Virus record (IMG/VR): IMGVR_UViG_3300031823_000004
Coordinates: 1-64,000 of that record
From: a virus
Direction: 5' to 3' (one strand)
DNA length: 64,000 nt
The stretch's first letter is position 1; each line of letters starts with the position of its first letter. The notes beneath the pieces are model-generated. The model worked only from the letters and a program-made list of their open reading frames with translations, was not told the origin of the DNA and ran no database searches. Shown here one piece after another: positions 1 to 64,000 of this stretch. Position numbers and translations under genes: made by a program.

Positions 1-1
1 C

Positions 2-586
2 GGCATGGTCACCGAGGGGGCCCATCTGCCAGCCCTGGCCTACTATCTGCGCTGGACGATGTACCTCAAAACCGATCCGGACCTTGCGGATCTCAAAGCC
101 CGCGGCTATCCGTGGAAAGACGTCAGTGACCGGTATGCCGGGCACGAGGTTGTCGGTTTCCCGACCCGGCTGCCGATCGCCGAACTGATGGGCGATGCCG
201 TCACCCTTGCCGGTGAGGCCTCGATTGAGGACCAGTACAAATGGGTGCGTCTGCTGGAACGGTTCTGGCTGGGCGCACCGGCAGCAGGCAATCAGGTCAG
301 CTATACGCTGAAGTACGATGCGTCGAAAACGTCCTATCTCGACTTCATGGCGGCGGTGCTGGAGTGGCAGCCCAAGGTGCGCTGCTGCGCGGTGATGCCG
401 CAGGACGACTGGCGGGCATCGGAACGGCAATACGGCTACGTCCCGGAACAGCCGATCACGCGCGAGGAGTACGACGCGCTGATAGCGTCGATCGCCCAGC
501 CGGTTGCGCGCGAGGGGTATGACGCGGACGCTTTGGCGTGTGAGTCGGGCGCCTGTCCGGTCGAGCCGGACATAAACCGTCCGTAA
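2..586 (+). CDS. Class II (adenosylcobalamin-dependent) ribonucleoside-triphosphate reductase, C-terminal fragment
   Basis: The reading frame is open at the left window edge, so the ATG at 5 is probably internal and the catalytic barrel lies outside the window. The visible 193 residues match the C-terminal part of monomeric RTPR/NrdJ enzymes: a region reading NQVSYTLKYD, then PEQPITREEYDAL, and a tail with two cysteines five residues apart (C179 and C184, CESGAC). In this family such a tail pair shuttles reducing equivalents to the active site. The enzyme reduces ribonucleoside triphosphates to deoxyribonucleotides without oxygen dependence and would supply phage DNA synthesis. The assignment rests on recognition of the family C-terminus, because the active-site residues are not visible. 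Confidence 0.8.
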   Translation, partial: GMVTEGAHLPALAYYLRWTMYLKTDPDLADLKARGYPWKDVSDRYAGHEVVGFPTRLPIAELMGDAVTLAGEASIEDQYKWVRLLERFWLGAPAAGNQVSYTLKYDASKTSYLDFMAAVLEWQPKVRCCAVMPQDDWRASERQYGYVPEQPITREEYDALIASIAQPVAREGYDADALACESGACPVEPDINRP

Positions 587-596
587 AAAATAGCTG

Positions 597-625
597 TTGA
601 CTGCAACGGCACAACAAGCTATACA
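597..625 (+). promoter_or_regulatory. Sigma70-like promoter containing the 14-bp repeated element
   Basis: TTGACT (597-602), a 17-bp spacer and TATACA (620-625) form a near-consensus promoter. The spacer contains GCAACGGCACAACA (603-616), which recurs at two other promoter-like sites (10276-10289 inverted and 38595-38608). Expected transcription begins close to the tRNA-like gene that follows. Confidence 0.7.
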
Positions 626-632
626 CCGCCAT

Positions 633-706
633 GCCTAAGTAGCTCACCGGTAGAGCACCGCTGCGGAACATAGCGGGGGAAGGACGTTCGATTCGTCCCT
701 TGGGCA
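633..706 (+). tRNA. tRNA-like gene with an atypical anticodon arm
   Basis: A cloverleaf can be drawn. The acceptor stem is GCCTAAG (633-639) with CTTGGGC (699-705). The D arm is GCTC/GAGC (642-645, 653-656). The T arm is a perfect GGACG/CGTCC (682-686, 694-698) closing the canonical loop TTCGATT. The anticodon stem CCGCT/AGCGG (658-662, 672-676) closes a 9-nt loop, or a 7-nt loop CGGAACA if a G-T pair is added. The 7-nt version would read GAA (Phe) but lacks the conserved T33. CCA is not encoded (ACCT follows). It sits between a strong promoter and a terminator as its own unit. It may be a divergent tRNA or a tRNA-mimic RNA, and the anticodon is uncertain. Confidence 0.6.
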
Positions 707-760
707 CCTACCCCCTATCGCCGCGGCAAGGTTTGTCCTGTGCGGGGTAGGGGTCTTTTT
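707..760 (+). terminator. Rho-independent terminator after the tRNA-like gene
   Basis: CCTACCCC (707-714) pairs with GGGGTAGG (744-751), followed by a short GGT and CTTTTT (755-760). It begins at the 3' end of the tRNA-like sequence, making 597-760 a self-contained transcription unit. Confidence 0.7.
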
Positions 761-802
761 CCTCCCTGCGCCTCTGGGGTTCTATGGGGCCGGATAGAAC
801 GC

Positions 803-2941
803 ATGATCAGTCATGTCGGCCGTCGCGCTGTTGCAGCCAGGACGGTAGTTTCCAAGCCAAACGATCCAACTCCACCGCAAACCGGCTTCGGCCTGTTCAG
901 GGCGGCTGTCTCCGAACAGTGGCTGCGCATGAGCACGCGCGGGCTGTACCGCACCAAGGTGGACACGGACCTGCTGTGGAACACCTATCTGGCCAGCTTC
1001 CCGGCTGGCAGCAACCCGGTCTACCGGACGCGCACGGAGCACGACTGCGGCTGTTGCCGCCGGTTCATCCGGACAGTCGGCAGCGCGGTGACGGTCATCG
1101 ACGGCAAGCTGGTCAGCATCTGGGATACCGACATCGCAGGCGCTTACGGCACTGTCGCGGCTGCTATGTCCGCACTGGTCAAGTCGTATCCGATCGACAA
1201 CCGGCTCCTGCGTACCGAGGCGAAAGTCGGTACCGACAGGAGTTACGAAGGCGACGACGTTGCATCCCTGAAGACGTGGGAGCATTTCTGCGTTCACCTG
1301 CCCAACAGCCTGGTGTGCAACCGCAAGGACATCGGCAAGAAAATGTCGGTTGCACGTGCCCAGCATGACGTGCTCCTGCGTGCTCTGGCGGGCAGCCCAG
1401 CGGTTGGCGATACGCCAGCGTCAGCGCCGATCGGGCTGGATACGCTTGATTCCGTGCTGGAGATCATCGACCAGGGCTCGCTTTATCGCGGCAAAGAGCA
1501 TCGGCCTGCCGTCGACAAGTTCCGCGCCCTGAAGCGGGAGTTCGATCGTCTGCCGCCGGAAGACCGTGATGCTTTCGTGTGGTTCTGGATGGAAGACGTG
1601 CCGGGGTCCGTCACCATGATCCGCAACACGGCGATCGGCACACTGCTGGTCGATCTGGCCGAGGGCGAGGATCTGGAGTCGGCGGTCCGAAAGTTCGAAG
1701 TGTCGGTTATGGCGCCAGCAAACTACAAGCGGCCGACGGCGCTGGTGACCAAGGCGATGGCCGATCGTGCCAGGACGACAGTGCAGGAACTCGGCCTGAC
1801 GTCGGCACTCCAGCGCCGCTACGCCACCCTGGCGGACGTGTCGGTCAACAATGTGCTGTTTGCCGATCGCAGTGCGCGGAAGGCTATGGCTGGCGACGTG
1901 TTCAGCGAGATCGCAACGCCGTCCGCGGTAAAGCCCAAGGCGTTCGACAGGGTTGAAGAGATCGGCGTCGACAAGTTCCTGGCCGATGTCCTGCCGCGCG
2001 CCACGTCGCTGGAAATCCTGGTGGAAAACCGGCTCGCCGGTAATTTCGTCAGCCTGACCGCTCCGGTGGATGCCAAGGCTCCGCTGATGTTCAAATGGGG
2101 CAACGCGTTCTCGTGGTCCTATACGGGCGATCTGGCGGACTCGTCGGTGAAGCAGCGGGTGAAGCGCGCTGGTGGCATAGTCGACGCTGAACTGTGCTGC
2201 CGTCTGGGGTGGTTCAACACTGACGACCTGGACCTGCACATGACGGAGCAGGGCGGTTACGAACTCTACTACGGCACCAAGCACAGCACGTCGCCCAGTG
2301 GCGGCCGTCTGGACGTGGATATGAACATCGGCGGCGAGACGCGCGAGCCGGTCGAGAATATCTTTTACAGTAACGTCAACCGCATGCGGGAGGGTCTGTA
2401 CTCGCTATTCGTGCATTGCTTTACGCAACGCGACTCGAAGGACGTCGGTTTCGAGTGCGAGATCGACTTCAAGGGCAACGTGCGCCGTTTTGTCTATGAC
2501 AAGATGGTGCGCTGGCATGAGAAAATCGTCGTGGCCGACTTTCGCTACACGCGTGCCAACGGGATCGAGTACATCACGTCCCTGCCGTCCACGTCAGCGT
2601 CACGCAAGGTGTGGAACGTCGATACCGAGGCTTTCCACCGGGTCAACGTGGTCATGCTGTCGCCGAACCACTGGGATGGAGAGCGCGGTGTCGGCAACCG
2701 GCACACGTTTTTCATGCTGGCGGACTGCCTGAACGACGGCACGGCCAGGGGGTTCTATAACGAGAACCTGCGGCCGGAACTCGATCAGCACCGCAAGGCG
2801 CTCGAAATGGTCGGCTCCAGGATGCGTACGGAAGAGTCACAGGATCAGTTGTCCGGCCTGGGCTTTTCCGACACGCAGCGCAACCATATCGTCGTTCGCG
2901 TCACCGGTGCGGTGACGAGGACACTGCGGGTTGCGTTCTGA
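803..2941 (+). CDS. Large conserved phage protein of unknown function
   Basis: A 712-residue protein of a type repeatedly found in large tailed phages, with no assigned function that I can name. The N-terminal part carries a cysteine-rich stretch, EHDCGCCRRFIR, after a KVDTDLLWNTYLASFP-like segment that looks conserved. The C-terminal half includes LGWFNTDDLDLHM and YYGTKHSTSPSGGRLDVDMN, which resemble a beta-sandwich module. The start is uncertain: ATG 803 has only a weak ribosome site and ATG 929 would begin just before the conserved N-terminal segment. The next gene overlaps its stop by one base, so the two are probably co-translated. It lies in the replication/metabolism block, so a role there is more likely than a structural one, but this is inference. 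Confidence 0.75.
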   Translation: MISHVGRRAVAARTVVSKPNDPTPPQTGFGLFRAAVSEQWLRMSTRGLYRTKVDTDLLWNTYLASFPAGSNPVYRTRTEHDCGCCRRFIRTVGSAVTVIDGKLVSIWDTDIAGAYGTVAAAMSALVKSYPIDNRLLRTEAKVGTDRSYEGDDVASLKTWEHFCVHLPNSLVCNRKDIGKKMSVARAQHDVLLRALAGSPAVGDTPASAPIGLDTLDSVLEIIDQGSLYRGKEHRPAVDKFRALKREFDRLPPEDRDAFVWFWMEDVPGSVTMIRNTAIGTLLVDLAEGEDLESAVRKFEVSVMAPANYKRPTALVTKAMADRARTTVQELGLTSALQRRYATLADVSVNNVLFADRSARKAMAGDVFSEIATPSAVKPKAFDRVEEIGVDKFLADVLPRATSLEILVENRLAGNFVSLTAPVDAKAPLMFKWGNAFSWSYTGDLADSSVKQRVKRAGGIVDAELCCRLGWFNTDDLDLHMTEQGGYELYYGTKHSTSPSGGRLDVDMNIGGETREPVENIFYSNVNRMREGLYSLFVHCFTQRDSKDVGFECEIDFKGNVRRFVYDKMVRWHEKIVVADFRYTRANGIEYITSLPSTSASRKVWNVDTEAFHRVNVVMLSPNHWDGERGVGNRHTFFMLADCLNDGTARGFYNENLRPELDQHRKALEMVGSRMRTEESQDQLSGLGFSDTQRNHIVVRVTGAVTRTLRVAF

Positions 2942-3258
2942 TGGCTCGCGTTGGGATACCGGAGGATCTGGAACACGACCCGTCGTACGAGCGGCAGCGG
3001 TTGGTGGCCAGGTATCTTCTCGGGATCGCTCTTAACCGGCTGCCGCGGGAGCGCCCAGCGCGAAGACTGTTTGAACGGGCGCAACCGCCGACGCGTGATG
3101 AACTGATAGCTGTCGCTTTGCGGGAGGGGATTGTCGAGTACACACCCTGGCATCACGCGCCGTGCTGTCCGTCCAACGACTGGTCGCACGCAATGCTTCC
3201 GGAAGGCCCTTGTAACTGCGGTGCTGAATACCGCAAACATCGACTGAAAGATCGATAA
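2941..3258 (+). CDS. Small hypothetical protein with Cys/His cluster
   Basis: 105 residues whose ATG shares its first base with the previous stop (TGATG). The C-terminal third has CC...H...CNCG (HHAPCCPSNDWSHAMLPEGP region followed by CNCG), which could hold a metal ion. The N-terminal half is arginine-rich (LNRLPRERPARRLFERAQPP). No family is recognised. Tight coupling suggests it is expressed with the large upstream protein. Confidence 0.65.
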   Translation: MARVGIPEDLEHDPSYERQRLVARYLLGIALNRLPRERPARRLFERAQPPTRDELIAVALREGIVEYTPWHHAPCCPSNDWSHAMLPEGPCNCGAEYRKHRLKDR

Positions 3259-3277
3259 CCCAGAAAGGAACACCACT

Positions 3278-3670
3278 ATGTCTGAAATGTTCGAAGAGGC
3301 TACCCGTCTGCATCTGCGCTTTCTGACCGCGAGCGGATCGCTGTCTGTCGAAGACCTGTGGGATCTTCCGCTGAAGCGTCCTTCGCATACGGACCTGAAT
3401 ACGGTGGCCCGTACGCTGGACCAGCAACTGAAGCGCGATACGGTCTCGTTTGTTGACGATGACGACAAGATTGACCCGCGTCAGCAACTGGCTTTCGAGA
3501 TCGTGAAGCATGTCATTGCGGTGAAAAAGGCCGAACAGAAGGCAGCTTTGGAAGCCCGCGACAAGGCGGCGATGAAGCAGAAGCTGCGCGCGGTGCTTGC
3601 CCGCAAGCAGGACGAAAAGCTGGAAAGCATGTCCGCCGAGGATATCGAGGCGGCTATCGCTGCGCTGTGA
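3278..3670 (+). CDS. Hypothetical protein upstream of the helicase
   Basis: 130 residues, preceded by AGAAAGGA about eight bases before the ATG. The sequence is charged and helical, with a likely coiled coil in the second half (VKKAEQKAALEARDKAAMKQ). It ends in a four-base overlap with the helicase GTG start, so the two are translationally coupled. The pairing suggests an accessory to the helicase, but no domain supports that directly. Confidence 0.75.
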   Translation: MSEMFEEATRLHLRFLTASGSLSVEDLWDLPLKRPSHTDLNTVARTLDQQLKRDTVSFVDDDDKIDPRQQLAFEIVKHVIAVKKAEQKAALEARDKAAMKQKLRAVLARKQDEKLESMSAEDIEAAIAAL

Positions 3671-4986
3671 CAGCGACAGACTACCGGCACCAGGAGACGG
3701 CGGCGGCGTTCCTTTCGGAGCGCCGTTTTGCCTATCTGGCCGATGAACCGGGCTTGGGCAAAACCCGGTCCGTTGTCCTGGCGGCCGATCGCCTGAAGAT
3801 CCGGCGCATCCTGGTGGCATGTCCAGGCGCTGTCCGGCGTGTCTGGGAAGCCGAGTTTGAACTGTGGCAGTCGATCGACCGGCAGATTGTGGTCGAGGAA
3901 GGCCGCCTGTCCGTGCCGCCGGGACGCTACGTGACGACCGTCGTCTCGCATGCAGCGCTAAGCCATCCGACGTCGATGGCGTACCTCTGTGCTGGCGCAC
4001 CGTATGACCTGCTGGTCGTTGACGAGGCGCACGAGTACCGGCGTTTCGATGCGGCGCGCACCAAGCTGCTGTTTGGCGCAGGCGGCCTCGCCGGGCTGGC
4101 CAGCCGCGTCTGGCTGGTGTCCGGCACGCCGGTGATCAATTCGGCAGGCGATCTCTACCCCCTGGTGTACGGCGCTCTGCGCTCGCCTATCGGGTGGATG
4201 GACTTTTGCTCGCATTACTGCGAGATGCGGCCCGACACCTTTTCCGGCGTCAAGCCGGTCGGCGTGCGCAACACGGCGGAACTCGCCGACGGGCTGCGGC
4301 CGCATCTGCTGCGGCGTACGATCGCCTCGCTTGGGATCAAGCTGCCGCCGCTGACGATCGAGCGCAGTGTCCTGCCGGTGAACCCGGTCGAAGTAGCCCA
4401 GGCGATGGCCGGGCTGGAGGACTGGACACCGCAACGCCTGGTGCTGGCGCTGGCCGATACGGACGAGTTGCGCGATGCGGCGATAGCCCGGGTGCGGCGC
4501 GCTCTGGGCATCGCCAAGGCACCGGCTGCGGCTGCGTATATCGAGTGGCTGCTGCATCTGGGCGAGGGGCCCGTCGTGGCGTTTTTCCAGCACACGGACG
4601 TCAGGAAAGAGGTGTACGCCCGGCTGCACTGGGTCGGCCGGCGCGTGTCCTGGATCGACGGCACAGTAACCAAGATACAGTTGCAGGCGGCGCAGGATTG
4701 GTTCCGCGCCGGACGGCTCGACGTGCTGTTGGTGCAAACCCAGGCTGGCGGCCAGGGGCTGACGCTGACCCGGTCGCACCGCGGAGTGATGATCGAACTG
4801 CCGTGGACGTCAACCGCAGTGGAACAGGCAGTGAAAAGGATCCACCGGATATCCCAGACAGTCGCCTGTGCCGCCGACATATTGCTCGCGAAAGACTGCT
4901 GGCTCGACGACGTGCTGGCGATGGTGGTGGAGCGAAAGCGGCGCGCTGGCGACGAATTGCTGGCACTGCTAACTTCTAATGCCTAG
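3667..4986 (+). CDS. SNF2-like (superfamily 2) DNA helicase/ATPase
   Basis: 439 residues from a GTG start overlapping the previous stop. Motif I is DEPGLGKT (residues 26-33), motif II is DEAH (119-122, in LLVVDEAHEYRR), motif III is SGTP (152-155), and the C-terminal motif VI reads QAVKRIHRIS near residue 390. The order and spacing fit compact phage SWI2/SNF2 ATPases, which translocate on double-stranded DNA in replication, recombination or repair. No nuclease or chromatin-binding domain is visible. Its place beside a DUF2800 nuclease and a ssDNA-binding protein suggests a DNA replication or recombination role. Confidence 0.93.
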   Translation: MTATDYRHQETAAAFLSERRFAYLADEPGLGKTRSVVLAADRLKIRRILVACPGAVRRVWEAEFELWQSIDRQIVVEEGRLSVPPGRYVTTVVSHAALSHPTSMAYLCAGAPYDLLVVDEAHEYRRFDAARTKLLFGAGGLAGLASRVWLVSGTPVINSAGDLYPLVYGALRSPIGWMDFCSHYCEMRPDTFSGVKPVGVRNTAELADGLRPHLLRRTIASLGIKLPPLTIERSVLPVNPVEVAQAMAGLEDWTPQRLVLALADTDELRDAAIARVRRALGIAKAPAAAAYIEWLLHLGEGPVVAFFQHTDVRKEVYARLHWVGRRVSWIDGTVTKIQLQAAQDWFRAGRLDVLLVQTQAGGQGLTLTRSHRGVMIELPWTSTAVEQAVKRIHRISQTVACAADILLAKDCWLDDVLAMVVERKRRAGDELLALLTSNA

Positions 4987-5075
4987 CGACACATTTTCAT
5001 CTTGCGCGGCATTGCACCGGGATGTAGCGTGCCCTCTCCGACCTGATCCAGACACCTGAAAGGACTCGACCGGCT

Positions 5076-5864
5076 ATGAAACTTACTGTGGAAGTCAACC
5101 TTCAGTCCGACGTGAACATGATCGCTGTGCAGGAGTGGCTGAACTGGGGCCGTCGGCTGGACGCGGGGCTTCCGGTGACCATCACCGAAACGACAAGCGT
5201 TGGCGACTTATCGCACACCCAGTCGGTGCATTACGGCCAGTCGCAATCAAATCAGGAAGATACGGGAAACACCGGCGGTGACGAGACCGGTGGCGAGGTG
5301 CATCCGTCCGGCGGCGCCGTGCCGCCCGGGATGACCGCGCCTGGTGCCGATGCCGCTGCTGCTGCTGCTGCTGCTGCCACCAGGCCGAAACGCGGCCGCA
5401 GGCCATCGGCAGCCACCGCGGCGGCACAGGCAGCCGCAACCGGTGGCGGCAACGGTGCGACACCGCCAGCGGCGGCAGCGCCCACCATGCAGGCGTCACC
5501 CCCGCCGCAAGGCTTCGCAGTACCCCCCGGTATGGCCGTGCCGCCCGGCATGGGCCAGCCGCAGCCCCAGCCGCAGGCACAACCGCAGCCGCAGATGCAG
5601 GCGGCGATGCCCAACCCTGGCGCAGCCCAGCCGGACCCGAACGGCGGCATGGCGCTGGAGGACTTCCGGGCCGAGGCGCTGAAGGTCTGGAATACGGCGA
5701 AGAACGTCAACAAGCCGAACGCTTATGCCTTCAACATGGCGCGGCGGGAAGGCACGTGGCCGGACGGTTCGCTGAAGCAGTGGCACACCATGTCGCTCGA
5801 CGAGGTGCCAGCCACGGAGCGGCAAAAGCTGCTGGACTATTGCATGTACGAATTGCAGCGGTGA
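5076..5864 (+). CDS. Proline/glutamine/alanine-rich hypothetical protein
   Basis: 262 residues with three parts. There is a folded N-terminus of about 55 residues. A long low-complexity linker follows, with a run of alanines, a basic patch RPKRGRRPS and repeated PPGM and PQPQ motifs. The C-terminal domain has about 75 residues (FRAEALKVWNTAKNVNKPNAY onwards). The start has AAAGGA upstream. The C-terminal segment resembles a small globular module, but I do not recognise its family. The basic linker and position in the replication block would fit a DNA-binding accessory protein, which is only inference. Confidence 0.8.
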   Translation: MKLTVEVNLQSDVNMIAVQEWLNWGRRLDAGLPVTITETTSVGDLSHTQSVHYGQSQSNQEDTGNTGGDETGGEVHPSGGAVPPGMTAPGADAAAAAAAAATRPKRGRRPSAATAAAQAAATGGGNGATPPAAAAPTMQASPPPQGFAVPPGMAVPPGMGQPQPQPQAQPQPQMQAAMPNPGAAQPDPNGGMALEDFRAEALKVWNTAKNVNKPNAYAFNMARREGTWPDGSLKQWHTMSLDEVPATERQKLLDYCMYELQR

Positions 5865-5968
5865 GCAAGCCTTGCCGCTGGTGGTGGAGGTGGTTTTGCC
5901 GGGCACCCCATAGCCCGGTTTACCACTCCTGGCAGTGCAGCAACTGCAAGCGAATCACTTGTGACTAG
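5861..5968 (+). CDS. Tiny Trp/Cys-rich zinc-ribbon-like protein
   Basis: A 35-residue ORF starting with GTG that overlaps the upstream TGA (GTGA). It reads MSKPCRWWWRWFCR, then ends in CSNCKRITCD. Two CxxC-type cysteine groups could bind zinc. The overlap and a composition typical of very small phage proteins support it as a gene. Function is unknown. Confidence 0.6.
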   Translation: MSKPCRWWWRWFCRAPHSPVYHSWQCSNCKRITCD

Positions 5969-5980
5969 GGGCGATAAAAG

Positions 5981-6256
5981 GTGACCCCTGAAGACCGTAC
6001 ACTGTTCCACGAGTTGCTGCTTGTCGAACGAGACGCCATGAAATCTGTTATCAGGGCATGGCGTTTCGATCGGCGCAGCGACGCGGTTACATTCGTACGG
6101 GACAAGCAGAAACAGCTAGACCGGGTGAACAGCGCGCTGAAACGGCTGGCGCTTGCTGTCGAGTTCGGCGACGAGCGACCGCCGCCAGCTTATAGCAAGC
6201 ATTTTGTGGCTTGGCTTAAGTGCTGCATAGTGGGAAACAGAGGGAAGGAAAGCTGA
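5981..6256 (+). CDS. Hypothetical protein
   Basis: 91 residues from a GTG start behind an A/G-rich leader. The middle part is strongly helical and charged ([29 protein letters not shown]), consistent with a short coiled coil. Its stop overlaps the ATG of the HAD gene (TGATG), indicating coupled translation. No family recognised. Confidence 0.7.
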
Positions 6257-7272
6257 TGACCAAGCCCATCATCTGCATTGATTTTGATGGCGTGATACAC
6301 TCGTACGAAAAAGGATGGCACGACGGCGTCATTTACGGCACGGTCGTTCCCGGCTTTTTCGAATGGATCGAGCGTGCCAGGGATCACTTCAGGCTGATGG
6401 TCTACTCGTCGCGGTCGAAGACAGAGGACGGCGTCATGTCCATGTCCCTCTGGCTGCACCGCCAGCGCAATGCCTGGATCAAGGCGGGCGGCCAGCGCAA
6501 TCCGACTGAACCGCTTGAACTGGAATTTGCGCACGAGAAACCGGCAGCCTTCCTGACGATCGACGACCGCGGCCTCCAGTTCCGCGGCGACTGGTCGGCG
6601 TGGTGGATCGAGCCGGACGTGCTGCTGAAGTTCAAGCCGTGGAACGTCGATGGGCACGAAAGTCGCTGCGATCCGCGGCCGTGGTCGGATCGCGCGCTGG
6701 ACAAGCTGGCCGAATTTCGCGCACTGCTGATCGAAGCGCCAGCGGATGGCGATTTGTCTGTTGCGAATGAGCTATACGTTTTGCATCGCAACGCTGTATC
6801 TCGCGCACACGGACTGTCGGAAGGCTATACGCCGAGGACATTCCGCGAAGCGCTAGCGGATGTCATCAACACGTACAATATGGAAAACGGCAGTAATACG
6901 CCTGATTTCATCCTGGCCACGTACCTTAACCACTGTTTAACCGGGTTCGACGCAACCGTAGCAGCGCGCGACAAATGGTACGAGCAGCACCGCAAAGAGG
7001 ACATCGCATTATCCGTCGACAAGGATCTGCTTGACGCGACGCTGAAGGTGTTCGGCGGCTCCCCGGCTGCACCGCCGACCACGGAGCGGGACGAGCAACT
7101 GCGTAAGGCGTTGTCTGTTGCACTGGGCATGCTGCATCAGCATGAACCGCCTGACAGCCGCGCTGTATCCAGCGAGTTCGTGGCGCTCGCCGCAGTCGAG
7201 TGCGGTATCGACAACGGCGCCTCACGGGCTGTTATCGACGCGGCATTCGACAAGATGAAAGAGCGTAAATGA
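6256..7272 (+). CDS. HAD-superfamily hydrolase with a C-terminal extension
   Basis: 338 residues starting at the ATG behind GGAAGGAAAG; an upstream in-frame ATG at 6220 lies inside the previous gene and is less likely. Motif I is DFDGV with nucleophile D9 and acid/base D11, motif II is the serine pair SSR near 51-53, and motif III is TIDDRG with D103/D104. These indicate a metal-dependent phosphatase resembling the 3'-phosphatase side of polynucleotide kinases. From about residue 150 an unrelated extension follows ([18 protein letters not shown] region). The likely role is removal of phosphate from nucleotides or DNA ends. The substrate cannot be read from the sequence. Confidence 0.82.
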
Positions 7273-8675
7273 ACCCGATTCAGCAAAAGGTGTTCGCCGA
7301 CCTGATCGCCACGCTTCCAGTCGACCGGTTCGGCAACCGGGATGCGCTGTTCCGGCCATCGTCGATCGACCGCGTCATCGGTTGTGTGGGCTCGACCGCC
7401 CTGTGCGCCAGGATCCCGAAAGTACCCCAGCGCAGCACGCCGGCACAACTGGAGGGCAGTGCGGCACACAAAATGGCCGAAGAGGCGCTGAAGGGTATCC
7501 GCCAGCCGGTAGAGTACGCGGACCGGCAGATACGACTGAACGACATTGACGGATGGTTCGTCGACGAAGAAATGGTAAATGGTGTTGAGGCCTATGTTGC
7601 CGAAGTGTACGACGGCATGGAGCCAGGTGCGGAATTGTTTGTCGAAGAAAAGCTGTCGCTTGCCCAACTCGATCCGTCCGATCCACTGTTTGGGGAGAAC
7701 CGCGGCACCGGCGATGCGGTTATCCTGAACCGGAAGCGGCGCCGGGTTTCGATCAAGGATCTCAAGTACGGCAAAGGTGTGATGGTGCCGGGCGACGCGC
7801 CGCAGTTGAAAAACTATGCGCTGCTGGCGCTGGTGCGGTTTGGCTTCGACTGGGATGAAGTGGAGACCTGTGTCGTCCAGCCGCGCGCCTTCCGTGAAGC
7901 TGAACGCGTGAAGTCCGTCATATTCCATCCGATGGACCTGATGAACGAGTTCCTGCCGCTCCTGGCAGGCGCCATGCACGCGGCACTCAATCCCAACGCA
8001 CCACTGACACCCAGCGAGAAAAACTGCATGTGGTGCCCGGCAAGAGACCTGTGCCCAGCGGTGCGGGATCAGGCGCTGCATCTGGCTCGCGACGCTTTCG
8101 CGCATGCAGCCACGCATACCGCGTCGTCGCCGCAGGTCGTCACGCCCGCCGTCATGGTCGGCACCGTGGAAAACCCCAATCCGAAAGCCACCGGGAATGC
8201 AGCCGTGCTGCCGTCACCGCTCGCGCTCGACCCGGCCGACATCGCCACCTTGCTCGACCGGTTCGACACTTACGACATGTTCGTCAAGGCAGTGAAAGCC
8301 AGGGCAGCACAGATGCTGCAAGCCGGGATCAATATCCCGGGCTGGACGATGGAGTCGCGCGCCGGTAACCGCCGGTACAAGACGTTCGACACGATCCCGG
8401 ACGTGTTCCAGGCGCTGGGGGCGAAGGCGCCCGACATCCAAAGCCTGCTGCGTGCTCTTGGGGTGCAGACAGCGGAGATGTTCACCGATCCAAAAATCAA
8501 GTCACCGGCGCAGATCGAGAAACTGATCAAGAAAAAGGAATTGCGCGGGCTGATCGAGGAATTGGTCGAGCGTCCGATGGGCGAGCCACAGTTAATGCGT
8601 GCCGATCCAAATTCGACAAGACAACCCTTGCAACCCGCGCTCGGACCGTACAAAATAGGTCAGCCGAACGCATAG
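7269..8675 (+). CDS. DUF2800-type PD-(D/E)XK nuclease (Cas4/RecB-like)
   Basis: 468 residues, ATGA overlap with the HAD gene. The N-terminal HKMAEEAL helix, GTGDAVILN followed by [11 protein letters not shown], and the late cysteine cluster [10 protein letters not shown] match phage DUF2800 proteins. These are RecB/Cas4-like nucleases in which cysteines hold an iron-sulfur cluster and the acidic/lysine residues form the PD-(D/E)XK site. DUF2800 genes are typically followed by DUF2815 ssDNA-binding proteins, as here. Together they probably process ends during phage recombination or replication. The C-terminus from about residue 300 is an added domain of unknown role. Confidence 0.88.
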
Positions 8676-8741
8676 TGAGGCATCCGAACATAACCGAACG
8701 TACCTGATACCACAACCGACCACACCCGAAAGAACAGCCAC

Positions 8742-9803
8742 ATGTCGCAGACACAGTCCACTCTCCAAGACCCCTTCCTGCTGTCCGAAGGCGCCAAGAT
8801 ACCCGCACAACAGGGGCCTCTCGTCGTCAACCCGCAGTTCGGCAACATCCGCATGGTCACGCCTGTTGCGCGTGGCTCGTACTGCACGGTGGACACCCCA
8901 CGCGTCATTCCCGGATCGAACGACAAGACGCCACGCTATTCGGTGACGCTGATCCTGAACCCGGCTGCCTGCACCGACCTTTACACCGCCATCTGCATGG
9001 TCGCCGATGCGCGTTGGCCGATCGAACAGCGGCCCGACTACCGCAACCCGCAGCAACTCGTCAACGTGTCCGGCAAGGATCTGCTGTTCTGGCCGAAGGA
9101 GTTCGGCGGCCTGCACTACCCCTTGCGCGACGGTAATGCACTCTATGTGCAGGACATGAAAAAGAACGAGGTGTACCGGGGTGCGTTCACCCTGAACTCG
9201 TCGCTGTCCTCGGTTTCGGCGAAGGGTTCCCCGCAAAAGCCGGTGCTGATCGACGAAAACGGTCAGGCAGCCGATCCGCGGCTGTTCTACTCGGGCTGCT
9301 ATGTGCGTGCGCAGATCACCCTTGGCGCCTTCCCGCGCCAGGGCCAGCAGATCCCGAACCGCGGCATTTCGGTGACCCTGAACTCGTTGCAGTTCATCTC
9401 GCATGGACCGAAGCTGGCCGGTTTCGACGGACTCGGCGCGGCACAGGCAGCGTTTGGTGCGGCCGGACCGGCGGCCAAGTCCGGCTATACACCGGAGCCC
9501 GGCTTTGGGCCCAACACGGCGACTCCTGGCTCCGTTCCGCCCGGCACGCCGTACGGCTTCGCCGCACCTCCGCAGCAGCCCGCCGGCGGTCAGCCAGCTT
9601 ATGCGCCACAGGCGCAGCCGCAGGCACCCCAGCAGCCCGGTTATGCACCACAGCAGCCCGGATATGCGCCGCAGCAGCCTGGATATCCGCAGGGGCAGCC
9701 CGCTTATGTGCCGCAGGGCCAGCCGCAGCAACAGCCGGTCTACCCGCAACAGCAGGGGCAGCCGCAGCAGCCGGGTTATGGCGCCCGCCCTCCGGGGGCC
9801 TGA
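8742..9803 (+). CDS. DUF2815/Enc34-type single-stranded DNA-binding protein with Pro/Gln repeat tail
   Basis: 353 residues. The first 225 fit the phage ssDNA-binding family DUF2815 (Enc34-like OB fold): TPRYSVTLILN, then DPRLFYSGCYVRAQITLGAF, then GISVTLNSLQFISHGPKLAGF. The rest is a disordered tail of repeated QQPGYAP and PQGQP units, analogous to the flexible tails of other SSBs that recruit partners. Adjacent to the DUF2800 nuclease, it would coat single-stranded DNA during replication or recombination. The tandem repeats in the tail could vary in copy number between relatives. Confidence 0.88.
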   Translation: MSQTQSTLQDPFLLSEGAKIPAQQGPLVVNPQFGNIRMVTPVARGSYCTVDTPRVIPGSNDKTPRYSVTLILNPAACTDLYTAICMVADARWPIEQRPDYRNPQQLVNVSGKDLLFWPKEFGGLHYPLRDGNALYVQDMKKNEVYRGAFTLNSSLSSVSAKGSPQKPVLIDENGQAADPRLFYSGCYVRAQITLGAFPRQGQQIPNRGISVTLNSLQFISHGPKLAGFDGLGAAQAAFGAAGPAAKSGYTPEPGFGPNTATPGSVPPGTPYGFAAPPQQPAGGQPAYAPQAQPQAPQQPGYAPQQPGYAPQQPGYPQGQPAYVPQGQPQQQPVYPQQQGQPQQPGYGARPPGA

Positions 9804-10294
9804 TCTGGGCTGCAACTGGCCACCGGCCAGCTAGACTAGGCGGTTACGACGATGGCACGCTGGATCGACTGACCGATCTGGCGTGCCGTTTTGTCGACCG
9901 GGTCAGGCCTGCGCGCATGATCTCCGGCATGGCACTCGGCTGGGACACGGCTTGGGCTCGCGCCGCCATGCGCATGGGTGTGCCTCTGGTGTGCGCTATT
10001 CCGTTCGAAGGCCAGGAGCGGCAGTGGCCGGAAGCAGCCCAGCAGTGGTACCGCACCGTACTGCAGTTTCACGCTGCCGAGGTGGTTGTCGCCGCATACG
10101 GCGGCTACACGCCGCAGGCGCTGCACGCACGCAACCGGTGGATGATGGACCACTGCGATGCAGTGGCAGCGCTTTGGGACGAACGGCCGGACGGCGGCAC
10201 CGCGTCCTGCCTGCGCTACGCCTATGCGATCGGTAGGCCGGTTGAAAATCTCTGGGACGAATTTCTGTTGACTTGTGTTGTGCCGTTGCGGTAG
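9800..10294 (+). CDS. SLOG-like (DprA/YspA-type Rossmann) protein with a CTG start
   Basis: 164 residues read in a frame with no ATG, GTG or TTG upstream of the conserved N-terminus. The natural start is CTG at 9800, overlapping the previous TGA (CTGA). From it the protein reads M-I-W-A-A-TGHRPARLGGYD, then MISGMALGWDT, IPFEGQERQWPEAAQ, ARNRWMMDHCD and ALWDERPDGGTASC. These are hallmarks of the nucleotide-binding SLOG fold (TGHRP motif and GGT-type loop). Members bind nucleotide-derived ligands, and phage roles are not established. A later ATG at 9917 would remove the TGHRP motif, so it is rejected as the start. Confidence 0.82.
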   Translation: MIWAATGHRPARLGGYDDGTLDRLTDLACRFVDRVRPARMISGMALGWDTAWARAAMRMGVPLVCAIPFEGQERQWPEAAQQWYRTVLQFHAAEVVVAAYGGYTPQALHARNRWMMDHCDAVAALWDERPDGGTASCLRYAYAIGRPVENLWDEFLLTCVVPLR

Positions 10295-10297
10295 GCT
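10268..10297 (+). promoter_or_regulatory. Promoter-like site with inverted copy of the repeated 14-bp element
   Basis: TTGACT (10268-10273), an 18-bp spacer and a weak -10 TAGGCT (10292-10297). The spacer holds TGTTGTGCCGTTGC (10276-10289), the reverse complement of the element in the promoter at 597. It lies in the 3' end of the SLOG gene and would drive the small-gene block that follows. Confidence 0.5.
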
Positions 10298-10490
10298 TTG
10301 GTTATGCCCGTCGGCGCCTAAGCGCTCCGTCCCGGGTGGAGACGCGACCGGCAGGAGCAGGGACAGGGATAAACCGAGACGGCATGCATGCGCGGCGCAA
10401 CGCTCTCTTTCAGTTTTCGCAACTGGGGAACACGACGCCAGCCGGTGCGATGAGTACTGGGGTTCCGAAAGGGATTGCGGGGTCGATTAC

Positions 10491-10724
10491 ATGCCCGAGG
10501 GCATCTGTCCCGTTCTGCACAGGAGAGACGATTTGTCGAGCAACGCCCGCAGAGAGGAACGCCGCAGAGAGAACGAAGCGCAATACGAGCGCGAGTGCAG
10601 ACAGAGGCAGCAGGCGAAAACGACGTTCGACGAGAAATTCGGTGCGCTTGAAGCAGCGCTGGAAAGGCTTGGGCTGGATCCGTGGTTGTTGCATGAGTGG
10701 GTTTCAGAGGACCGACCGATATGA
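10491..10724 (+). CDS. Small charged hypothetical protein
   Basis: 77 residues from ATG 10491 (GGGG about nine bases upstream), ending in an ATGA overlap with the next gene. The middle is a highly charged helix (ARREERRRENEAQYERECRQRQ). The same frame stays open upstream and reads CDEYWGSERDCGVDY just before this ATG, which looks like coding sequence. The true start may therefore be earlier, although no ATG/GTG/TTG with a ribosome site is evident between 10295 and 10490. Function unknown. Confidence 0.55.
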   Translation: MPEGICPVLHRRDDLSSNARREERRRENEAQYERECRQRQQAKTTFDEKFGALEAALERLGLDPWLLHEWVSEDRPI

Positions 10725-10915
10725 CTGACTATCCGGCTCACATGTGGCAGACAGCCTGTGCCAGTTATGGGCGTGTTGAATCGCTGGAAAAGTATTACCC
10801 GCAGGCACTCGCCGCTAATCCGCTGCTTCAGCACGCTGTCATGCAGATAAAAATGGCCGAGGCGGCAATCGACAGCATCATGTCGAGCCTGGCTGACGTG
10901 GAGAGATGGCAATGA
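10721..10915 (+). CDS. Small hypothetical protein
   Basis: 64 residues, MTDYPAHMWQTACASYG at the N-terminus, joined by ATGA overlaps to both neighbours. It is helical with no cysteine motif or membrane segment. Part of a run of very small, tightly coupled genes of unknown function. Confidence 0.65.
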   Translation: MTDYPAHMWQTACASYGRVESLEKYYPQALAANPLLQHAVMQIKMAEAAIDSIMSSLADVERWQ

Positions 10916-11094
10916 TAGCTGATACTTTGTCGGATGAAGACATCGAAGCGATTCAGGACATGGCGCGCGAGGCGGCGTTGCACTGCGGCCACAATATCGG
11001 CGCGGCGTCGAATCCGTACCAGCCCGGATCGGAACAGGCGGAAATATACGATTTCGCTTTTAGGAGCGCATACGCACGTGAAAACGGTCGCTGA
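10912..11094 (+). CDS. Small hypothetical protein
   Basis: 60 residues starting at the ATG that overlaps the previous TGA; another ATG six bases upstream is possible. Acidic N-terminus (MIADTLSDEDIEAIQDMARE). No family recognised. Confidence 0.6.
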   Translation: MIADTLSDEDIEAIQDMAREAALHCGHNIGAASNPYQPGSEQAEIYDFAFRSAYARENGR

Positions 11095-11230
11095 ACTGGT
11101 GAAACTCGTAATCAGTGTTGCTTCTAAGGCAGCCCTGACAGCGGTAACTGTCGTGGTATTTTTGTACGTCGGGTTATGTACGATTGATACGACATTTGCG
11201 GCTGTTTTCTATCTCTGGCATACAAGATGA
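11078..11230 (+). CDS. Small membrane protein
   Basis: 50 residues from a GTG start with AGGAG about a dozen bases upstream, inside the end of the previous gene. One clear hydrophobic segment (ALTAVTVVVFLYVGL) is followed by a second aromatic hydrophobic stretch. Its stop overlaps the next ATG (ATGA). Likely an inner-membrane peptide of unknown role. Confidence 0.55.
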   Translation: MKTVAELVKLVISVASKAALTAVTVVVFLYVGLCTIDTTFAAVFYLWHTR

Positions 11231-11784
11231 TACCGCACGATCCTGGCGGCAAAGGGCGTTTGCCGCTACTGCCAGGATACATTGGCAGTGCGCGCTTCGC
11301 CGGGGACAACCACGAACACCGTCTATGGCTGTCTCGTGTTCCTGTTAGCAGGCCAGTTCTCGCATCCGAGTATGCCCTATGGATCGGCGTCAACCCGTCA
11401 ACGGCTGGTGTGGACACAGACGATATGACGGTGCGCAAGGACATGGGATTCAGTAAGCGTCTGGGCTTGCCAGCGTATATAAAAATGAATGTCGCCAGCT
11501 ACCGCGCTACCGACCAAAAGCGATTCAATGATCCGGCTATTGAAGTGAACCACCCCAACAATCACCAGCAAATCTGTCACTTTGCTTCTGCATGTGGCGC
11601 AGTCGTGGTCGCCACAGGCAACCCGCATCCCCGGCTGCGGCCGCTCGCGCTCGACCTGTTTGGTATGCTGTGTGACGCTGGCATAGACATGCTGTGCCTT
11701 GGCCTGACGCGTGAAGGCTGGCCGAAGCACAGCAGCCGGATCGGGTACATTACCGAGTTCGAAAAATACAAACCAATCAGGTGA
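11227..11784 (+). CDS. DUF1643 family protein
   Basis: 185 residues matching the DUF1643 pattern: ALWIGVNPSTAGVDTDD, then MNVASYRATDQ, then VVVATGN and LCLGLTREGWPKH. The family is common in phages and bacteria. Its biochemical function is not settled, and its nearness to DNA metabolism genes suggests nucleic acid work. ATGA overlap with the membrane peptide upstream. Confidence 0.85.
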   Translation: MIPHDPGGKGRLPLLPGYIGSARFAGDNHEHRLWLSRVPVSRPVLASEYALWIGVNPSTAGVDTDDMTVRKDMGFSKRLGLPAYIKMNVASYRATDQKRFNDPAIEVNHPNNHQQICHFASACGAVVVATGNPHPRLRPLALDLFGMLCDAGIDMLCLGLTREGWPKHSSRIGYITEFEKYKPIR

Positions 11785-11788
11785 ACGC

Positions 11789-11968
11789 ATGACATGCATC
11801 GTCGCCTATCGTGTACATCGCGGACCGGTTGAATTGATACTGGACGAGTACGGAGAAAATGTGCAGGAGTTCGTTGACCGTGACGACGCGCGGGCGTTTG
11901 TAGACGGCAACCGGCTGTTTCGCTCCGGGCAGGCACTCGTACAAATCATCGAACTGGACGAACTGTAA
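11789..11968 (+). CDS. Small hypothetical protein
   Basis: 59 residues from ATG 11789, placed four bases after DUF1643 and three before the polymerase. Mixed beta-type sequence (MTCIVAYRVHRGPVELILDE). No family recognised. Confidence 0.6.
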   Translation: MTCIVAYRVHRGPVELILDEYGENVQEFVDRDDARAFVDGNRLFRSGQALVQIIELDEL

Positions 11969-11971
11969 ACC

Positions 11972-14900
11972 ATGCACCCGTTCGGTTTCGACGCGGAGAC
12001 ATCGTCTTTCGTCAACCTGAATCTGGGTGCCGACGCCTACACCCGCGACCCTCGCACCCGCTGCCTGATGTTCGCCCGCAAGCCAATCGGCATGAACACC
12101 GCACCACGGCTATGGCGCGAAGGCGATCCGGTGCCGTACGACATGATCGGCCACATAGCGAACGGCGGCACCTTTTCAGGCTGGAACGTCATCGGCTTCG
12201 ACCGGCTGGTCTACCAGCGCATCATGGTGCCGCAGCACGGCTTTCCGCCGATCTCCGACGACGCCTGGAAAGACAGCATGCACCTCGCTGCGGCGGCGAA
12301 CCTGCCGCGCAGCCTGGACGGCTGCGCCAAGGCGGTGGGCGTCCAGCATAATGTGGACCTGAAGGACACCAACCGCATCCGGCGCATCACCGACGCCAAC
12401 CGGACGCCTCTCCCGGCGCCGGTGGGTGAAATACTCGACTACCCGGAGCGGTTCCAGCATATCCGCACGACGCCGCAGTACACTCTGGTGGACGATCTCC
12501 AGTGGCTTGCCGCGCGCTGCATTCAGGACGTGGAGATGGAGGAGCAGGTTTTGCTCCGGCTGCCGCCGTGGCCCAGCATGGAGCCGTGGGTCAGCATGCC
12601 AGCGATCGACCGGCGCATCAACGACCGTGGGGTGATGATCGACCTGCCCCTGGTGCACGGCTTAGCCCACGCCGCAGCGATCGAGACCGCCAGGCTGGAC
12701 AGCATGATGGACAAGCTGACCGGCGGCGAGGTGGCCAAGACCACCAACATCGAGTCGCTGAAAACGTGGCTGGTCGCCCGGAAGGTGGAACTGCCGCTGA
12801 ACGACGTGAAAGCGGAAGACGAGGGTGACGAGGACGAAGAGGATGACAGCGATCCGAAGCCCAAAGGCGGCCGGGAGTCACCCTGGCGGCTGCGCAAGAG
12901 CGATATCGCCGACCTGCTGGCCCGGACAGACATACCGGAAGAGTGCCGTCTGGCGCTTAGCTGGCGGGCCGAGGCGGCGAAGGCCTCTACCGCCAAGCTG
13001 CGCGCAATGGCGCGGATGGCCGACGATGACTGGCGGCTGCGCGGGATCCTGCTGCTGGGCGGTGCCCAACAAACGATGCGGTTTTCATCGGTAAAAGTCC
13101 AGCTTCACAACACGTTACGTGACGCCTTTGCCAATCTGGACGACATTGCCGACACCAACGGGCTGAACACCAAGGCGGACGCGGAAAAGGTGCATCGTCT
13201 GGCCGAGGTGGCGCTCGCCGCGGCGATCGAAGTCGGACGCACCGGCGACGTCGACCTGATGCGCTCGATGTACGACGTCACGCGCCGGGACGCGCAGGGG
13301 CGGTCCTACCACTCCGGGGTGATTGCCTGGATCGCGCGCATGGTGCGCCGCTGCATCACCGTGCGCGACGGCATGCTGCTGCTGAACGGCGACTGGGCGC
13401 AGGTCGAGGCGCGCATCACCGTCTGGCTGTCGCAGCAGACGGACATGCTCCAGGCCTTCGCCTCGGGCGGCGATGTCTACCGGATCGCGGCCGCCGGGAT
13501 CTTCCGCTGCGGCGTCGAGCAAATCACCAAGCTGATGCGGCAAACCGGCAAGGTCTGTATCGCAGAAGGGTCTCTGGTCCTGACCAACCAAGGCTTAGTG
13601 CCTATAGAAAAAGTTACTACTTGCATGAGGATTTGGGATGGTATAGAGTGGGTAGCCCACAGCGGTGCAGTGTGTAACGGATATGCCGATACAATCGAAT
13701 ATGACGGACTCAGAGCCACTCCGGACCATCTTGTCTGGACGGAAGGGCAACAAACCCCGATGGAGTTTGGAGACGCCGCCTCCGGCAAGATCAGTCTCGC
13801 TAGAACCGAGTATCGTGGGAAAGCGCTACGGCTGGGTGACGATTGTATCCGTAGAAAAAAGAGAGGTAAGTCAAGGGAACTGGTACGTCGCGACACGCTG
13901 CGAAGGATGTGGGAGTACACAGTGGACGTATCTGTTCAATTTGGTAAGCGGTCGGTCGAAAGGTTGTCAGCAGTGTTCTCGACCAAGACGAGTTCCGATA
14001 AAATTGGACCGAGTGCTTACGGATGCGCGTATGCGATGTCAGAATGCTACCCATCCGAATTTCAAGAATTACGGAGGCCGCGGCATACAATTTCTTTTTC
14101 CGTCTGTTTTAGAAGCTGGTTTATGGGTCCAAGAAAATCTTGGACCGAAACCAGACAGAGCGGAGTTGGACAGAAAAAACAACAACGGGCACTACGCTCC
14201 TGGCAATCTACGATGGACTACGCGCAGCCAGAATTTACTGAATACCAGGATAAACAGGTTCGTGACCTACGCCGGGAAACAAGTTCCGCTGCTTCATGCG
14301 GTTCACGTCATTCGAACATTGCGTCCGAAATGCCCGTATGCGGACAACACACTGAAGCGTCTGCTGGATGCGTACGAATCGATAGAGGGGTTGCTGAGCC
14401 GAATAGACAAACCGCCACGTACGGCAAAGCCACGTGGCGTGTATGGGACATTCTCAACGCCGGACCCCGAAATCGTTTCACTGTATCTGGACGTTTAGTG
14501 CACAACTGTACACTGGCACTGGGCTTTGGCGGCGGCCCCAACGCCCTGGTTGCGATGGGCTACAATTACGGGCTGCTGATGAATACCAAAGAGGCGGCGC
14601 CGATCGTGCAGGCCTTCCGCGAGGCGAACGGCGCTACCAAGGCCTATTGGTACGCGACCGACGACTGCGCCGCTATGGCCGTCCAGTACCCCGGACGGGA
14701 GTTCCCGGTCCCTCCCCTTGGGCTGGTGACGTATTTCGTGACGCCGGGGGAAGACTGCCTGTGCTGCCGCCTCCCCAGCGAGCGCCTGCTGCGCTACTGG
14801 GCACCGCGGCTGCGGCAAGAGTACTGGGCGGACGGCAACCCGAAAAGCCGCCTTAGCCTTAGCGGGCTGGCGATCAAGGGCAGGGCGGTGTTCCGCCGGT

Positions 14901-15157
14901 CGCTGTACCATACGATCCTGGTGGAGAACCAGGTGCAGGCTATCGCCGCGGACTTGCTGGTGACCGCACTGGGCAACGCCGACCGGAACGGGATATTGGT
15001 GGACCTGCATGTGCATGACAACCTTGCTGCCGAGACGCGCAAGGATGACATAGGATGGAGCCTGCCGATGTTCCGTGAGTGCATGATGGACATGCCGCGC
15101 TGGACCGCCGGGCTCCCCATCAATGTCGATATTGAAGCCGCAGCGAGGTTCGGGTGA
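11972..15157 (+). CDS. Family A DNA polymerase (3'-5' exonuclease plus polymerase) interrupted by an intein
   Basis: 1061 residues; without the intein (529-845) the mature enzyme is 744. The N-terminal exonuclease domain begins GFDAET (D7, E9), with GWNVIGFD and a CIQDVE motif further on. An acidic linker lies near residue 290. Motif A is DWAQVEAR (D474). Motif B is RQTGKV split by the intein from CTLALGFGGG (Phe where Tyr is usual). Motif C is HVHDN (H1015, D1016, N1017), where most Pol I enzymes have HDE. This is the replicative polymerase candidate. The intein must splice for motif B to form. The stop overlaps the next start by one base. Confidence 0.93.
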   Translation: MHPFGFDAETSSFVNLNLGADAYTRDPRTRCLMFARKPIGMNTAPRLWREGDPVPYDMIGHIANGGTFSGWNVIGFDRLVYQRIMVPQHGFPPISDDAWKDSMHLAAAANLPRSLDGCAKAVGVQHNVDLKDTNRIRRITDANRTPLPAPVGEILDYPERFQHIRTTPQYTLVDDLQWLAARCIQDVEMEEQVLLRLPPWPSMEPWVSMPAIDRRINDRGVMIDLPLVHGLAHAAAIETARLDSMMDKLTGGEVAKTTNIESLKTWLVARKVELPLNDVKAEDEGDEDEEDDSDPKPKGGRESPWRLRKSDIADLLARTDIPEECRLALSWRAEAAKASTAKLRAMARMADDDWRLRGILLLGGAQQTMRFSSVKVQLHNTLRDAFANLDDIADTNGLNTKADAEKVHRLAEVALAAAIEVGRTGDVDLMRSMYDVTRRDAQGRSYHSGVIAWIARMVRRCITVRDGMLLLNGDWAQVEARITVWLSQQTDMLQAFASGGDVYRIAAAGIFRCGVEQITKLMRQTGKVCIAEGSLVLTNQGLVPIEKVTTCMRIWDGIEWVAHSGAVCNGYADTIEYDGLRATPDHLVWTEGQQTPMEFGDAASGKISLARTEYRGKALRLGDDCIRRKKRGKSRELVRRDTLRRMWEYTVDVSVQFGKRSVERLSAVFSTKTSSDKIGPSAYGCAYAMSECYPSEFQELRRPRHTISFSVCFRSWFMGPRKSWTETRQSGVGQKKQQRALRSWQSTMDYAQPEFTEYQDKQVRDLRRETSSAASCGSRHSNIASEMPVCGQHTEASAGCVRIDRGVAEPNRQTATYGKATWRVWDILNAGPRNRFTVSGRLVHNCTLALGFGGGPNALVAMGYNYGLLMNTKEAAPIVQAFREANGATKAYWYATDDCAAMAVQYPGREFPVPPLGLVTYFVTPGEDCLCCRLPSERLLRYWAPRLRQEYWADGNPKSRLSLSGLAIKGRAVFRRSLYHTILVENQVQAIAADLLVTALGNADRNGILVDLHVHDNLAAETRKDDIGWSLPMFRECMMDMPRWTAGLPINVDIEAAARFG
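13556..14506 (+). mobile_element. Intein in the polymerase motif B (317 residues, in frame)
   Basis: Block A starts at C1 (codon 13556-13558): CIAEGSLVLTNQGLVPIEKV. Block B has TPDHLVWT. Blocks F and G are VWDILNAGPRNRFTV and GRLVHN, with N317 followed by Cys+1 of the C-extein. All nucleophiles needed for class 1 splicing are present. The 200-odd residues between the Hint halves have no recognisable domain in the polymerase frame. In another frame the same DNA encodes an HNH endonuclease. The stretch is visibly more AT-rich than the flanking polymerase coding sequence, a sign of transfer. Confidence 0.9.
13665..14498 (+). CDS. HNH homing endonuclease nested out of frame inside the intein
   Basis: Up to 277 residues in a frame shifted +1 from the polymerase. 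A zinc-binding N-terminal domain (GKRYGWVTIVS, CEGC and CQQC pairs) is followed by a classic HNH homing core: DARMRCQNATHPNFKNYGGR, AELDRKNNNGHYAPGNLRW and QNLLNTRINRF. The stop TAG (14496-14498) falls within the Hint C-terminal block. Possible starts are GTG 13665, ATG 13683, ATG 13701 or GTG 13812; none has a good ribosome site. It probably cuts intein-free polymerase genes and drives homing. It cannot be produced by simple translation of the polymerase frame. Confidence 0.85.
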   Translation: MQCVTDMPIQSNMTDSEPLRTILSGRKGNKPRWSLETPPPARSVSLEPSIVGKRYGWVTIVSVEKREVSQGNWYVATRCEGCGSTQWTYLFNLVSGRSKGCQQCSRPRRVPIKLDRVLTDARMRCQNATHPNFKNYGGRGIQFLFPSVLEAGLWVQENLGPKPDRAELDRKNNNGHYAPGNLRWTTRSQNLLNTRINRFVTYAGKQVPLLHAVHVIRTLRPKCPYADNTLKRLLDAYESIEGLLSRIDKPPRTAKPRGVYGTFSTPDPEIVSLYLDV

Positions 15158-15543
15158 TGTACGCCACGCTGAAAGAAAACTTTGTCCAGGTTATCGACCC
15201 GGAAAAGACATACTGGTATCGCTACGAAAACAAGGTGTACGCGCCGCCGGTTGACGAGTTCGACCGGGTGTGCGGCGAAGGGTTGATGAAAGTCATCCTG
15301 TATCGCTGGGAAGTGGTCAAGCACACGCCAAAAGGCGTATGGCTGGAACTATGGGGGCAGAAGCGGTTTGTGCTGAACAGATCGCGCAGGCGGTTCGCCT
15401 GCCCCACCAAGGATGAAGCCCGGGTATCGTTCATCGCGCGGAAGACCCGGCAGGCGGGCATTTACGAAGCCCGCGCCAGGACAGCACGACAGGCTGTCGC
15501 AGTGTTCAGCCCAAGCGCGGAAGAGTTGGAGTTATGCGTATAA
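15157..15543 (+). CDS. Hypothetical protein downstream of the polymerase
   Basis: 128 residues from the ATG that shares a base with the polymerase stop; GTG 15154 is an alternative. The sequence is rich in Trp/Tyr and Arg (TYWYRYENKVYAPPVDEFDR, GVWLELWGQKRFVLNRSRRR), suggesting a small beta-fold nucleic-acid-binding protein, but no family is recognised. Confidence 0.75.
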   Translation: MYATLKENFVQVIDPEKTYWYRYENKVYAPPVDEFDRVCGEGLMKVILYRWEVVKHTPKGVWLELWGQKRFVLNRSRRRFACPTKDEARVSFIARKTRQAGIYEARARTARQAVAVFSPSAEELELCV

Positions 15544-15635
15544 GCGGCGACAACGTAGTGCGGCTGGACGACTTCCGCGGTATGAACCGCCTTGCAGGCA
15601 GCGCATCGCCGAAAGCAAAACTGCAACACGTCTAG
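15534..15635 (+). CDS. Very small hypothetical protein
   Basis: 33 residues from ATG 15534 with GGAG four bases upstream, overlapping the end of the previous gene in another frame. Reads MRISGDNVVRLDDFRG. The support is the ribosome site and gene packing only. Confidence 0.4.
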   Translation: MRISGDNVVRLDDFRGMNRLAGSASPKAKLQHV

Positions 15636-15662
15636 GGCCCGTCGCGGGTAGGCCACGGCGAG

Positions 15663-15740
15663 ATGCAGTGTACGTGCTGTCTGATGACGAATAGGGAGGC
15701 ATGGGTGCTTGGTGAATTTTGTCTGGACGTGACCGCGTGA
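15663..15740 (+). CDS. Very small Cys-rich peptide
   Basis: 25 residues (MQCTCCLMTNREAWVLGEFC and five more) whose TGA overlaps the GTG of the next gene (GTGA), the packing seen for real genes here. The CxCC...C arrangement could hold a metal. Weak ribosome site, so the call is tentative. Confidence 0.4.
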   Translation: MQCTCCLMTNREAWVLGEFCLDVTA

Positions 15741-16213
15741 GCAGCTTGTTCAACATGGCGCCGATCTCTGAAGCCGTACAGGCAGAACAGGAGATTACGT
15801 ACTCGCTGGTCGATCTGCCGCGGGCGTGGAACGGCCCCAGGCCGTGGTGCCGGACTTGCGAGGCACCGGTCGAGTGGTGGCTGTGGGATCGCTACGCAGA
15901 CGGCTTCTGGGGGTTCGCAGTGCGCTGTCATGGCGCGATGATGGGCGGCCTTGTGCCGGAACAGGCTCCAGGTTTTGCAATACTGGAGACGTTTTGCGAA
16001 ACGGAGCCGCGGCACCCGCTGGGTGCCTGGTGGTGGGTTGACGCGCACGGCAACCCCATACAGGACAGTGTCGCGTTTAACGCTGCGATGAACACCGGGA
16101 CAGGCTACTTCCGGTCTCCGCTTGGGATATGGCTGCGCAGGCACGCCGACGAAGTCGGTATGGTCCCTCTTGCTTTCATGCTGATGCTTTGGATATGGAG
16201 CCTGATGCGATGA
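15737..16213 (+). CDS. Hypothetical Trp-rich protein with C-terminal membrane segment
   Basis: 158 residues from a GTG start (TTG 15719 is possible). A CxxC (WCRTCEAP) is followed by a Trp-rich stretch and a later cysteine. The last 20 residues are hydrophobic (VPLAFMLMLWIWSLM), consistent with a tail anchor. ATGA overlap with the GT9 gene suggests coupled expression. Confidence 0.65.
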   Translation: MSSLFNMAPISEAVQAEQEITYSLVDLPRAWNGPRPWCRTCEAPVEWWLWDRYADGFWGFAVRCHGAMMGGLVPEQAPGFAILETFCETEPRHPLGAWWWVDAHGNPIQDSVAFNAAMNTGTGYFRSPLGIWLRRHADEVGMVPLAFMLMLWIWSLMR

Positions 16214-17067
16214 GAATCCTGGTCCGCCGCCTTGGCGCGCTTGGCGACGTGGTGCTGACGACGCCGGTCATCCGGCGTCTACGCCGCGAGAACCCGGATA
16301 TCGAGATCGGTGTGCAGACTGGCTATCCAGACGTGTTCCGCAACTCGCCGCACCGGCTGACCGTGTTCCAGCCGGGCCCACTGCCTTATCCGTGGACGCC
16401 GCAGGGAGGGCTAGACCATACGATCGAACTCGACCTGGCCTATGAGCGGCGGCCGGACATGCATATCGTCCGGGCCTTCATGCTGGCAGCCTTCGACGAC
16501 GAAGGCGATCCGGCCGATCATCGCCAGGAAATTTTTCCAGGCGGTGTTTCGCCTTTTTTCGGTGACCAGAAGGTGGTTGCCATCCATGCTGCCAAGGCCG
16601 GCTGGCGCAGCCGGACGCTGCCCGAGGCGACATGGATTGCGGTGGTCGAAGGGATCCGCGAGCGCGGAATGTTCCCGCTGATGGTGGGCTCCATGCGCGA
16701 CAGCGCACCGAAGGTGAAGGCGGCGGCTTTCCACCTGCACGACATCATGTCCCAGGTGCGCATCATCGACCGGTGCACCTGCTTCATCGGTTCGGACTCT
16801 GGGCTGATGCACGTGGCGGCCACGACCGACGTGCCGATCGTCTGTGCCTTCACCTCGGCGGCTGCGGAACTGCGCATGCCGCGGCGCTACGGCCGCCTGG
16901 ACTGGCGTTTCGAGGCGGTGACGCCGCCACTGGAGTGCATCGGCTGCCTGGCCCGGGCTCCGGTGCCGACGACATCGGAGCCTGCTTGCGAGCGGGGTGA
17001 CTTCGTCTGTACGACAGCGGTAACTGCGGACATGCTGCTGGCGGCAATGGACCGGCTGCTAGGGTAG
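16210..17067 (+). CDS. Family 9 glycosyltransferase (ADP-heptose:LPS heptosyltransferase-like)
   Basis: 285 residues starting at the ATG overlapping the previous stop. The N-terminal MRILVRRLGALGDVVLTTPV is the GT9 glycine-rich start, and the C-terminal FIGSDSGLMHVAATTDVPIVC is the GT9 nucleotide-sugar loop. Cellular members add heptose to LPS core. In a phage it could alter host surface sugars, or glycosylate phage protein or DNA. It converges with the YkgJ-like gene, overlapping it by nine bases. Substrate not determinable. Confidence 0.88.
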   Translation: MRILVRRLGALGDVVLTTPVIRRLRRENPDIEIGVQTGYPDVFRNSPHRLTVFQPGPLPYPWTPQGGLDHTIELDLAYERRPDMHIVRAFMLAAFDDEGDPADHRQEIFPGGVSPFFGDQKVVAIHAAKAGWRSRTLPEATWIAVVEGIRERGMFPLMVGSMRDSAPKVKAAAFHLHDIMSQVRIIDRCTCFIGSDSGLMHVAATTDVPIVCAFTSAAAELRMPRRYGRLDWRFEAVTPPLECIGCLARAPVPTTSEPACERGDFVCTTAVTADMLLAAMDRLLG

Positions 17068-17460
17068 TGGCGAGCCCTTCATTTTCCTTGTTCCGCCGGT
17101 GTGAACAGGAAGTTTTGTCATCGCGCAGGGCATGTGTACGCCCGGTGTGTGATAGCGGCACAGCCACGGGCGGTTTTCGTAATCGTCGCAGCGGCCTTCC
17201 GGTGTCAGGTGTATGCACTGCATCACCCACCAGCCGTTTTCGTCTTTCCGTTCCGGGATGAAGGGGAGCCCGGTGTTGCCCATCCACGGATCGGCGTGCT
17301 TTATCGTCGCAAGTACGACCAGGGCCTCCAGCACTGTCTGCGCATCGCCGAACAGTCCGTTACCGACCGGCAGCCGGATGTCGCGGCAGCACAGGCCTGG
17401 ATCACCGCAATGCGTGCAGAGGGCTTTCTGCACCGGCGACAGTTCGGGAAGATCTGTCAC
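17059..17460 (-). CDS. YkgJ-like cysteine-cluster protein
   Basis: 133 residues from GTG 17460, which overlaps the methyltransferase stop (GTGA). An N-terminal cluster CTHCGDPGLCC is followed by CIHLTPEGRCDDYENRPWLC, the CxxC...CC...C...C pattern of the YkgJ/Fe-S or zinc cluster family often seen next to glycosyl- or methyltransferases. Role unknown; a longer in-frame extension upstream is out of frame with the methyltransferase and rejected. Confidence 0.78.
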   Translation of the reverse strand: MTDLPELSPVQKALCTHCGDPGLCCRDIRLPVGNGLFGDAQTVLEALVVLATIKHADPWMGNTGLPFIPERKDENGWWVMQCIHLTPEGRCDDYENRPWLCRYHTPGVHMPCAMTKLPVHTGGTRKMKGSPLP

Positions 17461-18086
17461 GGCTCGACCTTCCACGCCGGCGGCAGGATCTTCTGCAACA
17501 CCAGGGTAATTTCGTACTGGCCTTGCGGGTGGAGAGACGGCGACAGGTCGTACCGGTACCCGGCATCCTCGTCGCGCAGCACCCGCACCCGGTAGGTGTT
17601 CGGCTCCAGCACCGACTCTACGGTTAGCATGAGCGACCACGGCGTATAGGACCGTTTGTGCTCGCCGGACCATCGTGACGGCGGTACCGTGCAGCGGCGT
17701 TCGTACAGATAGGCGTGCGGCACGAACAGCACGACATGTCCGCCGATCCGGAGCACCCGGAACCACTCGACCAGGCATTCTTCCGGGTTATCGACGTGCT
17801 CCAGTACGTGCGAGGCATGCACCGCGTCGACCGTACCGCTATGGAACGGCAGATGCGTCCCGTCATAGCTGCGCAAGCCGTCCACCGTTTCGATCGTATG
17901 GCCGAACTCGACCCCAACAGCACCGTCAACGATCGGCAGGGCGTCGCCCAGATCGCCGCGGTAGCCGATATCGAGCACCACGGGTCCGTCCAGATAGCGC
18001 CGCCAGAAGCCGGTGGCGCAGCGGGCGGCGTAGCCTTTGCGGCTCTCCCGGCCAACCGGCCGGTTCGGGTCGAAGATTCGGTTCAT
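17457..18086 (-). CDS. SAM-dependent methyltransferase (class I)
   Basis: 209 residues from ATG 18086 with AGGAG nine bases upstream. Motif I is VVLDIGYRGD (residues 36-45). HVLEHVDNPEECL (93-105) and RIGGHVVLFVPH are the usual post-I and post-II motifs of the Methyltransf_11 type. The target may be a sugar, a small molecule or a protein. Coupling with the YkgJ-like gene and convergence with GT9 suggest a modification cassette. Confidence 0.85.
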   Translation of the reverse strand: MNRIFDPNRPVGRESRKGYAARCATGFWRRYLDGPVVLDIGYRGDLGDALPIVDGAVGVEFGHTIETVDGLRSYDGTHLPFHSGTVDAVHASHVLEHVDNPEECLVEWFRVLRIGGHVVLFVPHAYLYERRCTVPPSRWSGEHKRSYTPWSLMLTVESVLEPNTYRVRVLRDEDAGYRYDLSPSLHPQGQYEITLVLQKILPPAWKVEP

Positions 18087-18131
18087 AGGGGCAGGTCTCC
18101 TGTACACCGGAAGCCTACTGCAACTGTATCG

Positions 18132-18160
18132 TTGACACCAGTATTTTAATAATGCATGAT
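18132..18160 (+). promoter_or_regulatory. Sigma70-like promoter
   Basis: TTGACA (18132-18137), 17-bp spacer, CATGAT (18155-18160). Perfect -35, fair -10. It faces a strong terminator only about 80 bases downstream. Confidence 0.55.
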
Positions 18161-18166
18161 GCTGAC

Positions 18167-18248
18167 GCCCGGGGTCGTCCCGGTCTCTTGGACAAACTAG
18201 GCGGGAGGAGAGCCACGATAGGGCCTCCAACGCTCCTCCCGCCCTTTT
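18167..18248 (+). ncRNA. Candidate small RNA between promoter and terminator
   Basis: The segment from the predicted transcription start to the terminator has no ORF with a ribosome site. It could be a free small RNA of about 80 nt, or an attenuated leader for the MarR-like gene starting at 18268. A GC-rich part (CCCGGGGTCGTCCCGG) can fold before the terminator stem. Confidence 0.4.
18200..18248 (+). terminator. Strong rho-independent terminator
   Basis: GGCGGGAGGAG (18200-18210) pairs perfectly with CTCCTCCCGCC (18233-18243), followed by CTTTT. The 22-nt loop is long but the 11-bp stem is very GC-rich. On the minus strand no T tract follows, so it acts rightward. Confidence 0.75.
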
Positions 18249-18267
18249 CCTGAAGGACACCGTACGC

Positions 18268-18546
18268 GTGCGCAAGCAGGTCGCTAAGCTGGTACAGAGT
18301 GGGTGCGATCTCGGTCTGCGCCAAATCCACGTCGTATTCGAATGCCTGGACAACCCGCGTACGGTCAAGCAGCTATCTGAAAGCGGCAACGGGAAATTCG
18401 ACAAACCGGCAGTGTCCCGGGCGGTGCAGCGGCTGCGCGAATTGGGCTATGTCGAGCGGCGCGAGCACCCCGATGACCGGCGCAGCGTCCTGGTGTCCCT
18501 GACGCCGGCAGGCAGAACCTTCGCCAAGAATATCGCCAAGGAATAG
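18268..18546 (+). CDS. MarR-like winged-helix transcription regulator
   Basis: 92 residues from a GTG start. It covers a winged-helix unit: FECLDNPRTVKQLSE, the recognition helix KPAVSRAVQRLRELGYVERR and the wing EHPDDRRSVLVSLTPAG. Shorter than cellular MarR (about 140), lacking most of the dimerisation helices. It probably controls phage promoters; the terminator immediately upstream suggests attenuation of its own transcript. The stop almost abuts the convergent endolysin gene. Confidence 0.82.
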   Translation: MRKQVAKLVQSGCDLGLRQIHVVFECLDNPRTVKQLSESGNGKFDKPAVSRAVQRLRELGYVERREHPDDRRSVLVSLTPAGRTFAKNIAKE

Positions 18547-18547
18547 C

Positions 18548-19039
18548 CTACGGGCCGCCAGCGGCCATTCCGATCCGGGCCAGACGGTACATCCAGCCGC
18601 CACCGTTGTCTGGCCACTCGACATCGTCGACGTACCCCAGCGCACGTTGTTCCAGAACGCGGGCAGTGAGTTCGTTCGTGTCGGTGTCGGCCTGTACAGC
18701 GCCCATCGTCTGGGGGCCGATGATCCCATCGTCATCAACACCTAGCGCGCGCTGAAGCGCTTCCGCGCCGCCGCCGTTAACGATGCCGTCGAATACCGCC
18801 AGGCAGAGTGGCCAGGGCATCTCGTCGCAATGGTTCGGCAACCACATGTTGGTGCGGTACCAGGCTGTTGCTGTCGCCTGCGTGAGGTTCGCCACGTCAA
18901 CATCAGGATGCTGCACCTGCGAAATGCCGAATTTGGTCAAACCGCCGTCCGGGTCCGTGGTCAAATTGTCGCTCTCGGGCCCCTCCAGGTCGAAGATCAG
19001 CAGCATGATCGAGGGGAAGCGATCGACAGTGGTGCTCAT
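18548..19039 (-). CDS. GH108-type endolysin (N-acetylmuramidase-like)
   Basis: 163 residues. The N-terminal FDLEGPESDN...DPDGGLTKFGIS matches the glycoside hydrolase 108 motif with E19 as likely catalytic glutamate. The middle (ALQRALGVDDDGIIGPQTMGAV) is the peptidoglycan-binding part usual in these enzymes. There is no signal peptide, so release would need a holin. Length is typical of single-domain Gram-negative phage endolysins. It overlaps the upstream ribbon-helix-helix gene by four bases, so the two are co-expressed. Confidence 0.88.
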   Translation of the reverse strand: MSTTVDRFPSIMLLIFDLEGPESDNLTTDPDGGLTKFGISQVQHPDVDVANLTQATATAWYRTNMWLPNHCDEMPWPLCLAVFDGIVNGGGAEALQRALGVDDDGIIGPQTMGAVQADTDTNELTARVLEQRALGYVDDVEWPDNGGGWMYRLARIGMAAGGP

Positions 19040-19236
19040 GAGTCTGATCCTTTGTCGTGGGCTTGATTGAGCCGGTGGTTGTCGAGAATGCGCCGGATCA
19101 GGTCGGCAACTGAAATCCCAAGGGTCCGGGCTTCGACTCGGAGATAGGCGTCCTGCGGCTGGGTCACCAGGAGAGAATAGCGCTTTTTGGTGCTAGTTCG
19201 GTGTGATTTCGCCGCTTCATGTATCCTGGATGACAT
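19036..19236 (-). CDS. Ribbon-helix-helix DNA-binding protein
   Basis: 66 residues. The core KKRYSLLVTQPQDAYLRVEA...GISVADLIRRIL is the beta strand plus two helices of the Arc/MetJ fold. It is the first gene of the endolysin transcript and lies next to overlapping divergent promoters, so it may regulate lysis timing. The DNA target is unknown. Confidence 0.72.
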   Translation of the reverse strand: MSSRIHEAAKSHRTSTKKRYSLLVTQPQDAYLRVEARTLGISVADLIRRILDNHRLNQAHDKGSDS

Positions 19237-19251
19237 CTGCCTACCACTTCA

Positions 19252-19280
19252 TTGCATCAGCCTTGCGGCAGCCCTATACT
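19252..19280 (+). promoter_or_regulatory. Sigma70-like promoter for the coiled-coil membrane gene
   Basis: TTGCAT (19252-19257), 17-bp spacer, TATACT (19275-19280). Predicted start near 19287, 40 bases upstream of the GTG start at 19328. Confidence 0.65.
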
Positions 19281-19303
19281 ATATTCGCGCTCACTAGATG
19301 CAA
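19276..19303 (-). promoter_or_regulatory. Overlapping leftward promoter for RHH-endolysin genes
   Basis: On the minus strand TTGCAT (19303-19298), a 16-bp spacer and TAGTAT (19281-19276). The -10 shares its bases with the rightward -10, so the two promoters should exclude each other. The TTGCATC/GATGCAA inverted repeat comes from the two -35 elements. Confidence 0.45.
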
Positions 19304-19327
19304 GCTCCGTGATGGGGAGGGCTTCCG

Positions 19328-20284
19328 GTGTCCGATACATACGCCCACGATCGCCAGCACGACGCTGACATAGCCAGGTTGCTGGTCGAGGTTGCTGAAA
19401 TCCGGTCGCGTATAAACGCGCAGGGCACCTCCAATATCCCGATTCCCGATCCATCCGAGATCACTGCGCGGGCGATTGCCACAGCCAAAGAAGAATTGCG
19501 CGGTGAGTTCGACGACAAGCTGAAAGCGATAGGCGACCTGTCCGCCTATCGCTACGACGAACGGACGCGCGTACTGGAGGCAACCCGGCAATCCATAGCC
19601 CAACAGTACGATTCACTGTCAACCATGACGGATCAGAAACTGCATGCGGTCGACTTGCAGTTTGCGGCTGTCGACATGCGCTTTTCGGAGCGCGATGTAC
19701 GCGTCAAGATGACACAGGAAACAACGATGTCCGCGCTTAGCACAGCGCTGGCGTCTCAAAAGGAACTTGCTACACTGGTGCAGGGGACAACCACCGAAGC
19801 GATTCAGAAAAGTGAAACAGCGTTTACCACGCGTATCAGTGCGCTGGAAACACTGCTGAATGCGACAAAAGACGGTTTCACTGATCGGATGGCCGAATTA
19901 AACAATCGGATGAACCGCACGGAGGGCGGCCAAACGGGAGCGCAGATCGGCACGCACAACATACTCGGTATCATTGGCGGGATAGTTGGAATAATCAGCT
20001 TGCTTCTGTCGATAGCGATTTTCGCGCTCGGCTCCGATCATCTTCCCGCTGGCATTGCGCCGGTTGGCATTGACTCAAAGCGCGTCGATGACCTTACAGC
20101 CCGGCTGAACGCCTTGTCGCAGCGATTGGATTCTATACCGACATCACCAGCGGCAGCAGCACCGACATACGCCTCTCCAACTTACGTTTTACCGCCGCAG
20201 GCTGCACCAACTTACGTGTCACCCTTCGCGTTGCCGCCACAGGCTACACCGGTGCAGCCAACACCAGCACAGCCTAGCAAATAA
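19328..20284 (+). CDS. Coiled-coil membrane protein
   Basis: 318 residues from a GTG start behind GGGAGGG. A long helical, coiled-coil region (about 1-205) precedes one strong membrane segment (ILGIIGGIVGIISLLLSIAI, about 218-238) and a Pro/Ala-rich tail with repeated PPQA and PTYxxP motifs. It sits in the lysis region beside the endolysin and small membrane genes. It may be a spanin- or holin-like envelope component or a membrane-anchored structural protein; no family match is clear. Confidence 0.75.
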   Translation: MSDTYAHDRQHDADIARLLVEVAEIRSRINAQGTSNIPIPDPSEITARAIATAKEELRGEFDDKLKAIGDLSAYRYDERTRVLEATRQSIAQQYDSLSTMTDQKLHAVDLQFAAVDMRFSERDVRVKMTQETTMSALSTALASQKELATLVQGTTTEAIQKSETAFTTRISALETLLNATKDGFTDRMAELNNRMNRTEGGQTGAQIGTHNILGIIGGIVGIISLLLSIAIFALGSDHLPAGIAPVGIDSKRVDDLTARLNALSQRLDSIPTSPAAAAPTYASPTYVLPPQAAPTYVSPFALPPQATPVQPTPAQPSK

Positions 20285-20297
20285 GGAGTACGCCGTT

Positions 20298-20480
20298 ATG
20301 CAAGAGCGCGCAATCGTCTGGTTCGTCATCGCATGGCTCGCCTGCTGGGATATCGACCTGCTGATCGTCATCGCCCGCGGGCCGCTGCTGATCGACCCGA
20401 TACTGAAATTCATTGTCGTCACGATCGCCCTGGTCATGGTGTTGTGGAGCATGATGCGAAATCACTGGCTTTTCCCTTGA
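20298..20480 (+). CDS. Small two-helix membrane protein, holin candidate
   Basis: 60 residues, AGGAG eleven bases before the ATG. Two hydrophobic segments (IVWFVIAWLACWDIDLLIVI and LKFIVVTIALVMVLW) are separated by a short loop, the layout of small class II holins. It lies next to the endolysin region. The role is inferred from topology and context only. Confidence 0.62.
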   Translation: MQERAIVWFVIAWLACWDIDLLIVIARGPLLIDPILKFIVVTIALVMVLWSMMRNHWLFP

Positions 20481-20505
20481 CACTCGCATTCAGAGTGATT
20501 ACTTA
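20477..20505 (+). promoter_or_regulatory. Sigma70-like promoter
   Basis: TTGACA (20477-20482), 17-bp spacer, TACTTA (20500-20505). The spacer holds a short inverted repeat ACTC...GAGT. It overlaps the end of the small membrane gene. Confidence 0.65.
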
Positions 20506-20511
20506 TGGCAT

Positions 20512-20611
20512 CGCGAAGCCTAGGCAGCTTCGCAACGGAATGCTTGGATAGTTTCCTCCCTGACTAAACACCTTACGCAGCCCCTTCCTCCCTGGGTGGG
20601 GCTGCTTTTTT
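20512..20611 (+). ncRNA. Candidate small RNA of about 100 nt
   Basis: From the predicted start to the terminator there is no gene. The RNA would start with a perfect hairpin GCGAAGC/GCTTCGC with a 7-nt loop. A linker follows, containing TTCCTCCCTG (20553-20562), a motif repeated inside the terminator loop (20585-20594) and also found at 759-768. CCTCC/CTCCC can pair with purine-rich ribosome sites, so an mRNA-pairing regulator is conceivable. Confidence 0.5.
20577..20611 (+). terminator. Rho-independent terminator
   Basis: GCAGCCCC (20577-20584) pairs with GGGGCTGC (20598-20605), 13-nt loop, followed by TTTTTT (20606-20611). The strongest terminator shape on the plus strand. Confidence 0.85.
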
Positions 20612-20673
20612 GTGTGCATTGCGCGTCAATCGTGATGCGTCTATGATGGCGTATTGCGGCAAGGGAGACGGCC

Positions 20674-20841
20674 ATGCCATTCGACGCGTGTCCTGACAAC
20701 TGGGACGAAAAGCCTGAACGGACGCCCGAAGAACCCGAAACCGAAGGGTTCTTTTTACAGATTTTCCTGGCAACCTGCGTCATTCTCGCGATGCTGCCGT
20801 TCGCGCTGATGATCGCGTCGCCGCTAAGACTGCTGCCGTGA
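20674..20841 (+). CDS. Small membrane protein
   Basis: 55 residues from ATG 20674 with GGGAG upstream. An acidic N-terminus (EKPERTPEEPETEG) is followed by one hydrophobic helix (FFLQIFLATCVILAMLPFAL). Its TGA overlaps the GTG of the next gene (GTGA). Likely part of the lysis or envelope set; function inferred only from position. Confidence 0.62.
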   Translation: MPFDACPDNWDEKPERTPEEPETEGFFLQIFLATCVILAMLPFALMIASPLRLLP

Positions 20842-21548
20842 GCAAGCGCACTGTTCTCGCCGTCAGCGTCCTGGCGCTGATTTACGGCAGCACCGTCGCC
20901 ATGTTCGTCCTGTCGAGACCGGACGTCATGGCGGACACCGCACCGCCACCGGCTGTCGAAGTACCGGTACCCGCTGTCCCGGCTCCAGCGGCACCATCCC
21001 AGCAGCAGATCGACGCGCTGAAACAGGCGTACCAGGCGGCCGTCGCAGCGAAAGCGGCGCAGGCACCGGTTGTCGCCGTGGCTGCGCCGAACAGCACCTT
21101 GCTCGACGTCACCACCGTGCTCCAGCCTGTGCTGGAGATGATCGCGCTGGTGATCGCCGGGCTGATCACACGCTATGTGCCGCGCGCCCTCGATGCGATG
21201 GAAAAGCGCACCGGCATTCAACTGACCGACCAGCAGCGCGCCAAGGTGCTGGGGGCAGTGCAGACTGCGGCGGGCATAGTCGAGACCGATATCGACCGGA
21301 AAGCCATGTCGCTGGCACAGGTCCATGTGGACGACCCGGTCATCCGGGCACAGGCAGCCGCAGTGATTGCGGCTGTACCGCAGGCAGCGGCAGCCCTTGG
21401 CGTAACCGAGGCAGGCGTGGCCAGGATGATCGTCGGCGCAGCGAACACCGGCCCACGCGCCGCTCCAGTACAGCCCCAGCCAGCACAGGCCGCACCAAAC
21501 CCTTTAGCCGGGGCGCCGGGCGGCTCGTTCGTGAACCCGCCACTGTAA
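20838..21548 (+). CDS. Membrane protein with holin-like segment
   Basis: 236 residues. An N-terminal hydrophobic anchor (VLAVSVLALIYGSTVAMFVL) is followed by a Pro/Ala linker. A second segment (LEMIALVIAGLITRYVP, about 99-115) is directly followed by RTGIQLTDQQRAKVLGAVQTAA, the helix-plus-basic pattern seen in LLH-type phage holins. The tail is Pro/Gln/Ala-rich. A holin role is plausible because it completes a lysis region with the endolysin, but the protein is longer than typical holins. Confidence 0.65.
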   Translation: MSKRTVLAVSVLALIYGSTVAMFVLSRPDVMADTAPPPAVEVPVPAVPAPAAPSQQQIDALKQAYQAAVAAKAAQAPVVAVAAPNSTLLDVTTVLQPVLEMIALVIAGLITRYVPRALDAMEKRTGIQLTDQQRAKVLGAVQTAAGIVETDIDRKAMSLAQVHVDDPVIRAQAAAVIAAVPQAAAALGVTEAGVARMIVGAANTGPRAAPVQPQPAQAAPNPLAGAPGGSFVNPPL

Positions 21549-21562
21549 AGCAGGAGACGCCT

Positions 21563-21937
21563 ATGTCAGATTTGGCCGCAAGTGGAGGCGGTGGCGCTGC
21601 CCCTAGCACAGTCATGGTTTCAGTTGGCGGTGGCGGCGGCAGTGCCGATAGTGGTGGAAGTGTCGGTGGTGGTGGCAGTGGCGGCGGCTGGGGTACTGGT
21701 GTCGTCGGTGGCGGGCCGCTGACTGCTACGCCATCGGCCGTGCCTGTTTCAACCCCAGTCACTCACGCTGACGCGGTGGCGGCGATCTTCACACGCCTGA
21801 ATGCGCTCAGTGAAGCGACGGCGGCCGAGATTGCCAGTATCAAGGCGGATGTCAGCAAGCTGCCGACACTGCTTGACCAGAACCTCGCAGCCGGGTTTGC
21901 GTCACTGCGCAGCAGCCTGACTGCGAAAAGCGGCTGA
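21563..21937 (+). CDS. Glycine-rich hypothetical protein
   Basis: 124 residues with GGAGA upstream of the ATG. The first half is poly-glycine/serine; the second half forms a helix (AVAAIFTRLNALSEATAAEI) likely to multimerise. Probably a small virion or host-cell surface component; no family recognised. Confidence 0.65.
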   Translation: MSDLAASGGGGAAPSTVMVSVGGGGGSADSGGSVGGGGSGGGWGTGVVGGGPLTATPSAVPVSTPVTHADAVAAIFTRLNALSEATAAEIASIKADVSKLPTLLDQNLAAGFASLRSSLTAKSG

Positions 21938-21965
21938 CCCAGCGTCTCTTGAAAGGATCCCAGAC

Positions 21966-22349
21966 ATGACCATCCCCCTGTCCACAATCATTGCCGACAC
22001 CCAGCTAATCGCGGGTGCGGTGCAGACGGCAACATCCACGCTGTCTCTGTTTCCGGGCATCAATCCGACGATGGTTGCCAACGTGAACACGGCCGTCAGC
22101 GCGTTGCAGGCGACGCTGGCGGCGTTGCAGACCGCGACAACGGCGACCGCGGCGCAGCCGCTGATCCAGCAGGTCGAGGCGGCCATCAACGCGATCGTCG
22201 GCGCCGTCGCGGGGATCCCAGGCCTGCCGCTGGAAGTCACGCTGGCTTTGGACGCGGCTATCATCCTGCTGCCCATTATCGAGGCGGCGGTCAATCAGAT
22301 CGTCACCCCTACGCCAGCGGCAGCGCGCGCATCACTGTCCGTGCTATAA
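21966..22349 (+). CDS. Hydrophobic Ala/Thr-rich hypothetical protein
   Basis: 127 residues, AAAGGATC upstream of the ATG. Composition is almost only Ala, Thr, Val, Ile and Leu, with a strongly hydrophobic C-terminal part (VTLALDAAIILLPIIEAAV) that could cross a membrane. Unknown function; positioned between holin-like genes and secreted-enzyme-like genes. Confidence 0.65.
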   Translation: MTIPLSTIIADTQLIAGAVQTATSTLSLFPGINPTMVANVNTAVSALQATLAALQTATTATAAQPLIQQVEAAINAIVGAVAGIPGLPLEVTLALDAAIILLPIIEAAVNQIVTPTPAAARASLSVL

Positions 22350-22386
22350 GCCTCGATAGCCAGCTTACGGCTTAACTGGAGGAACG

Positions 22387-23427
22387 ATGCATAACTATCT
22401 GAAGCGCCACCCGTCGCCCCCGACGTCGTGGACGATCCCGGAACTCTGTGCAGCGTACGACCTGCCGATAAAGCAGGTGAACCACGCCATCATCGCCATC
22501 GTGGAACTTGGCGGCGGCTACCGTCTGTCCGACGTTGCACAGGCCTTCGCCACAATGCATCTGCCGGCGCCGAACATCGTCGATGTCTCGGTCGACGGCA
22601 CCACGAACAATCCTGGCAGGAGCGATGCCGACGGCGAGGTGGCGCTCGATATCCAGATTGCCGGTGCGGTGAATGCGTACATGACCAGCGCGCCTGCCGA
22701 GATCCGCATGTACTGGGCGCGGGATATCGGCGCCGCGGTCGCGAAGGCGGCAGCCGATGGCTGCGACGTTTGCTCGATCTCATGGGGCGCGGACGAAGCG
22801 GAGTGGGGTCTCGCCGCGGCGACAGCGATGGAAACCATCGCCGCGCAGGCCACGGCGATGGGCATGGTGGTGTTCGCCGCGGCAGGCGACAACGACTCCA
22901 GCGACGGCGGGCCCACCCCGGCCAATGTGGATTGTCCGGGCTCCTGTCCGCACGTCATCTGCTGCGGCGGCACCAGCAAGCCCAAGGGTGGCGAGGAAAC
23001 CGTCTGGAACGACAACCCCGGCCAAACCAACGGTGAAGGCACCGGCGGCGGCTTCTCGACCTTGTTCGTCAAGCAGGCGTGGCAGATTGGCATTCCGGCA
23101 GCACCCACCGGGCTCGGCCGCATGGTGCCGGACGTTGCGGCAAACGCCGATCCGCGCACCGGTTATGAGATCGTGCTCGACGGACAGGTGCAGATTTTCG
23201 GCGGCACCTCGGCGGTGGCACCGTTCTGGGCTGGGATGGTTGCAGCCTGCGGCAGCAAGCTGGGGTTCATCACGCCGGACTTCTACAAGAACCCCCGTGC
23301 GTTCGTCGATATCGTCACGGGCAGCAACGGTGCGTACGACGCACAGGTCGGGCCCGACGCATGCACAGGCATGGGCGTGCCGGTCGGCGTTTCCATCGAG
23401 TCGGTCATCGACACCGGAACAGTATGA
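22387..23427 (+). CDS. Sedolisin-like (S53) serine-carboxyl peptidase
   Basis: 346 residues with GGAGGAAC upstream. The catalytic set of sedolisins is visible: E84 and D88 in GEVALDIQIAG, oxyanion D168 in AAAGDND, and S275 in GGTSAVAPFWAG. SISWG and the C-terminal calcium-site pattern DIVTGSNG...GPDACTGMG also fit. There is no signal peptide, and the long prodomain of cellular sedolisins is missing; about 60 residues precede the catalytic core. Its stop overlaps the lipase-like gene (ATGA). Family members act at acid pH and usually outside cells. A virion-borne or lysis-stage protease is possible. Confidence 0.87.
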   Translation: MHNYLKRHPSPPTSWTIPELCAAYDLPIKQVNHAIIAIVELGGGYRLSDVAQAFATMHLPAPNIVDVSVDGTTNNPGRSDADGEVALDIQIAGAVNAYMTSAPAEIRMYWARDIGAAVAKAAADGCDVCSISWGADEAEWGLAAATAMETIAAQATAMGMVVFAAAGDNDSSDGGPTPANVDCPGSCPHVICCGGTSKPKGGEETVWNDNPGQTNGEGTGGGFSTLFVKQAWQIGIPAAPTGLGRMVPDVAANADPRTGYEIVLDGQVQIFGGTSAVAPFWAGMVAACGSKLGFITPDFYKNPRAFVDIVTGSNGAYDAQVGPDACTGMGVPVGVSIESVIDTGTV

Positions 23428-24086
23428 CCGCGCCAGTCTATGTCGTAGGGCACAGCCTCGGCGCGTCCGCGGCTGGGCTCTATGCCGTCTCCCGGTGGCA
23501 GCGTAAGCTGCCGGTGGACGGCGTCTATCTGTTCGGCTGCCCGCGACCAGGCAACGCCGCGCTGAAGTCGAAAGCCCCACCATGCCTTTGGCGCAGCATC
23601 CGGAACTACTGCGGCCGATTTCCGGATTATGATTTGGTGACAGCGGTGCCGTTCGATGTCGAGCCAGAACTCGACTACGCGCAGATGGCGCCGTTTGAAG
23701 AAATCAATGAACCGCCCCTTTTGACAGACCCGTGGGGGCCGTTTCGCTTTCACCATTCGACGCTGTATCAGGCCGGGTGCCGCAAGCTGCCGCCTGATCC
23801 AACAAACCCAGCAGCAACGATCGTTGAAGCGATCGACGCGGTGCAGGATCTTTACGACCAGACTGGCGCGTGGGACTGGCGGCATCCGATGGACGGCCAG
23901 TACTGGTCGATGCGTAAGAATGCGGCTGGCGCCCGGCTTATGATCGCTCGCGGCAGCACGACTGGTATTGACTGGATCCATGACCTGGAAACCTGGCAGC
24001 AGTACTTTTACGGTGCGCGTGCGTCTGTGGGCTTCCTGAAAGATGTTCTGCCAGCCGAAGCCGAACTTGACGCTGCACTGGTATAA
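23424..24086 (+). CDS. Class 3 lipase-like alpha/beta hydrolase
   Basis: 220 residues from the ATG overlapping the protease stop. The nucleophile motif GHSLGAS (S11) lies almost at the N-terminus, followed by FGCPRPGN, a candidate Asp in RFPDYDLVTAVP (D70) and His in FRFHHS (110/111). These fit lipase class 3. The usual N-terminal strands before GHSLG are absent, so the fold is minimal. Coupled to the protease, it may degrade host envelope material or serve at entry or exit. Confidence 0.8.
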   Translation: MTAPVYVVGHSLGASAAGLYAVSRWQRKLPVDGVYLFGCPRPGNAALKSKAPPCLWRSIRNYCGRFPDYDLVTAVPFDVEPELDYAQMAPFEEINEPPLLTDPWGPFRFHHSTLYQAGCRKLPPDPTNPAATIVEAIDAVQDLYDQTGAWDWRHPMDGQYWSMRKNAAGARLMIARGSTTGIDWIHDLETWQQYFYGARASVGFLKDVLPAEAELDAALV

Positions 24087-24126
24087 GTGCGACAAGCCAC
24101 TCGTCTCCTGGAGGATCTGAAACGCT

Positions 24127-24555
24127 ATGTCGGATCGCCCTGATTTCGGTATTTTCGACCCGCGCATCGGTCAGATCCTGAACATCGTCCAGGGGATGCA
24201 GACCAGCTTAACCGCTCTCTCAACACAGGTGAAAGCCATGAGCACGACCGTCTCCACCGACATTGCCAATCTTTCGGCCAGCGTTGCAACCCTGTCCACC
24301 AACGTCGCCAATCTGGGCACCGCGGTGACCAATGAGACGTCGGTCATCGCCTCGGCGATCACCAGTCTTCAGGGCGTCGTCACCAGCGCCGGTGACACCC
24401 TGACGCCTGCCGACAAGACGACCTTGGAGTCTGCCATCGCAGCACTCGATACGGCAAACACGAACATCACCGCAGCGTCGACGTCGATCACGAATGAAGC
24501 TGGTAGCTTGAGTGCAGCCATGACGCCGCCAGCCGCACCGGCACCGTCGGCCTAA
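24127..24555 (+). CDS. Coiled-coil Thr/Ala/Ser-rich protein
   Basis: 142 residues with GGAGG upstream. Long heptad-like helix (LTALSTQVKAMSTTVSTDIA, repeated pattern) and Ala/Pro tail. Likely a multimeric structural or surface protein; no family recognised. Confidence 0.65.
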   Translation: MSDRPDFGIFDPRIGQILNIVQGMQTSLTALSTQVKAMSTTVSTDIANLSASVATLSTNVANLGTAVTNETSVIASAITSLQGVVTSAGDTLTPADKTTLESAIAALDTANTNITAASTSITNEAGSLSAAMTPPAAPAPSA

Positions 24556-24556
24556 A

Positions 24557-24775
24557 ATGACCGGGACAGAATCGCTTTACGTCGTAGAGCGGCGATCTGA
24601 CCCGACACGTACGGCTGGCGGCGGATGGGTGAAAGACAATCAAGGAACATGGTGGCGCGTCGTTGACGCCTTCGGCCCCTGCGGCACAGGCGACATACGC
24701 GCCACCATCGATGAAAACGGCCGGATGCAGCGGCAGTATCTATGCTTGGGCCATAAAACCGCTGTTGTTCCATAG
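24557..24775 (+). CDS. Small hypothetical protein
   Basis: 72 residues. Beta-type sequence with GGGWVKDNQGTWWRVVD. Its last 36 bases overlap the end of a convergent fibre-like gene. Unknown function. Confidence 0.55.
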   Translation: MTGTESLYVVERRSDPTRTAGGGWVKDNQGTWWRVVDAFGPCGTGDIRATIDENGRMQRQYLCLGHKTAVVP

Positions 24776-25408
24776 TTCAAGCGACCCGGCACCCGGGTTG
24801 CTAAGCGGCAGGTAGCCCGCACCGTAAATCAGCAAGTACGTTGGCGATATGTTCGCCAGGTACGTCGGCGGCGCAAGCGGGTTTGGCGTCACGCCCGGCA
24901 CGATGCCGATAAGCCCGCTTGCACCGCCAGCCCACCACACTGCACCCGGCCACAGACTGCCCGATGATGTCGGCAGGCCTGGATTGGTCGGCGCGACGAT
25001 AAACCCACCGCTGACCTGGAACGGCGGCCCGGGCGACGGCACAATCGACACGGCACCTGGCGGTATCTGGATAAGCAGACCGTTCTCAGTTACCAGGGCG
25101 GCCGACGCGAGCCCAGCGAACAGTGGATTGTGGTTCAGATCACTGATACCGAGGGACGTCAGCGTACCCCACGTCCCGGACACCGGCCCAAAAATGCATA
25201 GCGTGTTGCTAACGAGTGTACCCTCGTTGACCACGTCGAAGCTGATCGGCTGTGAATGGTAGTTCGCAAAGGATGGCGGCGTCGTCACCTCGTTTCCGGT
25301 GACCGCGGTTCCCAGATCGAGATATCCGTTAAGGCTGCCCATGAACCGCATGCTATCGGCACGCGGATCGCCGCCCCATGCCGTCCGCACGAAGGCGCGT
25401 GGTAGCAT
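24740..25408 (-). CDS. Tail-fibre-type protein (minus strand)
   Basis: 222 residues from ATG 25408; ATG 25348 or 25339 are alternatives. The reading SLNGYLDLGTAV...NYHSQPISFDVV, then IFGPVSGTWGTLTSLGISDL, then VTENGLLIQIPPGAVSI resembles the short phage fibre domain in which a small virion protein is described by strand-rich repeats. It is the only minus-strand gene in the plus-strand baseplate region and starts six bases from the divergent gene at 25415. Confidence 0.68.
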   Translation of the reverse strand: MLPRAFVRTAWGGDPRADSMRFMGSLNGYLDLGTAVTGNEVTTPPSFANYHSQPISFDVVNEGTLVSNTLCIFGPVSGTWGTLTSLGISDLNHNPLFAGLASAALVTENGLLIQIPPGAVSIVPSPGPPFQVSGGFIVAPTNPGLPTSSGSLWPGAVWWAGGASGLIGIVPGVTPNPLAPPTYLANISPTYLLIYGAGYLPLSNPGAGSLELWNNSGFMAQA

Positions 25409-25414
25409 CACTGC

Positions 25415-27172
25415 ATGGCAATCCCGGCGTGGTCCTGGCCTCCCTCGGGCGCGACTGCGCGCGGCACGACTCTCGTGCCCTTCGGCGCGGGCATGGCTGT
25501 ACCGGACTGGACAAAACCCGTCCTGTGGCCGTTCTCCCTGAACGTGTTCCGCTCTGCAATCGCTATCGGCAGCGGCAGCTACGGCTTCGGCTCCGCAGCC
25601 CCTGATACGTCGGGTGGCGTGTACGCCACCACATGGGACGGTACGGTTCAGCACGTTACGTCCGGCAGCGTCATCACGTCCGGCGTGCTGCCGTCCGGAC
25701 AGGTCTATGTCGGCACCGCCTATGCAGGTGGATCCGGCTTTGCCCTCGCCGCCACCGGCACAGTCTACGGCTCGGGCGGTGCCCTGGTAGGCACGTTCCC
25801 GCTCCCGGCGCGGCCCCTGGTATCGAGCGGCACCACCCTGATGGCGCCCATGCCGTCATCCGGCGTTGGGCTGATGAACGCGAGCAACGGTGCCACCGGC
25901 TTCATCGCGCTGCCCGGAGGCATGACGACGATCTCCTGTATCGCCGCGGCGTCCGGCGACCGGCTGGCGGTGGCCGGGTATTCCGTCGCGCCGTCGCTGT
26001 CCGGGATGGCTGCGGCCGCGCTCGATCCGCAGATCAACACGTCGATGCTCGCGGTCGGATCGGGCCACGCGCTCCTGTGGGGTGCACCAGGACCGTACGC
26101 CGACGCGTGGGCGCAGACCCAGTCGGTCACCGGGCTCGCGAACCTGACGGCCGTGGCCTGGCGCCCGGACGGCACACAGGCGCTGGCGTGCAGCCCAGCG
26201 TCAGGCGCCGTGCAGGTGTTGGCGTACACGGCAGGCGTGGTGTCGCTCGCCCAGACCCTGACGGTGTCCGGGGCGTGCTCCGTGACGGTCGCCGGCGATT
26301 CGACCGATGCCCTGGTGGCGATGTCCGGCCAGTCACAGGCAGTACCGCTGACCTATGCGGGCAGCACGTGGTCGTCGGGCACCGCAATCACAGGCCTGTC
26401 CGGGATCGTCGCGGTTGCGCCGTACGGCGCGTCCGGCGCCGCCGTGGCGATGTCGGGAGCGGTGCAGTACTACAACCTGACACCGCCCGGGGCGTGGGCG
26501 TTCAGCGCGTCCGCCGCGATCGGCTTTGTGCCGACCGTCATGGCGGTCGACCAGTTCAGCCAGGTCTATGTGGCGGGCAGCGGCGCGGTGGCCCTGGTGT
26601 CCGGCGCCGCAGTGGTCGCCAGCGGCACATGGGCAGGTGCCGCGCCGACGTCGATCATCGTGCAGCAGGGGCGCATCATACTGGCGATCCCCAGCGACAA
26701 CCTGCTGCGGATCTTCGGGTACTCGGCGTCCGGCACACTGTCGCAGCAGAACAGCGTCGCCCTGTCGCTGGGCGCCCGTGTCGGACTCGGCCTGTCGTAC
26801 ACCACGCTGTTTGTCATGGGCTCCGGCAGCACGCCGCTGTACGGCTTCTCCGGTTCACCGTACGCGCTGACACAACCTTTGTCCGGCTCGACAGCTTTGT
26901 GGACCGGCTCGGCTTGGGTAACTGGCGGGATGGGTGTTGGGCATATCCCATCGGCGATCGGGCTGGACGCATCCGGTGGAGTCTGGGTGGCGACGATACA
27001 GAACACCCTTTGGCACTTCACGTCCGGCGCGGTGCTGTCGTCGAGCGGGATTGTACAGCAGTTTTCCGGACAAGCGCAAACGTCACCAATATCTCCGTCT
27101 GCTATACTAACAACCACAAGCGGTGTTTTTGTCGCGACGAGCATTCCCGGCGTTATGGTTCAGGTGGCGTAG
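25415..27172 (+). CDS. Large virion protein with beta-propeller-like repeats
   Basis: 585 residues rich in Gly, Ala, Ser, Val and Thr. Regular short strands with repeating patterns (GVGLMNASNG, AAPYGASGAAVAMSGAV, VQVLAYTAGVVSLAQTL) suggest a propeller or beta-helix. No enzymatic motif. The position before baseplate genes suggests a tail or baseplate-associated surface protein. Start codon chosen as the only ATG near the divergent neighbour. Confidence 0.7.
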   Translation: MAIPAWSWPPSGATARGTTLVPFGAGMAVPDWTKPVLWPFSLNVFRSAIAIGSGSYGFGSAAPDTSGGVYATTWDGTVQHVTSGSVITSGVLPSGQVYVGTAYAGGSGFALAATGTVYGSGGALVGTFPLPARPLVSSGTTLMAPMPSSGVGLMNASNGATGFIALPGGMTTISCIAAASGDRLAVAGYSVAPSLSGMAAAALDPQINTSMLAVGSGHALLWGAPGPYADAWAQTQSVTGLANLTAVAWRPDGTQALACSPASGAVQVLAYTAGVVSLAQTLTVSGACSVTVAGDSTDALVAMSGQSQAVPLTYAGSTWSSGTAITGLSGIVAVAPYGASGAAVAMSGAVQYYNLTPPGAWAFSASAAIGFVPTVMAVDQFSQVYVAGSGAVALVSGAAVVASGTWAGAAPTSIIVQQGRIILAIPSDNLLRIFGYSASGTLSQQNSVALSLGARVGLGLSYTTLFVMGSGSTPLYGFSGSPYALTQPLSGSTALWTGSAWVTGGMGVGHIPSAIGLDASGGVWVATIQNTLWHFTSGAVLSSSGIVQQFSGQAQTSPISPSAILTTTSGVFVATSIPGVMVQVA

Positions 27173-27173
27173 C

Positions 27174-27833
27174 ATGGGTCAGATGTTCCGCACACTGCCG
27201 GTCGGTCTTGGGTCCATTCCGGCCTTGTATCAACTGTCAATAAGGAGTCCCGGTCAGGTTTATAGTGAGATATCCACATACACGTTCCCGATCACGCCGT
27301 CGCAGTTGCGCATGGACTACTCGTCGCTTTCGTCGTTCACCGACACACAGGGTCCGGTCATCAGCCGCGGTGTGACGCGGGTGATGGACGTTTACGGTCT
27401 CGCGCCGCCGGTCTACACGCTTGAAGGCACGACGGGATATGACCGTCACATGAGCGATGGGTTTTTGCTGAACGGCGTGCAGTCGATGCAACTGCTTCAG
27501 CAGTTCCTGGCACAGTATGCCGTGCTGAACCAAGGACAGCGCGCAGCAGGCAACCCGCAACTCTACACGCTGGAATTTTATGACTATTACATGAACCAGT
27601 ACTGGGTTGTGGAACCGGTCGGCCCGCAGGTGTTCAGGCAGGCAAACGATCGTCCGACCCTGATCTACTATCGCTTTCGGTGGGCTGCGGTCTACCCCGC
27701 TGGTGTTCCCGTGCTTGGCGAGATAGACGCATTGATGAACCTGATCGCTACACCAGCCCAGCAAGCAGCGATCAATGCTGCTTCGACGCTGGGGGCGCTC
27801 CTCACTGCATACAGTCCTGGAGGCGTGATATGA
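27174..27833 (+). CDS. Baseplate-associated structural protein
   Basis: 219 residues from ATG 27174, one base after the previous stop. ISTYTFPITPSQLRMDY and the aromatic-rich LEFYDYYMNQYWVVEPVGPQ resemble small baseplate proteins of contractile tails. Directly upstream of the gp25-like and J-like genes and coupled to the first by ATGA. No exact family named. Confidence 0.7.
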   Translation: MGQMFRTLPVGLGSIPALYQLSIRSPGQVYSEISTYTFPITPSQLRMDYSSLSSFTDTQGPVISRGVTRVMDVYGLAPPVYTLEGTTGYDRHMSDGFLLNGVQSMQLLQQFLAQYAVLNQGQRAAGNPQLYTLEFYDYYMNQYWVVEPVGPQVFRQANDRPTLIYYRFRWAAVYPAGVPVLGEIDALMNLIATPAQQAAINAASTLGALLTAYSPGGVI

Positions 27834-29266
27834 GCGGCGGTTACGAACAACCGTTTGCAGGCTACCCTGGCCAGGTATTCTCGACCTGCTACCAAGCCGC
27901 CACGTGGCTTGCCAATCTGCTGGCCAGCGGTTCAGCGCCTGCCGCAACCGCGGCGCAAGGCGCCCTGTCGTGTTTCCAGACTTTTATGAACGGCGCCGAT
28001 GCAGTGGCACTGTGGACAACCGCCAATGCACTTGCCCAGGAGACGATCAATCTCGCCGCCGTACAGGCGCTGCCGCTTGACCTGGATCCCGTCACGCAAA
28101 CTTATTTCACGGCGCGCGTGGCCTCGGTAGCAGCAGCGGCCAGCGGACTCCTGGCACTGCCGCCGACAGCCAACCCGTTCAACGCAATCGCGTACCTCGG
28201 CGCCGGGCAGCCTGCTATTGCCGATACCGGCTATCTCGAATGGTGCATGGGGTTCCAGGCCGAGACACCGCCGTCCGGACTTACGAGCGCGACCTTGACC
28301 ACCTACGCCAGCGGCACCGCAACAGCGTGGCTGACGATAACGAATGCAGTTCAGGTCGTGCAGGGCGCTACCCTGACCAACGCCTATGACGCCGCCGCCC
28401 GGCAGTTCCGCGTAGCGTCGACCGTGTCGAGTGGGCTGGCGGCACTGACGGCGTCCGGGTTCGCCCAGACGAACACGCTGGCACTCTGGAACGGCGTTGT
28501 CGCGATGCCGTCCCTACTGCTCGACGCCGCTTCGCTGATGTCAGCGCCAGCCTCGATCGCCAATCAGCAGGCGGCCGTCATCCGGTTCAAGCTGCGCAGC
28601 TTGGCCATCCAGGTCGCCTATTTCCTGCTGTCGCTGCGCGGCCAGGGCACCGGTAACGTGACGACCGCGGCGCTGCGGCAGAATGAGACGCTGATGGACC
28701 TGGCGGCCCGCGCCGCCGGCGGCTATGCGGCGTGGTCCAGCATCGCGTCGCTGAACGACGTGCAGCCGCCCTTCCCGGGTCCGGCGAACCAAGCCCTGGC
28801 GTCGTCCGGCACGCCGCTGTTGCTCCCTGGCAGCGTCGTGCCGCCCGCCGGTGCCACGCCGCCAACCTATGCGGCGAACGTACTCGGGGTGGACTACGAT
28901 TTCGGGCCCATCAATGGACCGCAACCCGCGTGGCTTGGCGATATCCAGCTTATCGCCGGTTACACGAACTATGCCCGGGCGCTGGGACGGCGGCTGCAAA
29001 CCCCGCTCGGCACGCTGATCTATCATCCGGGCTACGGCAGCCGGATCCCGTACGAGATCGGCGCCGTGCAGGGGGTCGATGAGGCCTCCCGACTTGCAGC
29101 GTTCGGCGCTGCGGCATTAGCCGCCGATCCTCGTACGGCTAACGTGCTGTCTGCGGTGGCGACAGCGCAACCGGGGCGATTGGCGACATTCTCGGGCGCC
29201 GTTCTGCCGATCGGTCCGGGCGCTGTTCCTGTCGGCGTAAACCAGGTGATTTCACCCCTGCCATAG
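27830..29266 (+). CDS. Baseplate wedge protein with gp25-like C-terminus
   Basis: 478 residues from the ATGA overlap. An Ala/Leu-rich helical body is followed by a C-terminal segment GTLIYHPGYGSRIPYEIG, the signature of gp25/XkdS-like baseplate wedge components that contact the sheath. The large N-terminal addition is unusual compared with the roughly 130-residue gp25. The next gene is the baseplate J protein, the expected neighbour. Confidence 0.78.
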   Translation: MSGGYEQPFAGYPGQVFSTCYQAATWLANLLASGSAPAATAAQGALSCFQTFMNGADAVALWTTANALAQETINLAAVQALPLDLDPVTQTYFTARVASVAAAASGLLALPPTANPFNAIAYLGAGQPAIADTGYLEWCMGFQAETPPSGLTSATLTTYASGTATAWLTITNAVQVVQGATLTNAYDAAARQFRVASTVSSGLAALTASGFAQTNTLALWNGVVAMPSLLLDAASLMSAPASIANQQAAVIRFKLRSLAIQVAYFLLSLRGQGTGNVTTAALRQNETLMDLAARAAGGYAAWSSIASLNDVQPPFPGPANQALASSGTPLLLPGSVVPPAGATPPTYAANVLGVDYDFGPINGPQPAWLGDIQLIAGYTNYARALGRRLQTPLGTLIYHPGYGSRIPYEIGAVQGVDEASRLAAFGAAALAADPRTANVLSAVATAQPGRLATFSGAVLPIGPGAVPVGVNQVISPLP

Positions 29267-29275
29267 AGACCCCGC

Positions 29276-30484
29276 ATGTCCGGTGCCCTGACCCCAACCG
29301 TCGCCGCCACGCCCACCACGGTCCAGATAACCGCCAACATGATCGCGTTGATGGCGGGCATGACCGGGACGTTGACGGATTACAACGAAGGCTCGCAAGT
29401 ACGCACGCTCAATGAATCGCTTGGGTCCGTGGTCGAGGTGCAGTCCGTCTCCGATCTGGCCCTGGCGTTCCAGGCGCTGGCCTACGGCGCTATGTCGCTG
29501 TTTGGGGTCACACCCTCGATCGCTTTACCGGCAACCGGCACCGTGGTGTTCGCCACGTCCTTCCCGGTCGCCACAGCGCTCCCCACCACGCAGGCAGTAC
29601 CGATCCCAAGCGGCACCCTGGTGCAGACGCCGGGCGGCGTGCAATTCGCCACCACGGCGACGACTACCCTGGCGTCCGGCACAGCCAGTGTGACAGCAGG
29701 CGTCATTGCGACTGTCGCAGGAAGCGCTGGGAACGTACCGGCGTCCGGAATAGCCGGAACACCCCTTACCGGCCTCGGCTACCCGCTGTTCGTCAGCAAT
29801 GGTGTCGCCACGGCGGGCGGCGCCGATCCCGGCACCCAGTCGACCGCGTTGGCCGAGTTCACCGCCCGGCAGGCCTCTCTTGGGCTGTCGTCACCGGTTG
29901 CCGTTGCGAACTCCCCGGTCGGCGTCACGGCCAGCGGCACCGGCGAGATCGTCGCTTTTGCCGCGTGCTATGAGCCGTTTCTGTATGCCGGTAGCGGCGC
30001 GGCGTCCGGCATCGCAGGGTATGTGGTGTACATCGACAACGGCAACGGCAACGCCAGCCCATCGCTGGTCGCAGCGGTCCAGGCGTGGATCAGTGGCAAC
30101 TACATCGCCAATCAGTCCGGTTTCAGGCCGGTCGGTGTGCCGTACCAGGTGCTCGCCGCCGCACCGGTCTACGCTTCGGTTATCGTCTCCGGCACATTGA
30201 TCCCAGGCCTGCTGACGGCAAGCAACCTTACAGCAGCCGTCACCAGCGGCGTCACGAACTACTTCAACACCCTTGGGATATCGGCGCCGATGCCCGGCAC
30301 GTCCGGCATCAACAGCGCTGGCCAGCCACAGATAGCGGGCCGTGTGGCCGATGCTGGGCTCGGCGCATTCAGCAGCCTGTCGGTCAGCCTGTACTATTCG
30401 GGTTCCAGCACACCTGTGCCGGTCGTCAGTGGCGGGATTGGCACGCGTGTCATCCTGTCTTCGCTGTCCGTGACGGTGGGGTAA
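29276..30484 (+). CDS. Baseplate J-like protein
   Basis: 402 residues. The N-terminal DYNEGSQVRTLNESLGSVVEV, central strands with IPSGTLVQTPGGVQFATT, and GYVVYIDNGNGNASPSLVAAVQAWI are characteristic of baseplate_J proteins (gp6/gpJ), which link wedges around the baseplate. Ten bases separate it from the gp25-like gene and two from the next one, so an operon is clear. Confidence 0.92.
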   Translation: MSGALTPTVAATPTTVQITANMIALMAGMTGTLTDYNEGSQVRTLNESLGSVVEVQSVSDLALAFQALAYGAMSLFGVTPSIALPATGTVVFATSFPVATALPTTQAVPIPSGTLVQTPGGVQFATTATTTLASGTASVTAGVIATVAGSAGNVPASGIAGTPLTGLGYPLFVSNGVATAGGADPGTQSTALAEFTARQASLGLSSPVAVANSPVGVTASGTGEIVAFAACYEPFLYAGSGAASGIAGYVVYIDNGNGNASPSLVAAVQAWISGNYIANQSGFRPVGVPYQVLAAAPVYASVIVSGTLIPGLLTASNLTAAVTSGVTNYFNTLGISAPMPGTSGINSAGQPQIAGRVADAGLGAFSSLSVSLYYSGSSTPVPVVSGGIGTRVILSSLSVTVG

Positions 30485-30486
30485 GC

Positions 30487-31110
30487 ATGAATTTCCAGGC
30501 CGTCATCGCGCAACTGACCGACCTTCCGGCGACGTTCCAGCCGCCGGGCAATCCTTACGCGCAGTTCATAAACGCGCTGGCGTCCGCGGAATCGCTGTTC
30601 ACCTCTGGTGCTGATGCCACGATGGCGCAGGCAGTGTCTTTCAGCGGTGCGATAGACGGATGGATCGACGTCTGGGGACTGCTTTTCGAGGTACCGCGCA
30701 ATCAGGGTGAAGGGAACATTCCCTACGCGACCCGCATCGCTGAAACAGTGCTGGCATGGGTCGGTACCCTGCCAGCAATCCAGATGTGGATCGCACTGTT
30801 TGCACCCGGCGGTTCCGTAGTCGAGAACGCTTCCGGGCTCGGCTACGCCATAACTCTACCTGCCACCATGACACTGCCGCAGGTCATCACGTTTCTCGTG
30901 TCGCTTGGCCGGATTCGCCCGGCCGGTGTGCCGTTTTCGGTGCAGCAAACCGGCACTGGACTGTACCTTGGTGCAGAAGCATTCCTTGGCGCTGGTGCGA
31001 CGATCGGCTCTTATCTCGTCAATACCGGCACCGCGCCAACATCGCTGCTGAACGCCACGACATGCAACGCGCAACCCCTAATTCCGGATCTGTTCCTTGT
31101 CGCAGATTAA
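30487..31110 (+). CDS. Tail protein following J (gpI-like position)
   Basis: 207 residues. Order J followed by a roughly 200-residue protein with an N-terminal region of helices (INALASAESLFTSGADATM, WIDVWGLLFEVPRNQGEGNI) corresponds to the tail protein I position in P2-type baseplates. Its 3' end overlaps the fibre gene by 14 bases. Confidence 0.72.
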   Translation: MNFQAVIAQLTDLPATFQPPGNPYAQFINALASAESLFTSGADATMAQAVSFSGAIDGWIDVWGLLFEVPRNQGEGNIPYATRIAETVLAWVGTLPAIQMWIALFAPGGSVVENASGLGYAITLPATMTLPQVITFLVSLGRIRPAGVPFSVQQTGTGLYLGAEAFLGAGATIGSYLVNTGTAPTSLLNATTCNAQPLIPDLFLVAD

Positions 31111-34100
31111 CCTCGGACAGCAAGGCTATCTTCTGGCATCCGGTCCTCACGGGACCTGGCCACCCATAACGTCGCCTGGATCGCGGCGCCATCCACCACC
31201 GTATGTGCCGCCACCGCCACCACCGATAACCATTCAGTCGGTCACGCTGTCGAACGCGTCTTTTGTCAGCGGCACAAGCAACGCCACAGTCGGCACCATA
31301 AACGTGGCGATGAATATCGGTTCGTTTACCGGATCACTGTCGCTGTCCGGCACGAACGCGTCAAGTTTCCAGATTGTCGGAAACACACTGGAGACTGTCG
31401 GCAGCCTGTCTGCCGGAACGTACTCGATCGTCATCACCGCCACGCAAGGCAGCGCGGTAAACTCGCCTGTCTCTACATCGCCACTGACCATTACAGGCAG
31501 CGCGGCTGCGCCAGCTTTCTCGTCCATCACGCTGTCAAACAACACGTTCATCGACACCACGGCGAACGCGACCGTCGGCACCATAGCGGTGACGATGACC
31601 AATGGCGCATTCAGCGGAACTCTGGCGGTCGGCGGCACGAATGCAGCCGATTTCCAGATAGTCGGCACAACTCTGGAAACCATCGGCACCCTTGCCGGCG
31701 GAACGTACTCGATCGTCATTACCGGCACGCAGGCCGGTGCGTCGAACTCGCCGTTTTCCACGTCACCGCTGACGATCACCGGTGCTGCGGCGCCGCCACC
31801 ACCGCTGTCGTTCCAGTCCATCACGCTGTCAAACAACACGTTCGTCGACACCGTGAACAACGCGACGGTCGGCACGATCTCTGTGGTGATGAATGGTGGC
31901 ACGTTCAGCGGCACGCTGTCGCTGTCGGGCACGAACGCGTCCAGCTTCCGCATCGTCGGAACCACCCTGCAAACCTTCGGCGTTCTCCCCGCCGGAACGT
32001 ACTCGGTCATCATCACCGGCACGCAATCCGGCGCGTCCAATTCGCCGTTCTCCACCCTGGCCCAGACGATCACCGGCAGCGCGGCCGCGGCCGCGGCTAC
32101 GACGTGGAACCCGTCTGACCAGTCCGGCATGACGCTGTCCAACGGCAACCTGACGGCGACAACGAACAGCGCGGCGCAGGCTGGCGTTCGCTCGACGTCC
32201 GCCATGCCAGGCGTGCCAAGCTATTTCGAAATCACCCTGACAACCTCTGGCTCCAGTGAAGTCGTCGGTATCGCGGACTCCTCGTGGGTGGAGACAGCCG
32301 CTGCCGGGCTGGGCGGCGACAACAATGGCATAGGCCTGCTGGAAACCGGTGCGGTCCATCTGAACAACGTCGCGGTCGGGTCCGCCATGCCAGCCTGGAC
32401 CGCAGCAACGGTGCTGGGCGTCGCTGTCAACCCCACCACGAAAAAGATATTCTTCACCTATAACGGAACCACATGGGATGCCACCGGATCCGGCGACAAC
32501 CCAGCGACGAATACCGGCGGCTATTCGTGGGCCACTGCGGTGTCCGGATCCTATTTCATCGCCTTCGGTGCGCTGGGCTCCTCCGTGACCAGCGGTGTGT
32601 CGGGCAGTCAGAACAGCGGTGCGTCACAGCCCGTCGTAAGCGGCCCGGCGACCGCGACAGTCGGTGTCAGCACCACGCTGGCGATTACCGGGCTGACCCT
32701 TTCCGACACCAATCAGCCGCTGGGCGGCACCTGTGCATTGAATGTGGACTGCACGTCCGGCATCTGCACGCTGAACACAGTGGTCACGGGCGGATCGGCT
32801 ACCGGCAACGGTACCAACTCAATATCGGTATCGGATACCTTCCCCAACTGCCAAACCGACATCGCGTCGCTGACCTATACCGCGTCATCGTCTACCGGCA
32901 CTGATTCTATTTTCGTGCAGTTGTGGGACCAGCTAGGCCTGAACAATTCGATCAATATCGCGGTCACCATAGAAGCAGGCAGCGTCGGCATCAAAGTGCT
33001 GAATGCTGGCGAACAGACGTTTGCCTACACGGTTCCATCCGGCTATACGGCGTGGGATAGCTTCGCCCCAGCACCGCCGACCAATCTGACCGGCGCAGCA
33101 GGCAGCACGTCAGTTGCACTTACCTGGACAGCATCTGCTGTCGGCACTGCACCGCTCACATACACGGTGCAGAACAGGATTACCGGCAGTTCCACTTGGG
33201 CCAACGTCGTAACTGGGCTGACCACAGAATCGTATAACGTCACCGGTCTGACGACCCGCACCTCGTACGATTTCCAGGTGATCGCCGTCAACGCGCTTGG
33301 CAACGCTGTCACGCCTTTTATCACCGTTGCCACGACAGCCGCAGGCAATGTCGTCGGCGACGCAACCGGCACACAGGCTGGCCGCATTGCCGATTTCCTG
33401 GAAACCATCGGCGTCAACGGGTTCTTTAACAATCAGGACGGCGCCATCGGTTACAACGATTATCCCAACACGCCGACCAACGCCCAGATAGCTGCGGGCT
33501 ATGTGACCGGGTTGCAGTACCTCACGGCCAATACCGGCATGGGATTGACCTGCCGCATCTACACAGACGGCACCAGTACGACGACCGAGAACGACCAGGT
33601 CAACATCTGCACCATCATCCAGGCGTCCATGCCGAATGTCAGGTGGACGTCGTGCTGGAGTTGGACCAACGCCGCCACACAGGCTGTCGTCAGCGGGCTC
33701 ATATCCGCAGGCATCCTGGCTTTTGCTGAAGGCGTGAACGAGCCCAATCCCGGCGGCAACACGAACGAGCCGGTTGCCGACTGCCTCACGCAGCAAGCGT
33801 TTGTCTGGAGCACCTGGAACGCAACCCAGCCGGTCGCCGCTCCATCGTGCGTCGATAACGGATCGAACACCTATGCGGCCGACTACTATGGCAGCAACCT
33901 GTCGACAGTGGCGGGTGAATGCACACTATGGAACGGCCACAACTATCCGAACGGCGGCGCACCGTCCAACGACATCTACCGCCGCACCCTGATGATCGGC
34001 TCGAATATCGGCTTCCCTGCCAACGGCGTGGTCACCGAGTTTCATCCGCTGCTGTACAACACCTCGGCGGCACAGTCTGCGGGTGAGACCATCAGCGGCT

Positions 34101-34678
34101 ACTATCTCGCTTGCGCGTGGCTGGCAGGCTATATGTACTACAACGTCAAGGCGCTGATCTGGTTCGACATGTTCGATTACCAGTACAACGCGACGTCACC
34201 GCCTTTTGCCTATCCGGTCGGATTTTTCAATCAGTACAATTCGAGTTCGCCGCGCAACGCGGCGATCGTGGTTCATAATTTCTTCCTGTTCTGCACTGAC
34301 GCGGCCACGACACGCCATACCTTCACGCCGGGCAAACTGAACTACACCCTCAGTGGCCTGCCAGCGAAGTGGACGGGTAGCTTTGGCGGCGTGACCAGTA
34401 CCCAGGCCTCCGGTGGCGGCCAGTCGGCGCTGTTCCAGGGCTCCAACGGAATACTGTATCTGTTCATCTGGAACGAACAAAACGCGCTCGCTCTCGGCAC
34501 CACGACAACCGTCACCGTGACGTTTAATGACGAGGCAATGACCAAGGTGGTAGACTACAGCCTGACCAATCCGGCCGGGACGGCAAACCCGGCGCCTATC
34601 CAGACCCTGACCAACGTGACTACAGTGACGATGCATCTTACCACCGAGGTTCGCGTGCTGGTCATCACCTACCCGTAG
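31097..34678 (+). CDS. Long tail fibre with beta-sandwich repeats and a glycosidase-like domain
   Basis: 1193 residues from a TTG start inside the previous gene. A Pro-rich neck is followed by three Ig/cadherin-like repeats of about 90 residues (units near 45-135, 135-235, 235-330). Next comes a SPRY-like sandwich (about 335-505), then a fibronectin III-like domain (PPTNLTGAAGSTSVALTWTA) near 655-750. The C-terminus (about 765-1193) looks like a clan GH-A hydrolase: FAEGVNEPN gives an acid/base Glu and VVTEFHPL a nucleophile Glu. It probably binds and cuts a host surface polysaccharide. Confidence 0.8.
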   Translation: MSQINLGQQGYLLASGPHGTWPPITSPGSRRHPPPYVPPPPPPITIQSVTLSNASFVSGTSNATVGTINVAMNIGSFTGSLSLSGTNASSFQIVGNTLETVGSLSAGTYSIVITATQGSAVNSPVSTSPLTITGSAAAPAFSSITLSNNTFIDTTANATVGTIAVTMTNGAFSGTLAVGGTNAADFQIVGTTLETIGTLAGGTYSIVITGTQAGASNSPFSTSPLTITGAAAPPPPLSFQSITLSNNTFVDTVNNATVGTISVVMNGGTFSGTLSLSGTNASSFRIVGTTLQTFGVLPAGTYSVIITGTQSGASNSPFSTLAQTITGSAAAAAATTWNPSDQSGMTLSNGNLTATTNSAAQAGVRSTSAMPGVPSYFEITLTTSGSSEVVGIADSSWVETAAAGLGGDNNGIGLLETGAVHLNNVAVGSAMPAWTAATVLGVAVNPTTKKIFFTYNGTTWDATGSGDNPATNTGGYSWATAVSGSYFIAFGALGSSVTSGVSGSQNSGASQPVVSGPATATVGVSTTLAITGLTLSDTNQPLGGTCALNVDCTSGICTLNTVVTGGSATGNGTNSISVSDTFPNCQTDIASLTYTASSSTGTDSIFVQLWDQLGLNNSINIAVTIEAGSVGIKVLNAGEQTFAYTVPSGYTAWDSFAPAPPTNLTGAAGSTSVALTWTASAVGTAPLTYTVQNRITGSSTWANVVTGLTTESYNVTGLTTRTSYDFQVIAVNALGNAVTPFITVATTAAGNVVGDATGTQAGRIADFLETIGVNGFFNNQDGAIGYNDYPNTPTNAQIAAGYVTGLQYLTANTGMGLTCRIYTDGTSTTTENDQVNICTIIQASMPNVRWTSCWSWTNAATQAVVSGLISAGILAFAEGVNEPNPGGNTNEPVADCLTQQAFVWSTWNATQPVAAPSCVDNGSNTYAADYYGSNLSTVAGECTLWNGHNYPNGGAPSNDIYRRTLMIGSNIGFPANGVVTEFHPLLYNTSAAQSAGETISGYYLACAWLAGYMYYNVKALIWFDMFDYQYNATSPPFAYPVGFFNQYNSSSPRNAAIVVHNFFLFCTDAATTRHTFTPGKLNYTLSGLPAKWTGSFGGVTSTQASGGGQSALFQGSNGILYLFIWNEQNALALGTTTTVTVTFNDEAMTKVVDYSLTNPAGTANPAPIQTLTNVTTVTMHLTTEVRVLVITYP
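31220..32095 (+). repeat. Three tandem domain repeats in the fibre gene
   Basis: Three units of roughly 280 bases share phrases such as ACGCTGTC(A/G)AAC, GGAACGTACTCG and CACGTCACCGCTGAC. They encode the cadherin-like modules of the tail fibre. Such repeats can gain or lose copies by recombination. Confidence 0.75.
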
Positions 34679-34688
34679 GAGACGTACC

Positions 34689-36311
34689 ATCAAGATCCCC
34701 CTGTTTTCCGATCCGCAGTTCCTGGACGCGAGCGCAGTCGGTGGCCTGAACCCCGCTTTCGGTATCGTGTCGGGAGACTTCGCGTCGGTCGGTATAGCAG
34801 CGTGGGCCGATCCGGGTTTGCTTTCGCCCGAGTCCATGACGGTTTCGTTCTCCGGCATGGTCGCCACGATCGGACTTCCCTCCCCGTGGGGCATCATGTC
34901 GTCCGGCAGCGTTGTCGTGCGCGCCCACGGCACACAGACCAGCCAGGACACCCAGACCTATACCGTCAATTTCGCGCCGCTGGTGCCCGCCAGCGGCAGC
35001 GTCACCGCGTATCTTGCCGCGACGATCACCACGATCCAGCAGACACCGATGCCGGTGCCCGGGCCACCGCCAGGGCATCCGGCCTATAACCCGAACACGG
35101 TGCCGACGGTCGTCTATGCCCAGCAGCTTTACACGACAGCACTTACCGCGGTGACTGGCGGGATCGACAACGTCAATACCTTCGAACTTTTCCGCACGAC
35201 CCTGACGGCAAGCCAGTCCACCTTGTCCGCCTATAATACCGGATACCAGCAGCGCGCTGCGAATCGCCAAGCGCTTCCCTCTCTGTTCCTGGCAAGCGGC
35301 GGCACTCTGACGCCTGCACAGGCGCAGCTTGTTCTGTATCCTACTGCCGCCGGACTGACGCACACACTGCCCCCGGCAAGCGGCGCCAACGGACTGCCGT
35401 TCACCTTTGTCAACCTGACAAACGGCAACGAGACCGTCGCCACAACCAGCACCGATGTTATCTGGGGAATGAGCGGCGGCGCGCCGACAAGCTCTGTCGT
35501 AATTGCGCCTAGTGGATCCGTGACGTTCTGGGCTTTGGGTGCAAGCAACCCGGGATCTTACGCAGCCCTCGCATTCTCCCCGTCCACGCTGCTTACCGCA
35601 AGCAACACGTGGACGGGCGGCACCAACACGTTCAACGGATCGGTAGTTGTCGGCACAAACCTGACGGTTGACGGTAGCGAAACAATAGACGGCAATCTCA
35701 CAGTCGATGGCAGTGTCTTTGTTGCCGGCGCTGGTGGCCTTACGGTGAGCAACAACGCTGCCGTAGACGGTGTCCTGTACTTAGGTTCATCCGGAGCGTT
35801 CTACATCAACCCCAACAGCGGCGGCACTCAGCTAATAGAGTTTGGGTCAGGTAACTATATTCAATATACCGGTGGAACGGGTATCGCTATTGTCTCAGGC
35901 GGCAGTCTGATTCTGTACGACTCTGGTGGTGGTTCCAATTTCACTATGTCCGGGAACCTGTTCACTGCCAACAATGCCGGTTTGCGTGCGGCGTTCGGCG
36001 CGTTTGGATCTGGTGACAGTGCCCGTTGTGTAGTGCTTAACGACTTTGTACTTAGCGGCAATTCCGGCGGCTGGTACGAAAGGCTGCCGAACGGATTGAT
36101 CATTCAGGGGGCCCAGGCGCTGACCCCCGGCACCAACGATTACTCTGTGACCTATCCGATCGCCTTTCCAACTGCGCTCTTGGTTGTCGTTGGCTGTGCG
36201 GTGAATAGCACAGCAGCGTACGGAGCGGTTGCGGCATTCGGAAGCCTGACAGGTTTTGGTGCCCACATGAATACGCCGTGCAACATGGAATACATAGCGA
36301 TAGGGTATTAA
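34689..36311 (+). CDS. Tail fibre/receptor-binding protein with an apparent ATC start
   Basis: 540 residues if started at ATC 34689, which lies seven bases after a clean AGGAG (34677-34681). The frame is coding from that point (MKIPLFSDPQFLDASAVGGL). The first usual codon, GTG 34767, has no ribosome site and would discard 26 coding-looking residues. The middle includes strand repeats (GSVVVGTNLTVDGSETIDGN) typical of beta-helical fibre shafts. The C-terminal region (NGLIIQGAQALTPGTNDYSV) resembles fibre tips. Located between the long fibre and a DUF4376-like protein. Confidence 0.75.
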   Translation: MKIPLFSDPQFLDASAVGGLNPAFGIVSGDFASVGIAAWADPGLLSPESMTVSFSGMVATIGLPSPWGIMSSGSVVVRAHGTQTSQDTQTYTVNFAPLVPASGSVTAYLAATITTIQQTPMPVPGPPPGHPAYNPNTVPTVVYAQQLYTTALTAVTGGIDNVNTFELFRTTLTASQSTLSAYNTGYQQRAANRQALPSLFLASGGTLTPAQAQLVLYPTAAGLTHTLPPASGANGLPFTFVNLTNGNETVATTSTDVIWGMSGGAPTSSVVIAPSGSVTFWALGASNPGSYAALAFSPSTLLTASNTWTGGTNTFNGSVVVGTNLTVDGSETIDGNLTVDGSVFVAGAGGLTVSNNAAVDGVLYLGSSGAFYINPNSGGTQLIEFGSGNYIQYTGGTGIAIVSGGSLILYDSGGGSNFTMSGNLFTANNAGLRAAFGAFGSGDSARCVVLNDFVLSGNSGGWYERLPNGLIIQGAQALTPGTNDYSVTYPIAFPTALLVVVGCAVNSTAAYGAVAAFGSLTGFGAHMNTPCNMEYIAIGY

Positions 36312-36313
36312 CG

Positions 36314-36874
36314 ATGTCTTTGTACGCACAGTTCGATCCTACCGTTCCGTCGCCATCACCCGTCATAACCTGGTACGACACCGATTTCGCCAACTACCCG
36401 AACCTGCCGCCAGAGTCCAATCTGCTGGAGGTTAGCGCCGTCCAGTGGACCGCACACTTGGCCAATCCCGGCGGCTGGGCAGTTTCCAACGGCGAACTGG
36501 TACCATACACAGTGCCACTGACAGCGGCACAGGTGGCGCAGACAGCGTATAGCGTAGCGGTCGCTGTAGGTGTGGCGATCGTCAGTACCGGTACGCCGTC
36601 GCTCAATGGCGCCTACGCTCTCGACCAAGCCAGTCTTGGCCGGATAGCTGCGGAGCAAACCTACATCGCCACAACAGGTAAATTCACCAACGGACAGACG
36701 ACACGGGCATGGCCTGATTTGTCCGGTGCGCCACACGTGTTCCCCAGCACTGCGGAGTTCGTCGCCTTTGCCGAAGCGGTCGCGCAGTACGATGACGCGC
36801 TGCTGACCGCGCTTGCCGCAGGCAACGCCGGAGGGGCGTGGGTTGCACCGGCGCTGCCAGGTCCGATCCCGTAG
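36314..36874 (+). CDS. DUF4376-like tail fibre-associated protein
   Basis: 186 residues from ATG 36314; a longer start at 36278 lies inside the fibre gene. The C-terminal half has SLNGAYALDQASLGRIAAEQ, then ARAWPDLSGAPHVFPSTAEF-type sequence, matching the DUF4376 domain found at ends of fibres or in fibre assembly proteins. It ends one base before the convergent hub gene, closing the plus-strand baseplate operon. Confidence 0.75.
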   Translation: MSLYAQFDPTVPSPSPVITWYDTDFANYPNLPPESNLLEVSAVQWTAHLANPGGWAVSNGELVPYTVPLTAAQVAQTAYSVAVAVGVAIVSTGTPSLNGAYALDQASLGRIAAEQTYIATTGKFTNGQTTRAWPDLSGAPHVFPSTAEFVAFAEAVAQYDDALLTALAAGNAGGAWVAPALPGPIP

Positions 36875-36875
36875 G

Positions 36876-38561
36876 TTACGGCGAGGGCGTCTGCGGCGTG
36901 ACGAAGCCCTGCCACATCTGCTGCGCCAGTGTCCCGGCCGCCTGAAGGCTGTTGAACACCTGGAGCCCCTGTCCGGTCCCTTCCGGCAAGCCCTGCTGGT
37001 AGATGCTGCTGGCGCCCGGCACATACTGGCGCATCGCGTTGCCGGTGTAGATCGCCTGAAGGAGCCCAGCGGAGCCAGAGTCCGCATAGACCCCGGACGG
37101 CAGCCCACGCGACAGCGTAAGCGTCGTCGACGACTGGCCACCGAAGACGAAATGGTGCGTCACGCCTTCGACGTAAAAGGTCCACAGCAGGCCATCCTTG
37201 AACGGCGCATACTCATAGCGCGTGCCGATGTAGACCGACGGTGCGAGCGGCACCGTCACCTGGCCTCGCGCCATCAGCGCCAGGGGATGCCACCACGAGG
37301 CGAGCGCCGCGGTCAGCGTCGAGACCGATTGCAGCATGCCGGTGCCTGCTGAAGCGGCGATAGTGCCCTGCGGGTCATAGAACCAGCGGGTGGTGCCGTC
37401 GCACGGCCGGTATCCGTAGCGGTGCACCGAGGCCGGATCCGCAGCACCGGCGAAAATGAACGCGAACGGCGTGTTGTTCCCGCCTTCGCTGAATATCGTC
37501 GAGTACGCCGTCGGGTTCAGCTTGTAGAAATTGCGCACTTCATCGGACGAGAACGACACGGTCGATTCATAGAACCCAAAGCCGGACAGCGTCGTCTTGG
37601 GCAGCGCGTTCCAGCGCGACATGTCGAGCGGCGTTGGCGCGGACGTGCTGGGCGACGGCGTGGCCGGGAAATCGAAGCGCGGGACAGGATTGACCCGCGC
37701 CACCATCTGGGGTCCGGACGGCAGCGCGTAGGGGAACTCCTGCATGGAAAAGACGGTGCCGGGTGCAGTCACCCCGCCTCCCGGCAGCCCGTATAACCCG
37801 TTGGGCGCGGTGGTGACGAAAAACTCGTACCAGGGCCACGGGAAGATGTCCATGAATTTGGCCATCCAGGATTCCAGCCCGGTGAACTGTTCGGTAACCG
37901 GGATGACGACGTTGGGGTAGTTTTCCAGGTTTTCCGACACCAGGGTGTTGAACGCCAGCCGCGTATAGCCGCCGCCGTACGGCACAAAGGTGGTGCTCAG
38001 CATGCCGACACCGCTGCTGGCCATCACCTGCCACCATTTGTCGCCGACCACGGCCGGGCCGCGCTGCCCCTGCATGCCCTGCGACATGAACGGCACGATG
38101 CTCGCCGGCAGCAGCCCAAGCTGGTTTTGCAGCCCGGAGTTGATGGTAAGCCCGTACATCGCCAAGCTGTACCAGTTGGCCGTGTTGAAAAACCACGCGA
38201 AGTCCGAACCGACAATCGCCGGCGAGCGCACCGCGGTCGAGCCTTCCGGCGTGGACTGCCAACGCTGGTCTTCCGACGTGTCGGTGGCGACGCCGTCCAT
38301 GACGATCGCCGAATCAGCACCACGCTGCATGCCGATCAGCACATGCGAGCCCGGGGTGATGATCTCGGTCCAGTCCGGTGCCGATTCCGGCCCGTACGGG
38401 CCACCAGGCGCCAACTCGATCGAGAACCGGCCGTCGCCGCCACCCCGCAGGGTTTTCGTCACCGTGATCGAGCGGATCTGGCCGCCGTTGATATAGAACG
38501 GGCCGCCTTCGAATGGGTACACTTCGATCCCTGCGGCGACGGCCGCGATGACATCGGACAT
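36876..38561 (-). CDS. Baseplate hub protein (gp27/late control D-like)
   Basis: 561 residues with AAGGT before the ATG. The N-terminal ITVTKTLRGGGDGRFSIEL and TEIITPGSHVLIGMQRG are hub-type strands (tail tube/hub fold), and the C-terminal YVEGVTHHFVFGGQSSTTLT is the typical end of hub domain proteins. It lies directly downstream of the tape measure on the minus strand, as expected for the hub. Only an inserted plus-strand gene separates them. Confidence 0.8.
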   Translation of the reverse strand: MSDVIAAVAAGIEVYPFEGGPFYINGGQIRSITVTKTLRGGGDGRFSIELAPGGPYGPESAPDWTEIITPGSHVLIGMQRGADSAIVMDGVATDTSEDQRWQSTPEGSTAVRSPAIVGSDFAWFFNTANWYSLAMYGLTINSGLQNQLGLLPASIVPFMSQGMQGQRGPAVVGDKWWQVMASSGVGMLSTTFVPYGGGYTRLAFNTLVSENLENYPNVVIPVTEQFTGLESWMAKFMDIFPWPWYEFFVTTAPNGLYGLPGGGVTAPGTVFSMQEFPYALPSGPQMVARVNPVPRFDFPATPSPSTSAPTPLDMSRWNALPKTTLSGFGFYESTVSFSSDEVRNFYKLNPTAYSTIFSEGGNNTPFAFIFAGAADPASVHRYGYRPCDGTTRWFYDPQGTIAASAGTGMLQSVSTLTAALASWWHPLALMARGQVTVPLAPSVYIGTRYEYAPFKDGLLWTFYVEGVTHHFVFGGQSSTTLTLSRGLPSGVYADSGSAGLLQAIYTGNAMRQYVPGASSIYQQGLPEGTGQGLQVFNSLQAAGTLAQQMWQGFVTPQTPSP

Positions 38562-38566
38562 TTACC

Positions 38567-38617
38567 TTGCGCTCCACGCATTTACATGCTATATGCAACG
38601 GCACAACATGCTAAAGA
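38567..38617 (+). promoter_or_regulatory. Promoter region with the repeated 14-bp element
   Basis: TTGCGC (38567-38572), 17-bp spacer, TATATG (38590-38595) preceded by TGC (extended -10). GCAACGGCACAACA follows at 38595-38608, then TGC-TAAAGA, which could be a second extended -10 at 38612-38617. It would drive the small plus-strand gene. Confidence 0.5.
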
Positions 38618-38655
38618 CGCGTGCCGTGCATTTCCTCATTCTCTTCCTGATCCCC

Positions 38656-38910
38656 ATGCGGGTCGTCAACATAGTCCTCGGTACGATAGCGACCGTGGTC
38701 CTGTTGCTCTTTTTGCTGGACACCGTCCAAAGGGATATCGAAAGAGGGGCGCCAGCGGAGTGCAGAACCTATTCGCAAATCATGGCCGACTACTACAATG
38801 ACACCTTCACAGGCTGTGTGCCGTATGGTCCGCCGATCCCGGGATCCGTGAAAGTCTACGGTTCGAACGGCGTCCATCCGGGACAAGCCCACGACAGGAA
38901 CTACCAGTAA
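38656..38910 (+). CDS. Small membrane-anchored protein inserted between tail genes
   Basis: 84 residues from ATG 38656; ATG 38608 or 38593 would extend it. One membrane anchor (IVLGTIATVVLLLFLLDTV) is followed by a periplasm-type domain with two cysteines (AECRTY and FTGCVPYG). It runs opposite to the surrounding tail genes and has its own promoter, the layout of a phage moron gene. It may alter the host envelope, for example superinfection exclusion, but that is only inference. Confidence 0.62.
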   Translation: MRVVNIVLGTIATVVLLLFLLDTVQRDIERGAPAECRTYSQIMADYYNDTFTGCVPYGPPIPGSVKVYGSNGVHPGQAHDRNYQ

Positions 38911-38911
38911 C

Positions 38912-41341
38912 CTATTGCGGCGGAACAACTCTCGACCAGTCGACACCCGACTGTGTTCCTCTGTCGATGATCCTTCTCATGGCCGCGTGCAGCGCGTTGA
39001 AGTCGACCACCGCCGTTTCCAAAGCTGCGTTGAAATGCGGAATGATGCCGCTGATCTCGCCGAACTGTGTCGCCGCTCCCGCCATGCTGGCGGTCATCAC
39101 GGTTGCCTGGAGCGACAGGACGTCTGTTGGGATGTTGCCCGTCATCCCGGCTTGGGCGAGACTGCGGTTGACGCCGGCACCGTACTCCGGCGTCAGGCCG
39201 CCGGTGTAGCGCTGGAGCGCACCTGTCACGTTACCGCCGGATGCGTCCAGGTCGGTCCGCAGGAGCCCGATGCCTTCCTCGATGCTTTGCATACGGTCGC
39301 GCGGCCGCGGCAGTCCGGACGATCCGGCGATCTGCATCGGGTTGTCCACCGCCGGCACCCCATAGGCACCTATTGCGGTGTTCCGGCCGCCGGTCGACTC
39401 CTGCATCATCACTGCGCCGGACAGGAGCGGGTTGACGTTTTTCGCCTCGCTCTGCTCCATGACCTTGTCGATCAGGTCAGGCAGCACGCCCATTCGAGAC
39501 AGCCCAGCGCGGTAATCGGCCCGCTTGGCAGGATCGAAACCGGCCGTGGCTGGGCTTAGCTGACCGTTGGGCGCGGTGTTCAGCCCGGGCTGCATCCCCT
39601 GCGGGTTCATGCGCAACGCCATCGCCGCCTGGGTACCGGTTCCGGTGAGGTTGCCGACGGCGATATCCCGCAATTCCGGCGGAAGCTGACTGATGATCGG
39701 GTTCTGCGACAGCACCTTGTACTGTGCTGCCGGGTTACCGGCCGTGACTACGTCCAGCCACTTCATGGCACCGTACGCGTCACCGGACCTGACGGACTGC
39801 AACAGCATCCGCACGGCTTCCGAGCCTTCCGGTGAGGACTTCAGCTTGGTGAAGGCCTCAGTTCCGACGAGACGGCTTACGTCACCCTCGCTGCGCAGCC
39901 CGGACGCTGCATTCCACGCCAGGACCGATCGTGTCGGATCGCTTCCGACGGTGCTCATGGCCGATGCGAGCCCGGCCTGCGCGTTCACCGCGGCCTCTCC
40001 GGTGCGGCCGCCCGGCAGATTGGAGAACCGCATCATAAAGTCCTGGAGCCCGGTCGTGCCGATGCCCATGCCGCCGGTTTGCACCGCGAGCGACAGTGAT
40101 GCGTCGATCGAGTGCAGGATCGACGTGCGGTCCATGCCGCGCGTGATGGCGTTTTCCAGCGTGTCGGAAAGCTGATTGGAGTAACCCCGGACGCCCGCCT
40201 CGGTCGGCGCGACCATGCCGTACCGTCCGGCTTGGCCGATCGTGCCAGTCACGTCACCGGTGTTCAGGCCGCTCAATCCCGGTAGGAAACGGCTCATGGC
40301 CAGGCCGCGGGACAGGCCTTCGACATCGGTCGCGCTCTGGGGTGCGACGCCAAAACCACGCACCAAATCGAGGCCTTCAGCCGGTCCGATCCCAGCGGCC
40401 GACATCCATTCCGGTGTGTGATAGCCACCCGGGAAAAACCGGCTGCGGATATCCTCGCCGCCAACACCTATCGCGCGGCCGAGGCCGTAGCTCCGGTTCG
40501 TCAGGTCTATGTACGGCTTGGCGCTGCTTAGCGCGCTCTCCTCCAGGCCGCCGAGATGCTGCGGCAGCGTGGCGAGTTCGTACCCGGCCATAGCGGCAAG
40601 CCCGTAGCCGCCGCCTCGCATAAGCAGCCGCGCCGTCGCTCCGACCCCCAGCATGTTGGCCATGCCGAAGTGTCCGTGGCCGCCACCGCCGAAGCCTCCA
40701 CCGCCCCAGCCACCACCCCAACCGCCACCACCCCCGCCCCAGCCGCCGCCACCGCCGCCACCAGGTCCGCCACCCCCACCACCTCCACCGCCGCCACCTC
40801 CACCGCCTCCCCCGCCACCAGGGGGAGGGGGAGGCGGCCCGCCCCAGCCCCAGCCGTTCGGTGGCGGCGGGATGCCGATAGCGCCAGCCAGCGCAGCAGG
40901 CGACAGCCACGATCCGGGAGAGTGCGTCCACGCGGCTGTGTACCCACCGCCGCCACCGCCACGGCCGCCACCGCCGCCGCCGCCAGGGGCTGCTGGAGGC
41001 ATGCCGTGCATGTCGATGTCGCGGATCATGCCACCGAGCGACGACGCCGGTGCACCAGGGATCGGCGTGGTGATCGCACGCAGGAAACCGAACTCCGCGG
41101 ACCCGGCAGGACCGCCACCAGCGCCTGCATTCGGGTTTGTCCAGCCGGTCGACGACGCTGACGTTGCTTCCGCAGCGTGCCGGGCCATCCAGTGGCCAAG
41201 CAGGTTGCCGCCGTCACCACCGGCAGAACCGCCGACCACGCCTGCCTCGATCCCCTGAAGCTGGCTGATCGACATGTGGCCGAGACCCAGCCCGCCGGGC
41301 TGCGCATAGCCTGGATTGCCCTCGATGCGGATCTCAGGCAT
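38912..41341 (-). CDS. Tape measure protein with poly-glycine region and transglycosylase domain
   Basis: 809 residues. An N-terminal part leads into a striking glycine tract (about 118-225) with few other residues, then helical tail-tape sequence. Near 650-720 a lytic transglycosylase motif appears: AVMMQESTGG (catalytic Glu), GAYGVPAVDNPMQI and LQRYTGG. The order tube, chaperones, this gene, hub is the standard tail module. It sets tail length and the enzyme part opens peptidoglycan during injection. Its ATG overlaps the frameshifted chaperone end. Confidence 0.85.
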   Translation of the reverse strand: MPEIRIEGNPGYAQPGGLGLGHMSISQLQGIEAGVVGGSAGGDGGNLLGHWMARHAAEATSASSTGWTNPNAGAGGGPAGSAEFGFLRAITTPIPGAPASSLGGMIRDIDMHGMPPAAPGGGGGGGRGGGGGGYTAAWTHSPGSWLSPAALAGAIGIPPPPNGWGWGGPPPPPPGGGGGGGGGGGGGGGGGGPGGGGGGGWGGGGGGWGGGWGGGGFGGGGHGHFGMANMLGVGATARLLMRGGGYGLAAMAGYELATLPQHLGGLEESALSSAKPYIDLTNRSYGLGRAIGVGGEDIRSRFFPGGYHTPEWMSAAGIGPAEGLDLVRGFGVAPQSATDVEGLSRGLAMSRFLPGLSGLNTGDVTGTIGQAGRYGMVAPTEAGVRGYSNQLSDTLENAITRGMDRTSILHSIDASLSLAVQTGGMGIGTTGLQDFMMRFSNLPGGRTGEAAVNAQAGLASAMSTVGSDPTRSVLAWNAASGLRSEGDVSRLVGTEAFTKLKSSPEGSEAVRMLLQSVRSGDAYGAMKWLDVVTAGNPAAQYKVLSQNPIISQLPPELRDIAVGNLTGTGTQAAMALRMNPQGMQPGLNTAPNGQLSPATAGFDPAKRADYRAGLSRMGVLPDLIDKVMEQSEAKNVNPLLSGAVMMQESTGGRNTAIGAYGVPAVDNPMQIAGSSGLPRPRDRMQSIEEGIGLLRTDLDASGGNVTGALQRYTGGLTPEYGAGVNRSLAQAGMTGNIPTDVLSLQATVMTASMAGAATQFGEISGIIPHFNAALETAVVDFNALHAAMRRIIDRGTQSGVDWSRVVPPQ

Positions 41342-41717
41342 TGACCGGCTTCCCGCCCCGGGTAATGCCTGGCTTCATCGTTTGCGCTGCGCCCATCTTC
41401 GCCTTGTACGCGTTCAGGCGTGCCTGGGCTTCGCTCAGTCCTGCCACTTTTAACCGGTCAGCGTTGTCTATGGCGACCGACGCCCACGCAGCCGCTGCCT
41501 CGCTCGCTACGCGCCGCGGGTCCACACCGTTGCGCAGGAAGGTGAACCGTTCGGGCTCGTCTCGCGCGCCCATCTCCAGAATAAAGTCGAGTTCAGCCGG
41601 GGTGTGCTGGGTCAGCGGCTTGCCGAACGGACCGCCTGCTGCATGACTACCCAGGATTCGGCTGGCCACCCACAGCTTGGCTGCCAGCCTGTGGTCCGGC
41701 GGTATTCCGTCTTGTTC
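41334..41717 (-). CDS. Frameshift extension of the tail assembly chaperone (gpT-like)
   Basis: No independent start with a ribosome site is present. Coding quality begins around 41730 in a frame +1 to the chaperone ORF and reads EQDGIPPDHRLAAKLWVASR to KPVNA. This is the usual T part, joined to the upstream G part by ribosomal frameshifting: 132 residues of G plus 127 residues here give a product of about 259. It ends eight bases inside the tape measure gene. Confidence 0.72.
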   Translation of the reverse strand, partial: EQDGIPPDHRLAAKLWVASRILGSHAAGGPFGKPLTQHTPAELDFILEMGARDEPERFTFLRNGVDPRRVASEAAAAWASVAIDNADRLKVAGLSEAQARLNAYKAKMGAAQTMKPGITRGGKPVNA

Positions 41718-42114
41718 GAAATCGCAACACCTGCTTGGAGAAACTATCTCCGATATCCCACACCGTCTGTTCGCGATCCGGCGGGAACTTGCTGGAATCA
41801 ACGACCGGTTTGCCGTCTTCCCCTGGTGTGAACGGCCACGTTTGGTTCGACCGTACGAGGTACATCTCCATGATGGCGCAGTTTTGCGCGAAGTCGACGG
41901 TGGCGCGGTCCACGGCGAAGTCGAGTATGCCGCCGGAACCGGGGTACGCCTTTCGCCGGACTTCGGCGGCGCGATAGCCGAGTTCGATCCGATGATAGAT
42001 GCCGGGCTTTCGGAAGATGTATGTCTCGGTTGTAACGCCCGCGTCGCTGCCTTCCCCGTATTTGAGGACGACTTCGAACTCTGGCGAAAGTGGATCGTCG
42101 GTCGTACCGGACAT
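41647..42114 (-). CDS. Tail assembly chaperone (gpG-like)
   Basis: 155 residues, between tail tube and tape measure as in nearly all long-tailed phages. Reads MSGTTDDPLSPEFEVVLKYG and RIELGYRAAEVRRKAYPGSG. After residue 132 the sequence in this frame loses coding character (RTRRNTAGPQAGSQAVGGQP), while the other frame gains it, marking where frameshifting happens. The long and short products together guide tail tube growth on the tape measure. Confidence 0.78.
   Translation of the reverse strand: MSGTTDDPLSPEFEVVLKYGEGSDAGVTTETYIFRKPGIYHRIELGYRAAEVRRKAYPGSGGILDFAVDRATVDFAQNCAIMEMYLVRSNQTWPFTPGEDGKPVVDSSKFPPDREQTVWDIGDSFSKQVLRFRTRRNTAGPQAGSQAVGGQPNPG
41716..41727 (-). other. Putative +1 frameshift site (TTT C, with CGA codons)
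   Basis: In the chaperone frame the codons are TTG CGA TTT CGA. A slip of the Phe tRNA from TTT to TTC moves reading +1 into GAA CAA GAC of the second frame. TTTC is a known type of +1-prone sequence, and CGA is a slow Arg codon in many bacteria. The exact site is an inference; a -2 shift would give the same frame. Confidence 0.5.
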
Positions 42115-42161
42115 GCGCGCTCCTCAAAAGCAATGCGAAGCGCAACCATATCGACACGCAG

Positions 42162-42692
42162 TTAAGCAGTCAAGCCGATCGTCCCGGCCGCCGCACCAGC
42201 CGAGGCTATCGCGGATGCAACGCTGATCGCGTTTTCACCGGTGTTCAGGACACTCACGCCGACGTTGTTCAGCACGTCCATCGCAAGGAACGAGTAGGTG
42301 TCGCGCACCGGCGCATTTGCCGGTATTGACTCGGCGAAATTCTGGCACTTGCAATCGACATAGGTGAACACAACGGTTTGCGTCAGGCCGTCGTACACGT
42401 GGAAATCGAAGACGTTCCCCGCCAGGATGTAGTTCAGATTCTGGCCGCCCTGGAGCAAATTGACCCCCTGCACCGTGAGCGCAAAGGTATCGAGATTGAT
42501 CTGCGGCGAGACGCGAAGCTGCTGGACTTCCTGCGGCAGCGCCGATCCGATGCCGTAAAGCTGTTCGGTGCCGAACGGGAACTGATGGCCTGTCGTCTGG
42601 GCAAAAAAGATGACCTGATCGCCGAGCATCGCGGCGACCTGGTTACCGTTACGGACGTTATTCTTGACGACTTGCGGTGTGAAACCCGGCAT
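42162..42692 (-). CDS. Tail tube protein
   Basis: 176 residues directly downstream of the sheath gene. Strand-rich sequence with RVSPQINLDTFALTVQGVNL and ILAGNVFDFHVYDGLTQTVV. A single small protein in this slot, between sheath and chaperones, is the inner tail tube of contractile tails. No separate family motif is visible, so order carries much weight. Confidence 0.78.
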   Translation of the reverse strand: MPGFTPQVVKNNVRNGNQVAAMLGDQVIFFAQTTGHQFPFGTEQLYGIGSALPQEVQQLRVSPQINLDTFALTVQGVNLLQGGQNLNYILAGNVFDFHVYDGLTQTVVFTYVDCKCQNFAESIPANAPVRDTYSFLAMDVLNNVGVSVLNTGENAISVASAIASAGAAAGTIGLTA

Positions 42693-42702
42693 GTCTCAGT
42701 TC

Positions 42703-44490
42703 CTAGGTCGCAACAATCTGGAAGTTCAACGGCTCGACGGATGCGAAAACCGTGATGTAGGCGTTCTCGTTCACCAGGGTGACCTGCACCGTCACACTGG
42801 CCAGCCGCTGGGTGCCGCTGTAGTTCAGCACCAGGGACTGCGGGTTCCACGATGCCAGCACACCGTTGCTCGACCCGCCGGTGTAGATCAGTGCGTTGTA
42901 CAGCCGGGTGATGGCATTGGTGATGTTCACCTCGGTAACCGGCGAGGCAATTGTGCCGACGTACTTCCGCAGGGTGTTGGTGGTCGAGTACGCCAGCCAG
43001 TACCGGCATGCAACCTGCTGGGACGACGTGTTCTCCACGTTGTCGTCGGCCTGCCAGGTCGTCATGTCGTTGACGATCGTCGGCGGACCGTTCTGCTGCG
43101 CAGTCTGCCAGATCGCCATGACGCCGCCGTTTTGCAGCGTATTCAACTGCGAAACCGACAACTGCGCGCCAGCGTTGGCGCCTTCCACGCCGGTACCGTT
43201 CAACACCTTGTTGGTCAGCGGCAGAGCGACGATGTTGCCGGTCGCGATCGACGCCGCGGCCGCCGCCACGTACAGGCCGCCATAAAGCTGGTTTTGCCCG
43301 GTATTCGTGTTGGTAGCGTAAATGCCCGGATAGGCGTAGACCATCTGGAGGCTGTCGAGATTCGTCGCATTCGTCACGGTAGTTGCGACGGTGTCGCCGA
43401 TCGACGAGCCGGTGAAACCCCGGCGCCACATGCCGTACGGTGGGCTGGACGCAATTTCGCAGTGTGCCGCCATCAGCGCCTGGACAGCCGTCGCGTTGCT
43501 GTCGCAGAACACCGTCCAGGCGGGCACCCCAAGCGCAAGTGTCAGACCCGACGCATAGTCCCCGTTCACCGGCGGTACGCCGGTCGCCCCGGAAAAGAAC
43601 GTCGGCGTGCCGACATTCGGCAGCGCTGCATAGCCCGACACGGCACCCACGCCGGTCGCCGCGGTGACCAACGTCGAAGCGAACTGATTGACCCAGAATG
43701 CCAGGTCGTTCTGTCCGGCCGGTACGTTAACGTAAACTGGTGTAGCGCCCGAAGCGAGAACACCGGAAGAGGCGTCCAGCAGCAGACATGGAAGCTGCCC
43801 GCCGGAAGAGGACAGGCTGATTGCCTCGAAAAAGCCTGTGCCGTTGATCGCCTCGGCCAGGATCGCTGTTGTGGAGTAGGCGCCCGATCCTATGGCAAAG
43901 ACGGCGCCCTCGCCTGCGTTTGGACTCGACAACGTAAAGGTGCCTGATACCGGCAGGCAGTTGTACGAGACGGACGCCGAGGCCGTGCCAAGATAGGCGA
44001 TTTCGAACGGCACGCCGAGATCGTCGCCAATGAACTGCGCACCGGAATAGTTGTCGGTCAGCGTCAGCTTGCGGCCGGTCGTCGAGCCCGACGACACCTG
44101 ATAGGTCAACTGGTTCGACGGCGGCCCGTACAGCACCGAGGTGAGGGTTGCGTACGCCGCACCGCCGGAGGTGGTCAGCAACGCTGCCGACTGCGTGTTG
44201 CGCGAGACGTCGATGAAGGTGATTAGCTGCGTGCCGAACAGCGACGGGCTGGGCGTCTGGATGAACGGAATGAAGTTCGATACCGGCGCACCACGCACCG
44301 CTATCGAAAAGTCCTGCGCGTTGGCGTAGGTCTGCGGAACCTTCGGTTTCGGCCCCCAGCCATAGCCCAGCACCAGCATGGGCGGCGTGGTCGGCGGATT
44401 GTTGCCTGCCGCGGCCGTTACGTCATCAGCGTAATAGGCGCCCGGCAGCCCGATGAACTGGCCGTCGAAGGTGATACCTTGCAAAGGCAT
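42703..44490 (-). CDS. Tail sheath protein
   Basis: 595 residues. Features of contractile sheaths include the N-terminal arm GQFIGLPGAYYADDVT, a surface domain in the middle, and the C-terminal core: ALPLTNKVLNGTGVEGANAG, LNTLQNGGVMAIWQ, then VACRYWLAYSTTNTL and a final strand. It establishes the phage as a myovirus. It sits just before the tail tube gene. Confidence 0.88.
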   Translation of the reverse strand: MPLQGITFDGQFIGLPGAYYADDVTAAAGNNPPTTPPMLVLGYGWGPKPKVPQTYANAQDFSIAVRGAPVSNFIPFIQTPSPSLFGTQLITFIDVSRNTQSAALLTTSGGAAYATLTSVLYGPPSNQLTYQVSSGSTTGRKLTLTDNYSGAQFIGDDLGVPFEIAYLGTASASVSYNCLPVSGTFTLSSPNAGEGAVFAIGSGAYSTTAILAEAINGTGFFEAISLSSSGGQLPCLLLDASSGVLASGATPVYVNVPAGQNDLAFWVNQFASTLVTAATGVGAVSGYAALPNVGTPTFFSGATGVPPVNGDYASGLTLALGVPAWTVFCDSNATAVQALMAAHCEIASSPPYGMWRRGFTGSSIGDTVATTVTNATNLDSLQMVYAYPGIYATNTNTGQNQLYGGLYVAAAAASIATGNIVALPLTNKVLNGTGVEGANAGAQLSVSQLNTLQNGGVMAIWQTAQQNGPPTIVNDMTTWQADDNVENTSSQQVACRYWLAYSTTNTLRKYVGTIASPVTEVNITNAITRLYNALIYTGGSSNGVLASWNPQSLVLNYSGTQRLASVTVQVTLVNENAYITVFASVEPLNFQIVAT

Positions 44491-44491
44491 T

Positions 44492-44776
44492 TTACGTCAC
44501 CATCCTCGGGTCGGTGGGGTGTGCCGGATCTTCGCGATATTTGTCGATCAGCTTGGCCCATTCCGCTGGCGTGTGCCGCTCGCGTCCATGCCGGATCTTC
44601 AGCAGTTTGAGCCAAATCTCGTCAGGGTGGCCGGGCGTCGCCGTCATCACGACACGGCCCTTGAAGGCGACCTGCTGACCGTTGCGCAGCAGCGGAACAC
44701 GCCGCGGCCGCAACGCTGCGGCATACACGGTGAGAGGGACCGGGAAATCGGTCGTCGGCTGAACCGCATCGCTCAT
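44492..44776 (-). CDS. Small hypothetical protein upstream of the sheath
   Basis: 94 residues; GGAG is some 12 bases before the ATG. A proline-rich N-terminus is followed by a charged C-terminus (WAKLIDKYREDPAHPTDPRM). Located between a repeat protein and the sheath. Unknown; likely a virion or assembly protein. Confidence 0.6.
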   Translation of the reverse strand: MSDAVQPTTDFPVPLTVYAAALRPRRVPLLRNGQQVAFKGRVVMTATPGHPDEIWLKLLKIRHGRERHTPAEWAKLIDKYREDPAHPTDPRMVT

Positions 44777-44840
44777 GTCGTCAATGGCTCCGGAAGCGAT
44801 TGCGGAAGGCTATCGCCCCGGCAGACACGGTCCTATGGGG

Positions 44841-46775
44841 TCAGCAATCAGTAAACGAGACGAAAACACCGCCTGGCTGCGGCAATGGCGCAGGCTCAGA
44901 CGGCTCACAGGGTACTGGCGGTTCAGCGATCGAAGTCACGAAAACGCCGCCTGGCTGCGACAATGGCGTTGGTGCAGGCGACTCGCACATCACCAGTTCA
45001 AGGGTGAAGCTGACCTGCACGTCCTGGGGGGCTTGCTCGATTTGCAGCGAGCCGCGCCCGGTCACCATGCCGAACGCCCGGCTCGCCAGCGCCACCAGGT
45101 TTGTGATGCCGACCAGGATGCTGCGCGCCGTGCCCGCAGCCGCAGACCGCGCCACGAGCTTCAGGGAGCCCGACGGCTGGGCTTTAGCCGTACCGGTACC
45201 GGTGCTGCGCGCCGTGAGGGCAGCCCCGAATGATCCGGCCGCTCGACTGGTGCCGATGCTTGCACCGCGTCCGGTCAGCGACAGAATGCCGGACGGACGG
45301 CCTTGGGCAGTGCCCGCGCCGGTCTCGCGCGCCTTCAGTGCAGCCGAAAAAGTCCCAGCCGCTCGACTGGTGCTGGTGCTTGCACCGCGTCCAAACAGCT
45401 TAGCTGCAAACGATCCGGCGCTGCGCGCGGTACCCGCACCGGTTTCCCGCGCCGTCAGCGGAACAGCGCCGGACGGCTGATCCTTGGCAGTGCCGAGGCC
45501 TGCGCCACGCGCCTTCAGCGGCACAGTGCCGGTTGGGCTGCTCCGCAAAGTCATAAGGCCGGTTGCCCGGCCGGATAGCGCAGCAGCACCGGTGGCCGTG
45601 CCCCGGGCTGTGCCGAGCCCGATCGAGCGCGCGACCAGGGCGACGAAACCACCGGTGCCGGTGATGCCGCGTATGACGCCTGTGCCCGCAGCCCGTCCGA
45701 CCAGCCCAAGCACACCGACCACGCCACCACGCGCCGTGCCGATGGCGGCGGATCGCGCTTTCAGCGCGGCTGCATAGGATCCCGCACTTATGCGGCCGGT
45801 ACCGGCGCCGGTTTCGCGCGCCGATAGTGCGGCTGCAAAGGCTCCAGCCGCTCGACTGGTGCCGATGCTTGCAGCGCGTCCGAATAACCCGAGTACCCCG
45901 GCTGCACTGCCGCGCGCCGTGCCGACAGCAGCAGATCGGGCCGACAGCGCAGCCGCAAACAGCCCAGCACCACGCACAGTGCCGCTGCCGGTCCCACGCG
46001 CCTTCAGCGGGACAGTGCCGGTCAATGTCAGCCGTCCGGTGCCGACACCGGTGCCACGTGCTGACAGCGCTGTCGTGCCGGTCAGCGCGGCCCGGCTGGT
46101 GCCAGCGCCGAAAGCGCGTGCGACCAGCGCCACCATCGCGGCTCCAGCCGTCACAGTGCCGCGCGCAATACCGGCGCCTGCGGCACGTGCAGCCAGCCCC
46201 ACGGCACCGGCCAGCGTATCTCGACCTGTGCCGGCGCCTGTCCCGCGCGCCGCCAGTGGAACCGTACCGGTCAGTGCATCTCGACCAGTACCAGCACCGG
46301 TTTCACGTGCCTTCAGCGGAACAGTGCCGGTCAGCGCATCGCGACCGGTACCGGTACCCTCGCCGCGTCCGGTCAGCGGGACAGTGCCGGTCAGTGCGTC
46401 GCGACCGGTACCGAAGCCTGCACCACGCGCTGCCAGCGCGGCTGCATACGTTCCTGCGCTAAGGCGCCCGGTGCCAGCACCAGTCTCACGCGCCTTCAGC
46501 GGGACAGTACCGGTCAGCGCATCACGCCCAGTGCCAGCGCCGATCTCACGCGCCGCCAGCGGCACTGTGCCGGTCAGCGCGTCGCGTCCAGTGCCAGCGC
46601 CGGTTTCGCGCGCCAGCAGCGGAACGACGCCTGCTATTGCACCGTGCGCGACACCGAGGCCTGTGCTGCGCGCCGACAGCGCGACAGTCGCCTTTGCCGC
46701 CAACTGCGGCTGGAACGCATGTATCGGCGGTTGAAAAAGCCCAGCCGGTAGTTGAAAGACGACGACTGTCGTCAT
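44841..46775 (-). CDS. Tandem 20-residue repeat protein
   Basis: 644 residues. After about 45 residues come about 26 units with the consensus GTVPLKARETGAGTGRDALT (some 22-25 long), rich in G, A, T, R. The tail (about 580-644) has two copies of PLxQPGGVFV with cysteines. No enzyme motif. The pattern suggests a repeating beta or beta-solenoid rod, possibly a fibre or whisker. The neighbours are structural genes. The unit is nearly identical in several copies, so the gene is likely to change length by recombination. Confidence 0.72.
   Translation of the reverse strand: MTTVVVFQLPAGLFQPPIHAFQPQLAAKATVALSARSTGLGVAHGAIAGVVPLLARETGAGTGRDALTGTVPLAAREIGAGTGRDALTGTVPLKARETGAGTGRLSAGTYAAALAARGAGFGTGRDALTGTVPLTGRGEGTGTGRDALTGTVPLKARETGAGTGRDALTGTVPLAARGTGAGTGRDTLAGAVGLAARAAGAGIARGTVTAGAAMVALVARAFGAGTSRAALTGTTALSARGTGVGTGRLTLTGTVPLKARGTGSGTVRGAGLFAAALSARSAAVGTARGSAAGVLGLFGRAASIGTSRAAGAFAAALSARETGAGTGRISAGSYAAALKARSAAIGTARGGVVGVLGLVGRAAGTGVIRGITGTGGFVALVARSIGLGTARGTATGAAALSGRATGLMTLRSSPTGTVPLKARGAGLGTAKDQPSGAVPLTARETGAGTARSAGSFAAKLFGRGASTSTSRAAGTFSAALKARETGAGTAQGRPSGILSLTGRGASIGTSRAAGSFGAALTARSTGTGTAKAQPSGSLKLVARSAAAGTARSILVGITNLVALASRAFGMVTGRGSLQIEQAPQDVQVSFTLELVMCESPAPTPLSQPGGVFVTSIAEPPVPCEPSEPAPLPQPGGVFVSFTDC
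45060..46640 (-). repeat. Tandem DNA repeats of about 60 bp
   Basis: Units encoding the 20-residue repeats. The most similar copies lie between about 46200 and 46640, with phrases such as CTGACCGGCAC(A/T)GT and CGGGCTGG-like spacers. Older copies towards 45060 have diverged, suggesting growth of the array from one end. Confidence 0.75.
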
Positions 46776-46779
46776 GGGC

Positions 46780-47274
46780 TTACTTCATTTCGCGGATATG
46801 CATCTCAACGTTGTACGTGCCGGACTGGATGGCGTCGCAGCGAATGCCGAGGATGCCGGATACCGGCACCCAAATTCGGTTGTTCGGCTGGGCATTCCAT
46901 TCGTAACCGGCGAGAATGTTGAAATCCCGCTGCATGGTGATGTCGCCGACGGTGCCTGCGGTTGTCGCAGCGACACCGGTTGCCGACGTGCTCAATGTGC
47001 CGCGGAAGGTGCCAGCACCGCTTGACGAGTTGCCGGTAAAATCGAAGATGTTGGTGCCGACTGCACCGAGGGTAACTGTCGCTCCTGCGGTCAAACGCAC
47101 AACCGACACCGAGTCCATCAGCGAGTTTGTCGATGCGTTCTGGCTGATCTTGAAATAGAGTAGTTCGGCTGTGTTGGTGGACGATGCAGCGTATTGGATG
47201 CCAAGCCGGGCGGTGCCGGCGGTGACCGCGAATGAAGCTGCCCGGATACTCCACGTGCTAAGTTGATCCTGTAT
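46780..47274 (-). CDS. Virion-module protein with an apparent ATA start
   Basis: 164 residues when started at ATA 47274, eight bases after AAGGAG (47288-47283). The frame reads coding-like from that point (MQDQLSTWSIRAASFAVTAG, then LGIQYAASSTNTAELLYFKI), has no ATG/GTG/TTG before ATG 47118, and meets a stop just upstream of the ribosome site. Strand-rich and small, like head or tail decoration proteins. An HNH gene begins immediately upstream on the other strand, so the original start may have been altered when it inserted. Confidence 0.65.
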   Translation of the reverse strand: MQDQLSTWSIRAASFAVTAGTARLGIQYAASSTNTAELLYFKISQNASTNSLMDSVSVVRLTAGATVTLGAVGTNIFDFTGNSSSGAGTFRGTLSTSATGVAATTAGTVGDITMQRDFNILAGYEWNAQPNNRIWVPVSGILGIRCDAIQSGTYNVEMHIREMK

Positions 47275-47316
47275 GACACGTACTCCTTACACTTGACCTA
47301 TCATGCAAGATGTGCC

Positions 47317-47862
47317 ATGAATAGGGGCATGAAACGCTGTCCACTTCCGCCAGCAGACTATCTCAAAGCGCGACTGTCGTACAATGCGTCTACCGGAGAG
47401 GTAAGATGGAGGCCTAGACCTTTGACCGGCGATCCTTGGTTGGATTCTTACGTACGACGGTGGAACGCACGCTATAGTGAGCGCGTCGCTGGCTACATGG
47501 CTGGAGATTATCGCCAAGTTGTTATTGATTACCGTAAATACCAAGAACACCGAGTTATATGGAAAATGGTCACAGGAGAAGAACCGCCAATAGAACTTGA
47601 CCATAAGGACAGACGCAAAACACACAATGTAATATCTAATATGCGTCCAGCTACTCATGCTGAAAACGGTCGTAATCATGGGATACGAAAGAACAATACG
47701 TCTGGCGTTAAAGGAGTGTACTACATTCCATCGTCTGGCCGGTGGAGAGCCATGATTATGGTTGACAGAAAATGTATTCATCTCGGTATGTTTGATACAT
47801 GTGAAGAAGCCGCTATGCATAGAAAACAAGCAAGCGAGCGCTACTACGGTTCTTTTGCATAG
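47317..47862 (+). CDS. HNH homing endonuclease with AP2 domain (free-standing)
   Basis: 181 residues from ATG 47317 (ATG 47329 or 47263 also possible). The N-terminal part has LSYNASTGEVRWRPRP, then the HNH core IELDHKDRRKTHNVISNMRP followed by NGRNHG. The C-terminal AP2 DNA-binding domain is SGVKGVYYIPSSGRWRAMIM with IHLGMFDTCEEAA. Clearly more AT-rich than its surroundings and opposite to the structural genes on both sides, so it is a mobile insertion between them. It likely cuts phages lacking it. Confidence 0.9.
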   Translation: MNRGMKRCPLPPADYLKARLSYNASTGEVRWRPRPLTGDPWLDSYVRRWNARYSERVAGYMAGDYRQVVIDYRKYQEHRVIWKMVTGEEPPIELDHKDRRKTHNVISNMRPATHAENGRNHGIRKNNTSGVKGVYYIPSSGRWRAMIMVDRKCIHLGMFDTCEEAAMHRKQASERYYGSFA

Positions 47863-47873
47863 CCTGCATAGGG

Positions 47874-49442
47874 TCAACTCCAGATTGCTACCTGTTGCGG
47901 CTGTCCGAGCACCGGAACATTCTTATTGTTGCTGGTCAGGATGATCGCACCGTTCCAGCCTATTCCACCAGTGTGCGTTGTTGAATCGCCACCGCCGCCG
48001 CCGCCACCGCCACCAGGCCAGCCACCAGTACCACCGAGACGGGCAGTCGTCACACCACCGGGACCACCGCTGCCACCGCCACCACCGTTCTGGTTATTGG
48101 CGCCTGGATTACCGTTCGACGTGTTCGCGACACCAGCACCGCCAGCACCACCCGAGCCACCATCGCCAGCACCGCCAGCGCCGGAGGCCGACGTTGTCGA
48201 TCCCGTACTGCCTGCAACACCGGCCGCTGTCGGGCCGCCACAGCCACCACCGCCGCCACCCCAGTCACCCGATGCAGCCGCTGAAGATCCACCGCTACCG
48301 CCGGAAAACACTGTCGTTCCCGTACTGGTGGACGCCAAACCCCCAGCACCGCCAGTATGCGTCGATCCGGCTGATCCAGGCTGTGCGAGAACGACAGACG
48401 ATCCGATGATTGTTGCAGTACCGACTGCTCCAGCCGCCCCACCAAGCCCGACGGTTATTGCGAGTGTACCGCCAGCAGTAACCGTCACGGCCCCGGCAGC
48501 ATAAGCACCGCCACCACCGCCACCACCGCCGCTCGCGGCCGCGCCGGTGACCCCGCCAGCCCCGCCACCCCAGGCCTGCCCAACACAGTTGCCGGTCCAG
48601 TTGGCTGGGATATCGACAACCGAGATGCCCGGGCCGCCGGTGTTCTGCGCAAGCACGTAAATCTGGTCAGCGTCCGTGCTGCTGTAGGTGATCTTGATCT
48701 CGGCATAACCGCCATAGCCCGAGTTGGCCGCGCAGCCGCCACCGCCGCCCGGCGTGCCGCCGACGCCACCGGTCGAGTTGAAGGTCTCGCCTTCGCCGCC
48801 ACCACCGCCGCCGCCATAGTCATAGTCGTCGCCGCCATTGCCGCCAGCGTCCGACGGCGAGCCGCCGCCAGCGCCACCACCGCCGCCAGCACCCTTGCCG
48901 CCGACACTACCCGGTGCACCAACACCGCCAGCACCGCCAAGCCCCTGGAAACCGTTGCCACCGGCTGTACCGTTGACGCCGCTGCCACTGGTCGAAACAC
49001 CGGCTGTACCGCCGCCACAGCCGCCACCACCGGAGCCGCCGCCCGCGGTTGCCGCTGCCGTGCCGCCCGGCTGACCGACGCCCTGCGGACCGCCTGCGCC
49101 ACCGCCACCGGCATTGCCGAGCGTGTTGCCGGTGCCGCCAGCACCGCCAGCGTTGATCAGGTTGCCGATCGCTGTTGTGGCTGATGCTCCACCAGGCGCG
49201 ATGACGGTTGATGAACTGCTGAACCATGTGTCGCCGCCAGGATTGCCGATCACACCGAGCGAAAAAGGGATCGGCGTTCCAGCTACGGCCGAGAAACTAT
49301 TGAGTTGGCACCACGTCGCACCAGCACCGCCATTCGTGCCATCGCTAAGCTGTCCAGCACCCCAGCACTGCACCGTCCAATGCGCCGTGGTGCGCGGCGT
49401 GATGCTCCCGACGCCGCCCCCGATGATGTAGATGGTTGTCAC
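47874..49442 (-). CDS. Glycine-rich tail fibre protein
   Basis: 522 residues from a GTG start. Two related halves: each begins with a Trp/Cys segment (WTVQCWGAGQ and WTGNCVGQAWGGG) and continues as glycine-rich sequence with short G runs. The pattern fits receptor-binding tips built of packed polyglycine II helices. The duplication suggests internal gene growth. Positioned in the minus-strand virion operon. Its weak ribosome site leaves the start uncertain. Confidence 0.72.
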   Translation of the reverse strand: MTTIYIIGGGVGSITPRTTAHWTVQCWGAGQLSDGTNGGAGATWCQLNSFSAVAGTPIPFSLGVIGNPGGDTWFSSSSTVIAPGGASATTAIGNLINAGGAGGTGNTLGNAGGGGAGGPQGVGQPGGTAAATAGGGSGGGGCGGGTAGVSTSGSGVNGTAGGNGFQGLGGAGGVGAPGSVGGKGAGGGGGAGGGSPSDAGGNGGDDYDYGGGGGGGEGETFNSTGGVGGTPGGGGGCAANSGYGGYAEIKITYSSTDADQIYVLAQNTGGPGISVVDIPANWTGNCVGQAWGGGAGGVTGAAASGGGGGGGGAYAAGAVTVTAGGTLAITVGLGGAAGAVGTATIIGSSVVLAQPGSAGSTHTGGAGGLASTSTGTTVFSGGSGGSSAAASGDWGGGGGGCGGPTAAGVAGSTGSTTSASGAGGAGDGGSGGAGGAGVANTSNGNPGANNQNGGGGGSGGPGGVTTARLGGTGGWPGGGGGGGGGDSTTHTGGIGWNGAIILTSNNKNVPVLGQPQQVAIWS

Positions 49443-49455
49443 AGGGGCTCACGAA

Positions 49456-50319
49456 TCACGCCACTGCCAGCGTCAATGCTCCTGAAGCGAAGCTGGCCGT
49501 CACGTTAATCGGGATCGACTGCTGGGTGACCTGCCGCACCATCGCCGCGCCAGCAACCGACGTGTTCGTGCTGACGTTGAACGTGTCGGATGACAGGCCT
49601 GCAACGGTGAAAGGCGTCTCCGACGTCAGGCTGCTTGGCACGTTGCCGCCAAACCGCGCCGTGAAAGCGACGCTCGCGCCGTTGGCCAGGTTCGGCGTCG
49701 ATCCTGCGGTGATGCCGATCGCCGTAATAACTCCCGGCGAGGCCAGGGTGATCGTACACGGATACCAAGGATCATTGCCGAGCCAATCCCAATCCCACAG
49801 GTTGCCGCTGGTCACCGCGTCGTACAGACCGAACGCCACTACCGTGCCCCAGCTTGCGGTCGCCTGTGCGAAAGCGATGATCGCATTCGTCACCGCCGTT
49901 GCCGGGCCCTGGCTGCTTGCTGCGGAGAACGCCGAGAAGGTGATCGTGTCGCCGGAACCGACAGTGCTGCTTGCGTTGGCGGACATCGTCACGGTCGTGC
50001 CGGTCGTGCTCAAAACAGTCACGGTGCCCAGTGCGGCCGGTGTCGTCGCATCGCGTATGCGCATCCCAGCCACGATCCACGACGGAACCGATGCGAAGTT
50101 CAGTACGGCGCTGCTCGATGACGTGGTGGCGTTGGTGGCCAAGCTGCCAGCGACCTGTACGCGTGCATAGCCGCCAGCGCTGACTTCAACAGCACCGCTA
50201 TCGTTGTCCCCGGGTGCAGTGGTGAACAGCGCGAGCCAGCGTGCATACGTGCTGGGCATCAGCAGGCTGCCTGCGGTCGCGTTCAAAAAATTCTGCGCAT
50301 TGTACCCGGTTATGGCCAT
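49456..50319 (-). CDS. Short tail-fibre-type protein
   Basis: 287 residues from ATG 50319 with AGAGGGA upstream. The N-terminus MAITGYNAQNFLNATAGSLL, ARWLALFTTAPGDNDSGAVE and VSAGGYARVQV is a common phage fibre/virion module seen in many tail proteins. WGTVVAFGLYDAVTSGNLWD follows after an inserted strand domain. The family is not enzymatic. It probably decorates the virion. Confidence 0.75.
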   Translation of the reverse strand: MAITGYNAQNFLNATAGSLLMPSTYARWLALFTTAPGDNDSGAVEVSAGGYARVQVAGSLATNATTSSSSAVLNFASVPSWIVAGMRIRDATTPAALGTVTVLSTTGTTVTMSANASSTVGSGDTITFSAFSAASSQGPATAVTNAIIAFAQATASWGTVVAFGLYDAVTSGNLWDWDWLGNDPWYPCTITLASPGVITAIGITAGSTPNLANGASVAFTARFGGNVPSSLTSETPFTVAGLSSDTFNVSTNTSVAGAAMVRQVTQQSIPINVTASFASGALTLAVA

Positions 50320-50333
50320 GAAGCGCGGTCCCT

Positions 50334-51218
50334 CTACAACTCCAGTTCCACGCACGTTTCCAGCGTGATATTCACGTCGATCGCAGCGATGGTGCCGTAT
50401 CCGGTGGTAATCGTCACTGGGAAAACCCCCTCCAGTACGAGCATGATCTCTGACCAGTAGAATACCGGCGCCTGTCCGGTCCATTCCTGGCTGCTGTCTC
50501 CGGAAACCGCCTGCCACTCGTGCCGTACGTTCTGGCCCACCACCCCGAACAGCGTCGCCTTCAGCGCGCGGAACGCAATCAGCAGCGTGTCACGATAAAA
50601 GTCGCGCTCGTCGGCGTTCTGGTCCAGCACACTGATCTGCCACACCCGCTTGGCCCAGCCCGGCAGGGTTGCCAGATTGTTGGTGTCCGGCACCAGTACG
50701 TCCTGGCCGATCGCGGTGTCGTTCTGCTGAAACAGCGCCAGGTTGACGACGACAAACGGTGTCGCTGGCCAGCCGCCCGCCGGACCTTTCGTCGTGACCT
50801 GCGCGGGCTCTATCGTCACACCGGGCGGCCTTGGCGCGTTGTCGCAGGCGGCCTGCATCAGGCGAATCAGAAGCTGTGTCATGCCGTCGGGCACGGTGAC
50901 GATCGCCGAGCCCGGCGTCACCGCGGCGGTCACCGTCGTGCCGGTGTTGTCGATCCCGGTCCAGGTGTACGAAACCGCGGGGTTCAGCGGCTGCGAAGAC
51001 GTCGACGGCCCGTCGCCAACGTCGACCCAGAACGGTAGCGGTGCCCCGGCATAGATTGTGGCACTGCTACTGTCCGAACCATTGCGAATAAGAGTGATAC
51101 TGGTCACACCTGATGCAGGTGCGAAATTACCTTGATCGGCGCCGTAGAGTTCTAGTAAAACGCTGCCGCCGATAGGCAGGGGCGCCAGAACGATCGGCGG
51201 GCCAGCGGAGCCGGACAC
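50334..51218 (-). CDS. Head-tail or tail structural protein
   Basis: 294 residues. Part of the continuous minus-strand virion operon between MCP and sheath. Includes VWQISVLDQNADERDFYRDTLLIAFRALKATLF, which looks like the alpha-beta face of tail terminator/neck proteins, but this is only a suggestion. Long Thr/Ser strands otherwise. Confidence 0.6.
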   Translation of the reverse strand: MSGSAGPPIVLAPLPIGGSVLLELYGADQGNFAPASGVTSITLIRNGSDSSSATIYAGAPLPFWVDVGDGPSTSSQPLNPAVSYTWTGIDNTGTTVTAAVTPGSAIVTVPDGMTQLLIRLMQAACDNAPRPPGVTIEPAQVTTKGPAGGWPATPFVVVNLALFQQNDTAIGQDVLVPDTNNLATLPGWAKRVWQISVLDQNADERDFYRDTLLIAFRALKATLFGVVGQNVRHEWQAVSGDSSQEWTGQAPVFYWSEIMLVLEGVFPVTITTGYGTIAAIDVNITLETCVELEL

Positions 51219-51222
51219 CGGG

Positions 51223-51765
51223 TCATCCCTCCGCTATCGCGCGCCTGGCGATCGTCGCCAGGGCCATTGCTGGTGCATACGGCATCATCGGCGGGATGAT
51301 CCATGAGTCGGCAGGCGAGTTCGGGCCGAACGACGCGAAGCCGCTGGACGTGTTGGCGCGCAGTTCCGCCCACATGGAGGACTTCAGCGAAGCAGGTCCG
51401 GACCCAACACGCCGCAACCCGGTCGCCCTCAGATGCTCGACCGAACCGACCGGGCGGTGCATCGGGATCGCACGATTGCGGAGCGAGGCGACCGTCTTCA
51501 TGTCGAACGACCGGTGTCCGGTTTCGAGTACTGCTGCCTCCGGCGCAAGCTCCTCGTCGGCCAGGATCGCGATGGTTGCCGGTCCGCGCTGCTCCAGCCG
51601 CAGCGACGAGGCGTACTTGCCGGACGGGTAGATCAGACGCTTGCCGTTCAGCGCCGTGTGCCCGAGCGCGAAGTCGAGCCACATGACAAAAATCTCGACG
51701 CCGATCTGCGTAATCGTCTCGGGCGGCAGGTTCGTCCGGATGATGTAGGAGAAACCGGTTTTCAC
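51223..51765 (-). CDS. Neck/head completion-type structural protein
   Basis: 180 residues. Sequence such as EIFVMWLDFALGHTALNGKR, then KYASSLRLEQRGPATIAILAD and WAELRANTSSGFASFGPNSP fits small phage neck or minor virion proteins. No firm family. Its gene abuts both neighbours without a gap. Confidence 0.58.
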   Translation of the reverse strand: MKTGFSYIIRTNLPPETITQIGVEIFVMWLDFALGHTALNGKRLIYPSGKYASSLRLEQRGPATIAILADEELAPEAAVLETGHRSFDMKTVASLRNRAIPMHRPVGSVEHLRATGLRRVGSGPASLKSSMWAELRANTSSGFASFGPNSPADSWIIPPMMPYAPAMALATIARRAIAEG

Positions 51766-52635
51766 CTAGATGGAGCCGATCAGTGTTGGGGCTGTGGCCA
51801 GCGTGCCCGTCATCTGCGCACTGCCCGCTGCCTGCGGCTCCAGCCCGCGCTGACGGGTCCAGAAATCGAGCGCCTGGAGCCGGAACCGCCGCGGCTCATT
51901 GACCGTGCCGCCGCCCAGTGGGCGGATATGCGGCAGGCCGCCGGCGACGCGGAACGCCACGTACACGGGCGCGGCCAGGAACTCCACCATGTAATTCGTC
52001 CCGGGCGGATAGCCGGTGATCGCCACCGTAGCGCCGGACACCGTATAGCCCGACACGAGATCGACGTTCCCGCTCGACGGATCCCAGACCGTCACCGCCC
52101 CGGACGGCGCTATTGCAAGGTTCTGCTGAAAAGGCAGGTTCTGCTTTATGCCGACCTGCAACACCGCCGTGTAGCGCGTCTGCATATCGACCGGTACAAA
52201 GCGGTCGTCGACAGAGGCGTACGTCCAGCATTGCGTCGGCTGGTTCGGATCGCCGACCGCGAAATTCGGATTGGCGTATGGGATGGTGATCGACGGCTCC
52301 GTACTCTGGAATGTGCCGTACTCCTCGTTGAACCGCGTGCCGGGTTCGTCCGACGTCGGCGCCCGGTGGATGAACTCCAGGTACATCGGCATCGGCGGGC
52401 CGGGCGCGTCCCAGTAGACCCCCACACCGGAGCATTTGGTGCAGGACCGCTGGGGTGACCCTAGCTGCGGCAGCCGCCCGGCCGCTCCACCGCCCGCGTA
52501 AACGCAGGGGCAGGTATGGCTCCTCGCCCACGACACGCGCTGGGCGTTCGCCGCGATCAGCGCGTCGAAGTTCTGCGATGGCATGGAGCGCATCGTTGTC
52601 GGCAGCGCAGGGCAGGGCAGGATCACACCGGGCAT
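51766..52635 (-). CDS. Structural protein with a cysteine cluster
   Basis: 289 residues if ATG 52635 is used; ATG 52581 would begin at MPSQNFDALIAAN. A C-x-C/CxxC set (SHTCPCVYAGGG, then RSCTKCSGVGVYWD) may bind zinc. It is followed by a strand-rich body with YANPNFAVGDPNQPTQCWTY. This kind of C4 element plus body appears in some phage neck proteins. Function inferred from operon position. Confidence 0.62.
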   Translation of the reverse strand: MPGVILPCPALPTTMRSMPSQNFDALIAANAQRVSWARSHTCPCVYAGGGAAGRLPQLGSPQRSCTKCSGVGVYWDAPGPPMPMYLEFIHRAPTSDEPGTRFNEEYGTFQSTEPSITIPYANPNFAVGDPNQPTQCWTYASVDDRFVPVDMQTRYTAVLQVGIKQNLPFQQNLAIAPSGAVTVWDPSSGNVDLVSGYTVSGATVAITGYPPGTNYMVEFLAAPVYVAFRVAGGLPHIRPLGGGTVNEPRRFRLQALDFWTRQRGLEPQAAGSAQMTGTLATAPTLIGSI

Positions 52636-52641
52636 TGCGGC

Positions 52642-53634
52642 CTACAGGATGTTCATGGCGAAGCCGCCGCACATCTGCTTGGCTCGCCGGGTCAGCCGAT
52701 CCACCACTAACTCCTGCTGGGCGATTGCGCCAGCGAAGGCGCCCTTCGGATCGAATTTCATCTCCTGCATCAGGCCGTCCGCCTGGAGGCGCGTCGAGAC
52801 GGCACCGTAGTTGACGGAAAGCTGCATGATCCCCAGCGCCGTCGTAGCCGTTTTGGCGAGCACAAGCTGCCGCATGAATTTCCAGTTGGCCTGATAGTCC
52901 GCCGCGGTCAGACCAGCGGTGTACTGGAACCACATGCCACCAGGCACGTTCTCCGAAAATCCCAGAAAGGCCAGTTGCAAAGCGAACAGCGGCAGCATTT
53001 GCACGTCTGTCGCCGGCACGAACCGCACCAGGCCGCGTTCCGAATCCTCCACAACCCACGTCTGGGGCATCCGGAAGTACTCGTTCAGCAGCGGATAGAT
53101 GAACGCCATGTTTTTCGTGCCATTGGCGTTCGTGGCATTGATGATGCCGGTCGGATCGACAACATCCACGCCTTTCACCGGCCGCCAGCGCATCCGCTGG
53201 TACAGCCATCCGGCATCACGGGCGCGGTCAAAGAAAAAGTCGTACGCCGCTTCCTGAAAGTCGTAGTCGACCCCAAGCTGCTGGTAGTTGTATTTCGTGA
53301 CCAGCCCTAAAAGCTGTGTCGCCTGCTGCGATTTGGCTGGCGGTGCGGCAATCCACGTCTGGCATAGCTTGATATTGGTGTCGTTCTCGATCTCGTCCTC
53401 GGCATAGCGGATCCATTCGGTGATGGACGGGTCGTCGATCGGAACCGGCGGATTGCCGTACATCTGGATAGGAACCTGAAGATAGGTCCGGAGATCGTTC
53501 GGTTGCAGCCCGGTTTTGGTCGAAGCACCGGAAGAGAAATTGATGATGGTCGGCGCCTGACCGGACACCGCGGTGTTCCAGTTCCACAGTGCCTTGGTAG
53601 GAATCGGAACATAGGTATTCGGGTTGTCCGACAC
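52642..53634 (-). CDS. Virion connector/neck protein
   Basis: 330 residues from a GTG start. TEWIRYAEDEIENDTNIKLC, then NENYLYQRMRWRPVKG-like and PLLNEYFRMPQTWVVEDSER sequence, and helices LQADGLMQEMKFDPKGAFAGA. Consistent with head-tail connector-type proteins in the MCP-to-sheath segment. No named family. Confidence 0.6.
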   Translation of the reverse strand: MSDNPNTYVPIPTKALWNWNTAVSGQAPTIINFSSGASTKTGLQPNDLRTYLQVPIQMYGNPPVPIDDPSITEWIRYAEDEIENDTNIKLCQTWIAAPPAKSQQATQLLGLVTKYNYQQLGVDYDFQEAAYDFFFDRARDAGWLYQRMRWRPVKGVDVVDPTGIINATNANGTKNMAFIYPLLNEYFRMPQTWVVEDSERGLVRFVPATDVQMLPLFALQLAFLGFSENVPGGMWFQYTAGLTAADYQANWKFMRQLVLAKTATTALGIMQLSVNYGAVSTRLQADGLMQEMKFDPKGAFAGAIAQQELVVDRLTRRAKQMCGGFAMNIL

Positions 53635-53997
53635 TTAGCCCGATCTCCCCTGTGCTTCGCGCAGGCGTTTCCGCCAGCCGGGCGTATGCGGGATCCTCTG
53701 GGCAACCCGTTCGGCGCTCTCCTGCGGCGTCTCCGGCTTGTCGTCGTCATCGTCGTCAGCCGATGCTGTCGCTGGTGCCGCAACTGGTGTTGCAGCCACC
53801 GTGCCGAACGCCTCCAGCAGCGCTTCCGGCTCGCCGCGCAGCGCCGCTACCTGTCCTTCATTCAGGGCGTCCGTCACGTAGTCGCCGTTCGGCACCCAGC
53901 GGAACGGCACACCGACAACCTCACCACCGACAGCGTGGCGGTGCCGCCAGGCAGTCCAGATACGACCATTGCGGCGCAGGCGAGCGGTGAACGTCAT
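53635..53997 (-). CDS. Hypothetical protein with acidic stretch
   Basis: 120 residues. The N-terminus is strand-rich (MTFTARLRRNGRIWTAWRHR). An Asp run in ASADDDDDDKPETPQ and a basic C-terminus (PGWRKRLREAQG) are distinctive. Just downstream of a small protein below the MCP gene; possibly an assembly or decoration factor. Confidence 0.6.
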   Translation of the reverse strand: MTFTARLRRNGRIWTAWRHRHAVGGEVVGVPFRWVPNGDYVTDALNEGQVAALRGEPEALLEAFGTVAATPVAAPATASADDDDDDKPETPQESAERVAQRIPHTPGWRKRLREAQGRSG

Positions 53998-53998
53998 G

Positions 53999-54253
53999 TC
54001 AGTTGTACAGCAGAGTGAAAACCGAGTTCGGTATGATGGTTATCGAACCATCGGCGTCCTGGATTACCCAGTCCGTCGCGTTCGCTTTTTCCGTACCGGA
54101 TCTGGACGGCACATGCAGCGTGCCATCACCCGGCGAGTGAAGCGCCAGGCGCTTCGCCCAGATCGGAAGGGTCGAGGCCGCGGCTGTCAAAAGGCCGCCG
54201 GACCACTGGAAAGCGTCTATCGAGACGCCGCCTTTTTGCGTGTGCGTTGCCAT
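53999..54253 (-). CDS. Small hypothetical protein downstream of MCP
   Basis: 84 residues; the last part (DGSITIIPNSVFTLLYN) is strand-like. It starts after the MCP terminator, so its transcript must come from read-through or a separate promoter, and it may be expressed at a lower level. Confidence 0.6.
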   Translation of the reverse strand: MATHTQKGGVSIDAFQWSGGLLTAAASTLPIWAKRLALHSPGDGTLHVPSRSGTEKANATDWVIQDADGSITIIPNSVFTLLYN

Positions 54254-54296
54254 AGCTTCAGGTTACTCCCTTCCGGACAGGTTGTCATTGCAGGCC

Positions 54297-54336
54297 GCCA
54301 AAACGAAAACGCCCCCGAACTGCTTCGGGGGCGTTT
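54297..54336 (-). terminator. Strong rho-independent terminator downstream of the capsid gene
   Basis: A perfect 13-bp inverted repeat AAACGCCCCCGAA (54307-54319) with TTCGGGGGCGTTT (54324-54336) and a 4-nt loop. On the minus strand it is followed by TTTTCGTTTT. It follows the MCP stop by about 20 bases and separates high capsid expression from downstream genes. Confidence 0.85.
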
Positions 54337-54354
54337 GACTTGAGTCCCCGGCGA

Positions 54355-56355
54355 TCAGGCGTTCGCGCCGAGAGCGTTCCATACCGGGCTGTCCGGAAGG
54401 AAGTTGCGGATAACCGCGTGGAATTTCGGGATTCTATTCCGGATTGCGCCGATCGACGCAACGCACCACGGCATGTACAGGTTGGCCGCGAACAGATTGA
54501 TGCGGGTCAGCGGCAGCAGGTAGCGATAGTCGAGCGCGTCGTCTTCGGTGCGCATGTCCAGCAGGTAGATGTTCTCGCCACCCGGGATCGAATAGTTGAA
54601 GTCGACGAACGTGACGGTTCCTGAACCGCTCGCCAGCACCGAACCGACATACCGCACCGCGGTCGGCGAGTTGGCGCCTGACGCGAAGCCCGATGCGCCG
54701 CTGCGGAACACGCGGTAAGCGTAGGCGTCGGCCGCCGCCGGACCGCCGATGCTGACCACAACCGCGCCAGATGACGTGATACCGGAACCAGGCGCATAGA
54801 TGCCGGAAGCGCCCGCCGACCACGTCAGGGTCGACTCGTTCATGTTCACGTCGGTCGAAGCGACACCGTAGTAGTACTTGGTCGTCGCTCCGGTGTACAC
54901 GCCACCTGCGACACCCCAGTTGCTGCCGGAATAGGCCGCACCGGAAGCCGCCACGAGCACGCCGGATGGCGGTGTCGGGTTGGTGGTCGTGGTGGGCGTG
55001 GTGCCGTTTGCGCGCACCTGCCCCTGCGCGGGAATGTCTCGCGCGGTGATGACGATATCAAGCGGGAACTGGATCGGGCCGAGACGCGTGCGCATGCCCT
55101 GCAAGTCGCCATCGACCACGATGCCGCGGCGATCGGCGAACTCGGCATTGACCAGGTTGTTCAGCAGCGTCGTCACCAGCGACTGCAATGCACCGTTGGT
55201 CGCCGGGGTCATGAAGGCGTGCGTGATGCGGCCGTACTTGGTCCATGAAGCGACGTTTGCCGCCACTTCATAGATCATGTTGTACAGGGTCTGCGACAGC
55301 GACCAGCCCTGCGCGGACGCATTATTCGTGTAGAACGCCTGGTAATCGAAAATGTTGCCGCTTGGCGTGGTGTAGAAAATACCGGCGAACTGGTTCGGGA
55401 AGACGTTCGGATTGCCCTGGAAACACATCCAGTCGGCAGTCTGGAGCACGGTCAGCGCGCTGTTGGCGTTTTCCTGCTCGTTCACCGATACGAAATTGTT
55501 CTGCGCCATCAAAGCCAGGGTAACAGCGCGCCCGTCCAGCATCAGCTTCAGGTTGATCGACTGGAGCGAGTAGATACCGGCGTTGGTCGCAAGCGTGCCG
55601 GTTTGCACGTTGGAAAAGCCGGACGTCGCCGAACCCGGCAGCGCACCGCCCGGATCGTCGATGTAGGCGAAGTAGTCGACCACCTGGTACGCCGGGCTTT
55701 TCGGCAGCGACTGGTACAGCGTGAAGCTGTCCGGCCGCACCGTGCCACGGGCAATGCGCGTGTCGAGCGACACATAGCCCAGCGACTGGCCGCCTGTGAT
55801 CGACGTGAAGTTGGTCGCCGTGCCGACATCGAGCACCGCCTTGGCGATCGGGTCGGCCTTGGCCAGTTCGATGACGTCGATCTCGCGCAACGGACCGCGG
55901 CTTGAACCTTCGGTCGGTCCGGGTGCGTTGGTCTGGTACCAGCGTGCCGAATCACGCCATACCTTGGCAAAGGCCTGTTCCGGCGCGGCCGCCTTGTGCA
56001 GCGCCTCGCGCGCCGTCGCGCCATTGAACATGATCGGGTTGCCAGGACCGAAACTGATCGGCACCTCGACGCCCATCGCCACGCCCATGAACATCGGCGC
56101 GAGCGGCGCAAGCGGGCTGTTCGCCGGCGGCAGCGACTGTTCGAACTGCACCAGCGCCTTGGTGGCGCGGTGCATCCGCACCTCTGCCGGTACGTCGGCG
56201 TCGATGATCTGCGGCTCGACGTACTCGTTCGCCGGGCGCCGCACGATCGGATGGGGCGGAACGACCGGTGGCTTGCCGTTTTGGGTCAGCGCGGATCCAG
56301 CGAGAAGGCCGGTAGGCGGGACGCCTGGCGTGCCGGTTTCAATGGATTGGGACAT
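54355..56355 (-). CDS. Major capsid protein with an inserted Ig-like domain
   Basis: 666 residues. The position (protease, scaffold, this gene, terminator), size and regular strands fit an HK97-fold major capsid protein of large myoviruses. From about residue 440 to 605 an insertion with SGVLVAASGAAYSGSNWGVA, YYYGVASTDVNMNES and AYRVFRSGASGF looks Ig/fibronectin-like and probably decorates the capsid surface. The C-terminal core resumes at YLLPLTRINLFAANLYMPW. No upstream promoter was found, so it probably depends on the capsid operon. Confidence 0.8.
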   Translation of the reverse strand: MSQSIETGTPGVPPTGLLAGSALTQNGKPPVVPPHPIVRRPANEYVEPQIIDADVPAEVRMHRATKALVQFEQSLPPANSPLAPLAPMFMGVAMGVEVPISFGPGNPIMFNGATAREALHKAAAPEQAFAKVWRDSARWYQTNAPGPTEGSSRGPLREIDVIELAKADPIAKAVLDVGTATNFTSITGGQSLGYVSLDTRIARGTVRPDSFTLYQSLPKSPAYQVVDYFAYIDDPGGALPGSATSGFSNVQTGTLATNAGIYSLQSINLKLMLDGRAVTLALMAQNNFVSVNEQENANSALTVLQTADWMCFQGNPNVFPNQFAGIFYTTPSGNIFDYQAFYTNNASAQGWSLSQTLYNMIYEVAANVASWTKYGRITHAFMTPATNGALQSLVTTLLNNLVNAEFADRRGIVVDGDLQGMRTRLGPIQFPLDIVITARDIPAQGQVRANGTTPTTTTNPTPPSGVLVAASGAAYSGSNWGVAGGVYTGATTKYYYGVASTDVNMNESTLTWSAGASGIYAPGSGITSSGAVVVSIGGPAAADAYAYRVFRSGASGFASGANSPTAVRYVGSVLASGSGTVTFVDFNYSIPGGENIYLLDMRTEDDALDYRYLLPLTRINLFAANLYMPWCVASIGAIRNRIPKFHAVIRNFLPDSPVWNALGANA

Positions 56356-56383
56356 CGTCTCTGGTGTTCCTTCTCTCGGGCCG

Positions 56384-57937
56384 TTACGCCGCCTTGGCCT
56401 TCAGGATTGCCTGCACCGGCTCCGGGCATCCCGCGATGGCCGCATTAACCGTGACTTCCGGAATGCCGGGGATGCGCGTCGTCTGCAACGCGTCCATCGC
56501 CTTGTCGCGCTGCGCCGCCGTAATGTGGCGAGCCTCGGCCAGTTCGTTGATTTTCTGGGCCTTCGACTCGAAGGTGACGACTTCCCCCTTGAACAAGTCG
56601 GTCACCGGCGGCATCGTGTTGTTCGGGTTGCGGCTCTGGCCGCCGACCATGCGCATGACTTCTTCGACACGCGCGGTCAGCAAGGCTTGTCCGGACAGCG
56701 ACGCCTTGACGGCCTCGGCCATCGCGTCCATCGCCTTTTGCACGTCCGCCGCCACTGGCGCCGTGCCAGTTGCGCCACCGGTCGCCGTCGCCGCCGTGCT
56801 GTCGCCGGTCGCCGCCGTGCTGTCGCCGGACGTTGCCGCTGGTGCCGTCGCCGTCTTGCCAAGCGGCCACTTGTCCTGATTCTTGGCCTTGGCTTCCTTG
56901 GCCGCTTTGGAGACAGATTCGAGACGCGCCTCGATCGCCTTCATGCTCAGGCCGACCTTGCCCTCGCGCAGTGCCTTGGCGACCGCGGCATGCGTCCGCG
57001 CCTTGGCCAGACGCCGCATGCCCATGTTGTACTGGCGCACACCAGCGTTCGGCTGGCCGTCCGCCATCGCATCGGCCGCGGCCTTGAACGCTCCACGGGC
57101 GAGACGGGTCAGCCCCTTGGCAATCAGGCGCTCGCGCGCCGCAGCCTTGCCAACAGCCTTTTTCGCCTCGTCCTCGTCTTCCTCGCCTTCCTCTTCAAGC
57201 TCGTTGGTGATCTCGATCTCGGTACCACCACCGGACTCTTCCTGCTCGGCCTCTTCGTCCTCGTCCTCTTCCTCGTCAGCGTTGCCCGACTCACTGTCCT
57301 TGTTGGATTCGGACTCACCCTTGGCCTTGGAGACAGCCTTGACCACCTCCGGAATAGCCTTGGCGATGGCACCCGGAAGCGCCTTGGCAACGGCTGCCGA
57401 CACCGCGGCCTCGATCGCCGCCTTGTCGATCGCCACCGGCTCCGCAGTGCTAAGGGACAGCACCATCAGGTCGATCCGGTCATTGATCGCCTTCGCGGTG
57501 CTGAACAGCGACTTCAGCGCCGCACCATGCGCGCGCAGCTTTGCACCCAGCATTTCGGTCGCGCGCTGCACACCGCGCTGCGGCGTATGCCGCGAGTACT
57601 CGCGCTCCATGCGCTCGGCGCCGCCACCAGCAGCATCCTGCTGCGGACCGACGTTGACGCTGCCGCCCGGTACCGAACTTTCCGGACCATGCGCATTCAC
57701 CAGCCTGGCATGATCGTCCTGCGGCCCATCCCACAGATCCTCGACGATCGGCACGGTGCCCTGATCGTCGCCGGTGAACATCATGTGGTTTTCCGACTTG
57801 CCGATCTCCACGCTGGCGGACACCGCCGCATCGGCAATCAGCGTCTCACGTTCGGCCTTGGTCATGTGCGGCCATGCGGCAGCAAGGGCCTTGCTGATGC
57901 GGGAAACGAACGTGGGCTTAGTGTCAGCGTTGGCCAT
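56384..57937 (-). CDS. Internal-start scaffold protein
   Basis: Same frame and stop as the larger gene, but ATG 57937 has a near-perfect AGGAGG four bases upstream, better than that of the long form. Product of 517 residues (MANADTKPTFVSRISKALAA at the N-terminus), helical and charged, with the acidic block and a C-terminal part PVTDLFKGEVVTFESKAQ. The nested arrangement resembles lambda C/Nu3, where a scaffold is made from an internal start inside a longer gene. Confidence 0.72.
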   Translation of the reverse strand: MANADTKPTFVSRISKALAAAWPHMTKAERETLIADAAVSASVEIGKSENHMMFTGDDQGTVPIVEDLWDGPQDDHARLVNAHGPESSVPGGSVNVGPQQDAAGGGAERMEREYSRHTPQRGVQRATEMLGAKLRAHGAALKSLFSTAKAINDRIDLMVLSLSTAEPVAIDKAAIEAAVSAAVAKALPGAIAKAIPEVVKAVSKAKGESESNKDSESGNADEEEDEDEEAEQEESGGGTEIEITNELEEEGEEDEDEAKKAVGKAAARERLIAKGLTRLARGAFKAAADAMADGQPNAGVRQYNMGMRRLAKARTHAAVAKALREGKVGLSMKAIEARLESVSKAAKEAKAKNQDKWPLGKTATAPAATSGDSTAATGDSTAATATGGATGTAPVAADVQKAMDAMAEAVKASLSGQALLTARVEEVMRMVGGQSRNPNNTMPPVTDLFKGEVVTFESKAQKINELAEARHITAAQRDKAMDALQTTRIPGIPEVTVNAAIAGCPEPVQAILKAKAA

Positions 57938-58639
57938 GAAACCTCCTGAAGCGTACGGTTCTGCCTTCGGCAGACCCTTACCTGAAGCGCTTACCCCCGA
58001 CCCGGCCTCGCCCAGTAGCCCGGATCGGCATTCGCACGGAGTATCTGTCGCGCAACAGACATGCTCCAATGCCGCTACAGCGTCCGTACGGACGGCTTTT
58101 GCAACCAGTGCGCATTTTGTATCGCCCTGGCGCAACCAGTACAGGAACTCCGAAAACGTCATCCGTACAACCGCACCGGCCCGCTCCCGGCCACGCCCAT
58201 CGGAAAATGCTGCCAGATAGGTGTCGCGAACCGCCTCGCGGTGGGGAAAGCCGAGGAAAACCTTATGCTCGTCGAAGGCCTTCGTGTCCGCGTCCACCTG
58301 GTCAATAGCCCAGACCGGCAGCTTTGATGCGGCATGTGCTTCCGGGCCTACGTACACGTCCACCTGGTCGCCGTCAGCCCCGGTCGTCTCCTTAACGTAG
58401 CCGTAGTGGCACGGCATGACGACAGACCACGGCTTGCCGCCGGGCCCGATCCCGCTGCGCGTACGGCCCTTCGGTGTTTCGATCGTCACCGGCAGGCCGC
58501 CCACCAGGGCATGCGCCTTTTTGTAATTGCCCGCCCGCGCCTGTTCGGGCGTCGGATCCCAGGCACGATTGACCGCCCGGTCGAGATCGCCAGGTGCCGC
58601 CACTTCGATCGGATTGTCGCGATGGCCGGGATGGCTCAC
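56384..58639 (-). CDS. Pyrophosphatase-like (InPase) domain fused to capsid scaffold
   Basis: 751 residues from a GTG overlapping the protease stop (GTGA). Residues about 35-185 form the inorganic pyrophosphatase-like domain of phage polyvalent proteins: SGIGPGGKPWSVVMPCHYGY, GADGDQVDVYVGP, WAIDQVDADTKAFDEHKVFL. From residue 235 a second protein follows, rich in Lys/Ala/Glu with an acidic block (DEEEDEDEEAEQEE), typical of scaffolding. A second start with AGGAGG lies at its head. Between protease and MCP, it should act in procapsid assembly; what the pyrophosphatase part does there is unclear. Confidence 0.78.
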   Translation of the reverse strand: MSHPGHRDNPIEVAAPGDLDRAVNRAWDPTPEQARAGNYKKAHALVGGLPVTIETPKGRTRSGIGPGGKPWSVVMPCHYGYVKETTGADGDQVDVYVGPEAHAASKLPVWAIDQVDADTKAFDEHKVFLGFPHREAVRDTYLAAFSDGRGRERAGAVVRMTFSEFLYWLRQGDTKCALVAKAVRTDAVAALEHVCCATDTPCECRSGLLGEAGSGVSASGKGLPKAEPYASGGFMANADTKPTFVSRISKALAAAWPHMTKAERETLIADAAVSASVEIGKSENHMMFTGDDQGTVPIVEDLWDGPQDDHARLVNAHGPESSVPGGSVNVGPQQDAAGGGAERMEREYSRHTPQRGVQRATEMLGAKLRAHGAALKSLFSTAKAINDRIDLMVLSLSTAEPVAIDKAAIEAAVSAAVAKALPGAIAKAIPEVVKAVSKAKGESESNKDSESGNADEEEDEDEEAEQEESGGGTEIEITNELEEEGEEDEDEAKKAVGKAAARERLIAKGLTRLARGAFKAAADAMADGQPNAGVRQYNMGMRRLAKARTHAAVAKALREGKVGLSMKAIEARLESVSKAAKEAKAKNQDKWPLGKTATAPAATSGDSTAATGDSTAATATGGATGTAPVAADVQKAMDAMAEAVKASLSGQALLTARVEEVMRMVGGQSRNPNNTMPPVTDLFKGEVVTFESKAQKINELAEARHITAAQRDKAMDALQTTRIPGIPEVTVNAAIAGCPEPVQAILKAKAA

Positions 58640-59499
58640 TGAAGTACGCCGTCCGGTGTGCGCTGGAACGTCCGCCCTATCGCCTTTTCCATGTTGCGCC
58701 GGTGCATCATGGCATGCGCCATAACGTCAGCCATCCCAGCCGGGTAACCGCGGCACTTTTCAAAATGACTGCGGTAGCCGTGCAGGCTCGGGTACTCCTG
58801 CGCACGGCAGCCCGGGCAGTCAGCCGCCGCGTACACGTCGGCCATCGTCTGGGGTACTGCCAGGATCGCCGACAGCGGCGGCCCGTGCGGCTCGGCCTTG
58901 GCAAGGTCCGCCAGATAGGCCTTGGCCGTGACGATCCGCGCCGGGGATGTGAGTGCTGTGTTTTTCGGTGTACGGGTGAACGCCAGCCCCGTCCATTCGA
59001 TCGACTTGATAACGAAACGCGTCGCCGCGGAGCCCGGGCACTCCCCCTTGGTGCAGTCGTCCAGGTCCATAGGAAAGCCGTAGATCGACGAGTACCAAAG
59101 GACCGGCGGGTCTCGCCGCAGGCTGTCCCATAGCTCGTCAGCGTGGCCTGGAACCCCGTCGAGCGACTTGCTGATCTCCCCCTTGACGAACGTACGGCCA
59201 CCGGGCGCGGCAGTAACCTCCAGCGGCCGCCCGACGATCCACGACGCCGGATTGGCGATCGGTGGGATCATCCGGTGACCCAGATCGGACCGGTGCTCGA
59301 TATCGAAGTGACCGTACCGGACGAAATTGTCGGCCGCGTCCAGCAACGCTTTCTGCAATACAATATCGCCGTCCAGGTCTTTTTCCTCGGTTGAACTCTC
59401 TACCGAGACGATACGCCGACCGTCGCTGTCAGGCGCGTACGCTTTGACCAGCGCGGGAAAGCGCGCGACGATGGCGCGATCAAGCAGGTCCAGTTCCAT
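58636..59499 (-). CDS. Capsid maturation protease (prohead protease)
   Basis: 287 residues from ATG 59499; TTG 59592 would extend it. The core VSVESSTEEKDLDGDIVLQK, FVRYGHFDIEHRSDLGH and NPASWIVGRPLEV fits prohead serine proteases, with H in DIEH as candidate catalytic histidine. A C-terminal zinc-type CxxC...H...C (CPGCRAQEYPSLHGYRSHFE) is an addition. Immediately upstream of the scaffold by GTGA, the typical gene order for head maturation. Confidence 0.75.
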   Translation of the reverse strand: MELDLLDRAIVARFPALVKAYAPDSDGRRIVSVESSTEEKDLDGDIVLQKALLDAADNFVRYGHFDIEHRSDLGHRMIPPIANPASWIVGRPLEVTAAPGGRTFVKGEISKSLDGVPGHADELWDSLRRDPPVLWYSSIYGFPMDLDDCTKGECPGSAATRFVIKSIEWTGLAFTRTPKNTALTSPARIVTAKAYLADLAKAEPHGPPLSAILAVPQTMADVYAAADCPGCRAQEYPSLHGYRSHFEKCRGYPAGMADVMAHAMMHRRNMEKAIGRTFQRTPDGVLQ

Positions 59500-59598
59500 C
59501 GGAATACGATTGCAAAAAAGCGGCTGTCCGCCTATGCAGAGCGCACGGCTTCGGCCGCTCGTGGGGTCGTCGAGTAGCGCATCCGGCGGCAACCACCG

Positions 59599-59628
59599 CC
59601 CCTGTGACCCGGATCCAGGTCACAGGGG
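59599..59628. promoter_or_regulatory. 30-bp near-perfect palindrome between divergent genes
   Basis: CCCCTGTGACC (59599-59609) and GGTCACAGGGG (59618-59628) flank CGGATCCA, itself GGATCC at the centre. Only one base pair breaks full symmetry. It lies between the leftward capsid operon and the rightward gene at 59652, so it is a likely operator or a cruciform-forming site. Confidence 0.6.
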
Positions 59629-59651
59629 AGTACCTCCAGGGAGTAGCAGCT

Positions 59652-59993
59652 ATGGGCCTCGGCATCGTAACAGCATCCAACTGCTTCAGCGAACCTGTCA
59701 TACAGCGTTCCCTGCCGCCGGAGCATCGGATCCTTGGCGTCAAAGCCGGTCCGCACTGCACCGACTACCTGATCGAAGGACCGTTGATGCCAACCGCCGA
59801 ACCGGCGGAAAACGTGTCGCTTCTGTTCACGATGAACCAGCGCGACAACCGATTTTACCTCACTGGACAGGTAACCTACCCTCGCAGCCCGGTATCCACC
59901 AGTTGGGCTATCGGCGACTGGCCGTCGATGGCTGCTTACCAAAAGGAAATCGAATACTTAAACCGTAAAGCTGAAGTCGCTTTTATAAGCTGA
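59652..59993 (+). CDS. Hypothetical protein
   Basis: 113 residues from ATG 59652 with GGGAG upstream. Strand-rich (MGLGIVTASNCFSEPVIQRS, then NRFYLTGQVTYPRSPVSTSW). The first gene right of the palindrome on the plus strand and a candidate target of its control. No family recognised. Confidence 0.65.
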   Translation: MGLGIVTASNCFSEPVIQRSLPPEHRILGVKAGPHCTDYLIEGPLMPTAEPAENVSLLFTMNQRDNRFYLTGQVTYPRSPVSTSWAIGDWPSMAAYQKEIEYLNRKAEVAFIS

Positions 59994-59996
59994 AAA

Positions 59997-60251
59997 ATGA
60001 GACTGACTGTGGCAAAACTGGAAATAGCGGGTCATCTGTTTGATATAAGCGCGTTCGGTCCGATCCGCTGCATCAAACCGAATTGCCAAATAGAGGGCGG
60101 TGCTCTCTACACCGACGTGCTGGGCATGCAGAAAAGCAACGTCGGCAAAAGCGGCCCTGTCTCTCTGTGCCACTACGGCGCGACAAGCGATGCCGAATAC
60201 CTTAGCGTGCTGAACGAACTGGAGCGCATAAGCGCTTCGTTCAAAAGCTAA
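59997..60251 (+). CDS. Small hypothetical protein
   Basis: 84 residues, three bases after the previous gene. Contains PIRCIKPNCQIEGG and LCHYGAT, cysteine pairs that could hold zinc. Converges with and overlaps the next gene by four bases. Unknown function. Confidence 0.6.
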   Translation: MRLTVAKLEIAGHLFDISAFGPIRCIKPNCQIEGGALYTDVLGMQKSNVGKSGPVSLCHYGATSDAEYLSVLNELERISASFKS

Positions 60252-60634
60252 ATCGACCCATCCTGCCGCGTCATCGCATCAACGACATCGCGGTACTCAT
60301 GGATGGTGTACGGGTCTTCGCCTGGCCCGTGAAGCGGCGCAAAGGGCCGCTCGTCGCCGATCTGGAACCACTCGCCCATCTCGTGGTTTTCCAGCGCGAG
60401 GCACCTGTCGAATACCCAGCGCCGCCATGACCGTTCATTGTAAGTAACTGTCGGCACCGGGAAGAAGTGGCGCACCGTAAACCGCCGACCATGCGGATCA
60501 CGTGCGTCCAGACCCGGCACTTTGATGACCAGCCGCAGCGCACCATCCTCGTCGACCAGCTTGAAAGTCCAGCCCGGCTTGCAAGTCACGGTAGCGACCA
60601 GGGTCTCCAGGATATCGAATGTGTTATCGGCCAT
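60248..60634 (-). CDS. Conserved phage protein, unknown function
   Basis: 128 residues. VRHFFPVPTVTYNERSWRRW, then FDRCLALENHEMGEWFQIGD and APLHGPGEDPYTIHEYRD resemble a conserved small protein seen in many phages of actinobacteria and proteobacteria. No function is known to me. It precedes the zinc-ribbon gene in the same operon. Confidence 0.78.
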   Translation of the reverse strand: MADNTFDILETLVATVTCKPGWTFKLVDEDGALRLVIKVPGLDARDPHGRRFTVRHFFPVPTVTYNERSWRRWVFDRCLALENHEMGEWFQIGDERPFAPLHGPGEDPYTIHEYRDVVDAMTRQDGSI

Positions 60635-60636
60635 GA

Positions 60637-60834
60637 TTAGAAAGCCCCCTGTTTTGGCTTTATGACAGCGCTATCGAACTTCTGTTTTCGGCTGGCGATA
60701 AGCGCATCCCGTGCTTCCGGTGTCATGGCAGCACAGGTTGTACAGTGCATCCGCGGGTATGCGTCACCTGTCGTGCATGTCTTGTGGCCGCATTCCCAGT
60801 ACTCGACATCTGAACCCGTACGTGTCCAGCCCAT
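60637..60834 (-). CDS. Small zinc-ribbon-like protein
   Basis: 65 residues from ATG 60834 with AGGAG about nine bases upstream. CGHKTC and CTTC form two cysteine pairs (DVEYWECGHKTCTTGDAYPR, then MHCTTC). A short transcription- or nucleic-acid-associated protein is possible. Follows directly from the 217-residue gene. Confidence 0.68.
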   Translation of the reverse strand: MGWTRTGSDVEYWECGHKTCTTGDAYPRMHCTTCAAMTPEARDALIASRKQKFDSAVIKPKQGAF

Positions 60835-60850
60835 CGCGATAACTCCTGCG

Positions 60851-61504
60851 CTAATCTGCCTCCATCGGCGCAAAAGCCGCCACCGCGCCAAGCTGGGATG
60901 GTATCCAGGCCTCCAGCGAATCACGCCGCCCTTCGCCCACCGCAAACACCGTTCCGGATAGCACCGGCGACAGCGCCTCTTCGCAACGGTCGAGCCATTC
61001 GTCCACCGGCCGCCGACCAAGCTGATAGGCACACCACGCCACAGTGTAGCGCGGCCCGGCCACCTCATTGATAAACCATTCCATGACCTTTTCGCCGTGA
61101 CGGGAGTGGTGCCGGGCGTGAAACGCCACCTCGATCATCAGATCGCGCAGGTTCGCCATCGCCACGTAGTTCAGTTGCATCCGCCCGACAAAGCGGCAAT
61201 CCGGACAGGCGCAGACACTCCAGCGGTGCCCGGGCGGCACCAGGCGCATTGCCCGTGCCAACTCCTCCCGCCGCCGCACCCATTCGACACACACCGCGCA
61301 GCCGCAGGCGTCGTCGGTATCGAGCATGGTCGCATGGTCGAGCGGCGCCATCGGCCGCGGCAACACGCGTAACTCATTGGACGAACTGTTCGCCATATAG
61401 GCGCCCAGCATGGCGTCGATCTGCGCTGCCTCGCTTTGCAGGGCGAACCAGCGCACTGCCAAGCCGCTGACGACAGGGTCAAGGGACGGAAGCATGGGCG
61501 CCAT
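60851..61504 (-). CDS. Cysteine-containing hypothetical protein
   Basis: 217 residues (ATG 61495 would shorten it by three). CGCAVC and CACPDC suggest two metal knuckles (DDACGCAVCVEWVRRREELA and WSVCACPDCRFVG). The C-terminal half is helical. Overlaps the end of the upstream gene. Unknown; possibly regulatory or DNA-binding. Confidence 0.65.
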   Translation of the reverse strand: MAPMLPSLDPVVSGLAVRWFALQSEAAQIDAMLGAYMANSSSNELRVLPRPMAPLDHATMLDTDDACGCAVCVEWVRRREELARAMRLVPPGHRWSVCACPDCRFVGRMQLNYVAMANLRDLMIEVAFHARHHSRHGEKVMEWFINEVAGPRYTVAWCAYQLGRRPVDEWLDRCEEALSPVLSGTVFAVGEGRRDSLEAWIPSQLGAVAAFAPMEAD

Positions 61505-61925
61505 TCAGCGGTGCACCGACCGGCCAGTAGCGCCGATCGGTTTCCGACACTCTGTCTACGATTTGCGTGCGATGCGTGAGCGCGACACGGAGGGCCCCTA
61601 GCGTGCGCGCGGCGTCCTCCGGCACCAGGATGCAGTAAGCCTCATGCAGCGCCTTGATATCCAGCGGACCACGCTCCAGCAGGATTTCCTTCACCTTGTC
61701 GGCCAGCATGTCCCGCTTCGAAACAGGCCTGGACTCCGTCTTCGATTCGGCCTTCGGCGCGCTCGTCGCCTTCGCCCGGGCGCCTTCGTACATGGTAAAG
61801 AAAGCGTCCAGCGAGACGATTTCCCGGCCGATTTCGATCCGCCGGATCGCCATCTCCCGCACCACCGGATCGGGCGATTCCGCGGCGATCTCCAGTGGGC
61901 TCCGTACCCTGTTCATGTCTGCCAT
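61479..61925 (-). CDS. Winged-helix-like protein
   Basis: 148 residues from ATG 61925. After an N-terminal helix pair, the C-terminal half (MLADKVKEILLERGPLDIKA, LHEAYCILVPEDAARTLGAL, RVALTHRTQIVDRV...RRYWP) has the helix-helix-helix-wing pattern of small phage wHTH regulators. It starts one base after the glycosyltransferase stop region, so the two are in one operon. Target unknown. Confidence 0.65.
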   Translation of the reverse strand: MADMNRVRSPLEIAAESPDPVVREMAIRRIEIGREIVSLDAFFTMYEGARAKATSAPKAESKTESRPVSKRDMLADKVKEILLERGPLDIKALHEAYCILVPEDAARTLGALRVALTHRTQIVDRVSETDRRYWPVGAPLNGAHASVP

Positions 61926-61926
61926 G

Positions 61927-64000
61927 CTACTCCGCAGCCTCCATAATCGCCGGTACGATCTCCTCGTACGCAGCCTTCCACGCCCCCAGATCGGACCCAA
62001 AACCGAATAGCTCGGCCGCCTTGTCCGGCTGTTCGCTCAGCCAGGGTGCGACCAGCATCGGGTCGATCGGGTCGATACTGACCGGGATCCCCAGCGCGGC
62101 AAGACAGCGCAAGGCCTCGACCGGGGGTGCCGGTCCGGCTGCGCCGATCAGCGAGCGCAGCACGATCCGGTCGATCCCCAGCCGCTTCAGCCCGGCGGCG
62201 ATTTCCTTTGGCCGCCGGATATCCCAGCCGTCCAGGTTCGCCGGTGCCGGTGCGGCCAGCCGCAGCATGAAGCCGTCGAGAACGCCGCAGAACACCGTCT
62301 GGCCGACCCGCATCCGGGCCACGGACTGGCCGCTCGCGCCCGGCATGTCATTGATCGTCAGCACCCGCACCGTGTCCAGGCGAGGCCGCTTTTCATCCCA
62401 TAGCAGCATGTCGCGGTTCAACCCGGAGATCGTGGCGCCGCCCTGCGCCGTCGCAACAGCCAGGCAGGGGTGCCAGTACGGATCGGCGTCCGGCCAGCGC
62501 GCAGCGAAACGCACATTGTCGTCCGCCAACTGCTTCAGCGTGTTGGCCTGGTCGTTCGGATTGGTACGCGAGGTGCCTTCCGGGTGCAGCAGTTCCGCCG
62601 ACATCTCGACGACGTTGCGCAGCCCCAGCTTCCGCAGCTTCATGCAGAAATCGGTATCCCCGTAATTCAGCGGGAAAACCTTGTCGTCGAAGCCGCCAGC
62701 CCGACTGAAGTTTGCACGCGAAACCAGCATGCAGGCACCGGTCACCGCCTGCGCCTCGTGGTTCAGCATAGCCAGCCAGCCGTTACCGGCCTGACCATTC
62801 GGCAGCCCCTTCAACAGGTGCCCGGCGATCCCCTGGTGCACCACAACGCCAACGTGTTGCACGATACCGGCAGGGTGGATCAGCCGCGCACCGACAGCGC
62901 CGACATCCGGCCGAATCGCATGGCCCATCATCGCGTCGAGCCAGTACTCCGTGCCGAACTGCACGTCATCGTTGACAAAGCACAGGTACTCGCCATTAAT
63001 GTGGCGCACCGCCTCATTCATGCAGCCGGACCAGTTGAACTTCCCATCCGGCGCTGCCCAGTGGACAGTGCTCACACGCGGATCGTTCTGTGCAGCACCA
63101 AGTTCCGGCCAATCACGTTCAGGACCGTTCTGCATCACGATGATTTCGAAATTCGGATATCGGGTGTGCTGGCGGATCGTGTTGACGCACGGCTGAATCA
63201 GCCGCCCGGCACCAAGCGTCGGTATGATGATCGACACCAGCGGCGCACAGTTGTCGACATCCCACTTACGCTTTACGGCGAGCGCGCCGGGCAGCATGGG
63301 ATGCGCGCTGACGTCGATCGCGTCTCCGTAGCGGTGTTCGATCGCCATCTGCCGATTGAGCGCCGACATCGCCAACTCTTCCGGGGTCGCCTCGCGAACG
63401 ATAACCAGCGGCTCCGGGATATGCTGAAAGGCTTTTGCGCCATGAGTTTCCGCGACAGCCAACACATGGCTGTACAAACTCGTACGGTTTTGCGGAATAC
63501 CTACTGTATAGCTCATATATCCTACGCGCACTGCGCAGATCGGCGTGACGTAATCACGCGCCAAAAACAGTTCCAGATCGAAGTCCGGTTTGAAATCCGG
63601 ATACACATGACCCTCGGTATTGCGAAATTCATTGTCGCCATACACTACCAGAACATCATCAGGCGCACTGGCACAGGCAGCGCGCAGCGTGGCGAGACCG
63701 TTCACCCTCCAGTCAACGGTGTCGTCGATGAAAACGACCCACTCCGATGTAATGTCCTTCGCGCCGAACACGGCAACAAACAGCGACGCCGCCGCTGCTT
63801 TCTCGTAATCCGGGTCCGGCACGTCGCCCTTCAGCGCCGACCAGGATGCATAGTCGTGCCCAAAACCAGCCATGCCCGGCTGGGGTCCGGCCCAGCGCAT
63901 GCGCAGCATGTCGAGTTCGACGTCAAGCCGCTCCTGCTTCGACAGGTTCTCCACCGGCAGGTTGCCGAGGGCGTTGCCGTAGCCGCGAAGCTGGAGCCGC
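61927..64000 (-). CDS. Family 2 glycosyltransferase (GT-A), partial at right edge
   Basis: At least 691 residues and open at the window edge; GTG 63954 is probably internal because the frame continues with coding-like sequence (LQLRGYGNALGNLPVENL). The central GT-A domain shows VSIIIPTLGAGRLIQPCVNT, then FVNDDVQF (the DxD-like metal site), VTGACMLVSRANF and YGDTDFCMKLRKLG. A second N-terminal part (SEWVVFIDDTVDWRV) resembles another GT-A half. A C-terminal region may be a further domain. It likely modifies a virion protein, DNA or host surface sugar. Second glycosyltransferase in the window after GT9. Confidence 0.86.
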   Translation of the reverse strand, partial: RLQLRGYGNALGNLPVENLSKQERLDVELDMLRMRWAGPQPGMAGFGHDYASWSALKGDVPDPDYEKAAAASLFVAVFGAKDITSEWVVFIDDTVDWRVNGLATLRAACASAPDDVLVVYGDNEFRNTEGHVYPDFKPDFDLELFLARDYVTPICAVRVGYMSYTVGIPQNRTSLYSHVLAVAETHGAKAFQHIPEPLVIVREATPEELAMSALNRQMAIEHRYGDAIDVSAHPMLPGALAVKRKWDVDNCAPLVSIIIPTLGAGRLIQPCVNTIRQHTRYPNFEIIVMQNGPERDWPELGAAQNDPRVSTVHWAAPDGKFNWSGCMNEAVRHINGEYLCFVNDDVQFGTEYWLDAMMGHAIRPDVGAVGARLIHPAGIVQHVGVVVHQGIAGHLLKGLPNGQAGNGWLAMLNHEAQAVTGACMLVSRANFSRAGGFDDKVFPLNYGDTDFCMKLRKLGLRNVVEMSAELLHPEGTSRTNPNDQANTLKQLADDNVRFAARWPDADPYWHPCLAVATAQGGATISGLNRDMLLWDEKRPRLDTVRVLTINDMPGASGQSVARMRVGQTVFCGVLDGFMLRLAAPAPANLDGWDIRRPKEIAAGLKRLGIDRIVLRSLIGAAGPAPPVEALRCLAALGIPVSIDPIDPMLVAPWLSEQPDKAAELFGFGSDLGAWKAAYEEIVPAIMEAAE

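Follow-up and report, generated by a model that had tools for sequence, protein, structure and literature searches.

We report that a family A DNA polymerase gene in the window, the 64,000-nt stretch of viral DNA analysed here, carries an intein and that, inside this intein, an HNH endonuclease is encoded out of frame with the polymerase. Phages, prophages and viral sequences, hundreds in all, keep the same out-of-frame arrangement. An initial annotation, made from the letters of the window, had interpreted the locus as an intein plus a separate HNH gene; this interpretation is supported by the present analysis, which adds that the arrangement is the rule in a whole intein family, spread over several host genes and two phases, with many internal Shine-Dalgarno sites. 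We consider it very probable that the element is an intein with a homing endonuclease encoded by its own gene, which is overprinted in a different frame, a reading that rests on both open reading frames, the predicted folds, residue conservation, selection on the HNH frame, the absence of stops in the host frame, the Shine-Dalgarno sequences of relatives and the sporadic distribution of one family member.

Results

The polymerase ORF runs through the entire 951-nt insert without interruption of the frame, with both Hint halves on this one ORF (Table 1). The boundaries first given for the insert, from C1 at 13556 to the end of HN at 14506, and the complete set of intein blocks read in the polymerase frame proved correct. 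The signatures are an N-terminal Cys, TPDHL in block B, VHN at the end and a Cys+1 after it; C1, the Thr and His of block B and the terminal Asn are invariant in an alignment with 40 relatives. The insertion site is polymerase motif B, and joining of the exteins at the protein level would restore the uninterrupted motif RQTGKVCTLALGFGGG. AlphaFold, given the 40-sequence alignment of the intein frame, predicted the two Hint halves at pLDDT 95-97 and the ~200-residue linker between them at ~45, that is, as disordered, in agreement with the earlier view that no domain is encoded there in the polymerase frame. The top matches of the model in a Foldseek search of the PDB were the inteins NpuDnaE, SspDnaB and gp41-1 (best E 1.9e-3, probability 1.00), and an intein profile matched solved inteins at E 0.002; the Pfam Hint domain was recognised weakly, and in single family members only. 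With its splicing residues, its predicted Hint fold and its position in a conserved motif, the insert has what is expected of an intein, and it would presumably be removed by protein splicing.

Table 1. Positions of the polymerase, intein and HNH features in the window
Feature	Position	Strand	Basis
Family A DNA polymerase precursor with intein	11972..15157	+	PF00476 E 2.2e-15; phrog_17 E 2.9e-61
Polymerase exteins	11972-13555 and 14507-15157	+	flanks of intein
Intein, 317 aa, C1 to HN, then Cys+1 at 14507	13556..14506	+	conserved splicing residues; PDB fold matches
Hint N-terminal half, residues 1-87	13556..13816	+	pLDDT 95-97 (residues 1-80), 78 (81-90)
Host-frame linker, open, predicted disordered	13817..14422	+	pLDDT ~45; relatives' host-frame pN/pS 1.2-1.4
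Hint C-terminal half, residues 290-317, VWDILNAGPRNRFTV...VHN	14423..14506	+	pLDDT 95-97
HNH endonuclease gene, +1 frame, 265 aa, likely ATG 13701, stop 14496-14498	13701..14498	+	phrog_374; model; relatives' ATG
HNH-frame stop codon within intein, upstream of HNH start	13653..13655	+	sequence
Zinc knuckle of HNH protein, Cys 67, 70, 89, 92	13899..13976	+	conservation in 38 relatives
HNH core DRKNNNGHYAPGNLRWTTRSQNLLN, residues 157-181	14169..14243	+	conservation in 38 relatives

Motif C of the same polymerase (window 15008-15030) reads HDN (VHDN), and HDE in the relatives read. The neighbouring ORFs encode a DUF1643 protein (11227-11784), a family 9 glycosyltransferase (16129-17067) and, on the minus strand, a SAM methyltransferase (17457-18404) and a CxxCxxCC metal-binding protein (17059-17778).

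An insert of this kind has been annotated differently before. Genes gp38/gp39 of Sodalis phage SO-1 (L564) belong to the +2 class of the family described below, with the overlapping HNH annotated, and the record speaks of a 'type I self-splicing intron', not of an intein. Taken at its word, this would make the insert a group I intron that carries an HNH gene and is removed from the mRNA. We rejected this explanation as hardly credible, given that Rfam detects no group I intron either in the window, searched up to E 1, or, at gathering scores, in six relatives, EP23 among them, and that the open host frame has C1, terminal HN and Cys+1 and a Hint fold predicted with confidence.

In the +1 frame relative to the polymerase, the DNA is open from 13656 to a stop that lies within the Hint C-terminal block, where the HNH had indeed been said to end. 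The likely start is ATG 13701, whose position is conserved in relatives, and is to be preferred to GTG 13665; GTG 13665 and ATG 13683 are the other candidate starts. The protein matches the HNH endonuclease family phrog_374 (E 1.7e-25) and phrog_3377 (E 3.4e-20), and it has no match in Pfam or NCBIfam. A PF01844 search of its own genome also gave no match, because the window HNH has diverged too far to be recognised by that model, and a scan with the single HNH sequence returned no viral contig, alignments being required. Across 38 relatives, Cys 67, 70 and 92 of the zinc knuckle are invariant and Cys 89 is conserved in at least 90%, and in the HNH core R158, Y165 and N169 are invariant, with D157 and R171 at 90% or more. 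AlphaFold predicted the HNH-frame protein with a mean pLDDT of 86, reaching 93-98 over most of residues 21-180. The model found no significant match and no HNH match in the PDB by Foldseek, and among predicted viral protein structures it found matches down to E 9.5e-13, several of them named HNH endonuclease. The claim of a canonical HNH with zinc knuckle and core in the +1 frame was upheld by these data, and confident folds are predicted for Hint only in the polymerase frame and for HNH only in the +1 frame.

Both ORFs and both predicted folds agree with the proposal that one stretch of DNA serves two proteins, but it needs to be narrowed, since simultaneous coding of folded protein is confined to ~117 nt at the Hint-N end and 76 nt at the Hint-C end. 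Over the middle ~600 nt of the HNH overlap, the polymerase-frame linker is open but disordered and unconstrained. This openness is more than chance would give, because synonymous shuffling of the window HNH core predicts 8.85 host-frame stops and none is observed.

The arrangement recurs widely. Searches by tblastn with both frames found the same layout, at +1, in Gardnerella phage AB1 and several Streptococcus phages, and a +2 layout in EBPR siphovirus 2, Vibrio phage 97.13, Shigella phage EP23, fEg-Eco19 and Pseudomonas MR14. Hint and HNH alignments, scanned against IMG/VR and GTDB genomes, brought the collection to 563 sequences including the window, in which frames were called by family-specific profiles, a contiguous intein was taken as a pair of Hint halves sharing one open frame, and clusters were formed at 90% identity. 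Contiguous inteins with an HNH make up 244 clusters, 197 with the HNH at +1, 47 at +2 and none in frame, a zero that describes this family and not inteins at large, as the public scans were seeded from the overprinted-intein family. Before clustering, there were 365 sequences at +1, 62 at +2 and 50 without an HNH (counts that include contigs fetched twice); the mini-inteins without an HNH form 38 clusters, 327-561 nt long. The search for other inteins with an HNH in a second frame, which the initial annotation had suggested, thus yielded 244 non-redundant contiguous cases. The host proteins tested include family A polymerases, DEAD/ResIII helicases and SNF2 helicases, and in the family A polymerase several insertion sites are used.

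Two insertion sites in motif B, GKx|C and GKxxELA|C, lie four codons (12 nt) apart, and both frame classes occur at both; the groups at these sites are the window insert at 13556 with L009 and L011, and L002-L006, L007 and L008. Some polymerase ORFs contain two family inteins (L144, L134, L033 and L088), L144 combining one +2 and one +1 HNH. A series of decaying HNH genes can also be followed (L004 3833-4336, L012, L055, L015 and other mini-inteins).

The census bears directly on whether an ordinary in-frame HNH domain could have been displaced by a frameshift arising in sequencing or assembly, or by a pair of compensating indels. Single-base frameshifts do occur in a few relatives (L100, L221 and L559), and in three clusters (L221, L469 and L559) the HNH is in phase with Hint-N while Hint-C is in another frame, the pattern that single-base frameshifts would give. 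However, these rare cases give the HNH the phase of Hint-N but not that of Hint-C, and so depart from the rule; the phase is constant in 197 clusters, and another phase in 47, in isolates and independent assemblies alike, and the HNH frame is under selection. An HNH in one frame with both Hint halves, the finding that was to have pointed to such a frameshift, was looked for and occurs in 0 of 244 clusters. We rejected the explanation, which the conserved phase already refutes and to which we give practically no weight.

The reading of two overlapping genes is further supported by selection on the two frames. Under the HNH core of contiguous inteins, no host-frame stop was observed against 1,376 expected overall from synonymous shuffling of the HNH (0 vs 1,247.9 in 196 +1 clusters; 0 vs 127.9 in 44 +2 clusters), and the stop count in the third frame was at expectation. 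Because contiguous inteins had been selected for an open frame, a control with split inteins was needed; there the host frame held stops at chance, 561 against 502 expected overall (554 vs 493.6 in 42 +1 clusters; 7 vs 8 in one +2 cluster). Stop codons in relatives, the other observation that would have counted against the first interpretation, are absent from the host frame under the HNH in contiguous inteins; linker stops do exist, in split inteins only. In disjoint pairs, third codon positions of the HNH frame take most of the substitutions (3,617/6,486 for +1 and 826/1,468 for +2). Simple counting estimates put pN/pS at 0.24-0.25 for the HNH frame and 1.2-1.4 for the host frame, with the HNH value the lower one in 67/67 pairs; over the 72 nt that open the intein, ahead of the HNH, host-frame pN/pS is 0.26-0.36. 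The substitution and stop data together indicate that the HNH is maintained as a protein and the host-frame linker as open sequence only. Judged from these patterns, which compare both frames as originally proposed, purifying selection acts on the HNH frame in relatives, and none acts on the amino acids of the host-frame linker.

How the HNH might be translated is suggested by its start region. The window's subfamily has its start codon, an ATG, at intein nt 146 within the block B region of Hint. A well-spaced Shine-Dalgarno often precedes it (Gardnerella AB1 has AAAGGAGGTAATCGAGTATG), and in most relatives the HNH frame is closed by a stop a short way upstream. A Shine-Dalgarno of at least 5 nt stands at the block B ATG in 57/79 clusters, compared with 37.9 expected when Hint codons are resampled with the host gene's codon usage (P 4e-8), and the Tyr codon that supplies the ATG is TAT in 42/56 vs 23.4 expected. 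Mini-inteins without an HNH have TAT at the start position in 8/8 cases, which fits recent deletion of the HNH and makes the TAT bias weaker as evidence alone for use of the start. Other subfamilies have internal starts at offsets 187, 202 and 220, and the +2 class at 92 or 98, with weaker signals. Internal initiation of the HNH in relatives is well supported by these start-site patterns.

In the window itself, no Shine-Dalgarno was found at the HNH start, and the ATG is kept through a TAT Tyr codon, rare in its own exteins (2/17). The early remark that the endonuclease has no clear ribosome site holds for the window HNH but not for most relatives with the same ATG, where a Shine-Dalgarno is present. 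Because the window lacks this signal, that its phage translates the HNH is something we only infer. One could suppose that the HNH of this genome is a relic, untranslated there while the family is active, as the lack of a Shine-Dalgarno might suggest and as decayed copies such as Javan422, in which ~90 residues from the start of the HNH ORF are left and the ATG is lost, would illustrate. We think this unlikely; the window HNH is full length, with zinc knuckle and HNH core present and a high-confidence model, and its ATG is retained with the rare codon.

The lack of a Shine-Dalgarno in the window would also suit programmed ribosomal frameshifting from the intein frame, which would produce a Hint-N/HNH fusion and no free protein, and each phase, +1 or +2, could be reached by a shift. 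But the HNH-frame stop near the start in most relatives, the conserved position of the start codon and the enrichment of Shine-Dalgarno sequences beyond what the Hint amino acids require make this quite improbable in our view, and we prefer internal initiation of a separate HNH gene.

Mobility was considered through the related EP23 intein only, as no close relatives of the window phage were found. The EP23 N-extein has 154 near matches, mostly in Escherichia phages, and an EP23-like intein at ≥95% is present in 9 of these records; the remaining intein matches to EP23 are at 80-90%, mainly in Salmonella phages. UDS3lw has an N-extein 96.7% identical to that of EP23 and an uninterrupted insertion site. 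EP23 and SO-1 share an intein at 98.9% identity between flanking exteins at about 95% and 92%; among other pairs, some have an HNH that exceeds the N-extein in similarity by up to 27 points, and a few have one that falls below it. Among Dhillonviruses, presence of the intein is sporadic. This sporadic distribution, together with inteins more alike than their exteins, fits the usual footprint of homing, and the EP23-like element would probably home by HNH cleavage. Several Salmonella phage records name an intein-containing DNA polymerase, with the HNH unlisted under the match.

Split members occur at a further polymerase site, GxxTGRW, where most of 42 clusters carry Hint-N and Hint-C on separate ORFs, both overlapped by the HNH. 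The start of Hint-C is, in most split forms, no more than ~17 nt from the HNH stop, and a purine-rich stretch often precedes it. In one split polymerase intein (L107 2353-3590), a GIY-YIG nuclease (PF01541 E 6e-8) takes the place of the HNH; its ORF (2607-3509) overlaps Hint-N and shares an ATGA with the Hint-C ORF (3506). Examples of split inteins with an overlapping HNH at GxxTGRW are L235, L238, L243, L245 and L411-L465. In a tree of the HNH made by a quick method, with many branches weakly supported, all +2 members fall in one clade (support 100), and the split forms cluster, with two contiguous forms among them, a topology suggesting that the phase switched once in the history of the family and that contiguous and split forms seldom converted into each other.

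Discussion

We propose the following scenario. Ribosomes in the polymerase frame would make N-extein, Hint-N, disordered linker, Hint-C and C-extein as one protein, from which the intein would excise itself by splicing, while other ribosomes might initiate inside the mRNA at the ATG of the block B region and produce free HNH endonuclease. The HNH would cut intein-free alleles, and recombination would then copy the element in. Protein splicing, DNA cleavage and homing are all steps we infer here. A contiguous intein could perhaps become split when the open linker gains a stop and Hint-C gains a start.

We lean, if only slightly, towards a wider view, in which these elements represent a widespread and overlooked class of mobile elements, with the endonuclease always out of frame and served by its own internal ribosome site, and form a bridge to natural split inteins. 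By overprinting, the family would uncouple the homing enzyme from the splicing protein, and it suggests a route to natural split inteins. Annotation of the host frame only overlooks the endonuclease, and such inteins then seem large with an empty linker. Phages of Gardnerella, Streptococcus, Shigella/Escherichia and Salmonella that carry such elements can be cultured, and through them the family also offers testable nested genes equipped with internal ribosome sites; its split members would be candidate new split inteins for protein engineering.

In textbook inteins, the endonuclease is a domain of the same protein. Our literature search, of incomplete coverage and not establishing priority, found no description of an intein with an out-of-frame endonuclease; it led to the ShiLan work considered below and to an announcement of such a methylase. 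The dCTP deaminase of cyanophage CL131 contains an HNH intein, and the gene was shown to self-excise the insert (PMC6293099). Like the window intein, it has a Hint domain with an HNH between the halves (PMC6293099); unlike in the window family, its HNH is, by eye, in the host frame, which is never so in the 244 clusters. The family profiles do not match CL131, which demonstrates that in-frame phage HNH inteins exist elsewhere and is no proof that these profiles detect such inteins.

Split inteins whose halves flank an endonuclease gene, called fractured genes, were reportedly described by Dassa et al. in 2009 (cited in PMC3229294). The likeness to our family lies in this separate endonuclease gene between intein halves, a form that 42 related clusters take; the window and the 244 clusters differ in having one ORF through both Hint halves.

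The nearest precedent for a hidden gene is the ShiLan domain, with the Pacc40 insertion, in which an out-of-frame HNH lies within mycobacteriophage methylases (PMC11855218). As in the window, the ShiLan insert is open in the host frame, has an HNH with zinc fingers in another frame and is sporadic, with no clear ribosome site reported (PMC11855218). ShiLan, however, has no Hint domain and no splicing, whereas here a complete intein surrounds the HNH, and the overprinted-intein family differs further in occupying several host genes and in having many members with an internal Shine-Dalgarno.
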